This document shows, piece after piece, positions 1 to 53,493 of a DNA stretch of 53,493 bases. The position numbers and the translations under genes are program-made. Each line of letters begins with the position of its first letter. Positions within the stretch are counted from its first letter, which is position 1. This DNA comes from Methanoregula sp. (GTDB lineage Archaea > Halobacteriota > Methanomicrobia > Methanomicrobiales > Methanospirillaceae). Location of the stretch: the NCBI GenBank assembly GCA_028679185.1, contig JAJRBZ010000081.1, positions 1 to 53,493 of the forward strand, given 5' to 3'. Below the pieces are notes generated by a model. That model did no database searches. It saw nothing but the letters and a program-made list of their open reading frames with translations, and had not been told where the DNA came from.

Positions 1-10
1 AGCGCAGTGC

Positions 11-116
11 CCCGCCTTAACTCAGCTCGGTAGAGTGCGCGGCTGTAGTATGGTTTACCGGTATCGGTAACTGCGCGGCTACCGCGATGTCCCCGGTTCG
101 AATCCGGGAGGCGGGA
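11..116 (+). tRNA. tRNA-Tyr (GTA) with intron
   Basis: The acceptor stem CCCGCCT (11-17) pairs with AGGCGGG (109-115), and 116 is the discriminator A. The T arm is CCCGG-TTCGAAT-CCGGG (92-108). The anticodon stem CGCGG (38-42) pairs with CCGCG (82-86). The anticodon GTA lies at 45-47. Between position 37 (G48) and position 38 (A81) there is a 32-nt intron (49-80), the canonical archaeal site cut by the bulge-helix-bulge endonuclease. The 3' CCA is not encoded. Confidence 0.93.
49..80 (+). other. intron of tRNA-Tyr
   Basis: A 32-nt insertion after tRNA position 37. Removing it restores a seven-base anticodon loop (CTGTAGA) closed by a five-pair stem. It is too short to hold a box C/D guide, and no C/D boxes are seen. 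Confidence 0.85.
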
Positions 117-134
117 CATTCGTTTCATTAGAGA

Positions 135-207
135 GCCCAGGTAGTGTAGTGGCCCATCATGTTTGCCTGTCACGCAAACGACTCGGATTCGAATTCCGAC
201 CTGGGCG
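135..207 (+). tRNA. tRNA-Asp (GTC)
   Basis: The acceptor stem GCCCAGG (135-141) pairs with CCTGGGC (200-206), with discriminator G at 207. The anticodon stem TTTGC/GCAAA encloses loop CTGTCAC, with anticodon GTC. The T loop TTCGAAT is present. There is no intron and no encoded CCA. It follows tRNA-Tyr by 18 nt, so the two are probably co-transcribed. Confidence 0.95.
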
Positions 208-210
208 TAA

Positions 211-226
211 TTTTTTATTATTTTTT
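211..226 (+). terminator. T-rich terminator after the tRNA pair
   Basis: Two runs of six T separated by ATTA directly follow tRNA-Asp. Euryarchaeal RNA polymerase terminates on oligo-T tracts without needing a hairpin. The assignment rests on position and composition only. Confidence 0.5.
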
Positions 227-516
227 GTCCGCCATGTCAGATTTTTTTTAAAAATGCTGATAAACAGTCCGGGGAACAGACCAGACAAATAAATATCAGA
301 GCAACACATCCAAACCGTTTTCGCATATCATTCACCTGACACACGAACTTTTATTGGTTGATGATGAACGATGGTGAAACTTTCGGTAAACAGGGATCCC
401 CCAACAATCATGAGCAGTCTTATGATTGCACCAGCATTTCTGCCATATCTTTCTGCCATATCTTTTTCATACCAGACCGACAAGTTTTACCACATAACTT
501 GTCATTGAGTGATATA

Positions 517-1686
517 ATGGGCGATCCAGAACTGCGTAATGATGAAGTGATTCTCCTTCGGACTCAGGGAATCTTTGTCAAGTCGATCCCATTTGAAGGC
601 ATTCTGACCAACAAACGGATCATCTTAATCGACAGGGCAACAAATCTCCTGCCGCAGAGGGAGATCCCGCTCGTCACAATTAAAAATATTGAACCGGGTG
701 AAAATGCGATCCGCGACCAGACCATAACTCTTTCCGTTTTGGCCAGGACCGGTGAGACACGGCAGATGATCCTCACGTTTTCGCGCCAGACAGGTGGAAC
801 CAGGATCAAGGAGCGGAATGAGTGGTTGAGGTTGCTAAAAGAGAATACAGCGTCGACATTTGATAAGGTAGTCCGTAAAGTAGTCCCAGGTCGTGAACAG
901 GCTCCAAAAAAAACCGAACGTGTTGCCCCTCCCCGAATTGAGGTGATTAGTTCACCAATGGTCAAGCATAAGCCGGCCACAATGAAAACCGCGGGAAAGA
1001 AAGAGGTTGAAGAATCCTTACCGATAAAGAGGATTATAGAATCCCACCCGGTTCCTGTTCCATCGTCCACCGTTGTAAAAGAGCATGCCGCATCACCACC
1101 AGGGTTTGGTACTTATTGTTCTCGGTGTGGAAATCGTGTACCGGAAGGATCGGAATTTTGCAACCGCTGTGGATCCCGGATTGTTGTTCCTGACCTTATA
1201 TCTGTGACCTCAACAGAGAGGACGCCATCAGGTTTGGCGGTTCCACCAAAACAAGAGATCCCAAAAGAGCAGATATATGACGTATCTTCCAGTGACGCAA
1301 CTGCATCCGAGTCAGTAGAATATGACTTCCCGGAGACAAATCAGAAACCTGAATTATTGAAAACCGTTATCACAACCTCACAAATCTCTGAACCCACGAT
1401 CCCCGGGAGACCATCTCGCGCCCCAAAAGGACCAGGGTCCGGATTCAGCTTTAAACTCGGTAAAAAGGAAATTATCGGGATTGTCGTGATCATAGTCATT
1501 ATTGCAATCGTTTTGGGAGGATTTTTCCTTTATCCGATGATTTCCGGGGAAGGATCGATAACTCCCGGTGACAGCAGTGCGCCCACAGTTATGCCAACGA
1601 TTACCCTTCCACAAACCCCAAAACCTACAGAAACCGCAACATACCGCCCTCCTCCAGGAAACAGCGCTGCAAAGGTCGGATATTAG
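517..1686 (+). CDS. membrane-anchored zinc-ribbon protein with PH-like N-terminal domain
   Basis: A protein of 389 residues from the ATG at 517. The frame is open back to 358, but the extra 53 residues look non-coding, whereas [10 protein letters not shown] opens a compact domain. Residues 1-110 are rich in beta-strand and resemble the PH-like fold of archaeal proteins that start with a 'LTNKRIIL' strand. A linker rich in Pro, Lys and Glu follows. A double-CxxC zinc ribbon (YCSRCGN...FCNRCGS) sits near residues 199-222. One transmembrane helix lies near 319-343, followed by a short Pro/Thr-rich tail that is probably outside the cell. This is a common architecture in methanogens, with the ribbon facing the cytoplasm. 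Function is unknown; a sensor or scaffold is possible. The alternative start at 358 is less likely. Confidence 0.75.
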
Positions 1687-2058
1687 GATCCCGAAAGAGA
1701 CTTTACAACGGAACCGGCATCACCCGGCTATCACAGGAAAAAATCTGTAAAAATCCCTTTTCCCGATATTTTTTGCGTGGGTCAATGTATAATTCTCGAG
1801 AATTCTCCAGAATAAAAAGCGTTGAATTCGACATTCAAACTTTAGGTCGCTCTTATAACAGAGTTGTTTCCGAGATACGCTGGAAAGGATTGTACAGGCA
1901 GAAGGCTTATGTGAATGAATCCGCTCTCTGGTGTGTTGGTATGGGAGGGTGGCATCATGGGTATCAGACCGGACAACTGATCAACAATCAGAAAAACCCA
2001 GAGAACTAATACAAATCCGCACGCTGCTTTAACAGCATAAAAATAATAATTTTAATAA
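1687..2058. other. intergenic stretch between convergent genes
   Basis: About 370 bp between two converging genes. A 75-residue plus-strand frame (ATG 1785 to stop 2009) exists. It has no recognisable motif and no clear ribosome-binding site; its C-terminal half (CVGMGGWHHGYQTG) is not obviously random, so a gene fragment cannot be excluded. A TA-rich tail at 2035-2060 probably serves termination. No gene is called here with confidence. Confidence 0.4.
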
Positions 2059-2976
2059 TTACTCTTTTTCTGATTTTTCCGGTGGAACTACGATTTTTCT
2101 CCCCTTTCTCCATCGATAGATACCATACCCGATCCCACCGACGATAATAAGGGGAAGTAATGTGAACAAGATGATTATGATTGCGTCGATCATGCCAACG
2201 AACCCGGCAATGCCGTTGTTAATAGTTGAAACAAAGCTGTGACCGGTTTCACCACCCACGGGTTCGGGTTCCTGGAGGTTAACGGTAATGATAGAGAGGT
2301 CGATTCTGTTATCAAGGTATTTCAGTCTGCCTTCAAGACGGTTCAGTTCTGTCTGAACCCGGTCTATCTGCTGCTGAACCAAAATAACATCCTCCACTTT
2401 TTCTGCTTTTTTCATAATTTCGTTGTATTGGGCCAACTGGTTCTGGTAAGAGGTTTTCTGTGCCTGGAGGTCGACATATTCCTCAGTTATATCCTGCCCC
2501 TGTGTCGAGATCGATTTGACTGTACCGATTGCCTTTATACCAGTAAGCGTGGAATCGAATTCTGATGCAGGAACCCGGATTATCACGGAACCGGATAAAC
2601 GGTTATTGTAATTTTTCTGAATGTTTGTCGAGGATATGTAACCCCCTTTCTGGGATACAAGGGTTTTTATGGTCTCAACTGACCCCGATACATCATTTAC
2701 TTCGATAGAAAGGTATGCTGTCCTGATAATCTTCGTATCGCTAATGGCCGTGCCTGTCCCTGATTGGGAGGGGCCGCTCGTTGGCATCGGTAGCTCAGAC
2801 TGTCTACCGGCATATGCAATATTAGACCCGGATTGTTGTAGTCCACTGTCCTCTATTGATACGACTTCCTGAGCAGGGGATGATTTATCAGAACTTACTG
2901 AGTTAATTCCCATGCAACCGGTAGCTGCAACCATGGCGATGCAGACTGCAAGGATTGCGATAATTTTGAAGTTCAT
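2059..2976 (-). CDS. DUF4349 domain lipoprotein
   Basis: A protein of 305 residues. The N-terminus is a lipoprotein signal ending in ATGC, with the lipidated Cys at residue 21. A Ser/Gly-rich linker follows, then the DUF4349 domain (about residues 80-280) with its conserved start (IIRTAYLSIEV) and a central helical part (about 150-220) likely to form a coiled coil. A transmembrane helix lies near 255-288, and a basic tail faces the cytoplasm. The protein is therefore tied to the membrane at both ends. Family members are widespread and uncharacterised; envelope stress or adhesion roles are only guesses. The start is supported by a TATA element about 26 bp upstream. Confidence 0.85.
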   Translation of the reverse strand: MNFKIIAILAVCIAMVAATGCMGINSVSSDKSSPAQEVVSIEDSGLQQSGSNIAYAGRQSELPMPTSGPSQSGTGTAISDTKIIRTAYLSIEVNDVSGSVETIKTLVSQKGGYISSTNIQKNYNNRLSGSVIIRVPASEFDSTLTGIKAIGTVKSISTQGQDITEEYVDLQAQKTSYQNQLAQYNEIMKKAEKVEDVILVQQQIDRVQTELNRLEGRLKYLDNRIDLSIITVNLQEPEPVGGETGHSFVSTINNGIAGFVGMIDAIIIILFTLLPLIIVGGIGYGIYRWRKGRKIVVPPEKSEKE

Positions 2977-3315
2977 ACAGCTTTATAATCCTGTGAAATA
3001 TTTATAGCCGTCGAATACTGCGAATATTTTTGCAGTTATTCTGAACGGGATTTACTGGTTCTTGCGTAATTTTGCTGTATTTGAAGTAATCCCGGAATTC
3101 ATGGAGTAACACTTCTCTTTCTATGAAGGTTCTCCCGTTTCTATCAGCTGAGTGCAGTTTTCCTTGTTATACCGGACACTTGAAAACGATAAGAAACCCT
3201 ATTTTCAGAAAAAATTCGTCCATTGGTCATCTGCTGGTTGAATTAGGTTCATTTTTTTTAATACTCTGTGATCGCCCTTAAATAACAATACGGGATATAA
3301 TTTCATGGTGAAATT
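2977..3315. other. divergent intergenic region
   Basis: This region separates the minus-strand lipoprotein gene from the plus-strand HEAT gene. It holds the TATA box described at 2996-3007 and, near 3289-3303, a TA-rich element (GGGATATAATT) too close to the ATG at 3316 to be a certain TATA box. No gene or strong hairpin is seen. Confidence 0.4.
2996..3007 (-). promoter_or_regulatory. TATA box of the DUF4349 gene
   Basis: Read on the minus strand the site is CTATAAATATTT, an archaeal TATA box. Its centre is about 26 bp from the ATG at 2976, so transcription should begin at or next to the start codon, giving a leaderless mRNA. Confidence 0.55.
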
Positions 3316-3918
3316 ATGGTTGATGCAAATGTGCCCGAAAAACCCGAAGGGGCAGAAGGACTTGAGAAAAAAGGTGTTGAGGAACTGGTACATTTACTTC
3401 GTGACAGCACTGATCCGATGGTGCGTCAATATGCTGCGTACCTTCTCGGCAAGGCAAAGAATCCCAGAGCCATCCAGCCTCTCATCGAGGCACTGGGTGA
3501 CTTTGACAAATCGGTCCGCGAACAGGCAACTCTGGCACTCTCAGCAATCGGCAAAGCAGCAATCGAGCCGCTGTCCGCTGTGATGAAAGAGCCTCAATGG
3601 GAAACCCGGTATCGCGCTGCTGAAGCACTGGGTAAAATTGCCGATGAAAAAGCGATCAAACCCCTCATCAAGGCTCTGAAGGATAACCGTGACCATGTGC
3701 GGTATATGGCAGCAAAGGGGCTGCGGGAAATAGGGAACTCAGAGGCCATAGAGCCAATGATAATCCTGCTGAAAGATGAGAACAGGTATGTCCGGATTAT
3801 GGCAGTCAGGGCACTTGGTGCTATTGGGGGTCACAATGCGAAGGAAGCACTCAAAAAAGCACTTGAATCAGAAAATGATGAAAAAGTAAAAGAAGCGATT
3901 AAAGAGGCGATGAAATAA
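3316..3918 (+). CDS. HEAT-repeat (PBS lyase-like) protein
   Basis: A protein of 200 residues made almost wholly of about five tandem helical repeats of about 31 residues with the pattern 'D..VR..AA.ALG.IG...AI.PL...L.D'. Such repeats form a curved solenoid that binds other proteins, and are abundant in methanogens. The start is the ATG at 3316 (MVDANVPEKPEG), just after an AT-rich promoter-like segment. No catalytic motif is present, so an adaptor role is likely. The gene stands alone, with a T-rich terminator directly behind it. Confidence 0.85.
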   Translation: MVDANVPEKPEGAEGLEKKGVEELVHLLRDSTDPMVRQYAAYLLGKAKNPRAIQPLIEALGDFDKSVREQATLALSAIGKAAIEPLSAVMKEPQWETRYRAAEALGKIADEKAIKPLIKALKDNRDHVRYMAAKGLREIGNSEAIEPMIILLKDENRYVRIMAVRALGAIGGHNAKEALKKALESENDEKVKEAIKEAMK

Positions 3919-3930
3919 AAATACTGCAGG

Positions 3931-3945
3931 TTTTTTATTTTTTTA
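3931..3945 (+). terminator. T-rich terminator after the HEAT gene
   Basis: TTTTTTATTTTTTTA begins 12 bp after the stop codon at 3918. It is a strong oligo-T tract on the coding strand. Confidence 0.5.
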
Positions 3946-4319
3946 TCAGATAAAAAATGATTGTACAATCTATTCCCGAATCTTTGAAATCTTTTTATTA
4001 ATCAGTTAAAATGAGGAAAAAAACATTAAATGAAATACTAAAACATGGTAAAAAAATTATAGAGCATCAATCCATCCATTTTTAAAAATAACCACACCAC
4101 TGAATTCTTCAATATGCTCTGATCCCTTTTTTTAAAAAATAACAATCCGTATCATTTCCGGACAGAAAAAACAGCAATTTCGTGAAACCTGGCACTAGCG
4201 AGTTTGGAGAGGTATGAGCCAGGTGCCGCGGTAAAGAGATGATGTTCGGACTTTTCAGTTATCCGAAACGACGTTCATGGTTTGGCGCATTATCCGCATC
4301 CTCCGTATTCCGGGTTGAA
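3946..4319. other. AT-rich region without a gene, with one hairpin
   Basis: An AT-rich, gene-free stretch. The arms ACCTGGC (4187-4193) and GCCAGGT (4218-4224) form a seven-pair inverted repeat around a 24-nt loop, which could mark a small RNA or a relic. Nothing else is recognised. Confidence 0.35.
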
Positions 4320-4577
4320 TTACAGACAGAGAATACAATCAGGAACATGGTCGTAGCGATCCGGCTTGTCCAGAAACTCCCTGAATGTACCAGGAAGTAT
4401 ATGCACCTGCTGCAGCTGAACCGGGGAATTGTGAACTGTAAGCAGTAAATCTCCGTAATCACAAACCTCGCGAAAAGAGGGAATCCTGATGTCTGAAGTA
4501 TCATTCTGTTGGCTGTAATACTCAATGCAGCTGGAAGTATCCATGAAGATACAATCAGGGACAAAAGAGCCATCCAT
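4320..4577 (-). pseudogene. possible PIN-domain toxin remnant
   Basis: An 85-residue minus-strand frame that starts like a PIN nuclease: residues 9-20 read IFMDTSSCIEYY, matching the 'hFhDTs..ieyy' first strand with its acidic residue. The later part (LLTVHNSPVQLQQVHILP..FREFLDKPD) does not show the other conserved acidic residues, and the frame ends at about two-thirds of normal PIN length (about 130). It may be a truncated VapC-like gene, or chance. No antitoxin gene is visible next to it. Confidence 0.3.
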
Positions 4578-4787
4578 TTTGCCGTCGATGTTAATCGCTG
4601 CGATTAATCTTAATAGCAGTGATTAATAAATGACGAGCTCGGCAATTCTTATTCCGGATAAGAAGCTCACCAATGAAGATGGGCATAGTAATGAGCCGGA
4701 TCCGTTCAGGAAAAATACTCTCAAATAAATATTAATCTTTCCATATAATTGGCCCAATCTTTTAAATTATCGTACTGGATATATCCC

Positions 4788-5267
4788 ATGATTGCCGTGC
4801 TGTACGCAGATAATGAAGAGGGGCTGGACGAACCCGGGAAACTTTTTTTGGAAAAATCCGGTCAGGGTAGTACTGACCCAGAGGTATCGGCTGCAGAAGC
4901 ACTGCAAAAAATAAAATCATTGTCATTCAATACAATTGGCTCCTATTTCCAGATTCCGGGCATTGATTGGATTGCGTTTTTAAAAATAATCTGTCCTGAA
5001 TTTCATGAACTTCCCTTCGTCGTTTTCTTTTGTAAAACCAAGGAAGATGTTGCGATTGAAGCAATTGACATCGGAACCGATTTGTTCGTGGTACAGGTCT
5101 TTAACCTCACCAACTTCAGGGAAAAGGAAAAAATCCTTGAGCAATCGGAACACTGGTTTTCTGATATCAACAACTACCTCCCGGATGCAACCCGGGCAAT
5201 TAATCCGACCTGTATAGTTATCGCCAGTAATAAGGCAATTGATGAGATTACCGGAGTTAAAGCATGA
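4788..5267 (+). CDS. degenerate response-regulator receiver protein
   Basis: A protein of 159 residues from the ATG at 4788; an upstream TTG at 4749 only adds a non-homologous lead. It follows the single-domain CheY-like pattern of methanogens: first strand IAVLYADNEEG with one acidic residue (D8), helix EPGKLFLEKSG, and 'SAAEALQKIKSL'. The phospho-acceptor segment reads SYFQIPGIDW where functional relatives have SDYQMPGMDG, so the acceptor Asp is Tyr (about residue 53). An extra C-terminal part (about 100-159) replaces the usual end. It overlaps the next gene by four bases (ATGA), so the two are translationally coupled. It probably acts without phosphorylation, as a partner of the following kinase-like protein. 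Confidence 0.75.
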   Translation: MIAVLYADNEEGLDEPGKLFLEKSGQGSTDPEVSAAEALQKIKSLSFNTIGSYFQIPGIDWIAFLKIICPEFHELPFVVFFCKTKEDVAIEAIDIGTDLFVVQVFNLTNFREKEKILEQSEHWFSDINNYLPDATRAINPTCIVIASNKAIDEITGVKA

Positions 5268-7417
5268 GTACAAAGGGTCAACCTCTGCAAAAAACCAGAT
5301 CATTCTCATACATTCTTTTATTCTATATGGTTCTTCTCGTGCTTTGTATAGTCGGAATTATGGCTGTAAATAATTACATGTATACAAAGAACAATTTGGA
5401 ACGTGAATCATACCTCCTCCAGGTCCAGACCGAACAAAATATCATTGAGGCGATGCGGCTAAAGAACGGTGTCTGGAATTTCTATGACAAAACCCTTAAC
5501 AACCAGATGAAAGAGGGATTACTTCTTGTTTTACAGGAATATAACCGGACCGGTAGTGACCCCGGCCGCATGGATCTTGCCGCAGTAAAAACCTCCCTCG
5601 GGAAAAATTATGATATTTATATAATCAATGAATCCGGCGTCATAATCGAGACGACATATGCACCGGAACTCGGTCAGGATTTTAAGCGTGTCCTGTATTT
5701 TTATGAGTATCTCACAAAAATCAGAAATTCAGAGGGTTTTTTCGCTGATCATATAGTAAGGGATAAACTGGGTGAGGGCATGATGAGAAAATTTGCTTAT
5801 ATGCCTACACCAGACCACCGGTATATACTTGAGCTCGGCTTTGCCAGTGATGCGTTTGATGAATTAACTTTTCAATTAGCTGATGAGGCTAAAATTGAAC
5901 AGATCGTTTCAGTTAATCCCTATGTTTTGGAAAATTTCACGATATATAATACTATGGGAAGACAGATAAACAACAATGAACTTCCCGATAAATCCGTGCA
6001 GGCATACCTGAGTGAAGTCATTAAAAACCGAAGAACCCTTGAAGTTTCTGATCCAGAAAATGCACTGACAATCCGGTATCTCTTTGTCGATTTAAAATTT
6101 GATGAATACGGTTCAGATTCAAGCAGGATTGTGGAACTCACATATAATAAGGAATCAATCCAGGCTGCCCTGTTTAATCTGGTCCTTTTTCATCTCCTTA
6201 TTGGTTTAATCACCATCGGCATCGGGTGCGCAATAGCATTTGTTCTCTCAGAGAGGGTAACCCGGCCAATAAAACAGATTGTTCGGGATGTGAATATTAT
6301 TGCATCCGGTGATCTTGAACATCGCATCGGTTCGACACAGAGTACAGAGTTTACTATTCTTGAAAACAGCACAAACATGATGGTGGATTCGCTCAAACTT
6401 GCTGTTCAGTACATTAAGGATGGCGAAATTCTCCAGAAGGAGATGATCGATCAACTGCCGGTTGCAGTTTTTATGAAAAGTGTAAAGGATGGCAAATATA
6501 CGTTCTGGAATAAAACAAGTGAACGGATTTTTGATCTGCCTGCATCCGAAGTAATTGGCAGGACCGACCATGAGTTGTTTTCACAGGAAGTGGTTTCTAT
6601 TATAAATCAGGAGGATAAGGAAGCATGTCTCAATCATATATATATAACCAATAAAAAAATTGTAAACAAATACCTGGGCGAGCGCATCCTCCACCTGATC
6701 GTTGTCCCGATTTTGGATTCGAAAAACAATCTCAAATATATACTCGGGATTTGTGAGGATTTCACCGACGAGACACTCAACATGAAAATTGGGCTCCTGT
6801 TCAGCATTACTAGGACGGATGTTCTCAATCAGCTGTCGATTATTATGACTTTCCTGGAGCGGGCCCAGCTGAAGATGTCCCGCGAAGCGATGCAGACATT
6901 TTTTGACAAGACTGTCGAATCGGTCGAGTCTATCCGGAACCAGATGGCATTTGTCAGATCGCTCGAGGAGATTGGTATACTGTCTCAGAAGTGGCAATCA
7001 GTAAAAAAATCGTTTGAGGATGCGGTCAGGTTAGCGTCTTTCTCCAATGTCGACATTCGTATGGAAATGGATGATATTGAACTTTATGCAGATCCTCTCC
7101 TCCCATGGATTTTTTATAATCTCCTGATAAATTCGATACGCCATGGGGATCACCAGCTGACAAAAATCCGGCTTTATACAAAAAAATCAGGAGAAAATCT
7201 CACCCTGATCTATGAGGATAACGGCAGCGGTATACCGGATAATGAAAAAGAGAAACTATTTGAATTCGGCTATGACAATGGAACCGGTTTTGGCTTGTTT
7301 CTTACCCGCGAGATTCTGGGATATTCAGGATTTACGATTATTGAAACAGGTGAACATGGAAAGGGTGAAAGGTTCGAGATTCTCATTCCAAAGGGTAAAT
7401 ACAGGAATCCCAGGTAA
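5264..7417 (+). CDS. membrane sensor histidine-kinase-like protein lacking the acceptor His
   Basis: A protein of 717 residues. Transmembrane helix 1 lies at about 15-37, an extracellular sensor region at about 38-300 and helix 2 at about 302-327. A HAMP linker (ERVTRPIKQIV, about 329-380), a PAS domain (about 390-500) and the kinase core follow. In the dimerisation helix, relatives carry 'SITRHD..NQL'; here it reads SITRTDVLNQL, with Thr518 (codon ACG at 6815-6817) in place of the phosphorylated His. The ATP-binding domain keeps its N box (NLLINSIRHG, N619/N623), G1 box (EDNGSGIP) and G2 box (GTGFGLFL). It could bind ATP but cannot autophosphorylate on the usual residue. It is the second gene of a two-gene operon with the degenerate receiver. 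Confidence 0.85.
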   Translation: MSTKGQPLQKTRSFSYILLFYMVLLVLCIVGIMAVNNYMYTKNNLERESYLLQVQTEQNIIEAMRLKNGVWNFYDKTLNNQMKEGLLLVLQEYNRTGSDPGRMDLAAVKTSLGKNYDIYIINESGVIIETTYAPELGQDFKRVLYFYEYLTKIRNSEGFFADHIVRDKLGEGMMRKFAYMPTPDHRYILELGFASDAFDELTFQLADEAKIEQIVSVNPYVLENFTIYNTMGRQINNNELPDKSVQAYLSEVIKNRRTLEVSDPENALTIRYLFVDLKFDEYGSDSSRIVELTYNKESIQAALFNLVLFHLLIGLITIGIGCAIAFVLSERVTRPIKQIVRDVNIIASGDLEHRIGSTQSTEFTILENSTNMMVDSLKLAVQYIKDGEILQKEMIDQLPVAVFMKSVKDGKYTFWNKTSERIFDLPASEVIGRTDHELFSQEVVSIINQEDKEACLNHIYITNKKIVNKYLGERILHLIVVPILDSKNNLKYILGICEDFTDETLNMKIGLLFSITRTDVLNQLSIIMTFLERAQLKMSREAMQTFFDKTVESVESIRNQMAFVRSLEEIGILSQKWQSVKKSFEDAVRLASFSNVDIRMEMDDIELYADPLLPWIFYNLLINSIRHGDHQLTKIRLYTKKSGENLTLIYEDNGSGIPDNEKEKLFEFGYDNGTGFGLFLTREILGYSGFTIIETGEHGKGERFEILIPKGKYRNPR

Positions 7418-7725
7418 AAAGGTGAAATTTTTTTAGGCCAACGATTTGGAAAGCTTCCTGCGATAAAAGAAGTCAGACAGTAAAATAAATAAACAGGATG
7501 AATCCTGTACAGAATCAGAAAATGAATTTTAAACATAAACAATGGATGATCCGTAATAATCTCAATCGAACGCTTTTTTTAAAATAAAATTGCCGCTACG
7601 TATATCGCAGGATGGGAGAATATCGATCCTGTCTCACTTTAGGGCTCCGGATTATTCTCCAGCACATGACAATAAAAATGCGGGAAAGGGAAATCCATTT
7701 AATGCCAAAAAAAAAGAAAACGTGC
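7418..7725. other. intergenic region between convergent genes
   Basis: About 300 bp between the converging kinase-like gene and ilvD. It contains A/T runs (for example TTTTTTTAAAATAAAA at 7574) usable for termination. No coding sequence or hairpin of note is seen. Confidence 0.35.
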
Positions 7726-9369
7726 CTATCTCTGCACCGCACCGAGATTTGCCTGTTCTACAGTCTCTGCATACCGCGCAAGCACACCGGTAAGTAATTT
7801 TTTTACCGGTGTCCATTGTTTTTTGCGCTGTTTTAGAACCTTTTCTTTGACTAAAACATCAATTTTTTTCTGGAAAAGATCAATTTTGATCAGGTCGTTT
7901 TCCTCAACGAGTGCGATCGGTCCACCTATCGCTGCCTCCGGCGCCACATGGCCAATGCAGGGACCACGCGTTCCCCCGGAAAACCTGCCGTCCGTGATAA
8001 GAACCACGTTCGTGTATCCAAATCCCATGAGGGCTGATGTGGGTGAGAGCATTTCAGGCATACCCGGAGACCCACGTGGGCCTTCATACCGTATGATAAT
8101 TACCTCGCCCTCGTTAATCTCACGGGCGAGGATCGCTTTCATTGCCGTTTGCTCACCATCAAAGACCCGTGCCGGTCCTTCATGTTTCCACATATTTTTT
8201 GGCACTGCAGCGCATTTCACTACAGCGCCATCCGGGGCCAGTGAACCAGAAAGAATTTTCAACCCTCCGGCCGGACTTATTGGATCCTGAGTGGATCGTA
8301 TCACATTCTCATTTTTAACTGTTGCCCTGTCAGCTATCTGCAGGATTTTTTTATCCGATACCGTAGGAGAGTCATCGAGATATTTTTCCAGTCGTTTGAG
8401 AACCGCCGGAATACCGCCAGCACGGTATAGTGTCTGCATGGAATGAGGACCGGATGGCTGCATATGGCAGATATGGGGAATGGCGTCCGAAACTGTATTG
8501 AAATCCTCCAGCGAAAGCAAGACACCTGCCTCGACAGCAACAGCCATCAGATGGAGAATAGTATTAGTCGATCCTCCAAGTGCCATATCAACCCGGATTG
8601 CATTCATGAGGCTCTTTTTTGTAATGATGTCCCTGGGTTTGATTTGCTTTTCGACAAGCGGTATAATGGCCTCCCCCGTTTCCCGTGCAATTCGCAGTTT
8701 CCCTGCGTCAACTGCAGGGATTGCAGCACAACCCGGAAGTGACATTCCCATCGCTTCTGTCATGCATGCCATAGTGTTAGCCGTGTAGAGGCCCTGGCAG
8801 CTCCCGCAGCCTGGCATTGCACAGCACTCCAGTTCGCATAACTGCGATTCGCTCATTGTGCCTGCCGCGACTTTTCCTACCCCCTCAAAGATATCTATGA
8901 GCGACAGGTCTTTTCCTTCCTGATAACCCGAGAGCATCGGACCACCGGTAAGGACAACAGTGGGAATATTGCACCGTGCAGCTGCCATAAGCATACCGGG
9001 TACAATTTTATCACAAGTACCAATGCAGACTAATCCATCGAACCGGTGCGCCTGTACCATAAGTTCAACGGAATCCGCGATATTTTCCCGTGAGGGCAGG
9101 GAAAACCGCATTCCCTCATGTCCCATTGCAATACCGTCACAGATACCAATTACCCCAAATTCGAATGGAACGCCCCCTCCCGCAGCGATACCCTCATGTA
9201 CCTTCTCTGCAAGCTGACGCAGGTGAACATGCCCCGGAACAATGGTATTATAAGCGTTGGCAATTCCAATAAACGGGAGCTCCATCTCTTTGTCAGTCAC
9301 ACCGAGCGAACGCAGGAGCGATCGGTTTGGTGCCCGCTGGTATCCGGATTTTATATCATCACTACGCAT
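7726..9369 (-). CDS. ilvD: dihydroxy-acid dehydratase
   Basis: A protein of 547 residues, the usual length for IlvD. It dehydrates 2,3-dihydroxy-isovalerate and 2,3-dihydroxy-3-methylvalerate to the 2-oxo acids that precede valine, leucine and isoleucine. Conserved signatures are visible: [12 protein letters not shown] near residue 115 and [18 protein letters not shown] near 185-200, which carry the iron-sulfur cluster cysteines, plus [19 protein letters not shown] near the C-terminus. The ATG at 9369 gives the canonical start [23 protein letters not shown]. No other branched-chain amino-acid gene is adjacent. About 110 bp separate it from the cobalt operon upstream on the same strand. Confidence 0.97.
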
Positions 9370-9481
9370 ATATTCTCAACCTGTATCCTGTTGAAAATAG
9401 ATTCGCATTCCTACAATTTTATGCCTTGTGTGAAAACCTGTCTGAAAAATGGATATGTATTGATCGAATTGTAACATCCCT

Positions 9482-10819
9482 CTAATTTTTAGAAAAACGA
9501 CATGCTGCATCAACAAATATCCTGGCAAAAGAATCCGTAAAATATGCATGGGTATAGGTGCCAAGTGCATTGACGGATGAAAGCCCATCTTTTCCAGAGT
9601 CGATACCTTTACCTCGTGTCAACCTGAATGCGAATTGCGCATCGCGATCCGGATGCATGCAGGAATAATGAAATTCGTGACCTGTTATGCACTGCGACGG
9701 AGGAAGAAAGGATATATTTCCGATACTTTCTCCTTTGACATAACCAAGCGCCTGAATTTTATCTGTCATCTCCACATCTGCAAGGAGAATGCCGCATAAT
9801 TTATACGTTCTATCAGTAGCAATTTCACGAGTGAGGTACATAAGCCCCCCGCACTCAGCATACACTGGCATGCCTGTATCAACCACAGATTTCAATTCCC
9901 TGGTACATTTCGATGTTTCCAGTGAAGGAAGATGAAGCTCAGGATATCCCCCTCCTATATAGAGAGCATCAACATCAGGTACCGGATCATGAAGGGGACT
10001 AAAAAAAAGGAGTTCTGCACCAAGAGTACGCAGACGATCCAGATTATCCTGATAATAAAAACAGAATGCAGCATCCAGCGCCACACCTATTGTAGCACCA
10101 ACACGCCTCCGAAGATCGGGTAAGGAATTCATTTTTTGCGCAGTCATATGGGAAGCTCTGTTTGCACATGCAACAATTGAGTCCAGATCACAATAGTCCT
10201 CGATTACCTGTCCCAATCCTGCTATTAGTCCGGTTTCATGTGCCATCATGAGACCAAGATGACGGCTTTCGATGGCAATGTCTTCCCGTTTTGGAATCCA
10301 GCCGAAAGAATGGGTAGAAAGAGAACATTTAATCATCTGCTGGTGCCGGATACTCCCCACGCGATTCAGGATTACTCCAGCAATTTCTATTGAGGTATCA
10401 TAGTCAACGTATCCCTTAATGAGTGCATTAGTACTTCGTGACATCCCTTTTACATCGACTACAAGAATAACCGGCGAATTCAGGAGGCGTGCTACATGAG
10501 CGGTGCTTGCGAAATCAGTTCCATCAATACCGTCATAAATGCCCATGACACCTTCAATAACTGCGATATCTGCACCTATCGTTGCCTGTTCAAAAGTCTG
10601 GATAACCCCTTCCTCTCCCATCATGAATGGATCAAGATTCCGGGATGGTCGTCCACAGATACGGGTATGATGAGAGGGGTCGATAAAATCGGGACCAACT
10701 TTAAAAGGCTGGACGTTCAATCCCCGGCTTGTCAGTGCGGCCATTATGCCATTTGCCACGGTTGTCTTCCCGCAACCGCTGTGGGTGCCGGCGATGCATA
10801 GGCAGGGAATCGGAATCAT
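9482..10819 (-). CDS. cbiA: cobyrinate (or Ni-sirohydrochlorin) a,c-diamide synthase
   Basis: A protein of 445 residues with an N-terminal P-loop amidoligase domain (GTHSGCGKTT at about 10-19; FKVGPDFIDPSHH) and a C-terminal class-I-like glutamine amidotransferase domain with its nucleophile Cys in YAECGGLMYL (about 321). It uses ATP and glutamine to amidate the a and c side chains of a tetrapyrrole. Methanogens carry two close paralogues, CbiA (cobamide pathway) and CfbB (coenzyme F430 pathway), which sequence alone does not separate here. Being the last gene of the cobalt-uptake operon, seven bases after cbiO, favours CbiA. Confidence 0.88.
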   Translation of the reverse strand: MIPIPCLCIAGTHSGCGKTTVANGIMAALTSRGLNVQPFKVGPDFIDPSHHTRICGRPSRNLDPFMMGEEGVIQTFEQATIGADIAVIEGVMGIYDGIDGTDFASTAHVARLLNSPVILVVDVKGMSRSTNALIKGYVDYDTSIEIAGVILNRVGSIRHQQMIKCSLSTHSFGWIPKREDIAIESRHLGLMMAHETGLIAGLGQVIEDYCDLDSIVACANRASHMTAQKMNSLPDLRRRVGATIGVALDAAFCFYYQDNLDRLRTLGAELLFFSPLHDPVPDVDALYIGGGYPELHLPSLETSKCTRELKSVVDTGMPVYAECGGLMYLTREIATDRTYKLCGILLADVEMTDKIQALGYVKGESIGNISFLPPSQCITGHEFHYSCMHPDRDAQFAFRLTRGKGIDSGKDGLSSVNALGTYTHAYFTDSFARIFVDAACRFSKN

Positions 10820-10826
10820 GGCAGCC

Positions 10827-12023
10827 TCATGGTTTTTGTGTTACCTTCTTATCTTCATCAAGCAGGTTTACTGCAATATGGATTCCACTTTCAAGGCCAT
10901 AAGCCCCTACCCGTTTAAAGATACGATCAACCATGCTTTCAGTTGTCAGAATCAGGGAATTATTACCCAGCAGTGCCTTGAGAATGCATTTGTCAATAAC
11001 CCCGTAAGTAAAATCCAGCCGGATCCGCTCAATTTCAGCACGCTGCTTTGCACGACTGCCCATTGCTCCAACCGACAGGCCATGGTTTAGAGAAAGGAAT
11101 GATGACAATAATCCCTTATCGTTCTGGTCGACGTTGCAGACCATGATTGTACCTGGAATGATGGGATTGTGTTTTCTGTCAAACAGGGTTTCGATGCTAT
11201 GCATCATATCAAGGACCGTCCTGGGTTTTTTCCCAGGTATGGCAAAACCGCGACTTTGCAATTCAAGATGAAGTTCAAGCAGGGTTGGGAGGGAAAGGTG
11301 AGCCATGCGTACGAATTCAGGGTTTCCGAAAGCGACTTCCGGAATGTCTTCCCGAAGGATTTTTCCGCAAATCATCAGGATAGCACGGTCTGCCCACGGG
11401 TACGCCAGTTCAACATCATGGGTAGATATGATAACAGTCTTACCATTATGATTCAGCTCATCGAGAAGTTCCATGATATCTTCCGATCCAGAAGGGTCAA
11501 GACCGCTTGTCGGCTCATCCAAGACCAGCACATCCGGATCCATTGCAAGTACGCCGGCAATTGCTACCCTCCTCTTCTCACCACCAGAAAGCTGATGTGG
11601 CGGGCGGCGGTTGAAACCCTCGAGCCCTACATGGCGGAGTGCCAGCTCAACTGCATTTTTTGTTTCGTTTTCACTATATCCGAGATTAGTAGGACCGAAT
11701 GCCACGTCCTGATATACAGTCGGTGCGATAATCTGACGATCAGGGTTCTGGAGTACAAAACCAACCCGTTTACGCAACATCCTCAGCGATGCTGTATCGT
11801 ACCGGACGGGGTTATTATCAAAAAGCATGATTCCCGAATCCGGTCGAATCATACCATTGAACATTGTAAGAAGGGTAGATTTGCCGGCACCGTTGGGTCC
11901 GACAAGAGCAATTTTCTCCTTCTTCCTGATATGAAAACTGATACCGCAGATTGCCTCCATACCTCGTGGGTAACGATAGCGGATATCCCGTGCTTCAAGT
12001 ATGATGCTGCTCATAGGTTTCAA
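10827..12023 (-). CDS. cbiO: cobalt ECF transporter ATPase CbiO with C-terminal extension
   Basis: A protein of 398 residues. The first 280 or so are a standard ECF ATPase: Walker A GPNGAGKST (42-50), Q-loop in VLQNPDRQI, signature LSGGEKRR, Walker B VLVLDEPT and switch His in ISTHD. It powers CbiMNQ-mediated cobalt import. Unlike the usual protein of about 280 residues, it carries about 110 more (from about residue 285, GTIMVCNVDQNDKG onward), which form a separate small domain of unknown function. It lies one base after cbiQ and seven bases before cbiA. Confidence 0.93.
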   Translation of the reverse strand: MKPMSSIILEARDIRYRYPRGMEAICGISFHIRKKEKIALVGPNGAGKSTLLTMFNGMIRPDSGIMLFDNNPVRYDTASLRMLRKRVGFVLQNPDRQIIAPTVYQDVAFGPTNLGYSENETKNAVELALRHVGLEGFNRRPPHQLSGGEKRRVAIAGVLAMDPDVLVLDEPTSGLDPSGSEDIMELLDELNHNGKTVIISTHDVELAYPWADRAILMICGKILREDIPEVAFGNPEFVRMAHLSLPTLLELHLELQSRGFAIPGKKPRTVLDMMHSIETLFDRKHNPIIPGTIMVCNVDQNDKGLLSSFLSLNHGLSVGAMGSRAKQRAEIERIRLDFTYGVIDKCILKALLGNNSLILTTESMVDRIFKRVGAYGLESGIHIAVNLLDEDKKVTQKP

Positions 12024-12024
12024 C

Positions 12025-12813
12025 CTAAATTATCGTACTATTTTCCGAAAGGATCACTATTGCCGTCACGAAGGAGAGAAATACCGCTAAGGCGATAAGT
12101 GGTTTTGGTTCAACCGGATGATTCTCTCCAAGTAATGCAAATTTTCCGCTATAACAGCGTGCGTCCATAGCCATTATCAGGTCTTCACCGGCATTCCAGC
12201 TGGCGATAAAGGCAGCCCCGCACAGGGATGCACATGAATGGATTGATTCTTTTACCGTTGAATACCCAAGGCGCATTACCTGTGCGTGATAGATCTGTAC
12301 GACCTGATCCATCAGGATGAAAATGGTGCGATAGATAATCATCATGAGATCGATCACAATCTCCGGAACCCGGCACTTCCGAAAGACAATAAAAATATCT
12401 GTCATGGGAGTGGTGAGGGCAATAAAGCACAATGCTGACATACCTCCGATAACCCGGCAGAATACAAAAATGCCTTGGTTCAGGCTCTGCCGTGTAACCG
12501 ACAACGAGATTTGTGGCAGAATGTTCCATTTCCAGAATATATCCGGTCCACCGGAGATGAGGATAATGCCGGCAACACTCATTACCGCAAACCAGATTGG
12601 CACAATAAAAAGTTCTGCATAGGTTTTTGCATCTACCCGCGCCAGGAACAGAATGGCACCGCTAAGAGTAATAGCAATAATCAGAGGAGGTATGAAACTC
12701 GATGAGAGAAGGCAAAGGAAGATAGATCCGAAACCCGCCGTAATTTTAAGGTATGTGTTAACCTCACGGAGACCGTTCTTCTGAGCAATATCTTCCAGAA
12801 GTTCCTCAAACAT
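12025..12813 (-). CDS. cbiQ: cobalt ECF transporter permease CbiQ
   Basis: A protein of 262 residues with about five hydrophobic helices and the cytoplasmic coupling region that contacts CbiO (MRLGYSTVKESIHS and later MAMDARCYSGKF, corresponding to the two Ala-Arg-Gly-like coupling motifs). It is the energy-coupling transmembrane component of the CbiMNQO cobalt uptake system. It starts 27 bases after cbiN and is followed directly by cbiO. Confidence 0.9.
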   Translation of the reverse strand: MFEELLEDIAQKNGLREVNTYLKITAGFGSIFLCLLSSSFIPPLIIAITLSGAILFLARVDAKTYAELFIVPIWFAVMSVAGIILISGGPDIFWKWNILPQISLSVTRQSLNQGIFVFCRVIGGMSALCFIALTTPMTDIFIVFRKCRVPEIVIDLMMIIYRTIFILMDQVVQIYHAQVMRLGYSTVKESIHSCASLCGAAFIASWNAGEDLIMAMDARCYSGKFALLGENHPVEPKPLIALAVFLSFVTAIVILSENSTII

Positions 12814-12840
12814 ACGAGTATTCTTCTCCTTTTATACCGA

Positions 12841-13143
12841 TTATGCTTTCTTTTTTGAGCCAATCCAGAATCCAAATACTCCACCCACCAGTATACCCCC
12901 GACAGCCGCCTGGATCGCAAAAAGACATGACTCAATCTCTCCACTCGGGGGTTCCCACTGGGGAATCAAAGGCTGGAAATTTTCCTCAGGGATACCGGAA
13001 AGTTCTGCGATAAGCCCGGAACCGACATTATCAGAACCGGCAAATTCCGCACCGCTCATGGTTGAACTCGTGTACAGGAATAATGCACAGAATACACCGA
13101 TAGCAATCACTGCCAGAATTTCAAGCATATACTTGTATGCCAT
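12841..13143 (-). CDS. cbiN: cobalt ECF transporter accessory protein CbiN
   Basis: A protein of 100 residues with two transmembrane helices (about 9-27 and 75-92) flanking an extracellular loop that contains EFAGSDNVGSGLIAEL and PEENFQPLIPQWEPPSGEIE, typical of CbiN. CbiN docks on CbiM and opens the metal channel. Its presence favours cobalt over nickel as substrate, because nickel NikMNQO systems use different N subunits. Its ATG overlaps the cbiM stop codon by one base. Confidence 0.93.
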   Translation of the reverse strand: MAYKYMLEILAVIAIGVFCALFLYTSSTMSGAEFAGSDNVGSGLIAELSGIPEENFQPLIPQWEPPSGEIESCLFAIQAAVGGILVGGVFGFWIGSKKKA

Positions 13144-13835
13144 CAGATCTCACTCCGTGCGTCCTTGATCTTCTCCTCAGAAAAAATGCCGAGCCGGATC
13201 AGGATATCCGGCTTGAGTGCCACGATATATTTAAACACAAGTGCAAGGACAATGCCTTCGACAATTGCTAGTGGTACCTGCGTAATGGCAAATATTCCCA
13301 TAAACAGGATGAATGAACTGACAAATCCCCCGGTTTCCGCCGGATATGCCAGTGCCAGTTCAAGCGAAGTTGTTACATACGTGAACATATCAGCAAGAGC
13401 GGTAACCAAAAAGACGGTCATATACATATTCAGCGAAGTATCCCGGAGTAACCGGTATACCCCATATCCCACCAATGGTCCAACTATCCCCATCGACACA
13501 ATATTGGCTCCAAGAACGGAAAGTCCCCCATGGGCAAGGAACAGGCTCTGGAACAGGAGAACAATCGCACAGACTACTGCTGTGATCCATGGCCCGAAGG
13601 ATATTGTCGAGAGCCCGGTGCCGGTTGGATGCGAACAACTTCCCGTGACAGATGGTAGTTTTAAGGATGAGAGGATGAAGATAAATCCACCTGTCACTCC
13701 AAGCAGGGGAAGTGCTTCCCGATCAACACCCAGTACTTTTTTCAGCCGGTATATTCCGAGCAAGAGGCAAGGCAGTGCGATAATCCACCACACAAGACAC
13801 CATTGCCACGGCAAGAACCCTTCCATAATGTGCAT
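13143..13835 (-). CDS. cbiM: cobalt ECF transporter substrate-binding subunit CbiM
   Basis: A protein of 230 residues starting MHIMEGFLP. The N-terminal Met-His-Ile motif is the metal-binding hook of CbiM/NikM, in which the amino group and His2 ligate Co(II). The conserved GSCSHPTGTGL supplies another His ligand. Seven hydrophobic segments fit the family. It is the first gene of cbiMNQO-cbiA; a ribosome-binding site (AGGATGAT on the minus strand) lies just upstream. No cobalamin riboswitch-like structure is seen upstream, as expected in an archaeon. Confidence 0.95.
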   Translation of the reverse strand: MHIMEGFLPWQWCLVWWIIALPCLLLGIYRLKKVLGVDREALPLLGVTGGFIFILSSLKLPSVTGSCSHPTGTGLSTISFGPWITAVVCAIVLLFQSLFLAHGGLSVLGANIVSMGIVGPLVGYGVYRLLRDTSLNMYMTVFLVTALADMFTYVTTSLELALAYPAETGGFVSSFILFMGIFAITQVPLAIVEGIVLALVFKYIVALKPDILIRLGIFSEEKIKDARSEI

Positions 13836-13981
13836 TCTATCATCCTGTTGGTTACTTATGAAAAATTACTTGATTTAAATCTATTTTAGTTGTATGGAAA
13901 TAATTAAGCAATCCGGTATTTAAGAATTTCTTGTTTTCTGGATTAGTTTTTTCCGGGGAAAAAAAGTCTATTAAACAAAAA

Positions 13982-15271
13982 TTATTTTTTCCGGTAATGA
14001 TAGGCCAGATAAGCACAACCAATAATTCCTGTGACAATAATCGAGAGGTAGACTGGATTTGAGAAAACTGCAGAAATACCAACCGGTGATCTCACAATTA
14101 TTTTTACTTTCATTGTGTCAGATATGTAGGTATTATCCAGCGCATCCCGGTACCTTAGCTCAGAATCCAGTCCATACTCCTTAATCGTGGCCGAACGATC
14201 AACATTCACTTCGTATGATGCAATTGCAGATTCACCAGGTCTAAGATCTCCCAGAAAAGCAATATCATCGTTGCTCGTGAAAGGATCCACGGCAATAATT
14301 CTAGCCTGTGTGCTGTAGATAGTGGTTTCACCGGTATTTTTGTACTCCACATTAATGATTTTTTTATTTCCAGGATTTATTTCTGCAGAGTTTGAAATAA
14401 CCTCGAAAACCACTTTTCCTCCTACGGGAACTCCCACCGTATCGTTTCTCGAAGTCATAAAATCTCCTTCCTTGTTTTTGTATACTACTTCAATACTCAC
14501 AGGATAAACCTGGGGCACTGCATCCTTTGATACAGAAACCTTGTATCTGCATTCAACTATACTCCCTGAAAGAAAATCTCCGATATAAATGCTGCTGTCA
14601 GTAGGTACTATCGGACTGTTGCTGTTACGAAGAATTTTAACGATTGCTTTTGTGCCATCTTCAGAACCGGTATTTTTTATTTTCATTGTGAGATATCCCT
14701 CGGTTCCTACATTCAGATGTTCAGGTGTTACTGATTGCACATCAATCGATACAACGGATTGTATTTTTATGGGAATTTCAAGAGTTTCATTTACTTGTTT
14801 GTAGAAGTACTGGATGGAATCAAAACCGAATTGCTCTGCCTGATATAAATAGGTGTAATTAATTGTCAGCGGAAGCATATAAGTGCCCGAATCAGCATCG
14901 GAATTAATTTTCATCAAAAAAGTTGCTTTCCGGTTGTCTCCTCCCTGCATATCTCCCAGCATCTGGGAATCAGATTTGATAATGACAGGTGCATTTCCGG
15001 TATTGGGAGCTACCGTCAGGAACTTTGCGGTGTTCGGGAGGTCCTCCCTGTTTACAATTCCGGACTGGACAAGTTTAAATTCATTGAGACCGGTATTTTC
15101 GATAACAACAGTGAGCTGAACATCGTTTCCCGGATTGAATTCATTAGGTCCGGAGATGTACGCTGATATCTGAGGGCTTCCCTCCATGTATTTTGTTCCC
15201 GCTACTACCGGTGAAATAGAATACGCACAAAGAATCAACAAAATGCAGAATAATTTTCCGATGTTTCTCAT
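13982..15271 (-). CDS. surface-layer-like protein, COG1361/CARDB type
   Basis: A protein of 429 residues with an N-terminal signal peptide (about 1-24, ending SPVVAG) and a C-terminal transmembrane helix (about 407-425) followed by a basic tail HYRKK. Between them lie three immunoglobulin-like beta-sandwich repeats, each with the motif 'NPGN..... V.. KNTG' (FNPGNDVQLTVVIENTG, LNVGTEGYLTMKIKNTG, INPGNKKIINVEYKNTG). This is the CARDB/COG1361 pattern of archaeal exported proteins anchored in the membrane. Such proteins often accompany transporters. No partner is obvious, and the gene stands alone with its own promoter region. Confidence 0.8.
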   Translation of the reverse strand: MRNIGKLFCILLILCAYSISPVVAGTKYMEGSPQISAYISGPNEFNPGNDVQLTVVIENTGLNEFKLVQSGIVNREDLPNTAKFLTVAPNTGNAPVIIKSDSQMLGDMQGGDNRKATFLMKINSDADSGTYMLPLTINYTYLYQAEQFGFDSIQYFYKQVNETLEIPIKIQSVVSIDVQSVTPEHLNVGTEGYLTMKIKNTGSEDGTKAIVKILRNSNSPIVPTDSSIYIGDFLSGSIVECRYKVSVSKDAVPQVYPVSIEVVYKNKEGDFMTSRNDTVGVPVGGKVVFEVISNSAEINPGNKKIINVEYKNTGETTIYSTQARIIAVDPFTSNDDIAFLGDLRPGESAIASYEVNVDRSATIKEYGLDSELRYRDALDNTYISDTMKVKIIVRSPVGISAVFSNPVYLSIIVTGIIGCAYLAYHYRKK

Positions 15272-15505
15272 CAGGTAACTTCCTCACATGATTTACAGGT
15301 TTAATTTTTGCATAGTTACAGTTGATAACACATTCTTTCAAATTTGATTTTTTCTTCTTTATCAAATTGTCTTTTGGATCTTGAATAATCGCAAAAATAT
15401 AAAGGGGACGTGGAATCTTTCCTCTAACCAAAGTAAGTGAAAACCAATTCCTGTTTCTTTTGTAGTACCAGAAACTAATTAAAATGTTTTTACCTATACG
15501 AGCTA

Positions 15506-16126
15506 ATGTACATAGAGCATATCTGTTTCAATCTTGCTCTTGCTATTATTGTTATCCTGTTCATAGACCAGAAACATGCAGGGTGGTGCACTGCAGTTAT
15601 GGTCGTTAGCGGCTGTATACCAGATATTGATGGCATTTTTTCCCTGATCCAGAGTCCACCGGTCTTTACCAGCGGGATCATTCCAAGTATGGCATTTCAT
15701 TTACGGTATTTCCACAGCATCGGCATTCTCGTTCTGTATGTAATCGTTGTAGCGGGACTGCTCACCTATTTCCAACGTCTGGATTTCCGGAACATTGCAC
15801 TCTTTGCCGGCGTTGGTTTTGGTGCCCACCTCATTGAGGATGCACTCGTGTATAACCCGTCTTCAGCAGTCTTCTGGCCGGTATCTTCGCAGGAAGTCGG
15901 AATCGGATTTTTTTCATCGTACTCGAGGGACTTTTTGGGGATTGCCAATGGAGAGATGCTTGGTATAGGAATCCTTTCCCTCCTGTTCGTCTTGGGGGCA
16001 AGAATCTTTTTGGAAAGGATGGAATGGATTTCCCCATTATGGAACAGAAACCCGCTACCGATGGCTCCTTTTCTGGCTATTGCAAAAATATTGGTTGTAT
16101 TTCGTTCCATGTTCAGGAACCGCTGA
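15506..16126 (+). CDS. membrane-bound metal-dependent hydrolase, YdjM/DUF457 family
   Basis: A protein of 206 residues with several transmembrane helices. Near the N-terminus it has the family pattern H-x(n)-D on successive helices: MYIEHICFNLALAI, then VSGCIPDIDGIFSL (DxD) and later RYFHSIGILVL and FGAHLIEDAL. These His/Asp residues are the proposed metal ligands of the YdjM/DUF457 family of inner-membrane proteins. The substrate is unknown. It starts from ATG 15506 and is transcribed away from the surface-protein gene. Confidence 0.8.
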   Translation: MYIEHICFNLALAIIVILFIDQKHAGWCTAVMVVSGCIPDIDGIFSLIQSPPVFTSGIIPSMAFHLRYFHSIGILVLYVIVVAGLLTYFQRLDFRNIALFAGVGFGAHLIEDALVYNPSSAVFWPVSSQEVGIGFFSSYSRDFLGIANGEMLGIGILSLLFVLGARIFLERMEWISPLWNRNPLPMAPFLAIAKILVVFRSMFRNR

Positions 16127-16140
16127 ATTGGTACATCTGT

Positions 16141-16824
16141 TTAGTTTTTCCAGCGGATAAATTTACGATACAGACTGTTAAGTGACTCTTTTTTCATGTA
16201 CGCGTGAATATTAAGCACAAAATAGCTGGCACCAATGATGTTAAAAACCATATCAAAAAATGAATCATAGGCATCCACATAATAGGTTGATCCGGCAATG
16301 GCATCGATATTCAGTTCTGCGTACTCCCATGCCAGTGCAAACAGAATGACCGGTACAAAAATTCCAATGGCTACCATAGTGCGGCTGACATTTTTTCCTG
16401 TCATACCTGACAGCACCATGATCATGACAAAAAAAACAAACGCGATCGCCATTGATGAGATTAAATGGCCGATCTTGTCATACAGTGGATAGAAAGTGAA
16501 ATAAAATCCGAAAATGCCTCCAGCGATATGAAGAATAAGTGAAAGGGTAATTAAAAATTTCATCGGCCAGGGGAAGATTACCGGTGTCAAACACTCAGCC
16601 AGAGCGGGAAGCAGCGCTATAGTGAGTGCAATGAACCCCCACTGGGCACGGAGGATATCTTCCCTGATAATGAGCCCAAACAGAACGATAAACCCTAGCA
16701 ATCCCAAAGATATATAATATGCCACATTCCCGTAGTGCCAAGCCAGCAGAGCGTCAATGACATACAAGGGGTTGTCTTCTTCCATAATGCTTTCCTGCAA
16801 AACAGACTTTTTCATTCGCACCAT
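16141..16824 (-). CDS. multi-pass membrane protein (DUF2238-like)
   Basis: About 227 residues from the ATG at 16824; the frame is open to a TTG at 16923, and another ATG at 16785 has a better ribosome-binding site (AGGAAAG), so the start is uncertain. About seven hydrophobic helices are present. A conserved-looking stretch, YDKIGHLISSM, and an acidic-rich loop EYAELNIDAIAG...YVDAYDSFFD(M) recall DUF2238 (YjdF-like) membrane proteins with a DKxxH helix. Function is unknown. Its upstream end abuts the acyl-CoA ligase relic. Confidence 0.65.
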   Translation of the reverse strand: MVRMKKSVLQESIMEEDNPLYVIDALLAWHYGNVAYYISLGLLGFIVLFGLIIREDILRAQWGFIALTIALLPALAECLTPVIFPWPMKFLITLSLILHIAGGIFGFYFTFYPLYDKIGHLISSMAIAFVFFVMIMVLSGMTGKNVSRTMVAIGIFVPVILFALAWEYAELNIDAIAGSTYYVDAYDSFFDMVFNIIGASYFVLNIHAYMKKESLNSLYRKFIRWKN

Positions 16825-16909
16825 GTGGTTTGGACCAGGTTTTGGTTCTGTTCCCTGCCAGATTGAATTCCAAAAGTGCTTCACTGCCCTGATATTTTTC
16901 ACCAGACAT

Positions 16910-17453
16910 TCACGCAGTTCCAATCTTCTCTGTGGCTTTTAGTCCGAGAATCCTGATAGAGTCTTCTCTCATTCTGAATTTCTGTATCTTGCCCGTTACA
17001 CCCATCGGGAAATTGTTTCGCTTCATAAGCATCATGGCATGCTTCATAGAACGTCCCAACATAATCTGATACCTTGAACCTTCCCTGAATTATTACTCTC
17101 TGTACATCAGACTGTTTGAGGGCATATTCAATCTCCTATATCCGATATGCAGGATTGATATTTACCATTATTGCGCCAATTTTCGCAGTCGCGAACTGAA
17201 CAACAATCCATTCGGTATGATTTATGGCCCAGATACCTACTAGGTCTCCTTTCTCCACACCATGCCCCATCATACCACGTGACCAGGTTTACCTGCTCAA
17301 GAAATTCACGGTAAGTCCAGCGAATATTCTGATGGACTGAGACAATTGCCTTGTTATCCGGGAATTCGTTGCAATGTTGTCCAGCATTTCTCCAATCGAC
17401 ATTCCCAGCAGGGGAAATGTTGATGTTCCGTTTGCATAGCTGCCCTCAACCAT
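16910..17453 (-). pseudogene. decayed AMP-dependent acyl-CoA synthetase
   Basis: Both ends of an AMP-forming acyl-CoA/acetate-CoA ligase remain on the minus strand. The N-terminal part begins at ATG 17453 (PLLGMSIGEMLDNIA). It continues in other frames through [49 protein letters not shown] and EIEYALKQSDV. The C-terminal signature GVTGKIQKFRMRE then appears and runs to a stop at 16910-16912. At least two frameshifts and an in-frame TAG (17136-17138) interrupt it. Some 350 central residues, including the AMP-binding P-loop, are missing by comparison with a normal protein of about 540 residues. It cannot be functional. Confidence 0.85.
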
Positions 17454-17715
17454 CCTTAAATTATGAAAAGAGAACAGAATATATGATTAATGATATATCT
17501 TTACCAGTTCGCGCTTATTCTGGCGATTTTTTAAAAGTCATATTATCAAATAATTTTAATTTGACATCACATAACTGGTGCAGGATCTATTTTCATGAGA
17601 TTCCTGTCTATTCGGAGTATTTTCTTATATAACGATAAAAAGGAAAACTATTAAGTTTATTTAACGCGATTCTATACAGTCAGCTACGGACAAATTTATG
17701 TCCCCGCATGACTGA

Positions 17716-17936
17716 GGGGTTGTGGCCTAGCCCGGAATGGCGACGGGCTCCAGCGGTCTTTGCGTTCTTGTGCTGCAGATGATGAACTATGGGTCTCCTG
17801 AAGTGACCTTTCTGAATTGAGTAAGAGAGGGCATCGATTAAATCATGAATGTATCGATGTCTGATGATGACCCGTTGGAGCACTGATGCATGTCGGAGAG
17901 ACCCGTCGATCGTGAGTTCAAATCTCACCAACCCCA
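17716..17936 (+). tRNA. tRNA-Trp (CCA) with box C/D guide intron
   Basis: The acceptor stem GGGGTTG (17716-17722) pairs with CAACCCC (17929-17935), with discriminator A at 17936. The T arm is GTGAG-TTCAAAT-CTCAC. The anticodon stem ACGGG (17743-17747) pairs with CCCGT (17902-17906). The anticodon CCA lies at 17750-17752. A 147-nt intron separates position 37 (G17753) from position 38 (A17901). The euryarchaeal tRNA-Trp intron is known to be a box C/D RNA that guides methylation of its own tRNA; this one fits that model. Confidence 0.95.
17754..17900 (+). ncRNA. box C/D guide RNA in the tRNA-Trp intron
   Basis: Box C is ATGATGA (17779-17785), D' CTGA (17798-17801), C' ATGATGA (17864-17870) and D CTGA (17883-17886). 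The guide before D (17872-17881) pairs with 17747-17756 and places C34 (17750) opposite the fifth base upstream of box D. The guide before D' (17789-17797) pairs with 17898-17906 and places position 39 (C17902) opposite the fifth base upstream of D'. The predicted products are Cm34 and Cm39. The D'-C' spacer is long and holds a seven-pair hairpin (17832-17838 with 17853-17859). Confidence 0.9.
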
Positions 17937-18130
17937 CATTTCTTGATCCCGAATCGGGTTTTTTTGAGTCAGGGTTGTCTTGAAGTTCTTTGTTGACGAA
18001 AATCTCATTTTATTTACGGGTTTATCCAATCAGCACAATTAAGTCAGGAAATCCTCTTGTTTTCATCTTAAAGTTAATAAATTATATGGCGCTCATGTCG
18101 TCGTGATTCAGTTTTTATTGTGAGTGAAAT

Positions 18131-18163
18131 GTTCGTTTGATAAATTTATCATAGCTGACGAAC
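18131..18163 (+). promoter_or_regulatory. nested inverted repeat in the fae-hps promoter
   Basis: The inner perfect palindrome GATAAATTTATC (18139-18150) lies inside outer arms GTTCGT (18131-18136) and ACGAAC (18158-18163). The A/T core is also the best TATA-box candidate, about 45 bp before the ATG at 18191. This layout suggests a repressor or activator site overlapping the promoter. A clear ribosome-binding site, GGAGAG, lies at 18181-18186. Confidence 0.5.
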
Positions 18164-18190
18164 AGATAATAACAACGAACGGAGAGTTCC

Positions 18191-19372
18191 ATGTATCTTG
18201 TCGGAGAAGCACTCATAGGTGATGGTGCGGAAGTTGCACACATTGACCTTTTAATAGGGGACAAGGAAGGTCCCATTGGAACCGCATTTGCTCAAGCGGT
18301 ATCGCAGTTGTCTGCCGGGCACACACCGCTCCTTGCAGTTATCCGCCCTAACCTGCTCACAAAACCCGTGACCCTCGTTATCCCTAAGGTCACGCTCAAG
18401 ACTATGACACAGGTGAACGAAATGTTCGGCCCGGTTCAGGCTGCAGTCGCAAAAGCTGTTGCTGACTGCGTGGAAGAGGGTGTTTTTTCAGAGGTTGATG
18501 TTGAAAAGGTTGTTATTCTCGCATCTGCTTTTGTTCATCCGGATGCAAGCGATTATAACAAGATTTACCGGTTCAACTATGGTGCGACCAAACTTGCGAT
18601 CCACCGTGCACTGGAAAAGTTCCCTGACGCCAGAACACTTCTCTACGAAAAAGATCGTGCTGCCCATGCAATCATGGGATTCAAGGTAACACGACTCTGG
18701 GATCCGCCCTACCTTCAGGTGGCACTTGACCTTGTTGATATGGGAAAGGTTGCATCTGTGATAAAGGAACTCCCTGAAAATGACCATCTCATCATCGAGG
18801 CTGGCACCCCGCTCATTAAGAAATTCGGGCTTGGTGTGATTTCCGAGATCAGGAAGATTCGCCCCAATGCATTCATCATTGCGGATATGAAAATTCTGGA
18901 CACCGGAAACCTTGAAGCGCGAATGGCTGCTGATGCATCATCCGATGCTGTTGTTATATCGGGACTTGCTCCTACACAAACACTCGAGAAAGCAATTGCT
19001 GAAGCCCGTAAAGTAGGGATATATTCGGTCGTTGACATGTTAAACGTCCAAAACCCGGTGAAAGTAATCGAGAAACTGAAAGTCAAACCAGATATCGTGG
19101 AACTCCACCGTGCAATCGATACCGATGACACCGCCCATGCATGGGGCGATATCACTGCAATCAAAAAAGCGGCTGGCGGTAAAATTCTCGTTGCGACTGC
19201 GGGGGGCGTACGGGTAAATATTGTAAAAGATGCACTCAAAGCCGGCGCTGATATTCTTGTCGTTGGGCGTGCAATTACAGCAAGTAAAGAAATCAGGCAC
19301 GCAGCTGATGAGTTCATTGACAAGCTCGAAAAAGAAGAGATCGATCAGTTCCGTGTGATGACTGACTTTTAA
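18191..19372 (+). CDS. fae-hps: bifunctional formaldehyde-activating enzyme / 3-hexulose-6-phosphate synthase
   Basis: A protein of 393 residues that is a fusion. Residues 1-160 are Fae, which condenses formaldehyde with tetrahydromethanopterin; the catalytic His17 is present in AEVAHIDLLIGD. Residues 165-393 are the 3-hexulose-6-phosphate synthase barrel (QVALDLVDMG at the start, IIADMKILDTG with the metal/phosphate-site Asp and Lys, ATAGGVRV and VVGRAIT near the phosphate site). In methanogens it makes ribulose-5-phosphate for nucleotide synthesis from hexulose-6-phosphate and passes the released formaldehyde to the C1 carrier. The gene stands alone, with a strong ribosome-binding site and a repeat-rich promoter. 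Confidence 0.96.
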   Translation: MYLVGEALIGDGAEVAHIDLLIGDKEGPIGTAFAQAVSQLSAGHTPLLAVIRPNLLTKPVTLVIPKVTLKTMTQVNEMFGPVQAAVAKAVADCVEEGVFSEVDVEKVVILASAFVHPDASDYNKIYRFNYGATKLAIHRALEKFPDARTLLYEKDRAAHAIMGFKVTRLWDPPYLQVALDLVDMGKVASVIKELPENDHLIIEAGTPLIKKFGLGVISEIRKIRPNAFIIADMKILDTGNLEARMAADASSDAVVISGLAPTQTLEKAIAEARKVGIYSVVDMLNVQNPVKVIEKLKVKPDIVELHRAIDTDDTAHAWGDITAIKKAAGGKILVATAGGVRVNIVKDALKAGADILVVGRAITASKEIRHAADEFIDKLEKEEIDQFRVMTDF

Positions 19373-19415
19373 TATTTCATTATGTATATTTTTTATTAGA
19401 TTTAATTATCCATCA

Positions 19416-19500
19416 AATGCCCGGCCGGGGCGCTCTACTTTTCACGTCTCAACCTCTTTACTAGTTAAATTAATTCTGTTGAATACATCATAACAGCAAT
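19416..19500 (+). repeat. imperfect repeat, copy 1
   Basis: The core CGGCCGGGGCGCTCTACTTT (from 19422), then CACGTCTCAACCTCTT, continues with weaker similarity through TTAAATTAATTCTGTTGAATA. Two further copies lie at 19866 and 19966. It falls just after the fae-hps stop codon. Confidence 0.6.
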
Positions 19501-19593
19501 TTAAACCTGATAGTCCAATTCCTATTGTGAAATTTTAACAATTCATGTTTGACAAGATTCTTTTTATAGTAAAATAGTCAAAGAAATTTCATA

Positions 19594-19830
19594 ATGTCAA
19601 AGAAAATAAAAGGAGTTATTTATTTATTAATTGGATTTTTTTTGGTGATTCTAGTTGTTGAAACAATTTATAGTGTTATTTATCAATCAATATCCCAACA
19701 AACAAATCCACATCCAAACGCCCTATACCTTCAAATTATTGCATTTCTGGAACCTAATAATTTGATCATTATTATGTCGATACTATTTTTCGTTGGGATT
19801 ATGCTTGTTGCACTCTTTGAAGAGTATTAA
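19594..19830 (+). CDS. small membrane protein, unknown
   Basis: A protein of 78 residues with two transmembrane helices (about 7-29 and 52-74) and a short polar loop (SISQQTNPHPNA) between. No family is recognised. Codon use is far more A/T-rich than in neighbouring housekeeping genes, and the ORF is bracketed by copies of an imperfect direct repeat, so foreign or mobile origin is possible. An AT-rich promoter-like segment lies upstream (TTTTTATAGTAAAATAG near 19560). Confidence 0.5.
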   Translation: MSKKIKGVIYLLIGFFLVILVVETIYSVIYQSISQQTNPHPNALYLQIIAFLEPNNLIIIMSILFFVGIMLVALFEEY

Positions 19831-19865
19831 AAATCCTCTTTTAGTGAATCAAAAAGCATAGAAAA

Positions 19866-19945
19866 ATGAAGCCGAGGCGCTCTACTTTTTAAGTCTTAAC
19901 CTCTTCTCATTTGATTATTACAGTCGAATAATGATTAATCAATAG
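19866..19945 (+). repeat. imperfect repeat, copy 2
   Basis: The core GCCGAGGCGCTCTACTTTTT (19871-19890), then AAGTCTTAACCTCTTCTC, ends in an AT-rich tail like the other copies. It follows the 78-residue ORF by about 40 bp. Confidence 0.6.
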
Positions 19946-19965
19946 AATTACGTTTTACTATTAAG

Positions 19966-20040
19966 AGTCCCGGCCGAGGCACTTTACTTTTAACGTCTAA
20001 ATCTCTTCTCAAATTAAATTACATTTCAACATTTCTAATC
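19966..20040 (+). repeat. imperfect repeat, copy 3
   Basis: The core CGGCCGAGGCACTTTACTTT (19971-19990), then TAACGTCTAAATCTCTTCTC, is followed by TTAAATTA and a TTCAACATT tail like copy 1. Its end overlaps the 3' end of the small minus-strand cysteine-motif gene. Confidence 0.6.
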
Positions 20041-20235
20041 ATTATTCCCAGTTTCATTTTTTGATGTAAAACATTTTTGATCCTGATGTTCAATTGCATC
20101 ATCAGGAACACGTATTCTGACGGCCCCAAATCCGTCGCAAGTCGGGCAATCATCCCAAAAAATATCAAAACCGACAAGAGAATGAACTTTACCGCCTCTG
20201 CATCCTTGATTTGGACAAGGTACCAATTCAAACAT
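20035..20235 (-). CDS. small protein with DnaJ-like cysteine motifs
   Basis: A protein of 66 residues with two zinc-ribbon half-sites: CPNQGCRGGK at residues 7-16 and CPTCDGFGAV at about 31-40. These echo the CxxCxGxG motif of DnaJ/TsuR-type zinc fingers. The C-terminal 25 residues are polar. The paired Cys motifs at regular spacing support a real gene despite its size. It lies alone in the gene-poor region, directed toward repeat copy 3. Zinc binding is inferred from the pattern; its function is unknown. Confidence 0.5.
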   Translation of the reverse strand: MFELVPCPNQGCRGGKVHSLVGFDIFWDDCPTCDGFGAVRIRVPDDAIEHQDQKCFTSKNETGNND

Positions 20236-20240
20236 ATTTT

Positions 20241-20966
20241 TTTCTTTTTTATTTATTTATATATAAAATTTGTGTTTTAATTTAAATGAGAATAATTGAA
20301 ATATTCATTTTTTATCGTAATATTTAAGATATTTTTGAATTTTTAATCAGAAATGATAAAAATAAAAAACCCAAAAGAACGCATATAAGAATTGTCAAAA
20401 AATTTTATTGAAACATCAACTGTTTGTCATGGTTCAGAGCTGGATGCCCTGATTCATGCATGCTTTCATCATTTCCACCTACAATTGAAATCCCCCGTAC
20501 TCATCAATACAAACCATCATTCAACCTAAACGCGGTAAAGTACCAAACAGGGAGTACAAACCCCTAAAACCCCATAAACTGCCCGGTTTTCCAATCCGGG
20601 CATTTTTAGGAAACCCCGCAAAATGCCCGAATCCCCTCAGAGCGATAATACAGCCTGAAAAACCAAAATAAGCCCATTTTGGCTTTTTTGAAACAGGGAT
20701 TTTGTGCCCGAATAAATATCACTTAGGCCAAATACCGCAGGAGCAAAAAAGATGCCTCCCAAACTGCAATAGGGTGCACCGGAAGGCATTATAATCTCCA
20801 AAAATTACGGCTATTTTAACAAACTGGACGTTTTATGGAGATTTCCAGAAGGGGAATCCCCGCGTCTCAGGTATCCCTTTTGGTAACTTATGCTTAACAG
20901 TTGAAGAAGAACGGTTTTTCTTTCAAATATTTTTTAGTGGACTATACCCAAAAATTAAAAAAAATA
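20241..20966. other. gene-free region rich in inverted repeats
   Basis: More than 700 bp without a convincing ORF. The first part (20240-20450) is A/T-rich. From about 20520 to 20900 there are several inverted repeats: GCCCGG/CCGGGC (20581-20586 with 20596-20601), CGGGCATTTT/AAAATGCCCG (20597-20606 with 20620-20629), CCAAAAT/ATTTTGG (20663-20669 with 20676-20682, followed by CTTTTTTG) and ATGCCT/AGGCAT near 20752 and 20784. The first two share arms and cannot form together. It may encode a structured RNA or the 3' untranslated region of guaB. Confidence 0.4.
20663..20689 (+). terminator. hairpin with T-run, possible bidirectional terminator
   Basis: The stem CCAAAAT/ATTTTGG with a six-base loop is followed by CTTTTTT on the plus strand; on the minus strand the same stem is followed by TTTTT. 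It lies downstream of guaB. Confidence 0.35.
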
Positions 20967-22436
20967 TTATTCAAATAAACGGTAGTTTGGCGCTTCATCC
21001 GTAATCAGGATATTGTGGGGGTGGCTTTCTGTCATTCCGGCGTTAGTAATACGGATAAACTTTGCATTTTTCTGCATCTCTGCAATTGTTTTTGAACCCG
21101 TGTAGCCCATCGCAGATTTAAGCCCGCCTACGAGCTGATATATTACTTCTGCCACATGACCAACATAGGGCGTGACGCCCTCTACACCTTCGGGCACGAA
21201 CTTTGTGCTGCCAATATCCTTCTTCTGGAAATATCGATCACTCGACTGCCCCGTGCTCATGACCCCAAGAGATCCCATACCCCGGTATTGCTTGTAACGC
21301 CGTCCTTTAATGGTAATTACTTTTCCCGGTGCTTCGTCAGTCCCGGCAAACATGCTGCCCATCATAACAGTATCCGCACCCGCAGCAATTGCTTTTGCTA
21401 CATCTCCACTGTAACGTACACCGCCATCGGCAATAATGGGAATATTTGCGTCATGGGCAATATCTGCGACATGTGCAATTGCAGTTATCTGGGGAACCCC
21501 GGTTCCTGCAACAATACGTGTCGTGCATATAGAACCAGGGCCAATACCGACCTTGATCCCATCGACACCTGCACCGACCAGAGCCTCAGCGGCAGCCGTT
21601 GTCGCGATATTACCGGCAATAATTTCCGCTTTCATGCTGCCCTTTATGTCTTTTACTGCTGCGACAACTTTCATGTTATGGCCATGAGCACAATCCACTA
21701 CAAGTGCATCCACGTGGTTATTGTCAAGCAATTCGGCACGGGAAAAATCAAACGGTCCGACTGCCGCGGCCACCCGGAGATTGCCTTTCGTATCCCGGGT
21801 TGCAAGAGGGTACTGGCGTTTTTCAAGAATATCCTGCATCGTTATAATACCAAGAAGTCGGCCCCTGCTATTCACAACAGGCAGGCGTTCTATTTTGTTT
21901 GTATACATGATCTCAAGCGCTTTTTCTGCAGTAATATCCTCATCGGCGACAATCGGCTTTTTTGTCATAATGGAAGTGATTTTTTCATCACCGCGTTTGG
22001 AGACAATGGCCCGAACATCACGACGGCTGACTATCCCGATTATCTTACCTTTATCCACGACTGGAACCCCACCGATACTGTATTGGTGCATAAGATGCTC
22101 GGCATCCGAAACTGTAGCTGTATCCTCAACAAAAAGGACGTCGCGTTCAATCAGTTCTTCCGCCTGTTTAACGAAAATGACTTCCTGAAGTTCATGCTCT
22201 GGTGTCATATTGCGGTGAATGACACCGACACCTCCTTCCCGGGCAAGGGCTATTGCCATTGGAGCTTCTGTGACAGTATCCATTGCAGCGGATACAAGGG
22301 GAAGGTTCAGTTTGATATCTTTCGTAAATTTTGAGCAGGTATCTGCTTCAGCAGGTTCAAGCCAGGATGACTGGGGTTCTAACAGCACATCATCAAAGGT
22401 TAAAGAGATTGGTACATCCAGTTTCTCAATATACAT
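20967..22436 (-). CDS. guaB: IMP dehydrogenase
   Basis: A protein of 489 residues, the full family length. It oxidises IMP to XMP with NAD, the committed step to GMP. The barrel is interrupted by two CBS domains (about 95-210: [26 protein letters not shown]). The catalytic loop [18 protein letters not shown] carries the nucleophile Cys, [12 protein letters not shown] binds phosphate, and a mobile flap ([10 protein letters not shown]) is present. It is transcribed three bases after mfnB on the same strand, so the two genes form an operon. Confidence 0.97.
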
Positions 22437-22439
22437 ACA

Positions 22440-23126
22440 TCACCTTATCATGGCAAGTGCGATTTTTATAAGGTCTTCTTGGATAGTCGCGTTTCGGTCG
22501 CCCCCGCACACCATTCCCCGTACACCAATAATATCCGGGTTGATCCTTTTTAACGCGTCAATATCTTCGAATTTAAACGCACCGGCTAACGCAGTTCTGA
22601 GTCCGATTTTTTTGTTTGTTTCGGTAAACAAACGAAGTGTCTCTTCATTCATGAATGCAAATGTACTCTGACGGTCTTTAATACCAGTATCGACCATTGC
22701 GATATCAGCGCCGCACTCGGCAGCAATGGGCGCCATCTCAAACGGAGAGATAGAATGCATACGCTGGTAATCCGAGTAGGCAGCAATTACAACGTATTTT
22801 TCGGGGAAATCGTCCTTTACTGCCTTAACGACAGCTCCTATCACGTCGCGCGCCTTTTCTTTCCCGTCAAAAGCCAGCCCAATCTTAATATAATCAGCCC
22901 CGGCACAGGCCGCTCCATAGGCAGCAAGTGAAGCCCCTCCTGGTTTATAATCAAAGTCACCAACTGCCGCACTCAATGGCTTGGTGGAAAGTGTTTTTAT
23001 TTCACGTATAACCCAGGGAAAGTTGGCGCCAAGGGAACCCTCTGAAGGTTTTTTAACATCGATTATATCAGCAGAAATGGAACGTTTTGCTTCGTCTATA
23101 GTGCTGGGGCTGACCAACAATTGCAT
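22440..23126 (-). CDS. mfnB: (5-formylfuran-3-yl)methyl phosphate synthase
   Basis: A protein of 228 residues matching MfnB (former DUF556). It joins two glyceraldehyde-3-phosphates into the furan precursor of methanofuran, the first C1 carrier of methanogenesis. The Schiff-base lysine region is DVKKPSEGSLGA (K25/K26), with the second lysine in YIKIGLAFDG or the IGLRTALAG strand. The conserved C-terminus is IIGVRGMVCGGDRNATI. Its start is 43 bp from that of the divergent HisA-like gene; it is followed directly by guaB. Confidence 0.93.
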   Translation of the reverse strand: MQLLVSPSTIDEAKRSISADIIDVKKPSEGSLGANFPWVIREIKTLSTKPLSAAVGDFDYKPGGASLAAYGAACAGADYIKIGLAFDGKEKARDVIGAVVKAVKDDFPEKYVVIAAYSDYQRMHSISPFEMAPIAAECGADIAMVDTGIKDRQSTFAFMNEETLRLFTETNKKIGLRTALAGAFKFEDIDALKRINPDIIGVRGMVCGGDRNATIQEDLIKIALAMIR

Positions 23127-23169
23127 AAAGTTTAATGATCTTTTATCCTAATAGTGATTGCGTTCGCCT

Positions 23170-23841
23170 ATGAAATTATTTCTTGCTATGGATTTGCGGC
23201 AAAATCTGGTCGTTCACGGCAAATCCGGGCAACGTGAGACCTACAAACCGCTTGACTGGGGATATTCTCCGACGGCCGACCCCCTCCATTTAATCAGAGC
23301 CATCAAACCCAGATTTGTTTACATTGCGGATCTCGATCGGATTGAAGGAACCGGTTCGCATGATGCGATTATCCGAAAGTGCGCACAGGAAGTCAGTTGT
23401 TGTTATGTTGACCGGGGCTGTCGTTCTCCTTTGGATATGCTACAGGGCGACCACATCGTGAATATTATCGGAACCGAGACCGCAGGCACTGATTTGTCGG
23501 TGTATCATGGAGGGATCCTTAGTATCGATATAAAAGATGGCAAGGTCATACCTTCCGGCAAAGCACTGGAAGATGTGTTGGTATCAGCACAGCGCTGGGA
23601 TTTTGACGGGTGTATATTGCTCAATGTCAGCGCTGTCGGAACACAGCACGGAATTGATCGACGAACATTAAAAAAAATGCGCAGAGCCTATGACCGGCAA
23701 CTTTTTTATGGAGGCGGGGTGTCTACTGTTAAAGATCTCGAAATCATCAGGGATTCAGGATTTGACGGAGCCATCATCAGCACTTCCTTGCATATGGGAG
23801 TAATACCGATTGAATGGATAAGGAGGGGATATTGTTGTTAA
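23170..23841 (+). CDS. HisA-like TIM-barrel protein (COG1411)
   Basis: A protein of 223 residues from ATG 23170; the annotated-length alternative four codons upstream is unlikely. It resembles phosphoribosylformimino-AICAR isomerase: start MKLFLAMDLRQNLVVHG (the HisA 'D....vv.l..G' strand), YIADLDRIEG, and the phosphate-binding strands YGGGVST and GAIISTSLHMG. It is shorter than HisA and belongs to the archaeal COG1411 group of uncharacterised HisA relatives that often sit beside mfnB. A role near methanofuran or sugar-phosphate metabolism is suggested by context only. It overlaps the tmk start. Confidence 0.78.
   Translation: MKLFLAMDLRQNLVVHGKSGQRETYKPLDWGYSPTADPLHLIRAIKPRFVYIADLDRIEGTGSHDAIIRKCAQEVSCCYVDRGCRSPLDMLQGDHIVNIIGTETAGTDLSVYHGGILSIDIKDGKVIPSGKALEDVLVSAQRWDFDGCILLNVSAVGTQHGIDRRTLKKMRRAYDRQLFYGGGVSTVKDLEIIRDSGFDGAIISTSLHMGVIPIEWIRRGYCC
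23821..23827 (+). promoter_or_regulatory. ribosome-binding site deciding the tmk start
   Basis: AGGAGGG lies inside the last codons of the HisA-like gene, five and eight bases before TTG codons at 23832 and 23835. It argues against the ATG at 23814, which would lie upstream of it. Confidence 0.6.
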
Positions 23842-24452
23842 TTACCCTCGAGGGTATCGATGGGAGCGGGAAGAGTACATTGCACATGGAGTTGCAGGAA
23901 TTACTTGCAGATCTTGATCCGGTCTTTACCCGTGAACCGGGAGCGACATGGGTTGGAGAGTCAGTACGACGGGCAATTGCAGAACACATTGATCCTGTAA
24001 CCGAGGCGACTCTCTTTGTTGCTGATCATGCAGCTCATATCGCAAAAATCATCAGACCTGCGCTAGCGGATGGGAAACTGGTAATTTCTGACAGATACAG
24101 CGATAGCCGGTACGCCTATCAGGCCGTTACCCTTCAGGGAGTGATTCCAAAACCTGAGGAGTGGCTGCGGGCTATGCATAACGGATGGTCAATAGTACCG
24201 GATAAAACTTTCCTGTGTGTGCTGCCTATTGATGCAGCCCTGGCCCGTCTTAAACCCAGCAATGAACGTGAGCATTTCGAGAGGCGCGACATCCTCGAAA
24301 AAGTTCAGGATAATTACCTTGAATTCGCCCGTGCAGATCCTTTTCGGTTTATTATTGTCGATGCGATGAAAGAAAAGGATGAGATAGCGATTTTTGTCGC
24401 GGATTCGATCAGGCAGATTTTGCGATCGTCACTATCACATCGCCGATTGTGA
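23835..24452 (+). CDS. tmk: thymidylate kinase
   Basis: A protein of about 205 residues that phosphorylates dTMP to dTDP. The P-loop GIDGSGKST follows the canonical opening [10 protein letters not shown], reached by starting at the TTG at 23835, which also has an ideally placed ribosome-binding site. The ATG at 23814 would precede that site. DR motif: [14 protein letters not shown]. Lid and nucleobase contacts follow in the C-terminal half. It overlaps the HisA-like gene by seven bases, and its 3' end overlaps valS (opposite strand) by 44 bases. Confidence 0.92.
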
Positions 24453-27006
24453 TCACGTCCACCTTTGCCCCTTCTTCAATATAGGAATATTTCGGGGTAA
24501 ACGAATTTTCAGGTATCCTTACTTCAGAGCCTTCCAGGATGATTGTTTCTGGTGGATTTATCAGTTGTTCAGGAGGAAGCGCTTTTATTGCTGTCATAAA
24601 AGCCATAGCCCGGTTACGGAACACCGGTCCTACTACTGCACGGTTAAAATCGATATCACTGATCACCCGATCAAGTTTAGCTGTATCGGTGCGCCAGTGG
24701 ATATCCGCATTAATAGTGCGCCCGGTATCGCCTTCATCGTTTATCGTGTGCGGTGTATAGATTGTAACTTTTCCAAGCGGAGCATTGAGTGCTCTTCCAG
24801 TATCATGTTTATATTTCCGGATTTCTGCTGCTACCTGTACGAGCATGTTCCCCTCAATCCTTGCTGCTTCGTCGTCGTACGTGAAGGAGACCCAGGGCTG
24901 CCTGTGGACGCTTGCGTCTCTGTTCAGGGAGGAATAACACTCTTCAGCAAAGTATGGGGTGAATGGTGCGAGCATTTTGCATATCGCTTCAAATGCTGTA
25001 TGGAGTACAAGGAGAGCACTTTTCCGGGAAGTATCGCCGGCATATAACCTGCCCTTGACCAGCTCTATATAATTATCAGCAAGGGTATCCCACGCGAACT
25101 CCCTGATAGTCTTGAGAGCCGTGTCAAACTGATAGCACTCCATCGCTGTACTTACCTGCTGGATCGTGTCTGAAAGACGCACAAGCAGCCACCTGTCGGC
25201 AAGTGCGGTAACCGGTGCGTTCTGGTCAAAACCTTCCTTCTTAAGCTGGATCAGGACAAACCTGGCGATGTTCCACATTTTCGTCTGAAACCGGGATGCA
25301 GCAATAACATCGTTCCAGTTAAACATAATATCAGAACCTGTTGCAGCCCCCATCGCAGCCCATTGGCGGAGTGCATCAGCGCCATACTTCTGAAGAATTT
25401 CTTCAGGCACGATAATATTGCCCCGGCTCTTACTCATCTTGAATCCGTCCTCACCCAGGACCATACCGTTGATGAGAATTTCTTCCCACGGCTTTGAGCC
25501 TGTGAGTGCGACGGAACGCAGGATCGTATAAAATGCCCATGTCCGGATGATGTCGTGTCCCTGGGGACGGATCTGGGCAGGGAAGTAAGGAGGTGTCCCG
25601 CTGCCATCCCAACCAGTCACATTCAGGACCGAGATAGACGAGTCCATCCATGTATCGAGGACATCAACTTCACCGTCAAATTCCCTGTTCCGGCATTTGA
25701 GGCAGGCATACTTTGGCATTACCATTGTTGGATCAACAGGCAGATCCTCGTCAGCCGGTGTCACCATCTCACCGCATTTTTTACAGAACCAGACCGGGAT
25801 GGGTGTTGCAAAAATCCGCTGCCGCGAGATGCACCAGTCCCATTCCATCTGATCGACCCAGTTTTCCATCCTGAGAAGCATATGCCCGGGATACCATGTA
25901 ATCTGATGAGCGGCATTCTGTATCTCATCAGGTTTAATTTTCACAAACCACTGGCGTTCTGATAGTATCTCGATTGGGGTCTTGCAACGCCAGCATGTTC
26001 CAACGCGTTGTGCAAGTTTTTCCTGGCGTTTCAGGATATTTTTCGATCTCATATCGGCGAGAATTGCATTACGGCATTCGGTTGTATTCATACCTTTGTA
26101 TTTACCTGCTATCTCAGTCATTTTCCCCTGCCGATCTATCGCCTTGCGCAATCCAAGGTTGTGTTGCTTCCACCAGTGAACATCCTGTTTGTCCCCAAAC
26201 GTACAAATCATAACAGCACCGGAGCCAAATGCAGGATCAACCGCCTCATCCTTCACAACCGGAACTTCGTGACCAAACAGCGGGACAATCAGCTTGCTGC
26301 CTTTTTGGAAATGGTACCTTTCATCTGCCGGGTGCACCGCCACAGCCACGCAGGCAGCAAGGAGCTCGGGCCGGGTAGTTGCAATCTCTATACCATGAAA
26401 ATCAAAGTAATTGAGCTGAGTCTCCCTCTCATCATATGCAACTTCAGCGAAAGCAATAGCTGTTTCACATCTTGTACAATAATTCACGGGATGCTCGCTC
26501 TGGTAGATATAACCGGTCTTAAGCATACGAAGAAACGAGAGCTGCGTCTTGCTGTAGTAATCCGGCATCATTGTAATATATTCGTTACTCCAGTCAATGG
26601 AGAAGGCCATCTTGCGGAGTGTGAGCCGCATCTGGATAATGTTTTTTTCAGTAAGTTCACGGCACATTTTCCTGAACTCTTCGCGGGAGACATCATTTTT
26701 TGTGATGTGGTTGAGCTCCTCAACTTTCACTTCTGTCGGGAGACCGTGACAGTCCCATCCCTGTGGAAACATCACATTAAACCCTTTCATACGCTTATAG
26801 CGGGCTAAAAAGTCGATATAGCACCAGTTTAATGCATTGCCGATATGGAAGTTGCCGGTTGGATAGGGTGGGGGGGTGTCGATCACAAATTGCGGTTTAT
26901 TTGAATTACTGTCAAAATAATGATCTTCATCGCGCCAGGTGCCGCGCCAGCGCTCCTCCACCTCAGCAAAATCATAATTTTTCGGCAGTTGATCTGAGGA
27001 TACCAT
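24409..27006 (-). CDS. valS: valyl-tRNA synthetase
   Basis: A protein of 865 residues from the ATG at 27006 ([20 protein letters not shown]). The open frame extends to 27168, but those extra residues have no homology-like pattern. It is a class Ia synthetase: HIGH motif as FHIGNALNW, the editing domain with its [18 protein letters not shown] strand, the KMSKS loop as [10 protein letters not shown], and the anticodon-binding helix bundle near the C-terminus. Zinc-binding CxxC pairs occur in the insert (CWRCK; CKKCG...CLKCRNREF), usual for archaeal ValRS. It is convergent with tmk and shares about 150 bp of divergent promoter space with the DUF92 gene. Confidence 0.96.
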
Positions 27007-27156
27007 TCGCCAGAAGGTTGGTTGTGAAATAAAATATAGTGATCGTATCCTGTCCTTATAAGATGACAACCTGCTGTCATTTACTGTCAGGTTTGTATTA
27101 TTTAAAAATATGGACACGATAAAACTCTTTTTGCTTAAAAAACAAATGATTGCTAA

Positions 27157-28368
27157 ATGAAGAAACAACGCGGGCTGGGTTACGCCGCAGGGCTTATAAG
27201 CTGTGCCATTCTGGTTGCTCCTTATATCCAGCCTGCTTGGATGATGAGTCTGATTGTTATTCTCTATTCCCTTATTCTATGGCGTTTTTTTGATACAAAA
27301 TATCTCACGTATTCTTTTTGTATAATTGCCGCTCTCTACGGGGTTATGCTTCTTCCGCTTTTTGTATTCTGCTGTACGCTTGCCATGCTTGTTCTGGGCG
27401 AACTGGTCTTCCAGCGTGGTGCTGACGATTTAAACACCTATCTCTATTATATCATCTCAACTGCCTGGGCGGGTGTTCTGGTAATCGCATATCTTGACCA
27501 GAAATTTTTCTTAACAGTTATTTTTGGGATAATTGCTGCGGTTCTCTTAAAAACTATCCTGCTCAAATATGAAGACTCCCTGGTTATCGAAGCGATTGGG
27601 ATCACTATGACGATGTGGCTCATCCGCGAGCTTAATTATCAGGCAGACCTGCTGTTGATTGTGATAGCTGTAATTGTCGGATTTACCTTCAGCTATTTTG
27701 CATACCGGGCAAACACCGCTGATCTTTCCGGCCTCTTCTCTGCAGCTCTTATAGGGATTATACTGATGGTCTTTGCTGCCCCACAGGGCACGCAATGGTT
27801 CTTAATTATGCTCTCATTCTTCATCCTCGGCTCTGTGGCAACCAAATATAAATTTGAGTATAAAAAAAGAATGGGTGTTGAGCAGAGACAGAGCGGGGCA
27901 CGGGGGTACCGGAATGTTTTTGCAAATGGGATTGTTGCAGCAGCAGCCGCAGTTCTTTTTGGTGTTTTTCAGATACCGGTTTTTATTGTGATGTATGTCG
28001 GTTGTGTAGCAACAGCTGCAGCTGATACTTTGGCAAGTGAGATCGGTGTAACGGGGGGGATTCCCTATATGATTACTACGTTTAAAAAAGTCCCGATTGG
28101 CACGAACGGGGGCATTACCCTGACAGGGGAATTTGTCGCACTTCTCGGGGGTTTTGCTGTCTCACTTGTTGCGTTGCTGTTTAATGTAATTACTCCGGAA
28201 ATGATGATTATATGTTCGCTTGCCGGCTTTGTTGGTACTAATATTGACAGCTTTGTTGGTGCGACACTGGAGAATCGTGGATTTCTGGGAAATGCAGGTA
28301 CTAATCTATTGGCAACGATTGGCGGCGGGATATTTGCCGTCGTGTTGTATTTGTTCCTGAATTTATAG
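27157..28368 (+). CDS. DUF92 integral membrane protein (TIGR00297)
   Basis: A protein of 403 residues with about ten hydrophobic helices. The signature in the last half, [14 protein letters not shown]...[11 protein letters not shown]...[26 protein letters not shown], is diagnostic for the DUF92 family. A plant member (VTE6) phosphorylates phytyl phosphate, so the archaeal proteins may act on isoprenoid phosphates, for example in recycling of geranylgeranyl units for lipids. That is an inference from the family. The start is the ATG at 27157, overlapping only the unused upstream extension of valS. Confidence 0.85.
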
Positions 28369-28694
28369 TATTCAATGTCCTTTCTGACCAGAGGAGAAAA
28401 GATACAGGCACGTTTTCCTTTAAAAAACTTATACCGGACCCGAATAATCGTGTTTAAAATTCGTCATTCTTTCAGAATGAATGAATGATTTTTAAGGATT
28501 CGGGGAGATTTTAACAGGAAATTATCGCAATGACAAAAGTACAATCAGGAACAAATAGTGTGCTCTCACATTATTCATTTTAAAAGAAAATTGTTTGTTA
28601 CACATGTTCATACTATACTCCAGTCAGGATGGAAAAGTTGCTTATTCCAACAGGTATTTCCTGAATCCTGCATAAAAAAATGAAGGCTGATTTA
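28369..28694. other. intergenic region between convergent genes
   Basis: About 330 bp between two converging genes. One short hairpin, CATTCTttcAGAATG (28467-28481), and several A/T tracts are present. No ORF is supported. Confidence 0.35.
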
Positions 28695-29537
28695 TTAATA
28701 TTTGTACCAGCGCCCTTTACTGTCAAATTCTCCTGTAGTCGGCTGTTGAGTGATTGTAGTGGAACGGGTTAGTCTTCTGAAGAAGCAGGACTTGTAGCTG
28801 TAAAGAACCGGAAGGAGAATAAAGACTCCGATAAAAAGAACAATTGCCGTGATCCACATGCCACCAGGCCCTATCAATGCAATAAGCTGGTCAGAGTTGA
28901 ACGCCTGAAGCTGTGTTTCATTGTAACCAGATATTGGTACGAGCTTGTCGTACAGGAAGATTTCCCAGACAATCATCAGTGTGAACATAATCCCGATAAT
29001 GATGATAGTACAGACAAATAAAAAAACGATGACATCATTGATGTGCGCCATTACCAGCTGGATGCTGCGCCGAATAGAATCAAACACCTTTCGATCTTCA
29101 AAAACGGCGGCAGTATCGGAAAAAAAGGTTAAAATTACGGTCGGGATCAAAAAACCAAGAGCAAGGGCGGTCATAATATTGGTATCAGAGGTAAATCCAA
29201 CGAGGCTCAGGGTGATCATGACCAGGGTAAAGATGAGCATTATGCCAAAAATAATAATGAGCAGTGGCAGGAGTACCCGGAAATAATACTTTATTCCACC
29301 TGACAGCAGGGTACTGCTATTACCTTCATTATTCCTGATTGTCACAAGTATTCCCGTTGTGAAAAGGAGGAGGATTAATACGGAGATAACCAATAACCTG
29401 CTGGCAAAAAATGGACCGGAAAGATTGAAGGTCAGCAAAAGGGCAGAAGCCAGAAATCCGCCAACTATGCCAGGTATCCAGAGTGATGGTATTCGTTTGA
29501 GGAGGATCATAGTTTCTTTGAGTTCTGCGATTGCCAT
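28695..29537 (-). CDS. integral membrane protein, DUF7847-like
   Basis: A protein of 280 residues with six hydrophobic helices spread over the full length. After the N-terminal cytoplasmic stretch (MAIAELKETMILLKRIPSLW), helices follow in pairs; a positively charged amphipathic segment, FEDRKVFDSIRRSIQLV, lies in the middle, typical of archaeal membrane proteins of this group in which a helix near residue 150 lies along the membrane. No enzymatic motif is visible. Two bases separate it from the pyruvate-kinase-domain gene upstream on the same strand, so the two are likely co-transcribed. Function is unknown. Confidence 0.7.
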   Translation of the reverse strand: MAIAELKETMILLKRIPSLWIPGIVGGFLASALLLTFNLSGPFFASRLLVISVLILLLFTTGILVTIRNNEGNSSTLLSGGIKYYFRVLLPLLIIIFGIMLIFTLVMITLSLVGFTSDTNIMTALALGFLIPTVILTFFSDTAAVFEDRKVFDSIRRSIQLVMAHINDVIVFLFVCTIIIIGIMFTLMIVWEIFLYDKLVPISGYNETQLQAFNSDQLIALIGPGGMWITAIVLFIGVFILLPVLYSYKSCFFRRLTRSTTITQQPTTGEFDSKGRWYKY

Positions 29538-29539
29538 TG

Positions 29540-30130
29540 TTACCGGTCCCTCGGCATAGCAACTATCTCCCGTACCTGAAGATCAAAGAAACTTGCGGTA
29601 TGTGCCGGTCGAATGACGCAGACTGTATCCGCACCCTTTGCAGTACCGCCTACCGCAATTACCTCTTCATTGATGGCAATCTCCCCCATGTCAGCAGCCA
29701 TCAAAACGCACTCTACCGCGACTTTGAGCCCGACAGCAATAGTACGCCGAAGCGCTTCTGCTATCGCTTCAGTTCGCGATCCCCCTCCAACTTTTTGTGA
29801 ACGTGAAAGAGCCCGTTCGAGACCTGAGAGTGCATGGGTAGTGGTGACTAACCGGACGCCCTGTTTTTGTAATCTGTCTGCAATCTCTTCTGAAAATTCC
29901 CACTCCCCGGGTTTGATAAAACCTACGACATGGGTTACCACAACGAGTCCAAGTCCTGACCCGTTCATCATGTCAAAGAAAATCTGAGCAGTCTTACCGG
30001 AAGTGCTTGCAACAACTATCGTTTTAATCCTGAGTTCCTTTGCACGTTCGATTGCAAATCGCGCCGCATCAAGGGTATTCTCTTCCCCGGGCTTTTCAAA
30101 ATAATAGATTTTTTTCTGCGTAAACGTCAT
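29540..30130 (-). CDS. stand-alone pyruvate kinase alpha/beta-domain protein
   Basis: A protein of 196 residues resembling the C-terminal (allosteric) domain of pyruvate kinase, without the catalytic barrel. It has the characteristic pattern TIVVASTSGKTAQ near residue 40 and a second half with VAVGGTAKGADTVCVIRPAHTASFFDLQVREIVAMPR. This group (COG1751) is found across methanogens, and its function is not established. In pyruvate kinase this domain binds sugar-phosphate effectors, so a sensing role is possible. It ends two bases before the membrane-protein gene. Confidence 0.8.
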   Translation of the reverse strand: MTFTQKKIYYFEKPGEENTLDAARFAIERAKELRIKTIVVASTSGKTAQIFFDMMNGSGLGLVVVTHVVGFIKPGEWEFSEEIADRLQKQGVRLVTTTHALSGLERALSRSQKVGGGSRTEAIAEALRRTIAVGLKVAVECVLMAADMGEIAINEEVIAVGGTAKGADTVCVIRPAHTASFFDLQVREIVAMPRDR

Positions 30131-30330
30131 AAGTACCTTTTAATAAGCAGGCATGAAAAACTTTGGTTATATTCTGTGCAAGCATGAAAACAAATGATTT
30201 TTTCATGTGGACAGAAAAATATCACATCTTCGTGGCAGTTTGAAACCCAAAGGTTCTTCTGACCGGTATCATCAGATTCTCTTAAGACTTAAACGTGGAA
30301 ATAATTCGAATAATCAATGGAGGAATATAC

Positions 30331-31500
30331 ATGATTACTCTGGCCCTTGCGGGTAAACCCAATTGTGGAAAGACGACATTTTTCAAGGCTGCTACTATGG
30401 CAAATGTTGAAATTGCCAACTATCCGTTCACGACTATCAATCCAAATTTCGGCGTTGCTTATGTGAAAACGAGATGCCCGTGCCATGACTTACACCTTAC
30501 ATGCGGACATTGCATTGAGGGAAACCGGTTTGTGGCAGTAAACCTGATTGATGTAGCAGGCCTTGTACCTGATGCGCATAAGGGAAAGGGGCTGGGCAAC
30601 CAGTTCCTCGACAACCTTCGGCAGGCAGATGCAATACTCCATATTGTCGACGCAAGTGGCGGTACCGACAGCGAGGGTAATCCGGTGGGTGTGGGCAATC
30701 ATGATCCACAAGAAGATATCAAATTCCTGATTTTTGAAATGACCATGTGGGTCCATGGGATTCTCGATAAACACTGGACAAAAATAAGCCGGATGTCTCA
30801 GGGTAAGGGAACTGCCATACAACAGGGTATCGCAGATACATTCACCGGTCTTGGGATCACGATGGAAGATGTGCGTGATATTGAGTTAAAACTCAAGATT
30901 GATCTCGTCCATGCTACAATAGAGGATCTAATTTCATTATGCGCGGAGATAGTAAAAATTTCAAAACCGATGCTTGTCGTTGGAAACAAGTATGATGAGG
31001 CACCTGAAGCGATCTCCTCAAAACTTGCGGAGCAGAAGGTTGCTTTTGCCAGTGCGGCATCGGAAGTTGCCCTCAGGAATGCTGCAGCCGCACATCTGAT
31101 TCACTATCTTCCTGGCGATCCGGAATTCAGGATTGTTGAGGGAGGATCCCTCTCACCCGCCCAGAAAGCAGGGCTGGCAAAGATCGCAGAAGTTATGAAG
31201 AAGTGTAAAGGTACTGGGGTACAGCAGGCAATTAACCGTGCGGTACTGGAACTTCTTGATATGATTGTGGTCTACCCTGTTGAGGACGAAAATCATTACT
31301 GCAACAAGAAAGGTGAGGTGCTTCCTGATGCATTCCTGATGAAGAAGGGATCAACACCCCACGATGTTGCGTACCATGTCCATACCGATATAGGAAAGGG
31401 ATTTTTATATGCCGTGGATGCACGGACCAAAATGCGAATTAAGGAAAATCATACTCTCAAGGATGGAGACATTATTAAGATTGTGAGTGCAGCGAAGTAA
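30331..31500 (+). CDS. ychF: YchF/OLA1-type GTP/ATPase
   Basis: A protein of 389 residues. The ATG at 30331 follows a strong ribosome-binding site, GGAGGA (30319-30324), six bases away; the open frame upstream of it is not needed. It carries the G1 loop GKPNCGKTT (8-16), switch region ATMANVEIANYPFTTI, G3 DVAGLV, and NKYD as the base-recognition motif. A C-terminal TGS domain (about residues 310-389: DIGKGFLYAVDARTKMRIKENHTLKDGDIIKIV) completes the YchF architecture. YchF proteins bind ribosomes and often prefer ATP. The CPCHDL...CGHC cysteine pairs at about 48-62 are typical of the archaeal branch. Confidence 0.9.
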   Translation: MITLALAGKPNCGKTTFFKAATMANVEIANYPFTTINPNFGVAYVKTRCPCHDLHLTCGHCIEGNRFVAVNLIDVAGLVPDAHKGKGLGNQFLDNLRQADAILHIVDASGGTDSEGNPVGVGNHDPQEDIKFLIFEMTMWVHGILDKHWTKISRMSQGKGTAIQQGIADTFTGLGITMEDVRDIELKLKIDLVHATIEDLISLCAEIVKISKPMLVVGNKYDEAPEAISSKLAEQKVAFASAASEVALRNAAAAHLIHYLPGDPEFRIVEGGSLSPAQKAGLAKIAEVMKKCKGTGVQQAINRAVLELLDMIVVYPVEDENHYCNKKGEVLPDAFLMKKGSTPHDVAYHVHTDIGKGFLYAVDARTKMRIKENHTLKDGDIIKIVSAAK

Positions 31501-31684
31501 ATGCGGAGCAGTAGAAGGCAGTAAGACAATTGGCGTCTTTGTGTCAGACAATCCAGCCGCTCTTTGAGGAAATATCCCTTTTTAACGGTTTTTTAACAGG
31601 CAAAATACCATTTTTTACCACAAGGTTTTTAAAAGGATAATGTAAACAATGAATTTACCGAGAGAAAAGGTGGGAGGTGGAGTC

Positions 31685-32005
31685 ATGGGTGGAGAAATTT
31701 ATCAGGCGCAGGTAATCAGGAATTTCTTTGACACTATAACCGGGACCGATAGGAACTTAACCCGGATATATATGTGTGTCATGAGCCTAGCAAAACTCCG
31801 TATGGAACCGCCGGAAAAAATGGCGGCTCTGGTTGATCAGCTGCGTAAAAGCAAGATCCAAAAGGAACTGTCGGTCGATATTCTCGATTATATGTGTGAT
31901 GCAGCAAATACGCTTGAAATGAATATGGTGCAGACAGCGTTCGGCGTCAGGGACATACAACAGGTGGCCCAGGAATTCAGTGGTATCAGCCTGGATACCC
32001 TCTGA
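31685..32005 (+). CDS. small hypothetical protein
   Basis: A protein of 106 residues from ATG 31685, preceded at ideal distance by GGAGGTG (31673-31679), which rules out the earlier ATG at 31649. It is predicted to be all helical (VIRNFFDTITGTDRNLTRIYMCV; PEKMAALVDQLRKS) with no known motif. The strong ribosome-binding site and a TTTAAAAGGATAATG promoter-like stretch upstream support expression. No function can be named. Confidence 0.7.
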   Translation: MGGEIYQAQVIRNFFDTITGTDRNLTRIYMCVMSLAKLRMEPPEKMAALVDQLRKSKIQKELSVDILDYMCDAANTLEMNMVQTAFGVRDIQQVAQEFSGISLDTL

Positions 32006-32290
32006 TTTTTTAATTAATTCCTGTCCTTTTTAAAAAAAGCTCACCGAGATCACTTTTTTATTAATTTAATTACAGGGCGATATGTTTCCAGTTACCGTGC
32101 CATTACATCAAGATGACCAAGAATGCCTGTATGGTAATAACCAAAAATATGGCAATCCAGGGACCATTGATGTGTAGGCCAAAGTGCTCTATCTCCGGTT
32201 ATTCCGCAAAATGTTCAGATGGACGAGTTAAATCAAAAATATTTGTTTGCCTGGTCAGTTTTTTAATTGAAGGGTTTAACAAGGCTGTAA

Positions 32291-32764
32291 TCAGCTAATA
32301 CCCAGATCTTTTTTATACCCGTTTAGTAATCTGATAATAAAATTGCGGTGTTCGGCCATTGCCTCTTCATCTTCCTGAGAAGAAATAACAGCCACACAGT
32401 ATACCATGACAAGTGCGTTATCCAGTTCAAAGGTCCCGGGAGCTTCGATCTGCGCAGCGGGAAGAATGATAGATATATACTTTCGCTCATTTTCCGAGAA
32501 TACTACAGATAAATCCGAAGAGAACTGTGCATTTTCTAGATTCTGGGCATTTATACGTATAATCGAGAGTGCTTTTTTTAATGCAACGTTTGCTTCACCC
32601 TCATTGATAAGGGAAATTGCCTGTGTACATTCTTTTACTGCATTGGTGTAAAGTCCGAATTTAAAGTTAAGGAATACCGATGCAATCTCGTGTGCAGTTT
32701 CAGCAGGGATGCCTGTGAAGTGAGGTCTCAGGCGATTGATATATTCATTAAGAAATCGTTCCAT
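32291..32764 (-). CDS. small helical hypothetical protein
   Basis: A protein of 157 residues with no recognised domain. It looks largely helical (AETAHEIASVFLNFKFGLYTNAVKECTQAISLI), resembling tetratricopeptide-like packing, but no repeat is clear. The start is supported by GGAGGA, read on the minus strand from 32774-32779, nine bases before the ATG. It stands alone and points toward the 106-residue gene. Confidence 0.65.
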   Translation of the reverse strand: MERFLNEYINRLRPHFTGIPAETAHEIASVFLNFKFGLYTNAVKECTQAISLINEGEANVALKKALSIIRINAQNLENAQFSSDLSVVFSENERKYISIILPAAQIEAPGTFELDNALVMVYCVAVISSQEDEEAMAEHRNFIIRLLNGYKKDLGIS

Positions 32765-33217
32765 TGTGATAGTTCCTCCAGGTATTAAATTGATGAACCA
32801 ACTTTTACAGTCAGCCAGAAAACACGGATGATGAAGTTTGCATCATATAGCAATATCAACAACCCGGTTGACAAAAACCCCATCGCCTCCATTATGAGAT
32901 GGAGTATATTTTGTGCATAAAAGGATATGATATTGCGCTTTTTGTGTCGGATACTGATCCTGCATCTTCTCTGCACAGGATGGTAATGGTGCTGTTTGTA
33001 ATGGTAATTCCGGTTTGCCGGGGAAAATTAGCATTTAAATCCTCACGAATGAAAGAATCGTGCTTGCAAATTAAATTACTGTTTTGCAGCTGTATCTTAT
33101 TTCCCCTGTTTGATACCTTTTCATCAGATGTTCCGATAGTTCCATGGAACTTGCGGACATGACCATATCTTAATCCACAGGTGTTCAAGAGTATATCCTT
33201 TGGTATCATTGGTTTTT
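32765..33217. other. intergenic region, divergent promoters
   Basis: About 450 bp between two divergent genes. Frames on both strands are open for 60-105 codons but have no motif, unusual composition or ribosome-binding site, so none is called. A TTTTTGTGT/ACACAAA-like symmetry was not convincing. Confidence 0.35.
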
Positions 33218-34024
33218 ATGACAAAGAAGCACCAATACTTTGCCACCAGTATGGGTGTTGTAGTCTTTTCTGACGTTCACGCAGATTCTGTTGCGATACG
33301 TGCACTTGCGACCTGTATACGGACTTCGGTATTCAAACAAATGTTTGGAGAGGTTGATGTACTGGTTAATCTCGGGGATCTTGTCCACAGGGGGGATCGT
33401 CCTAAGGAAACCCTGGAGATGATCCATTCCCTCAAACAGGAATATCAACTGGTGTCGGTCCTCGGCAATCATGACCATGCTTTTCTCAACGGACTATTGG
33501 TAAGTGGAAGTGATCCGGCAAGTACTTACCGTCATGAGCAGATACGTGGCTCCCCGCTACTTTCCATCTACGATAATATGCCCATGGAATGGTCGAATCG
33601 CGGTATGCTTTTTGTCCATGGAGGACCGCTTGATTTAGGCAACCAGACGCTTCGGCTCAAGTGCTGGCAACGGCTCTCATATGATTATGGAGATTCCTTC
33701 ACCGGTTACCACTATACTGCATCCATGGCGTTTGATGCACTTTCCGCGAGAGGTCTCATACATATGTGCTGTGGACACCAGCACAGGAATATCTGCTGCA
33801 GAAAAACAACAGAAGGGATCGAAAAGACCCCTGTTGAGTTTGAACCCCTTCAGGGAATCCCAGTCTCAAAAAAACATGAGGATGAGTGCCAATTTGAGAT
33901 TGCCAGAATCCCGCTTGATGTTCCAACTTTGCTACGTGTCGGGGGATGTCATGGGGATGAACCCGAGTTTGGTTACACTGATTATTCTTCGTTTTCATTC
34001 ATCCGAATTATTTCCCATGATTAA
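33218..34024 (+). CDS. metallophosphoesterase (calcineurin-like)
   Basis: A protein of 268 residues from ATG 33218 (MTKKHQYFATSMG); the ATG at 33251 (MGVVVFSDVHAD) is an equally plausible start. All metal-site motifs are present: FSDVHAD (D-x-H), NLGDLVHRGD (GD), LGNHDHAF (GNHD), VHGG and CGHQHRN (GHxH). It resembles bis(nucleotidyl)tetraphosphatase or Ser/Thr-phosphatase-like enzymes; the substrate cannot be read from sequence. A Cys/His-rich stretch, MCCGHQHRNICCRK, surrounds the last motif and is unusual. Confidence 0.85.
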   Translation: MTKKHQYFATSMGVVVFSDVHADSVAIRALATCIRTSVFKQMFGEVDVLVNLGDLVHRGDRPKETLEMIHSLKQEYQLVSVLGNHDHAFLNGLLVSGSDPASTYRHEQIRGSPLLSIYDNMPMEWSNRGMLFVHGGPLDLGNQTLRLKCWQRLSYDYGDSFTGYHYTASMAFDALSARGLIHMCCGHQHRNICCRKTTEGIEKTPVEFEPLQGIPVSKKHEDECQFEIARIPLDVPTLLRVGGCHGDEPEFGYTDYSSFSFIRIISHD

Positions 34025-34207
34025 TAATTTCGCAGTCTTATCATTTATCCGGGTTCTATTCCATCAGTATGGACTGTTGTAAACACTTACAGTTTTCAAT
34101 TGAGAAACTTTTCACGATACAATGGCAGCCCATTCAAATGAAGATCTCTCCAATTCGCGACGTTTTCAAGCGATGTATATAAAATCAGACAATATTTCAT
34201 GGATATC

Positions 34208-34237
34208 TTTATATAATGTAACCACAAAGTGGTAAAT
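34208..34237 (+). promoter_or_regulatory. promoter and operator of the small regulator gene
   Basis: A TATA box, TTTATATAATG (34208-34218), lies about 25 bp before the ATG at 34238, so the transcript should be leaderless. Between the two is the perfect 13-bp palindrome ACCACaaaGTGGT (34221-34233), positioned to block transcription. The next gene encodes a ribbon-helix-helix-type protein, so autoregulation is likely. Confidence 0.6.
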
Positions 34238-34432
34238 ATGCCTCGTGCAGGCGAGGGGCGTTCGATCCGGATAGATCCCGAGGTGTATGAGGCGCTTCTC
34301 ATGTTAAAACGTGGGAATATGACGTTTTCAGATGTAATTGCACAAATGCTCCATGACTGCTATGGATATTCCGACGAGCTTTCTGCAAACCAGAGTGATC
34401 TGGATGATTTTATGGAGATAAATACCCGATAA
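34238..34432 (+). CDS. ribbon-helix-helix/VapB-type antitoxin-like protein
   Basis: A protein of 64 residues (MPRAGEGRSIRIDPEVYEALLMLKRG...). The beta-strand RSIRID followed by two helices (PEVYEALLMLKRG; MTFSDVIAQMLHDC) matches the antitoxin/DNA-binding fold common in archaea (VapB-like, DUF7557-type). An acidic C-terminus follows (DLDDFMEI). Usually a PIN-domain toxin gene is next; here only a 40-codon acidic ORF follows 50 bp later. A solitary regulator or a toxin-antitoxin relic are both possible. Confidence 0.7.
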   Translation: MPRAGEGRSIRIDPEVYEALLMLKRGNMTFSDVIAQMLHDCYGYSDELSANQSDLDDFMEINTR

Positions 34433-34485
34433 TTAAAAAAATCCTGCAGGTCTTCTTGATCTGATTCAAAAAGGTGTGGAATAGA

Positions 34486-34608
34486 ATGGCATATAGATTA
34501 AATTGGATGATTTACGAGGATATCGACAATGAAAAGCTTAACTGGCTTGTGGAAAATATTGATGAAATGTTTTCATACGTCGATGAAAATGAAAGTGGCA
34601 CGTATTGA
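34486..34608 (+). CDS. very small acidic protein of 40 residues
   Basis: The frame is MAYRLNWMIYEDIDNEKLNW and 20 more residues, ending at TGA 34606-34608. About a third of its residues are Asp, Glu or Asn. A weak ribosome-binding site (AAGGTG at 34471-34476) lies nine bases upstream. It directly follows the antitoxin-like gene and precedes the coiled-coil gene on the other strand. No family is recognised. It may be a toxin, anti-regulator or DNA-mimic peptide, or not expressed. Confidence 0.4.
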   Translation: MAYRLNWMIYEDIDNEKLNWLVENIDEMFSYVDENESGTY

Positions 34609-34634
34609 CCAGATTCTTTACGTTACAAGTCTCT

Positions 34635-35924
34635 TCAGTCCTTCATCCAGTCATCAATCTGAAGTTGCACGCCCTCACCAATAAATTCATCAATTTTTTT
34701 ATAGAGTTCCTCTTGAAGTACAGGGACTTTTTCCTTGATCTTTTCTTTCCACTCTTCAAGATCTTTTTGTGAATGTATTTCTTTTTCCAACATGTATTCC
34801 ATTTGCTTCTTTTCCCGTTCAAGTGAATCTATCCTTATAAGAATGGGATCTGATAAAAGCGAGTCTTTTACGCTTTTGCATGCCAACTCCTGCGTTCTGA
34901 TATCCTTACAGATTGTGAACATATCGGTACAGAACCTTCCGGTATCGGAAAAAATTGCACGCTCTTCTTTATTTTTTAATGCGATATCTCCATCAGCGAC
35001 CATTCTTTGAACAATCGGACAGGCAATGGTAAGAGCAGAGGATAAATCATTTGTATCAGGTGGTGTGTGATCCGATAACAGACTTATTGCATGTCTGAGA
35101 GTAGAAATCTCTGTATTTTGACGCTTTTTTGTGGCAATTTTTTCAGCTTTCCGGAAAACGTGGGAAGCGGTCATTGAAAGAGCAGTGTAGGTATGGGTCT
35201 TGTCATCCCGTTTCTTTTCCATCTCAACCAATGCAGATTTTTTTTCGTTGACTTCTTTCATCCTGGCATCTGACGAGCAATCCGTCAATTCTTTTTCAAT
35301 GTTCGCAATCCGGTTGGTTATTTCAGTGATACGGGTTGATATCCGTCGGTCTTTTTCAAGAGATTTTTCATAATCAATTCTAATGTCCTGAAGCGCGTCG
35401 TGAAGAGATTGTATGCTGTTTATCAGAGTTTTCTGTTTCCTGTAGGTTGTCAGTGATGTTGTTATTAGATTGATCTCGCGTCCGATTGAATCGATCCCGG
35501 TTTTAACCGCTTTCATTTCATCGGGAAATACCACCTGCAGGTATCGGCCTTGCCCGCGGGTACTATTGAGACAGCCTTTCACACATTCAACGATCGCAGA
35601 ATAAAAGCCTTCAATATCTTCCGGGAATTCCCTTGAGAGTGATGCATTCATCGCTTTTACAAACAAGGGAAGTGAATTTTTTGCGATGGTTTTAAGTTTT
35701 GGGTGGATTGCCGGATCATGTTCAGCATCGGCAATTCCGTTTACAATGTGCTGCAACTGTGCTGTTGCATTCCTGATTTTCTGCACGGGGATATCAGTTT
35801 CAGTTTCAAGTGAGGTCCTTAATATTTGTTCATGGTTATTCAACCAGGGGGGGATAGCATCAAATGCAAGAATAATTTTATGAGGATCTTTTCGTTTCAG
35901 GATATTTTTGATGAATTTATACAT
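34635..35924 (-). CDS. long coiled-coil protein, unknown
   Basis: A protein of 429 residues from the ATG at 35924 (MYKFIKNILKRKD); a ribosome-binding site, GGTGAGA, sits six bases ahead, which favours it over the ATG at 35942. About residues 130-290 are predicted to be helical and coiled-coil, with repeated ExxxK/ITEITNRIANIEKEL patterns, and another coiled coil lies near 340-420. The N-terminal 100 residues are mixed. There are no Walker motifs or membrane segments, so it is not an SMC ATPase. It may be a structural partner or scaffold. It is monocistronic, separated from nadM by about 55 bp. Confidence 0.75.
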   Translation of the reverse strand: MYKFIKNILKRKDPHKIILAFDAIPPWLNNHEQILRTSLETETDIPVQKIRNATAQLQHIVNGIADAEHDPAIHPKLKTIAKNSLPLFVKAMNASLSREFPEDIEGFYSAIVECVKGCLNSTRGQGRYLQVVFPDEMKAVKTGIDSIGREINLITTSLTTYRKQKTLINSIQSLHDALQDIRIDYEKSLEKDRRISTRITEITNRIANIEKELTDCSSDARMKEVNEKKSALVEMEKKRDDKTHTYTALSMTASHVFRKAEKIATKKRQNTEISTLRHAISLLSDHTPPDTNDLSSALTIACPIVQRMVADGDIALKNKEERAIFSDTGRFCTDMFTICKDIRTQELACKSVKDSLLSDPILIRIDSLEREKKQMEYMLEKEIHSQKDLEEWKEKIKEKVPVLQEELYKKIDEFIGEGVQLQIDDWMKD

Positions 35925-35981
35925 GGGTCTCACCATGATCATTTTGCTGAAGAGAATACATCGTATTTTAGTTTATTGATA

Positions 35982-37261
<1,280 letters not shown>

Positions 37262-37311
37262 AATGTAATAATACAGATATGTGATAGCGTATAATAAGTA
37301 AGTTCATAGGA

Positions 37312-37626
37312 ATGTCGTACCTTACATATATTGCACTACTTGGTGCTGTAGTCACTGTTTTTCTCTGGCTTCGTGATGCGCGGATCTTTTTCCGTACAGG
37401 GCTATCGGGCTACCGGAAAGCAGCATACTGGGGAGTGGTCTATGGTGCCCTTGCAACACTGGGAGTTGCCTTATCAATTTACAATCTGGAGTTACTTGGA
37501 CTTGGTCTGATTCTTGGTGCGTTATTTTTACAGGGCAGGATCGAACGCGAGAATGTGTGGGGAAGTGAAGGCACGCTCCAGCGGTTTTCCGGGAGTGTGC
37601 CTGTCCACAGGGCGAATAAAAAATAA
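37312..37626 (+). CDS. small membrane protein, unknown
   Basis: A protein of 104 residues with three hydrophobic helices (about 5-22, 40-58 and 60-76) and a basic, polar C-terminus (QGRIERENVWGSEGTLQRFSG...). It starts at ATG 37312, 50 bp from the divergent larB start. No known family is recognised. It is followed 36 bp later by hisS on the same strand and may be its leading operon gene. Confidence 0.6.
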   Translation: MSYLTYIALLGAVVTVFLWLRDARIFFRTGLSGYRKAAYWGVVYGALATLGVALSIYNLELLGLGLILGALFLQGRIERENVWGSEGTLQRFSGSVPVHRANKK

Positions 37627-37662
37627 CCAAACAAAAAACAGTACTGAATAGGGATTGTTCCA

Positions 37663-38898
37663 ATGCTTCAAAAACCAAGAGGGACACGGGATTTTTTGCC
37701 GGATGAGATGGAAGCGCGGCGTATGATCGAGTGGAGCATGCGGGAGGTGGCACGCTGCTGGGGCTACCGGGAGGTCTGCACTCCGGAATTTGAGGATCTT
37801 GAGCTCTTTACAATGCGGTCTGGAGAAGGAATCATTGAGGAGATGTATGTCTTTTCCGATAAAGGGGGGCGCAAGCTTGCCCTGCGTCCCGAGATCACCG
37901 CATCTGTGATACGGATGTATATCAACGAAGCAAAAGTCGCACCAAAACCGTTACGCTGGTGCTACTTTGCTGACTGTTTCCGTTATGAGCGTCCCCAGAA
38001 AGGGCGATACCGCCAGTTCTGGCAGTTCGGGGTGGAGCTTATCGGGGCTGATACAGCGCGTGCCGATGCTGAAGTGATTATGCTTGCAGCTGATATGCTC
38101 GATTCTTCAGGAGTTACATACGATTTGAAAGTCGGGCACCTCTCGTTCATGAAGAACCTGCTCAGGGATCTGGAACCTCAGGAACAGCGTAAGGTGATGG
38201 CCCACCTGGATAAGAAGGATTTTGACGGGCTGAAAGGTACTCTTGAATCCTTAGACAAACCCGATCTTGACAAGTCCCTTATTGCACTGGTGGAATGTCG
38301 AGATCTTGCAGAAGCTTTCGATATTGCCGGTACTATTCCTGAAAAAGATCGTATTTACCAGACTTTAGAAACTCTTGATGCAGCAGATGTGAAATATTCC
38401 CTGAATTTTGGAATCGCGCGTGGATTGGATTACTACACTGGAATGGTCTTTGAAGGATTTGCACAGAATCTTGGTGCGGAGAACCAGATCCTGGGAGGAG
38501 GTGCGTACCGGCTCGCACATCTTTTTGGTGGTGATGATGTAGCATCCTGCGGATTTGCTATCGGGTTTGACCGTGTTATGGTATCTCTCGGTGAAATACC
38601 GGATAAAAAAGATAGTGTTGTTGCCGTTGTCTGCACAAACGAGGGTCGCAAACTTGCACTTGAGGTTGCACGCATTTTTCGAAAAGCCGGTATTCAGTCC
38701 GAGATGGATCTGATGGATCGGGGACTGGGTGCCCAGCTTGCCCATGCGTCAAAGTCAGCAGATTTTGCAGTTGTAATTGGTCTGCGCGAAGCAGAATCAG
38801 GGACAGTGACCCTCAAGAATCTGCATAGCGGCGAGCAAAAAACACTGGACCCCAGATCAGCTGTTGCCGAGGTGGCATCTCATGGTGCTCGCAGATGA
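37663..38898 (+). CDS. hisS: histidyl-tRNA synthetase
   Basis: A protein of 411 residues, a class II synthetase charging tRNA-His. Start MLQKPRGTRDFLPDEM is canonical. Motif 2 is CFRYERPQKGRYRQFWQFGVE, and the histidine-specific loop reads ARGLDYYTGMVFEG. Motif 3 is GGGAYRLAHLFGGDDVASCGFAIGFDRV. The C-terminal anticodon-binding domain (about 320-411) is intact. Its last codons overlap top6B by 17 bases, so hisS, top6B and top6A form one tightly packed unit. Confidence 0.96.
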   Translation: MLQKPRGTRDFLPDEMEARRMIEWSMREVARCWGYREVCTPEFEDLELFTMRSGEGIIEEMYVFSDKGGRKLALRPEITASVIRMYINEAKVAPKPLRWCYFADCFRYERPQKGRYRQFWQFGVELIGADTARADAEVIMLAADMLDSSGVTYDLKVGHLSFMKNLLRDLEPQEQRKVMAHLDKKDFDGLKGTLESLDKPDLDKSLIALVECRDLAEAFDIAGTIPEKDRIYQTLETLDAADVKYSLNFGIARGLDYYTGMVFEGFAQNLGAENQILGGGAYRLAHLFGGDDVASCGFAIGFDRVMVSLGEIPDKKDSVVAVVCTNEGRKLALEVARIFRKAGIQSEMDLMDRGLGAQLAHASKSADFAVVIGLREAESGTVTLKNLHSGEQKTLDPRSAVAEVASHGARR

Positions 38899-40684
38899 GC
38901 TTGCCAAGCAGCAGCGTAGTATCAGTGTCGCAGAATTCTTTGAGAAAAATAAACACCTTCTCGGTTTTGATTCCCCCACCCGCGGGGTTATCACTACTAT
39001 CAAGGAAGCTGTGGACAACGCACTGGATGCCTGCGAAGAGGCGCAAGTACTCCCGGACATTTTTATAAGCATTAAAAAAATATCAAATGAAATTTTCCGG
39101 ATAATCGTTGAGGACAACGGTCCTGGTATTGTTCCTGCTCAGGTTCCGTTTGTATTTGGGAAACTTCTCTACGGCTCACGGTTTCATCAGATCCGACAAT
39201 CACGCGGGCAGCAGGGTATCGGGATATCGGCAGCAGTGCTCTATGCACAGCTTACCAGTGGCATCCCGACGATTGTTATCTCCCGCACAGGACCAAAGGA
39301 ATCTGCATACAAATGTGAGATCCAGATTAAAATCGAGACAAATGAACCTGATATCGTTTCAGAGCAACCATTTGAGTGGGACCGAATCCATGGGACACGT
39401 GTTCAGATCGAATTCAAGAGTACGATGTCAGCCAAAAAGAAGCTGCTCGAATATCTTAAGTATACGTCAATTGTGAATCCCCATGCGAGGTTCCGTGTGG
39501 AACTTGATGACGAGGCATTCACGTTTGACCGGGTAAGCCATGAGATAATTACCTGCCCGGTCGCAATCCAGCCTCACCCTCACGGTATCGAATTCGGACA
39601 GCTCAAGCGGATGGCAGAAGCGAGTAACGCAAAACTTTCTGATTTCCTCGTTGAATCCTTCAGCCGGGTTGGAAAAAAGATTGCACTGGATATATGTGAA
39701 CGAGCCGGACTCACGAGTACAGTTAAAGTGAAGGGACTCACTGCTGTTCAGCTGAAGGCACTTCTTGGAGCAATGCAGGCAGTTACTGTTCCGGCACCTC
39801 CCACCACCCAATGCCTGTCACCAATTGGTGAAGAATTAATCAGGCGGGGGCTTGATAAGGAGTTCCATATGGACTTTGTCGCGGCACGCACACGCCCAAG
39901 CTCTGTTTTCTCCGGTCACCCTTTTATGGTCGAAGCGGCGATCGGCTATGGCGGGAAACTTCCGGTGGAAGGAAATGCTATCGTTCTCAGGTTTGCCAAT
40001 CGCGTTCCGCTTATGTACCAACAGGGTGCCTGTGCAATTACCTCTTGTATCTCGAATGTTAACTGGAAATCGTACAATATTTCACAGCAAGCCCTTCCCA
40101 TGGGCCCGATTCTTATCCTCGTTCATGTTGCATCCACCAATGTTCCTTTCACCAGCGAGAGCAAAGATGCGATTGCGAGCATTCCGGAGATTGAAAAGGA
40201 GATCGTGCTCGCCCTACAGGACCTTGGACGCGACCTGAAACTCTTTGTGTCCCGAAGGGACAAAAACAAGGTTGCTGAAGACCGGGCCCGTGCTGTGTGC
40301 GCGATTATTCCGGAGATTGCAGCAAAAGTGAGTGAAATTGTAGAAAAACCGCTCGTAGATACGTCGCCTATTGAGGGCAAGCTCATGCGCAAACTGATTG
40401 CCAAGAAATGGACCCGTGATGGAAAGGTAACTATCGAGCTGAGCAACTATACAACGCATGAAGGTGAGATTGCCATATACGATATATCCTATGATAATGC
40501 AACGGATGCATTTCCCAAAGCAGACTTTGTGAGTGAACTGGATGGTCAATTCACGAAAGTCTGGAAAGCTATTATTCCCCCACAGACAGCATGGCAGGTC
40601 TCATATACCGGAAAAGGCGGGGGACTGCTCGAAATCCGTGGTATTGATGATAATAAAAAAATGGTGGTGGATCTCGATGTCTAA
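38882..40684 (+). CDS. top6B: DNA topoisomerase VI subunit B
   Basis: A protein of 600 residues from the ATG at 38882; the upstream TTG at 38864 would add residues inside hisS and is not needed. The GHKL ATPase motifs are EAVDNALDACEEA (E42 general base, N46 Mg ligand) and EDNGPGI (about 78-83), with the ATP-lid residues GSRFHQIRQSRGQQGIG. A helix-two-turn-helix domain, the transducer domain and a C-terminal Ig-like domain (TIELSNYTTHEGEIAIYDI) follow. With Top6A it relaxes and decatenates DNA. Its stop overlaps the top6A start by eight bases. Confidence 0.96.
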   Translation: MVLADELAKQQRSISVAEFFEKNKHLLGFDSPTRGVITTIKEAVDNALDACEEAQVLPDIFISIKKISNEIFRIIVEDNGPGIVPAQVPFVFGKLLYGSRFHQIRQSRGQQGIGISAAVLYAQLTSGIPTIVISRTGPKESAYKCEIQIKIETNEPDIVSEQPFEWDRIHGTRVQIEFKSTMSAKKKLLEYLKYTSIVNPHARFRVELDDEAFTFDRVSHEIITCPVAIQPHPHGIEFGQLKRMAEASNAKLSDFLVESFSRVGKKIALDICERAGLTSTVKVKGLTAVQLKALLGAMQAVTVPAPPTTQCLSPIGEELIRRGLDKEFHMDFVAARTRPSSVFSGHPFMVEAAIGYGGKLPVEGNAIVLRFANRVPLMYQQGACAITSCISNVNWKSYNISQQALPMGPILILVHVASTNVPFTSESKDAIASIPEIEKEIVLALQDLGRDLKLFVSRRDKNKVAEDRARAVCAIIPEIAAKVSEIVEKPLVDTSPIEGKLMRKLIAKKWTRDGKVTIELSNYTTHEGEIAIYDISYDNATDAFPKADFVSELDGQFTKVWKAIIPPQTAWQVSYTGKGGGLLEIRGIDDNKKMVVDLDV

Positions 40685-41765
40685 AGAAGAGCTGGAAAAG
40701 AAGTCGATGGCATCGCTGATCAGGATCGCAACCTCCTGGTATGACCAGATGAAGGCAGGGGAAGTCCCCTCCATATCTTTGCCCACCCGTACAAAATACA
40801 ACATCGAGTTTGACGATACCAGCGAAGTCTGGAAATATGGTGACAGGGAGAGCATGCGCACCGCTGCCTCGGCCAAAAGCGCCACGCACCTGCTCAAGAT
40901 GGCATACGTGATCGGGTTTGTAAAGCAGCAACTCCTCGAAAATCGCTCATCAACGCTGAGAGAAATGTACTATATTTCTGAAGGATGGAAGCGGGCGAAG
41001 TTCGGAGCTCAGGAGGAGAGCAATTTTCTCATTGAAGATCTTGAGATTATCTCGGAAGTCCCTCGCGAAGGTTTCCATCTGCATCCTGAAGAGAATGGTG
41101 CATCAATTTATGGCCCGATGAAGATCCGTGAAGAAACCCGCAGGGGGATGCGGGCTATTCATTGCCAGGATGATGTAGGCCAGGCTGGTTATACGATTCC
41201 CAACAATGTCGAAAACATTGAATTTGTCGACCATGATGCTAAGTTTGTTATCGCTCTGGAAACAGGTGGTATGTACGACCGGCTGATCGAGAACGGGTTT
41301 GACGAGGAGTATAATGCGATCCTTGTTCATTTAAAAGGACAGCCAGCTCGTTCGACGCGGCGAATGCTGAATAAGATAAGCTCCACCTGGAATCTTCCTG
41401 TTTTGGTATTCACCGATGGTGATCCATGGTCGTATCGTATCTTTGCATCTGTTGCCTATGGAGCGATCAAGAGTGCCCACATGTCGGAGATGCTGGCAAC
41501 ACCCAAGGCACAGTTTCTGGGCCTGCAGCCAAGCGATATCCGGGATTACAACCTGCCTTCTGATAAACTGACAGAAAAGGACGTTGAAGCATTGAATGCA
41601 GAACTGACCGATCCAAGGTTTTCAACAGAGTACTGGAAAAAACAAATTAATCTTCAGATAGAGTTGGGATTGAAGTCAGAACAACAGGCATTTGCGGCAC
41701 GGGGGCTTGACTTTGTGACAAAGAAGTATTTACCGGCACGGCTGACAGACATGGGGGTCATCTGA
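40677..41765 (+). CDS. top6A: DNA topoisomerase VI subunit A
   Basis: A protein of 362 residues from ATG 40677; the longer frame back to 40533 lies inside top6B and is a shadow. The winged-helix (CAP) domain carries the DNA-cleaving tyrosine within [10 protein letters not shown] (Y98/Y99). The TOPRIM domain supplies the Mg-binding acidic residues in [13 protein letters not shown] and [13 protein letters not shown]. It is the Spo11-related catalytic subunit. The eight-base overlap with top6B couples synthesis of the A2B2 complex. Confidence 0.96.
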
Positions 41766-41839
41766 ATAAACTGTAAATGCCTTTTAATAGATCTTCACCC
41801 AGGGAGCATCAGAAATCTCAAATCGGAGAAAAATTCATT

Positions 41840-42541
41840 TCAGTCAAAATTTTGCCTGACAAATAAGACATTCCCCATTAAACCCGTTATTTCCTCGCGT
41901 TGTACTTTAAATCCCTTATCTGCAAGCCATTGCCTGAATTCAGGATAAAGAGGTGCATTTTTATACGTTTCTACGAGGGACACCTCAGTATACACTACCC
42001 TGACATTTTTTAATAACTTCAAACCTGATTTAAGGACGTTCAATTCCATTCCCTGTAAATCAAGCCATAATAAATCAATTTGTTGAATCGTATATTTTTG
42101 AGCCCATCCATCCAGAGTGATTGTGTCTACATCTATAAACTTATCAAATGTTACATCCGGAAATAATTTTATATGTTCCTGTGGTTTCAGGAGAGAGCTG
42201 GAACCGTCTGAAATCCCCCCCGAAATAAATATTCTGGATTTACCTGAATTATCGCTCAAAGCAAAAGGGTAACAGGCAACGTTTTGCTTTTTTTTTGTGG
42301 CTTTCAATAGCTGTGAAAACAATTCGGGAACCGGCTCAAATGCATGAACAAAGCCCTTCGGCCAGGTTTTACTGAGTTTTATTGTATCTTTCCCCTTATG
42401 TGCCCCTGCTTCGACAATTATCGGATTTTGGGGCAAAAAATTTTTCATATACGAAAGAGGGATAATCCCTTTCCCAAAAAAATGATCAAGGGTTCCCTGA
42501 ATTCTGAACAATGTTGTTTTAATGGCCAGATTTTTGATCAA
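41840..42541 (-). CDS. FkbM-family methyltransferase
   Basis: A protein of 233 residues with the SAM-binding loop VEAGAHKGKDTIKLSKTW near 53-70 (E/D-x-G-A-x-x-G) and later FEPVPELF. The FkbM C-terminal pattern 'IDLLWLDLQGMELNVLKSGLKLL' is present. FkbM enzymes O-methylate sugars or small molecules. It lies at one end of the glycan cluster and probably modifies a surface sugar. It is convergent with top6A and divergent from the GT10-like gene. GC content drops from this gene on. Confidence 0.82.
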   Translation of the reverse strand: MIKNLAIKTTLFRIQGTLDHFFGKGIIPLSYMKNFLPQNPIIVEAGAHKGKDTIKLSKTWPKGFVHAFEPVPELFSQLLKATKKKQNVACYPFALSDNSGKSRIFISGGISDGSSSLLKPQEHIKLFPDVTFDKFIDVDTITLDGWAQKYTIQQIDLLWLDLQGMELNVLKSGLKLLKNVRVVYTEVSLVETYKNAPLYPEFRQWLADKGFKVQREEITGLMGNVLFVRQNFD

Positions 42542-42700
42542 TGTTCTTTCACCCCATCATATTTGGGTTTCAAGGTAATTATTGATCGTTGATGAAAAGA
42601 TTAATCGGTAATGGGATTCTCCTCATCGGTAGATTTTTCGCACTCATGATTTAAAGAAGAACCATTATTATTGAACAATTTCAATTTAGTGTGAATTGTA

Positions 42701-43570
42701 ATGAACTCCCTTGTTATTGCAGAAATTCCATCAAAGATTTGGAATTTCACTCCCTATTTTCAGATGCCCGTCGACCGGTCCGGAATGACGGTTTCAGATT
42801 ATTTGAAACAGAAGAATATTACCTGGAAATTTGGTGATGATCCATCAGCGGATGCAAGGGTCTACAAAGAAGAAAACCTTTCCAACGGATTACTCACGGT
42901 CCGGAGATTAAAAAATGAGTTTCAGAAGAGATTTGAAAAAAAGCCCTATATTAACCTGAATGGTGAAGCACAGGAGAATTCGAAAATAGCCTATTTTCTT
43001 GCCGATCCCAAAAGAACGATGTCTGTTGCCCCGGGAAAAAAATTTAAACGACTTTTCTTCCCCAGTTTATGGTCTGATCCCCATATTGAGACCTGGGATC
43101 AAAGGCTGGACAGAATTTGCTGGATAGGCCGGCCTTTGCCCGAAAGGATCCGGCTGGCAAGGAAAATTGAATCGATGGGTATTGATATTGATATTTACAG
43201 TAAAGAACCATGGCCTTTGAAGTCCTGGAAGGGTTATGCAGTCGATGAGATAGAAACATCGCAAAAATACAAGTACCGGATTGTATTTGAAAATAGCATG
43301 CGCAATCTCTATCATTCAGAAAAACTTTTCAACAGTATCCGGAGCGGTTGTGTGACATTTTATCTGGCAGATCCTAATCTTGAATTACTACATATGAAGG
43401 ACACTTATTTTAATTTTACATTAAATAATTTAAATGACCGCAATGAAAAATCAGTAAAGATTTTGGATGGAATTAAGAAATTTATGTTTTCATATGAATG
43501 GGAAATTTACTCTTTTAAATCTTTTTTCTCGACAATAATTAATTACTTTCTTACATTTGAAAATTACTGA
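42701..43570 (+). CDS. glycosyltransferase family 10-like (fucosyltransferase fold)
   Basis: A protein of 289 residues. The C-terminal half contains YRIVFENSMRNLYHSEKLFNSIRSGCVTFYLADPN, the donor-binding block of alpha-1,3-fucosyltransferases (FENS....EK...a...G.vP.y.g.pN). The N-terminal half is unlike any family seen here. Fucose or another 6-deoxysugar as donor is an inference. It is the only plus-strand gene in the glycan cluster, so it is transcribed separately. Its stop overlaps the next (minus-strand) gene's end by a few bases. Confidence 0.6.
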   Translation: MNSLVIAEIPSKIWNFTPYFQMPVDRSGMTVSDYLKQKNITWKFGDDPSADARVYKEENLSNGLLTVRRLKNEFQKRFEKKPYINLNGEAQENSKIAYFLADPKRTMSVAPGKKFKRLFFPSLWSDPHIETWDQRLDRICWIGRPLPERIRLARKIESMGIDIDIYSKEPWPLKSWKGYAVDEIETSQKYKYRIVFENSMRNLYHSEKLFNSIRSGCVTFYLADPNLELLHMKDTYFNFTLNNLNDRNEKSVKILDGIKKFMFSYEWEIYSFKSFFSTIINYFLTFENY

Positions 43571-44457
43571 ATTGCCCGGGGGAAAAAAATGATATTATCA
43601 TATAAATAATCTGATTCGGGCAGATGCGGTATCATTTTGCCTTTTCGAATTTCATACGCATGGTAACCTTCGGACAGAAGATAATTGATGCATTTTTTAC
43701 TGTTTTCATTTGAAACTTCAACGGTAATTATCGGTTTATAATTCTTGATAACAAACTGAGCACCCAGTAAAACATCATATTCCTCTCCTTCTGCATCGAT
43801 TTTTAAAAAATTCGGAATAATACCTATTTTCCCTGCATAGCTGTCAAGTGATACTGCTTTTACCCTGACCGTTTTTGCTGTGCTGCTTTTATTATGAGTA
43901 TGTACGATATTGTTGTAAGCAGAACGTTCGTATCCATAATCATTCATAAGCAACTCTTTGCACTCAGAAAACAATGCACAATTATTTGCTACGATATTAT
44001 TATTCCCTTTGATGTTGGACCCGAGGATCTGGTAGGTGGACGGGATTGGATCAAAAGAGTGGACTTGCCCACTGTTTCCGACAATTGAAGAGCCAAGAAG
44101 GCTGAAATATCCATAGTGAGCTCCCACATCTATCAGGATATCTCCTTCATGAAGGTAATCAAGGAAAACTTTAGTCAATCCTGTTTCAAAATATCCATAC
44201 GCAGCTATCTTCTGGGAAACCTCTTCAGGAATAATAACATTCATGGATTCATTCCAGAATGTGGTAATCGATATTTCATAAGTTTTTTGAAAAATCCGAC
44301 TTTTCAGCATCAGATATGCTAGATTTATCATTCTTGCAGGATGTTTTAAGCAATTTATAACCAGCATCTGTTTGTTCTTCAGGTTATTTTGATGGTCCTG
44401 CTCATAACCGATAAGTTCCCTTTTAAACAATTTTTTATTCTCTTCAGCACTCAACAT
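43564..44457 (-). CDS. FkbM-family methyltransferase
   Basis: A protein of 297 residues with loop DILIDVGAHYGYFSLLG and the acidic partner strand VHSFDPIPSTY; later 'FLKIDAEGEEYDVLLGA' is the FkbM signature. The N-terminal 100 residues are an extra, mostly helical extension, longer than in the 233-residue paralogue. It is a likely sugar methyltransferase of the surface-glycan cluster. It lies four bases after the upstream GT2 gene. Confidence 0.82.
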   Translation of the reverse strand: MLSAEENKKLFKRELIGYEQDHQNNLKNKQMLVINCLKHPARMINLAYLMLKSRIFQKTYEISITTFWNESMNVIIPEEVSQKIAAYGYFETGLTKVFLDYLHEGDILIDVGAHYGYFSLLGSSIVGNSGQVHSFDPIPSTYQILGSNIKGNNNIVANNCALFSECKELLMNDYGYERSAYNNIVHTHNKSSTAKTVRVKAVSLDSYAGKIGIIPNFLKIDAEGEEYDVLLGAQFVIKNYKPIITVEVSNENSKKCINYLLSEGYHAYEIRKGKMIPHLPESDYLYDNIIFFPRAIQ

Positions 44458-44460
44458 TAT

Positions 44461-45408
44461 TCACCTCTGCTCACTAAGATTTAAAACCTTTTTAAGGAGC
44501 AAATGAGAAACCGGTGACGGTAAATTGGATAATACCCGTAAAAGAGTTTTCCGAACAATAAAATCCTTTGTTTTACAATTTTTTAATACGGATTTGGCCT
44601 TCTCCGGGAATCCGCAAAAAATTAAGCATGCAGCCCTGTAAATCTCTTTTTTATTAACATACTCGTCTAAATACGGAAAAAAATCTCCTGATATCACATC
44701 CTTATCCATTATCTTTCGTGCAGTTTTCACAAAAGGTTCCTGCTCAAGCGAAGGTTTACAACATGCTCTGTTTTGAGTATCCCAGTGATATATGGCACCC
44801 GGTTCCCAGCTGAAAGCTATTGGATATCTGAGTGCAATCTTACCCCATAGATCGGCATCTTCACCCCACCAGATACCAATTGGGAAACCACACATCTCAA
44901 TGAAAATTTTTTTAGGTATACATACTGCCGATGTCCAGACCGGATATTCCCCGCGAGCTGCTGATAAGAAATAATTAGGAATTACCCCCTCCCAGGGAGG
45001 GGAAGGAATAGCACGGTATTTGGGCCATCTCAATTTCCCGTTTTCATTACAGATTTTATATGCTGTTGTATATGCTCCTGCTTGGGGAAACTTTTGCACC
45101 AGTCTGATTATTGTATTAAGATGATTCGGTAACCATTCATCATCTGCATCAAGGAAAGCAATTAAAGACCCATGAGACATTTCGACACCAAAGTTTCTCG
45201 CTTCTGAAACCCCTTTGGTTGGTTGCGCAATCAGCTTCAGACGGGAATCATGTATCGACATGACAATATCAGGCCCTTGGTCAGTTGAATGACCATCGAC
45301 AACAATAATTTCAAAATTTTGATATTCCTGAGTTAAAATTGAATCAATTGCTCTTTTGATATAGGATCCCTTGTTTAATAAAGGGATTATTACAGAAATT
45401 TCCAACAT
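44461..45408 (-). CDS. family 2 glycosyltransferase
   Basis: A protein of 315 residues with the GT-A fold: EISVIIPLLNKGSYIKRAI start, VDGHSTD, and the metal-binding DxD as AFLDADDEWLP near residue 90. Further acceptor-side residues are in WWGEDADLWGKIALRYP. It transfers a sugar from a nucleotide-sugar to a growing glycan. It ends four bases before the FkbM gene; the next gene upstream is another GT2. Confidence 0.88.
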   Translation of the reverse strand: MLEISVIIPLLNKGSYIKRAIDSILTQEYQNFEIIVVDGHSTDQGPDIVMSIHDSRLKLIAQPTKGVSEARNFGVEMSHGSLIAFLDADDEWLPNHLNTIIRLVQKFPQAGAYTTAYKICNENGKLRWPKYRAIPSPPWEGVIPNYFLSAARGEYPVWTSAVCIPKKIFIEMCGFPIGIWWGEDADLWGKIALRYPIAFSWEPGAIYHWDTQNRACCKPSLEQEPFVKTARKIMDKDVISGDFFPYLDEYVNKKEIYRAACLIFCGFPEKAKSVLKNCKTKDFIVRKTLLRVLSNLPSPVSHLLLKKVLNLSEQR

Positions 45409-45423
45409 ATATTAATCACCACA

Positions 45424-46239
45424 TTAGTGCCGAATATACTGAGAGAATTTTTCGGGGTAAATATGCAGTAATCTTAATGTTCTGATACATGATCTCCCCA
45501 ATTCGAATATCCGGAAGAAAATCCTTACCTGAAATCTTGACACAGGATCTAAATTTTCTCTATACTTTTGAAATAATTTTTTAAGACGTTTGAAGGCAAG
45601 ATCGTTCTGCATATCCTCATATGTTTTTGTTCCCTCACAGAATAGAAAGTTACCCCAGACTTCATTTATGTACATAACATGTGCAACCTGGACTGCCCGG
45701 AGGAGAAAATCAATATCCATTGCATATTCTTCCAGCGTTTCAAAATTACCAATTTTTGCATGCAAAGATTTATGGTAAAAATAGGAAGAAGGATTCACCG
45801 GAAAAGGGTTTCCGGAAAGTATCTCTTTGAGATGCAGTTTTGACGGTTTATTTATATAGAGCAATGTACCCTTTTCATTCCACACATTGCAATTACCGAC
45901 AAGAAGACTCGGTTCTGGCAATCCCCGGAAAATTTCCAAAATCCGGTTAAGTGTGTCCGGTTCATAAAAATCATCTGCATTTAAAAATCCGATAATCTCT
46001 CCTTTTGCCATTTGAATTCCTTTATTCATCGCATCGGACTGGCCATTGTCCTTTTCTGAAATCGATCGGATGTGAGTATATCGGTTTGCGAAAGTTTTTA
46101 TAATATCTACGGTATGGTCGTCTGACCCCCCATCAACAATAATATGTTCAACGTTGGGACAATTTTGCTGAATGATGTTTGAAATACAAGATTGAATATA
46201 CGCCTCACTATTGAAAACAGGTGTAATTATACTTAACAT
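45424..46239 (-). CDS. family 2 glycosyltransferase
   Basis: A protein of 271 residues with MLSIITPVFNSEAYIQSCI, VDGGSDDHTVD and the DxD-type motif GFLNADDFYEPDTL. It resembles WcaA/WbyL-type transferases. It lies 15 bp from the next gene on the same strand and is part of the cluster's minus-strand operon. Confidence 0.87.
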   Translation of the reverse strand: MLSIITPVFNSEAYIQSCISNIIQQNCPNVEHIIVDGGSDDHTVDIIKTFANRYTHIRSISEKDNGQSDAMNKGIQMAKGEIIGFLNADDFYEPDTLNRILEIFRGLPEPSLLVGNCNVWNEKGTLLYINKPSKLHLKEILSGNPFPVNPSSYFYHKSLHAKIGNFETLEEYAMDIDFLLRAVQVAHVMYINEVWGNFLFCEGTKTYEDMQNDLAFKRLKKLFQKYRENLDPVSRFQVRIFFRIFELGRSCIRTLRLLHIYPEKFSQYIRH

Positions 46240-46296
46240 AATTTTATACTCCTGATACCAATATCGACAATATCAAAGATATTATTGATAATAGCG

Positions 46297-47460
46297 TTAT
46301 TGGTTTAACACATTACCATAGACATTTTTCGTGGTTTTGGCCGTTTTTTCCCAGGAAAACATTTTCAAACGTTCGTATCCTTTTCTGATTAAATGTGTCC
46401 GAAGGTTATCATCAGAAAGAAGCCGTTCCACAGCATCAGTCAAAGACACAGAATCTTGAGGATCAAAATAGATAGCGGCATCTGCTCCAACTTCAGGAAG
46501 TGAACTTGTATTACTTAAAATTGCAGGACAACCACAGGAAAAAGCTTCCAAAACGGTTAATCCAAATCCTTCGTAAAGCGAGGGAAAAATAAAAGCATGT
46601 GCATTTTTATACAAATATTTCATTTGGTAATCATTTGTTTGAACATAATGAACTTTATCGATAACATTCAATTTTTGCAGGATCTTTTTTTCATAGGATG
46701 TAAATGGTCCCCAACCCGTGCAGTATATGTGAAATTGGCTATATTTCCGTAACAATACTACTACTGACTCAATAAAAAATATAAAATTTTTGTAGCCCGA
46801 TCGGGTTCCTACAAATAAGAGATAGGAATTACCCACAAGAGCGGGATTTGCATAATTATTAATTTTCTTTTTTTCATTTATACTTTCAAAAGGATTTCCC
46901 AGATATATTACTTTGATTCGACCCTGATCAACGTTGGCAAATTTTAAAATGTCTTTTTTGGTATTTTCTGAAATAGCAATAATACAGTTTGCATTTTCAA
47001 CTAGTTGCTTTTTCCAGACTTTTATTGGATCGTTAGAGGAGAAATAATCCGGGAAAATCTCATGTATCATATCATATACTGTTACTATGTAGGGTTTTTT
47101 TTGGAGATGGGTGAGAAAATACGGATCGTAATAAGTCGGGTGAAAGACATCAAAATCCTGTTTTTTTAAAAGTCGTTCTGACTCCCTTTGATTGTTGAAA
47201 ACATAGTTAAAAGCATTAAAGTGAAATTTTTTCTGGAAATATGAAAAATATGGGTTGTCTGAGAAAAAATTGTTCCGTCTCGACCAGTAGGCATTCAATT
47301 GGGAAAACAGGCGTAAATTTTCGTTTTGTGAGTAACAAAGTGCAAGGGTAAAATCAATCGAGGGATCTTTTGAATACTGGTTCATTATTTCACAAAAATA
47401 TCGTGAAATTCCCCCGTAATTTTGCTGTGTAAATGTCTGGTGATCGTACAGGATTTTCAT
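46297..47460 (-). CDS. family 4 glycosyltransferase (GT-B)
   Basis: A protein of 387 residues with an N-terminal acceptor domain (FTQQNYGGISRYFCEIM) and a C-terminal donor domain with the E-x7-E pattern, FPSLYEGFGLTVLEAFSCGCP, near 290-310. It is of the retaining GT4 type. It is encoded one base after the preceding GT gene, indicating an operon. Confidence 0.9.
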   Translation of the reverse strand: MKILYDHQTFTQQNYGGISRYFCEIMNQYSKDPSIDFTLALCYSQNENLRLFSQLNAYWSRRNNFFSDNPYFSYFQKKFHFNAFNYVFNNQRESERLLKKQDFDVFHPTYYDPYFLTHLQKKPYIVTVYDMIHEIFPDYFSSNDPIKVWKKQLVENANCIIAISENTKKDILKFANVDQGRIKVIYLGNPFESINEKKKINNYANPALVGNSYLLFVGTRSGYKNFIFFIESVVVLLRKYSQFHIYCTGWGPFTSYEKKILQKLNVIDKVHYVQTNDYQMKYLYKNAHAFIFPSLYEGFGLTVLEAFSCGCPAILSNTSSLPEVGADAAIYFDPQDSVSLTDAVERLLSDDNLRTHLIRKGYERLKMFSWEKTAKTTKNVYGNVLNQ

Positions 47461-47461
47461 C

Positions 47462-48631
47462 TTAAATCCTCATTGTGGAAATCATTAAGCTAACAAATTC
47501 TTCATAATCTTTTGTAAAACGCTCTCTTGTGTGATTCTCTCTTGCATAATTCCAGGATTTTTTAGAATTTATTTTTAGATCGGTATCGGACAGACCAGAA
47601 ATTTCTTTTAGTGCAGAAATAATCTCTTCAGTAGTTGAATCTCTTAGCAATATTCCGAACTCAGAAATATCAACACTCGATTCGTAGCTGATAATTGGAA
47701 TGAGTCCTGCATGAAGGCAAGTGATTACACTACCTCCTCCGCCCTCTGAACAAGAAGGATATATTAATGCGATATTATTCCTGATGATTTCTAAAAATTG
47801 TGAACTATGAACATCAATCGATCCAATCGTCATAATATTTGGAGTCTCGTATAATTCTTTGTAATAGGCCTTTTCAAAATCAGCCTCATGTGATACCGGA
47901 CCACATACTGTCAGATGATAGTCAGGCAATTCACAAAATGTTTCTATTACAAGGTCAAGACCTTTATGAACCATGCCCCCACCACCAAACCACAAATAGT
48001 TCTTCCGGACTTTACCAAAGTCTTTATTCTCAAAAAATGGGAATTGTATGTTTGTAGAAAGGTGAATCGGATATAACGGTTTTTTTGAATAAGCAAATGT
48101 TCCTTGCGTAAATGAATTCCCTAAAATCGTCGCACAGTCAGCATATTCTATTCCCATACTCGGTTGAACAGTTCTGCGTGGAATCAAAGTAATATTTTTT
48201 CTTTTTTGCAAAGAAAGTAATCTGGAATATTCAGCAGTATTTTGAAATAACCAGTGAGCACCGGTAATATGGAGGATTTTCCGGCAATCCTCCTTCATTA
48301 ATGGTGCCAATCGTTCCATGTTACTATGAATATCGAGAAAGACCGCATAGTCTTTTTTCGGGATAAAATGATTGTTATTCCAATCTATTATATCGACTGA
48401 ATACCCTCTATCCAACCAGGCTTGCGCAATATGAGCACATTCCCATTGATTAGTATGACTATGAAGGTACGAATGACTTACGTGAAATCTGAAGGGGTTT
48501 GTCAAATAAGATAAGAGCACCGACCCTCGTGATTTTTTTTTCGGAGTTAAGGTAATTACTTCTTTTTTTATTAGCGTATCAAAGACAGTTTTGGATTTGA
48601 CTGCCCATTCTTTAATTGAATTATACCCCAT
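47462..48631 (-). CDS. GT-B glycosyltransferase
   Basis: A protein of 389 residues. The donor domain shows GGGMVHKGLDLVIETF and YPSCSEGGGGSVITCLHAGLIPI near 285-310, a variant of the GT4 loop in which the second Glu is replaced. It is annotated as a family 4-like transferase; donor and acceptor are unknown. It is directly followed by the GT4 gene, one base apart. Confidence 0.8.
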   Translation of the reverse strand: MGYNSIKEWAVKSKTVFDTLIKKEVITLTPKKKSRGSVLLSYLTNPFRFHVSHSYLHSHTNQWECAHIAQAWLDRGYSVDIIDWNNNHFIPKKDYAVFLDIHSNMERLAPLMKEDCRKILHITGAHWLFQNTAEYSRLLSLQKRKNITLIPRRTVQPSMGIEYADCATILGNSFTQGTFAYSKKPLYPIHLSTNIQFPFFENKDFGKVRKNYLWFGGGGMVHKGLDLVIETFCELPDYHLTVCGPVSHEADFEKAYYKELYETPNIMTIGSIDVHSSQFLEIIRNNIALIYPSCSEGGGGSVITCLHAGLIPIISYESSVDISEFGILLRDSTTEEIISALKEISGLSDTDLKINSKKSWNYARENHTRERFTKDYEEFVSLMISTMRI

Positions 48632-48697
48632 TTCTCTCCATTATATCTTCTGTTGTTTTACATAATTCTCTTTGCATTAAAAATGCTTGGAGAACCA

Positions 48698-49381
48698 TTA
48701 TTTAATGTGTTTAAAAATAAATGGTGAAAGAGCCTGTGTATTCTCATCGATTCTATTTGAAATTGAAAACGGACCTTCATAAGAACCAATGATAAAATTC
48801 CATTCAACCTGACCGAATTTTTTTATTATTTTATCGAATTCTTCAAAACTCCACTCTCTTAAATGCCAATAATTTTTTGGACTACCATCCTTATTCGTAT
48901 ATTCTGGTCTCCGATTGGGCGTGCTTAAAAATACCCCTTTTCTTGACACACGCAACATTTCTTTGATTAAACGGTTATAATCCTCAACATGCTCTATGAC
49001 ATCAACGCAGGTAACTACATCGAATGTATCATCCGAAAATTGCAAATTATACCCATCAAATATTTTTAAGATTTTTAATCGGGGATTTTTTCCAATTAGT
49101 GTGTTGGTACAATAATTTAACACTTTTACGTCAACATCGACGCCATTTACTTCCAAGGATTTTATTGATAAAATATTCAGCCCGTATCCTAAGCCGAATC
49201 CTACATCTAAAATTTTTGCATTCTCGTCGATATATTTATTCAATGCGAGAAAATATGCTTCAATCTGGACTGGAACAACTGATCCGACGCCAACAATTGT
49301 TGAATATTTTTTAGGATCAGGTCGTAATATTCTGAACCGTGAGTATCCCCAATCCCGTAATGCAGTAAAACTTATTCGCAT
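48698..49381 (-). CDS. class I SAM-dependent methyltransferase
   Basis: A protein of about 227 residues from the ATG at 49381 (MRISFTALRDW); the longer frame to 49420 starts at TTG and is less likely. Motif I is AKILDVGFGLGYGLNIL, motif II VNGVDVDV, and the post-I strand is FDVVTCVDVIEHVEDYNRL, typical of Methyltransf_11/UbiE-like folds. It probably methylates a glycan component. It sits between glycosyltransferase genes on the same strand. Confidence 0.82.
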   Translation of the reverse strand: MRISFTALRDWGYSRFRILRPDPKKYSTIVGVGSVVPVQIEAYFLALNKYIDENAKILDVGFGLGYGLNILSIKSLEVNGVDVDVKVLNYCTNTLIGKNPRLKILKIFDGYNLQFSDDTFDVVTCVDVIEHVEDYNRLIKEMLRVSRKGVFLSTPNRRPEYTNKDGSPKNYWHLREWSFEEFDKIIKKFGQVEWNFIIGSYEGPFSISNRIDENTQALSPFIFKHIK

Positions 49382-49460
49382 GTGTGTATTCAACCTTAAG
49401 TTTCGATTGAACAGGATCAATAATCAAAGTGATGCCAAAATCCGTTGTTGTTTTAGAATA

Positions 49461-50381
49461 TTACCTAGTTTTTGATTTTCTTATGTGATAAAATAATCCG
49501 TGAATTTTTGCAAGGATTGATTCACTTTTTGTTATTTCATCAAAGGACATTTTATCGAGTGCGATATTGGGTATTACATGAAGGGGATGACAAATATTTG
49601 TGACATTAAGTTCCTTAACCGGCATGTAGTGAAACTGACCAACATTATCGACATGTGATCCAGTCACTCCGATATTTGAGATGAGGTTATATTTTGGACA
49701 GATTGCAAGACCATTATTGATCACACATGCGAATACCCATTGAATGTCCCATGTATCTATCTTGTTGGAATATGCTTTCTGGAACATATCTTGTAAAAAA
49801 CTGGCAATTTTGGTATGACAATATATATGGTTCAAAAAATTTTGAGAGTTAGAATTTGGCCAATCTGACATTGTAAGATCATACTGTAACCAAGCCCGTT
49901 TCCACGTAGCCCATCCCCATATAGGGTAATACCGAGAGAAAAAATAGCTTTCATTCATTTCTATTTTATTAAAGAGATAATTCATTCCCGAGATCATCAT
50001 AACCCGCTCATCATCGCGATATTTCTCAAGAAGTTTCTGACAGAATGGGAAAAAACTCTGGTCCGGTACGCAATCATCTTCCAGTATTATACCCTCGTCC
50101 ACATTTGAAAAGAACCAGTCAATCGCAGAACTTATGGCTCGTTTGCATCCAAGGTTTTCATCATGAAAACGAGTGAATACTCTGCAGTCCCAATCAACCT
50201 GCTGAATGATATCCCGTGTTTTTTTACAGAGTTCATAATCGGCAGACCGATCCTTGCGTGGTCCATCCGCCGCAATAAATAGTTGTGAAGGTTGCGCTTT
50301 TCGGATTTCATTAAAAACCTGCTGGGTAGTATCGGGGCGATTGAAGATAAGGAATAAAATGGGGGTATTCAACAGAGTCAT
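49461..50381 (-). CDS. GT-A glycosyltransferase, HlpA-like
   Basis: A protein of 306 residues that starts TPILFLIFNRPDTTQQVF, followed by FIAADGPRKDR and ILEDDCVPDQSFF (the acidic metal site). The later part contains YYPIWGWATWKRAW, a signature of 'hemolysin-like' nucleotide-diphospho-sugar transferases found in capsule and LPS clusters. Donor is unknown. It lies in the same minus-strand series. Confidence 0.83.
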   Translation of the reverse strand: MTLLNTPILFLIFNRPDTTQQVFNEIRKAQPSQLFIAADGPRKDRSADYELCKKTRDIIQQVDWDCRVFTRFHDENLGCKRAISSAIDWFFSNVDEGIILEDDCVPDQSFFPFCQKLLEKYRDDERVMMISGMNYLFNKIEMNESYFFSRYYPIWGWATWKRAWLQYDLTMSDWPNSNSQNFLNHIYCHTKIASFLQDMFQKAYSNKIDTWDIQWVFACVINNGLAICPKYNLISNIGVTGSHVDNVGQFHYMPVKELNVTNICHPLHVIPNIALDKMSFDEITKSESILAKIHGLFYHIRKSKTR

Positions 50382-50471
50382 GATTAAAAGATTTTCACTA
50401 TTATAAATTATCTATATTCTATCCTTACGCAATTATTAAATTTATTCCGTTTAAAATATTCCTCAATTTGC

Positions 50472-51197
50472 CTATTCTTTCCTCAATAGTATTAATCCAT
50501 TCCAGAATGTTGGATGCATGTTGCAATATGTTCTTTTATCAAAAATTATTTGATAATTATATTGACTTTGTTTTATGAAATCTAATGTTGCTTGGCGAGG
50601 GTCATCCCAATTTGTATCATCAATAAGCACTAGTGCTCCATCTGCGAGAAAGGGTTCAGCAACCTGAAGACCTTTGAATTGATTCTTATAACTGTGTTCA
50701 CCGTCATAGATATAAAACCCAATCTTCCCTTTTTGAATCTCTAAAAAATATTTTTCATAATCCATATCATAAAAAAAATGGTTTTGGCTTTTTATTATAT
50801 TAAATCTATTAAAAAATTGCTGCCTTGGCCCGCCAAATTCTGAAAAATTATCTATACCCACACAAATTTTTTCCGGATTGTTAATTATTCCTGCAAGAAA
50901 TGTGAAGCCATTCCATACTCCGACATTTATGAAGGATTGATTTTTTGGGAGACGGCGTACACCGTAATTAATAATCGCACCTATCGTTAATGTCGATAAT
51001 CTTGGAATATTTCGTAAGTTAAGGATATTGCTTTTAATCTCACTATCATCCTCGGGGAAAATTGTATTAGCGGTTTCAATTGAATAATTAAACCATTTTT
51101 CGAGAAAATTGGAAATATCTGTATAACCCAACGGGAGAGCTGAATCCGGCTGTATATATCGGAATGATATTCTTGAAACAAATTCTTCAAATTCCAT
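50472..51197 (-). CDS. class I methyltransferase (Methyltransf_24-like)
   Basis: A protein of 241 residues. The SAM loop is FINVGVWNGFTFLAGI, followed by VGIDNFSEFGGPRQ and GFYIYDGEHSYKNQFKGL (the 'D.G.H' motif of the family) and ALVLIDDTNWDDPRQ. This pattern is seen in sugar and rhamnosyl O-methyltransferases. It is 98 bp from the flippase gene upstream. Confidence 0.75.
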   Translation of the reverse strand: MEFEEFVSRISFRYIQPDSALPLGYTDISNFLEKWFNYSIETANTIFPEDDSEIKSNILNLRNIPRLSTLTIGAIINYGVRRLPKNQSFINVGVWNGFTFLAGIINNPEKICVGIDNFSEFGGPRQQFFNRFNIIKSQNHFFYDMDYEKYFLEIQKGKIGFYIYDGEHSYKNQFKGLQVAEPFLADGALVLIDDTNWDDPRQATLDFIKQSQYNYQIIFDKRTYCNMHPTFWNGLILLRKE

Positions 51198-51294
51198 TAA
51201 AATTCACCCGTTTTTGAAACAATGAGATCAATCTTTTTGTTTTTATTACATTATTAACTTTCAATTGATTGATGGATAAAATGGGGAGACTCAT

Positions 51295-52743
51295 TTATAC
51301 TGATCCCTTAGGCCATTGAACTCCAAGATTGGAACATAGTTCTCGAATTTCATTAAAAATTTTCCTGTCCAGATAAAATAAAACGAGTACGTAAATCAAT
51401 GCTCCGATAATAACCAATGCTAACACGGATACTACATGAGTAAGGTTAAGGAGGAAATGGATAACCCCAAGAAAAATACCCATAATCCCTGAAGCATAGA
51501 TAATATTTTTTATTGAATCATATTCGAATTTTACTGAAATGACGCGGGAAAGGAGAGTGATTGTACCAAGCGCATTGAGGGTCATTGCGATGAGTGTTGC
51601 CATAGCAGCTCCGGTGATTCCAATAACTGGGATAAAGGCGAGGTTAAGAAGGATGTTTACGAGGGATGCAAAAGCGGTTATCCAGAAGGCATCTTTGGGT
51701 CGGTTTAGTGCGGACAGGCTCATAGTTCCAAGGCACATGAAGACATTAACGATCTGCACAAGTAAGAGTAAAAAAAGAGCATATGTTCCGTCAACAAAGG
51801 AGGCCCCATAAAGGTAATACAAGAGACGCTCCCCTAAAATCCAACCGCCGATACATGTTGGTATTGCAAGAAGAAGGGAATAGGTACAAGCCCGCGCCAA
51901 GGAATTTTCAATTTCTGTAATCTGACCTTGAGCTCCCCAGCTGCTGATCTTTGGATAAAGAACTGTGTGGAAAGCTAATGTTGTAAACGTAGCAACAGAA
52001 GTAAGCTGAAAAGCTGTACGATAAACTCCAACATCAGCATTACTCAAGAAAAATCCAATGAGAATTGTATCAGCATAGCTAAATACGAGTGAGCCACTTG
52101 TGGTAAGGAAAATCCAGAACGAAAATCCAAAGAGGTTTTTCAGATGTGATATCTTGAACCGGACGAATTTAAGATCAAGATACCTTGAATTTGCAATACC
52201 CGCAGCAATAAATCCTCCAACAAATCCTCCAGCAAGTCCTGCAGCACCAAAACCAAGAAAGACACCTGTTATTTGAAAAATAGTTCGCAAAATTCCATCT
52301 AATAATCCACTAATCTGAAATACCCCTACCTTTCCTGTGCCGTATACCCCGATTCCAATATTACCTGAAAAGAATGAAACAATAATCACTAATAGTAGCC
52401 AAAAAAAAACTCCCGATGATGTGATATCTTTAAGATAAGGTTGAAGAAAGAGGAGTGCAGTGACAGTTACTGCAAGAAGTAAAATCCTGATAAATACAAA
52501 TGCTGAAAAATATTCGTCCGGTTCTTTCCCCTCTGATATCCGCTTTACTGCCGCTGAGCCGAATCCCCCTTCACCTAACAGATTGAAAATCCCAAAATAT
52601 GCAAGGAACAGGAAGTACGCCCCGAGAGGGGCTGGTCCTAATGAATGAGCGAAATATATCGTTGAAAGAAATCCTAGCCCGGTCAATACAATCGTTGAAA
52701 CAAGGGTAATTAAACTCTGGCGCTGGATGGAACTGATACTCAT
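51295..52743 (-). CDS. polysaccharide flippase (Wzx/RfbX type)
   Basis: A protein of 482 residues from ATG 52743; a GTG at 52776 is a possible earlier start. Twelve to fourteen hydrophobic helices cover the sequence, with GLGFLSTIYFAHSLGPAPLGAYFLF at the first helix pair and LGEGGFGSAAVKRISEGKE in the following loop, as in Wzx/MurJ-like exporters (MOP superfamily). It would translocate lipid-linked oligosaccharide made by the cluster's transferases. Confidence 0.88.
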   Translation of the reverse strand: MSISSIQRQSLITLVSTIVLTGLGFLSTIYFAHSLGPAPLGAYFLFLAYFGIFNLLGEGGFGSAAVKRISEGKEPDEYFSAFVFIRILLLAVTVTALLFLQPYLKDITSSGVFFWLLLVIIVSFFSGNIGIGVYGTGKVGVFQISGLLDGILRTIFQITGVFLGFGAAGLAGGFVGGFIAAGIANSRYLDLKFVRFKISHLKNLFGFSFWIFLTTSGSLVFSYADTILIGFFLSNADVGVYRTAFQLTSVATFTTLAFHTVLYPKISSWGAQGQITEIENSLARACTYSLLLAIPTCIGGWILGERLLYYLYGASFVDGTYALFLLLLVQIVNVFMCLGTMSLSALNRPKDAFWITAFASLVNILLNLAFIPVIGITGAAMATLIAMTLNALGTITLLSRVISVKFEYDSIKNIIYASGIMGIFLGVIHFLLNLTHVVSVLALVIIGALIYVLVLFYLDRKIFNEIRELCSNLGVQWPKGSV

Positions 52744-52965
52744 TAATCGAGAGATAAAAAGGGAATCGGAAAGCACATAGAAAGATTGTTGAGAAAATTG
52801 TTAAGGATTTCGTGATATATCAAACATATTCATTTATTCAAAAAATATTGAATGTATTGGTATTGTATAATAAAAAGCATTCATAGCAAAAGATCTGTTG
52901 AAACCTAGTTATATCATTGAATCTATTGCTTTTTAATCTAAAGTTCCCTTATTCTTTGAGTTGGA

Positions 52966-53493
52966 TTACTCCACTCCAGAATTCATAAATTGGATCGTCT
53001 TTTTCAATCCGGTTTCCAGGTCCACTTTCGGTGACCAATTAAGTAAATCCTGTGCTTTTTTAATAATAGGACATCTGCGATGGGGATCATCCTGCGGGAG
53101 AGGGAAATATTGAAGTTTTGACGTTGAACAGGTAATTTTTTTAATAATAAAAGCAAGATCTGTGATGGATAGTTCATTCGGGTTACCAATATTGATCACC
53201 TCTCCTTTTAAGCCATCTTTTGCAATAAATCGGAGCAATCCTTCGATCTGATCTGTTACATAACAGAAACTGCGGGTCTGTGATCCATCTCCGAATATTG
53301 TGATAGGCTCATTACGAAGTGCCTGGATAATAAACCGCGGAACCACACGACCATAGTAGCCGTCAGCTCTCATTCGGGGTCCATATGTATTGAATATCCG
53401 TACAATTCTGACATCCAACCCATGTTGACGCATATATGCCATGCACGTTGCTTCACCGGCACGTTTTGCCTCATCGTAACATCCCCGGATTCC
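52966..53493 (-). CDS. NAD-dependent nucleotide-sugar epimerase/decarboxylase, partial
   Basis: The frame continues through the window edge; the 5' end is missing. The 175 visible residues include the catalytic YxxxK motif as CYDEAKRAGEA, preceded by IRG, which matches UDP-glucuronate decarboxylase/dTDP-glucose-dehydratase-like SDR enzymes. RIFNTYGPRM, and later VIGNPNELSI in the form INIGNPNELSI, follow. It would supply a sugar (for example UDP-xylose) to the cluster. UDP-glucuronate decarboxylase is the best guess. Confidence 0.85.
   Translation of the reverse strand, partial: GIRGCYDEAKRAGEATCMAYMRQHGLDVRIVRIFNTYGPRMRADGYYGRVVPRFIIQALRNEPITIFGDGSQTRSFCYVTDQIEGLLRFIAKDGLKGEVINIGNPNELSITDLAFIIKKITCSTSKLQYFPLPQDDPHRRCPIIKKAQDLLNWSPKVDLETGLKKTIQFMNSGVE

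Follow-up and report, generated by a model that had tools for sequence, protein, structure and literature searches.

A maintained orthogroup of putative histidine pseudokinases in a methanogen genus, with an incomplete catalytic set in every member

The window, by which we mean the whole 53,493-nucleotide stretch analysed, comes from the 2.1 Mb genome of a Methanoregula sp. (G000; contig JAJRBZ010000081.1). Its plus strand carries a gene for a putative membrane histidine pseudokinase of 717 residues, here called KIN (5264 to 7417). Directly upstream lies REC (4788 to 5267, plus strand; ATG at 4788, stop at 5265 to 5267), whose 159 residues comprise a decayed receiver and about the first 45 residues of a PAS domain. 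The initial annotation rightly described the two genes as overlapping by four bases (ATGA) and as open over their full length (717 and 159 aa). A Shine–Dalgarno-like GGAG within the REC frame (5253 to 5256, plus strand), 7 nt 5′ of the KIN ATG, is the putative ribosome site of KIN.

Upstream of REC, a block on the plus strand (4461 to 4635) aligns at 77% with a region of a related genome (G005) whose end lies 44 nt short of the KIN ATG there, and represents the ancestral upstream region of KIN. Within it are two tandem operator-like palindromes (TTAATCGCTGCGATTAA and TTAATAGCAGTGATTAA; 4591 to 4626), the first of which is also found upstream of KIN in G005. With four strand-wise matches against 0.14 expected, they look like an operator. 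An 85-aa ORF on the minus strand (4320 to 4577) has no Pfam family, and the matching G005 DNA appears to contain an early stop; this ORF could be a relic, or simply conserved upstream DNA that does not code for protein. A gene for a HEAT-repeat protein (3316 to 3918, plus strand) provides a syntenic landmark further upstream.

Pfam, an AlphaFold model and scans of orthologues together give KIN the layout TM, double-Cache-like sensor, TM, HAMP, PAS, DHp and HATPase_c. Pfam detects HATPase_c (E = 3.4e-13), PAS and, weakly, HAMP. Structures similar to the AlphaFold model (mean pLDDT 74.8) include PAS-histidine kinases and, matching over more of its length, chemoreceptors of the McpB/McpC type, which have Cache sensors; over the DHp the model is too weak for mapping conserved residues. 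As first reported, Thr518 (ACG, 6815 to 6817) occupies the phospho-His position of the SITR-x-D motif (SITRTDVLNQL), and the ATP-binding boxes expected of an active histidine kinase are intact: N (Asn623, 7130 to 7132), G1 (DNGSG, residues 652–656, 7217 to 7231) and G2 (GTGFG, residues 673–677, 7280 to 7294). DHp helix 1 also carries Asn522 (6827 to 6829) at the phosphatase-type His+4 position and the LERAQL motif (residues 531–536, 6854 to 6871), which is invariant across the orthogroup. The alignment shows no other His able to accept phosphate, a possibility raised by the initial annotation, within the KIN DHp. Near the transmitter just one His is conserved, H477 (6692 to 6694), which lies in the PAS domain and is invariant in 21/21 aligned orthologues.

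Same-genus searches gathered a KIN orthogroup of 25 members from one methanogen genus: the window copy, 21 further whole-gene single-frame copies, two split copies and one at a contig edge (G032). Whole frames are thus present in 22 genomes, and those aligned are 47–63% identical to KIN. A scan of 21 members recognises HATPase_c in every one and dCache_1, weakly, in two. A scan of genome contigs with KIN as query returned a single distant and uninformative match, in Paenibacillus. The two split copies, in G021 (L061 about 7450) and G006 (L062 about 5940), are interrupted by frameshifts within the PAS region, the latter adjoining a 17-nt tandem duplication; these splits may be real or assembly errors.

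Of 21 loci whose upstream sequence is long enough to read, 20 have the HEAT-repeat gene upstream of KIN (the exception is G027), usually with a DUF4349 gene beyond it. Because the HEAT-repeat gene is present in 23/23 good-quality genomes of the genus, including those without KIN, it is a landmark and can be ruled out as a specific KIN partner. Six of the 39 genus genomes, from two distant clades, have a gene for a 414-aa ankyrin-repeat protein, every time at the KIN locus between HEAT and KIN (G022, G008, G006, G019, G093 and G028; L057:4636-5880, L050:4945-6189, L077:8911-10143, L054:1-1104 and L062:7580-8822); in G008 it follows the HEAT gene on a different contig from KIN. G017 has a remnant of the gene at its KIN locus. 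The ankyrin-repeat gene is likely to be ancestral to the locus and to have been repeatedly lost, making its product a candidate KIN partner in the species that have it and not a general one.

At the phospho-His position the 25 orthologues have Thr (1, the window copy), Arg (3), Gln (2), Ser (8), Gly (1) or His (10). The suggestion that Thr might be fixed in an orthologous group can therefore be discarded. Nor is Thr518 a recent or single-genome mutation, because the sister orthologue (G031) and a deeper one (G005) both have Arg here. In no orthologue is His accompanied by an intact G2 box: ten have His only, eight G2 only and seven neither. In all ten His-keeping members the G2 box has lost its second Gly (KTWQG, GTVHG, TTMRG and similar), and all eight members with both G2 glycines lack His. 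G027 has lost the N-box Asn as well. By contrast, 72 of 75 paralogous kinases have the full catalytic set, compared with 0/25 KIN orthologues, and 73 of the 75 have the phospho-accepting His; these paralogues, from the same and related genomes, are the best search matches plus window-genome and outgroup paralogues, and are not a random sample. Elsewhere in the window genome, a kinase (L010, G000:C70:45346-45963) in which RHD is retained but the N-box Asn and G2 box (EKTLSL) are gone is a second candidate pseudokinase, unrelated to KIN. In another kinase-like transmitter (L011, G000:C94:67606-68235) ISKDHIQRTVD replaces the RHDxxNQ box and G2 is altered (HAGIG).

We rooted the KIN protein tree on five same-genus paralogues. 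The orthologues of G005, G034, G022 and G008 branch deepest, followed by those of the window genome and G031 and then by a 16-member clade containing all the His keepers. With this root, on which the counts depend, the His position requires at least four changes (five if His is never regained, counted by hand) and the G2 box two. A tree uniting the ten His-less members that lie outside the His-keeping clade is rejected by the AU test (p-AU 0.0004), which rules out a single ancestral loss of His. Taken together with the number of His changes, this indicates that inactivation recurred. The ancestor of the orthogroup was probably catalytic, since the HD-LNQL, N, G1 and G2 boxes are retained throughout the five outgroup paralogues. 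Thr518 may have arisen through Arg and not directly from His, because a single substitution separates its ACG codon from the Arg codon AGG, and the sister has Arg.

Codon models of the orthogroup give ω values of 0.067 for the DHp (computed without codon 518), 0.114 for the PAS, 0.135 for the sensor, 0.141 for the HAMP and about 0.156–0.157 for the CA domain, compared with 0.24 (DHp) and 0.21 (CA) in the active outgroup; synonymous sites are near saturation, and all these values are comparative only. Branch-length optimisation for the domain estimates was short, and a later profile reproduced the DHp and CA values. The DHp intervals at 2 log units of the profile likelihood, roughly 0.05–0.09 for the orthogroup and 0.16–0.34 for the outgroup, do not overlap. 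On the branch leading to the window copy alone, ω = 1 is rejected for the sensor, HAMP and CA domains, marginal for the DHp (2ΔlnL 3.6) and not rejected for the PAS (2.4). The purifying selection proposed as a check by the initial annotation is thus present in every domain of the KIN orthogroup (ω 0.07–0.16).

Nine transmitter positions (I527, E532, R533, Q535, F547, T550, N559, P614 and R615) are fixed or nearly fixed in the orthogroup (at least 21 of 22 members) and absent in the outgroup. E532, R533, Q535, F547, T550 and N559 are orthogroup-specific invariants, the first three of which belong to LERAQL and occur in no outgroup kinase. By gap-free count from the His, R533 corresponds to T275 of HK853, a residue named in PDB titles concerning rewired HK–RR interfaces. 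By these sequence measures the DHp is the most constrained part of the KIN orthogroup, and is more tightly constrained than in active relatives.

KIN therefore has the marks of a pseudokinase: the kinase fold is kept, the phospho-acceptor is lost and the gene is under purifying selection. Across the orthogroup, alignments and codon models indicate that no member has a complete catalytic set, that lineages have lost different parts of it and that the protein, the DHp foremost, is maintained. The strength of constraint on the DHp and its new invariant residues suggest that selection preserves a docking role without catalysis, resembling that of DivL. Our preferred reading, to which we assign a probability of roughly 0.6, is that KIN belongs to a maintained histidine-pseudokinase orthogroup whose DHp would dock a fixed partner without autophosphorylation. 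For the wider history we see slightly better than even chances that a genus-wide sensor lineage gave up autophosphorylation and then lost differing catalytic parts in different branches as the DHp came under tighter constraint, leaving an archaeal pseudokinase family that signals by docking alone.

Under the docking model, the extracytoplasmic Cache-like sensor would act via the HAMP and PAS domains to alter the conformation of the DHp four-helix bundle. The bundle would then dock its fixed partner, a response regulator or an active kinase, which we infer to be controlled allosterically by binding. In members whose CA boxes are retained, such as the window copy, bound nucleotide may modulate the conformation. 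REC would stand outside this mechanism as an accidental, decaying insertion that now acts as the translational leader of KIN.

Members that lack His but have intact ATP boxes might phosphorylate a partner His in trans. This raises the alternative that KIN proteins are half-active subunits that form heterodimers with another kinase, the members with ATP boxes phosphorylating the His of the partner and the members with His being phosphorylated by its CA domain. Such an arrangement would fit the mutual exclusion of the two halves across members and the recognisable HATPase_c in every member scanned. However, the seven members with neither half, together with the additional loss of the N-box Asn in G027, argue that keeping a half is not required, and none of the many possible partner kinases in the window genome is linked to KIN. 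We consider heterodimerization of this kind unlikely.

Slightly less probable again is that KIN is a phosphatase without kinase activity. In the window protein, T-D-V-L-N retains the Asp and Asn with which active kinases promote dephosphorylation of response regulators, Asp519 is invariant across the orthogroup, and the window copy has both Asn522 and intact ATP boxes. But position 522, which is Asn in 74/75 paralogues, is Asp or Glu in the other 24 of the 25 orthologues, so a phosphatase role fits the window copy alone and is not the shared function.

The initial annotation proposed that KIN and REC had jointly lost their phospho-acceptors and been repurposed as a phosphorylation-independent signalling pair. 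The loss in REC is real and goes further than was described. Tyr53 (TAT, 4944 to 4946) occupies the phospho-Asp position, at which all 40 aligned homologues have Asp. D8 is kept, but the active site otherwise shows D9N, D53Y, T81 replaced by F or C, and G61W, and an in-frame loss of about 14 residues at 5091 to 5096 (KGGDPRAQFAELAH in a homologue) has removed the catalytic Lys and part of α5. REC therefore lacks the acidic pair, acceptor Asp, Thr and Lys set of a phosphorylatable CheY-like receiver, and its Pfam receiver score (25.7) is under the cut-off (30.2). REC aligns to the first 158–159 residues of methanogen REC-(PAS)n-HK proteins, which are far longer receiver-PAS frames, and differs from them in the missing catalytic residues and 14-residue segment and in being cut within the PAS domain, where it stops at the KIN ATG. 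A degenerate receiver alone is ordinary, as up to 40% of receivers in archaeal REC-HK proteins may escape phosphorylation according to a census (PMC5847659). Given the near-universal His in the paralogues and the Asp in all REC homologues, the observation itself is more than chance.

Synteny and selection speak against a pair. REC occurs in the window genome alone, and a receiver gene like it is found beside no other KIN orthologue, so the conserved adjacency of a cognate two-component pair is absent, and G031 and G005 lack both His and REC, making the two losses separate events. Of 31 near-invariant sites, 14 are altered in REC, compared with a median of 0 and at most 5 in homologues, while its agreement in variable columns is ordinary. 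The REC branch has an ω of 0.61 against a background of 0.107 (2ΔlnL 24.7), with ω = 1 not rejected (2ΔlnL 1.84). Since selection on REC is relaxed, KIN is the sole gene of the two that seems repurposed; its frame is kept and selectively maintained with no canonical phospho-acceptor. In favour of the pair are the four-base overlap, the GGAG before the KIN ATG and the open REC frame, given that about 3 stops per 106 codons are expected if all divergence were neutral and none is observed (zero stops in 4.4% of neutral simulations, P 0.044; about 0.9%, 0.009, scaled to 159 codons). The open frame could mean either that part of the divergence is older than the truncation or that read-through into KIN is useful. 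The upstream block shared with G005 lies 628 nt from the KIN ATG in the window, REC included, compared with 44 nt in G005, which places the arrival of REC between the ancestral upstream region and the KIN ATG. REC appears to be a stray, decaying fragment of a truncated receiver-PAS gene; synteny and the selection tests rule it out as the partner of KIN, and we regard a repurposed pair as very improbable.

Equally improbable is that KIN itself is decaying into a pseudogene throughout the genus, because the PAS-region frameshifts in G021 and G006 and the repeated erosion of CA boxes are set against full-length frames in 22 genomes at 47–63% identity, low ω in every domain and a DHp constraint above that of active kinases.

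Few histidine pseudokinases have been described, and we found no report in the open-licence literature of an archaeal one, or of an archaeal orthogroup that retains the HATPase with lineage-specific routes of inactivation. Automatic annotation would label all KIN orthologues as active sensor kinases. The 25 orthologues, nearly all at one locus, constitute a natural experiment in which catalysis was lost by different routes, and their shared conserved remainder, the DHp helices with LERAQL, is a candidate functional core. The orthogroup makes roles of histidine kinases besides phosphorylation testable.

Among the closest known proteins are same-genus dCache-HAMP-(PAS)-HK paralogues (second copies in G001, G008, G012, G013 and G022), which share the sensor (42–48% identity) and DHp type of KIN. 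Unlike the KIN group they keep the His, the His+4 Asn and the N, G1 and G2 boxes, lack LERAQL and have a less constrained DHp. Archaeal 'nonenzymatic HK-like proteins', frequent in Methanomicrobia, are known with HisKA and no HATPase (PMC5847659). KIN resembles them as an archaeal kinase-like sensor predicted to lack kinase activity, but they keep the His and have no recognisable HATPase, whereas HATPase_c is present in every KIN-group member scanned. Bacterial pseudokinase versions of histidine kinases include DivL and ChrS (PMC9491836). DivL of Caulobacter, with Tyr550 in place of His, binds DivK~P and works without kinase or phosphatase activity (PMC4211667). KIN, an archaeal membrane sensor, is no DivL orthologue: DivL homologues have Tyr almost throughout, whereas the KIN orthogroup never does, its residue drifting among T, R, S, Q and G or staying His with G2 destroyed. 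Like DivL, however, KIN keeps PAS, DHp and CA domains under selection with the His replaced and autokinase activity not expected.
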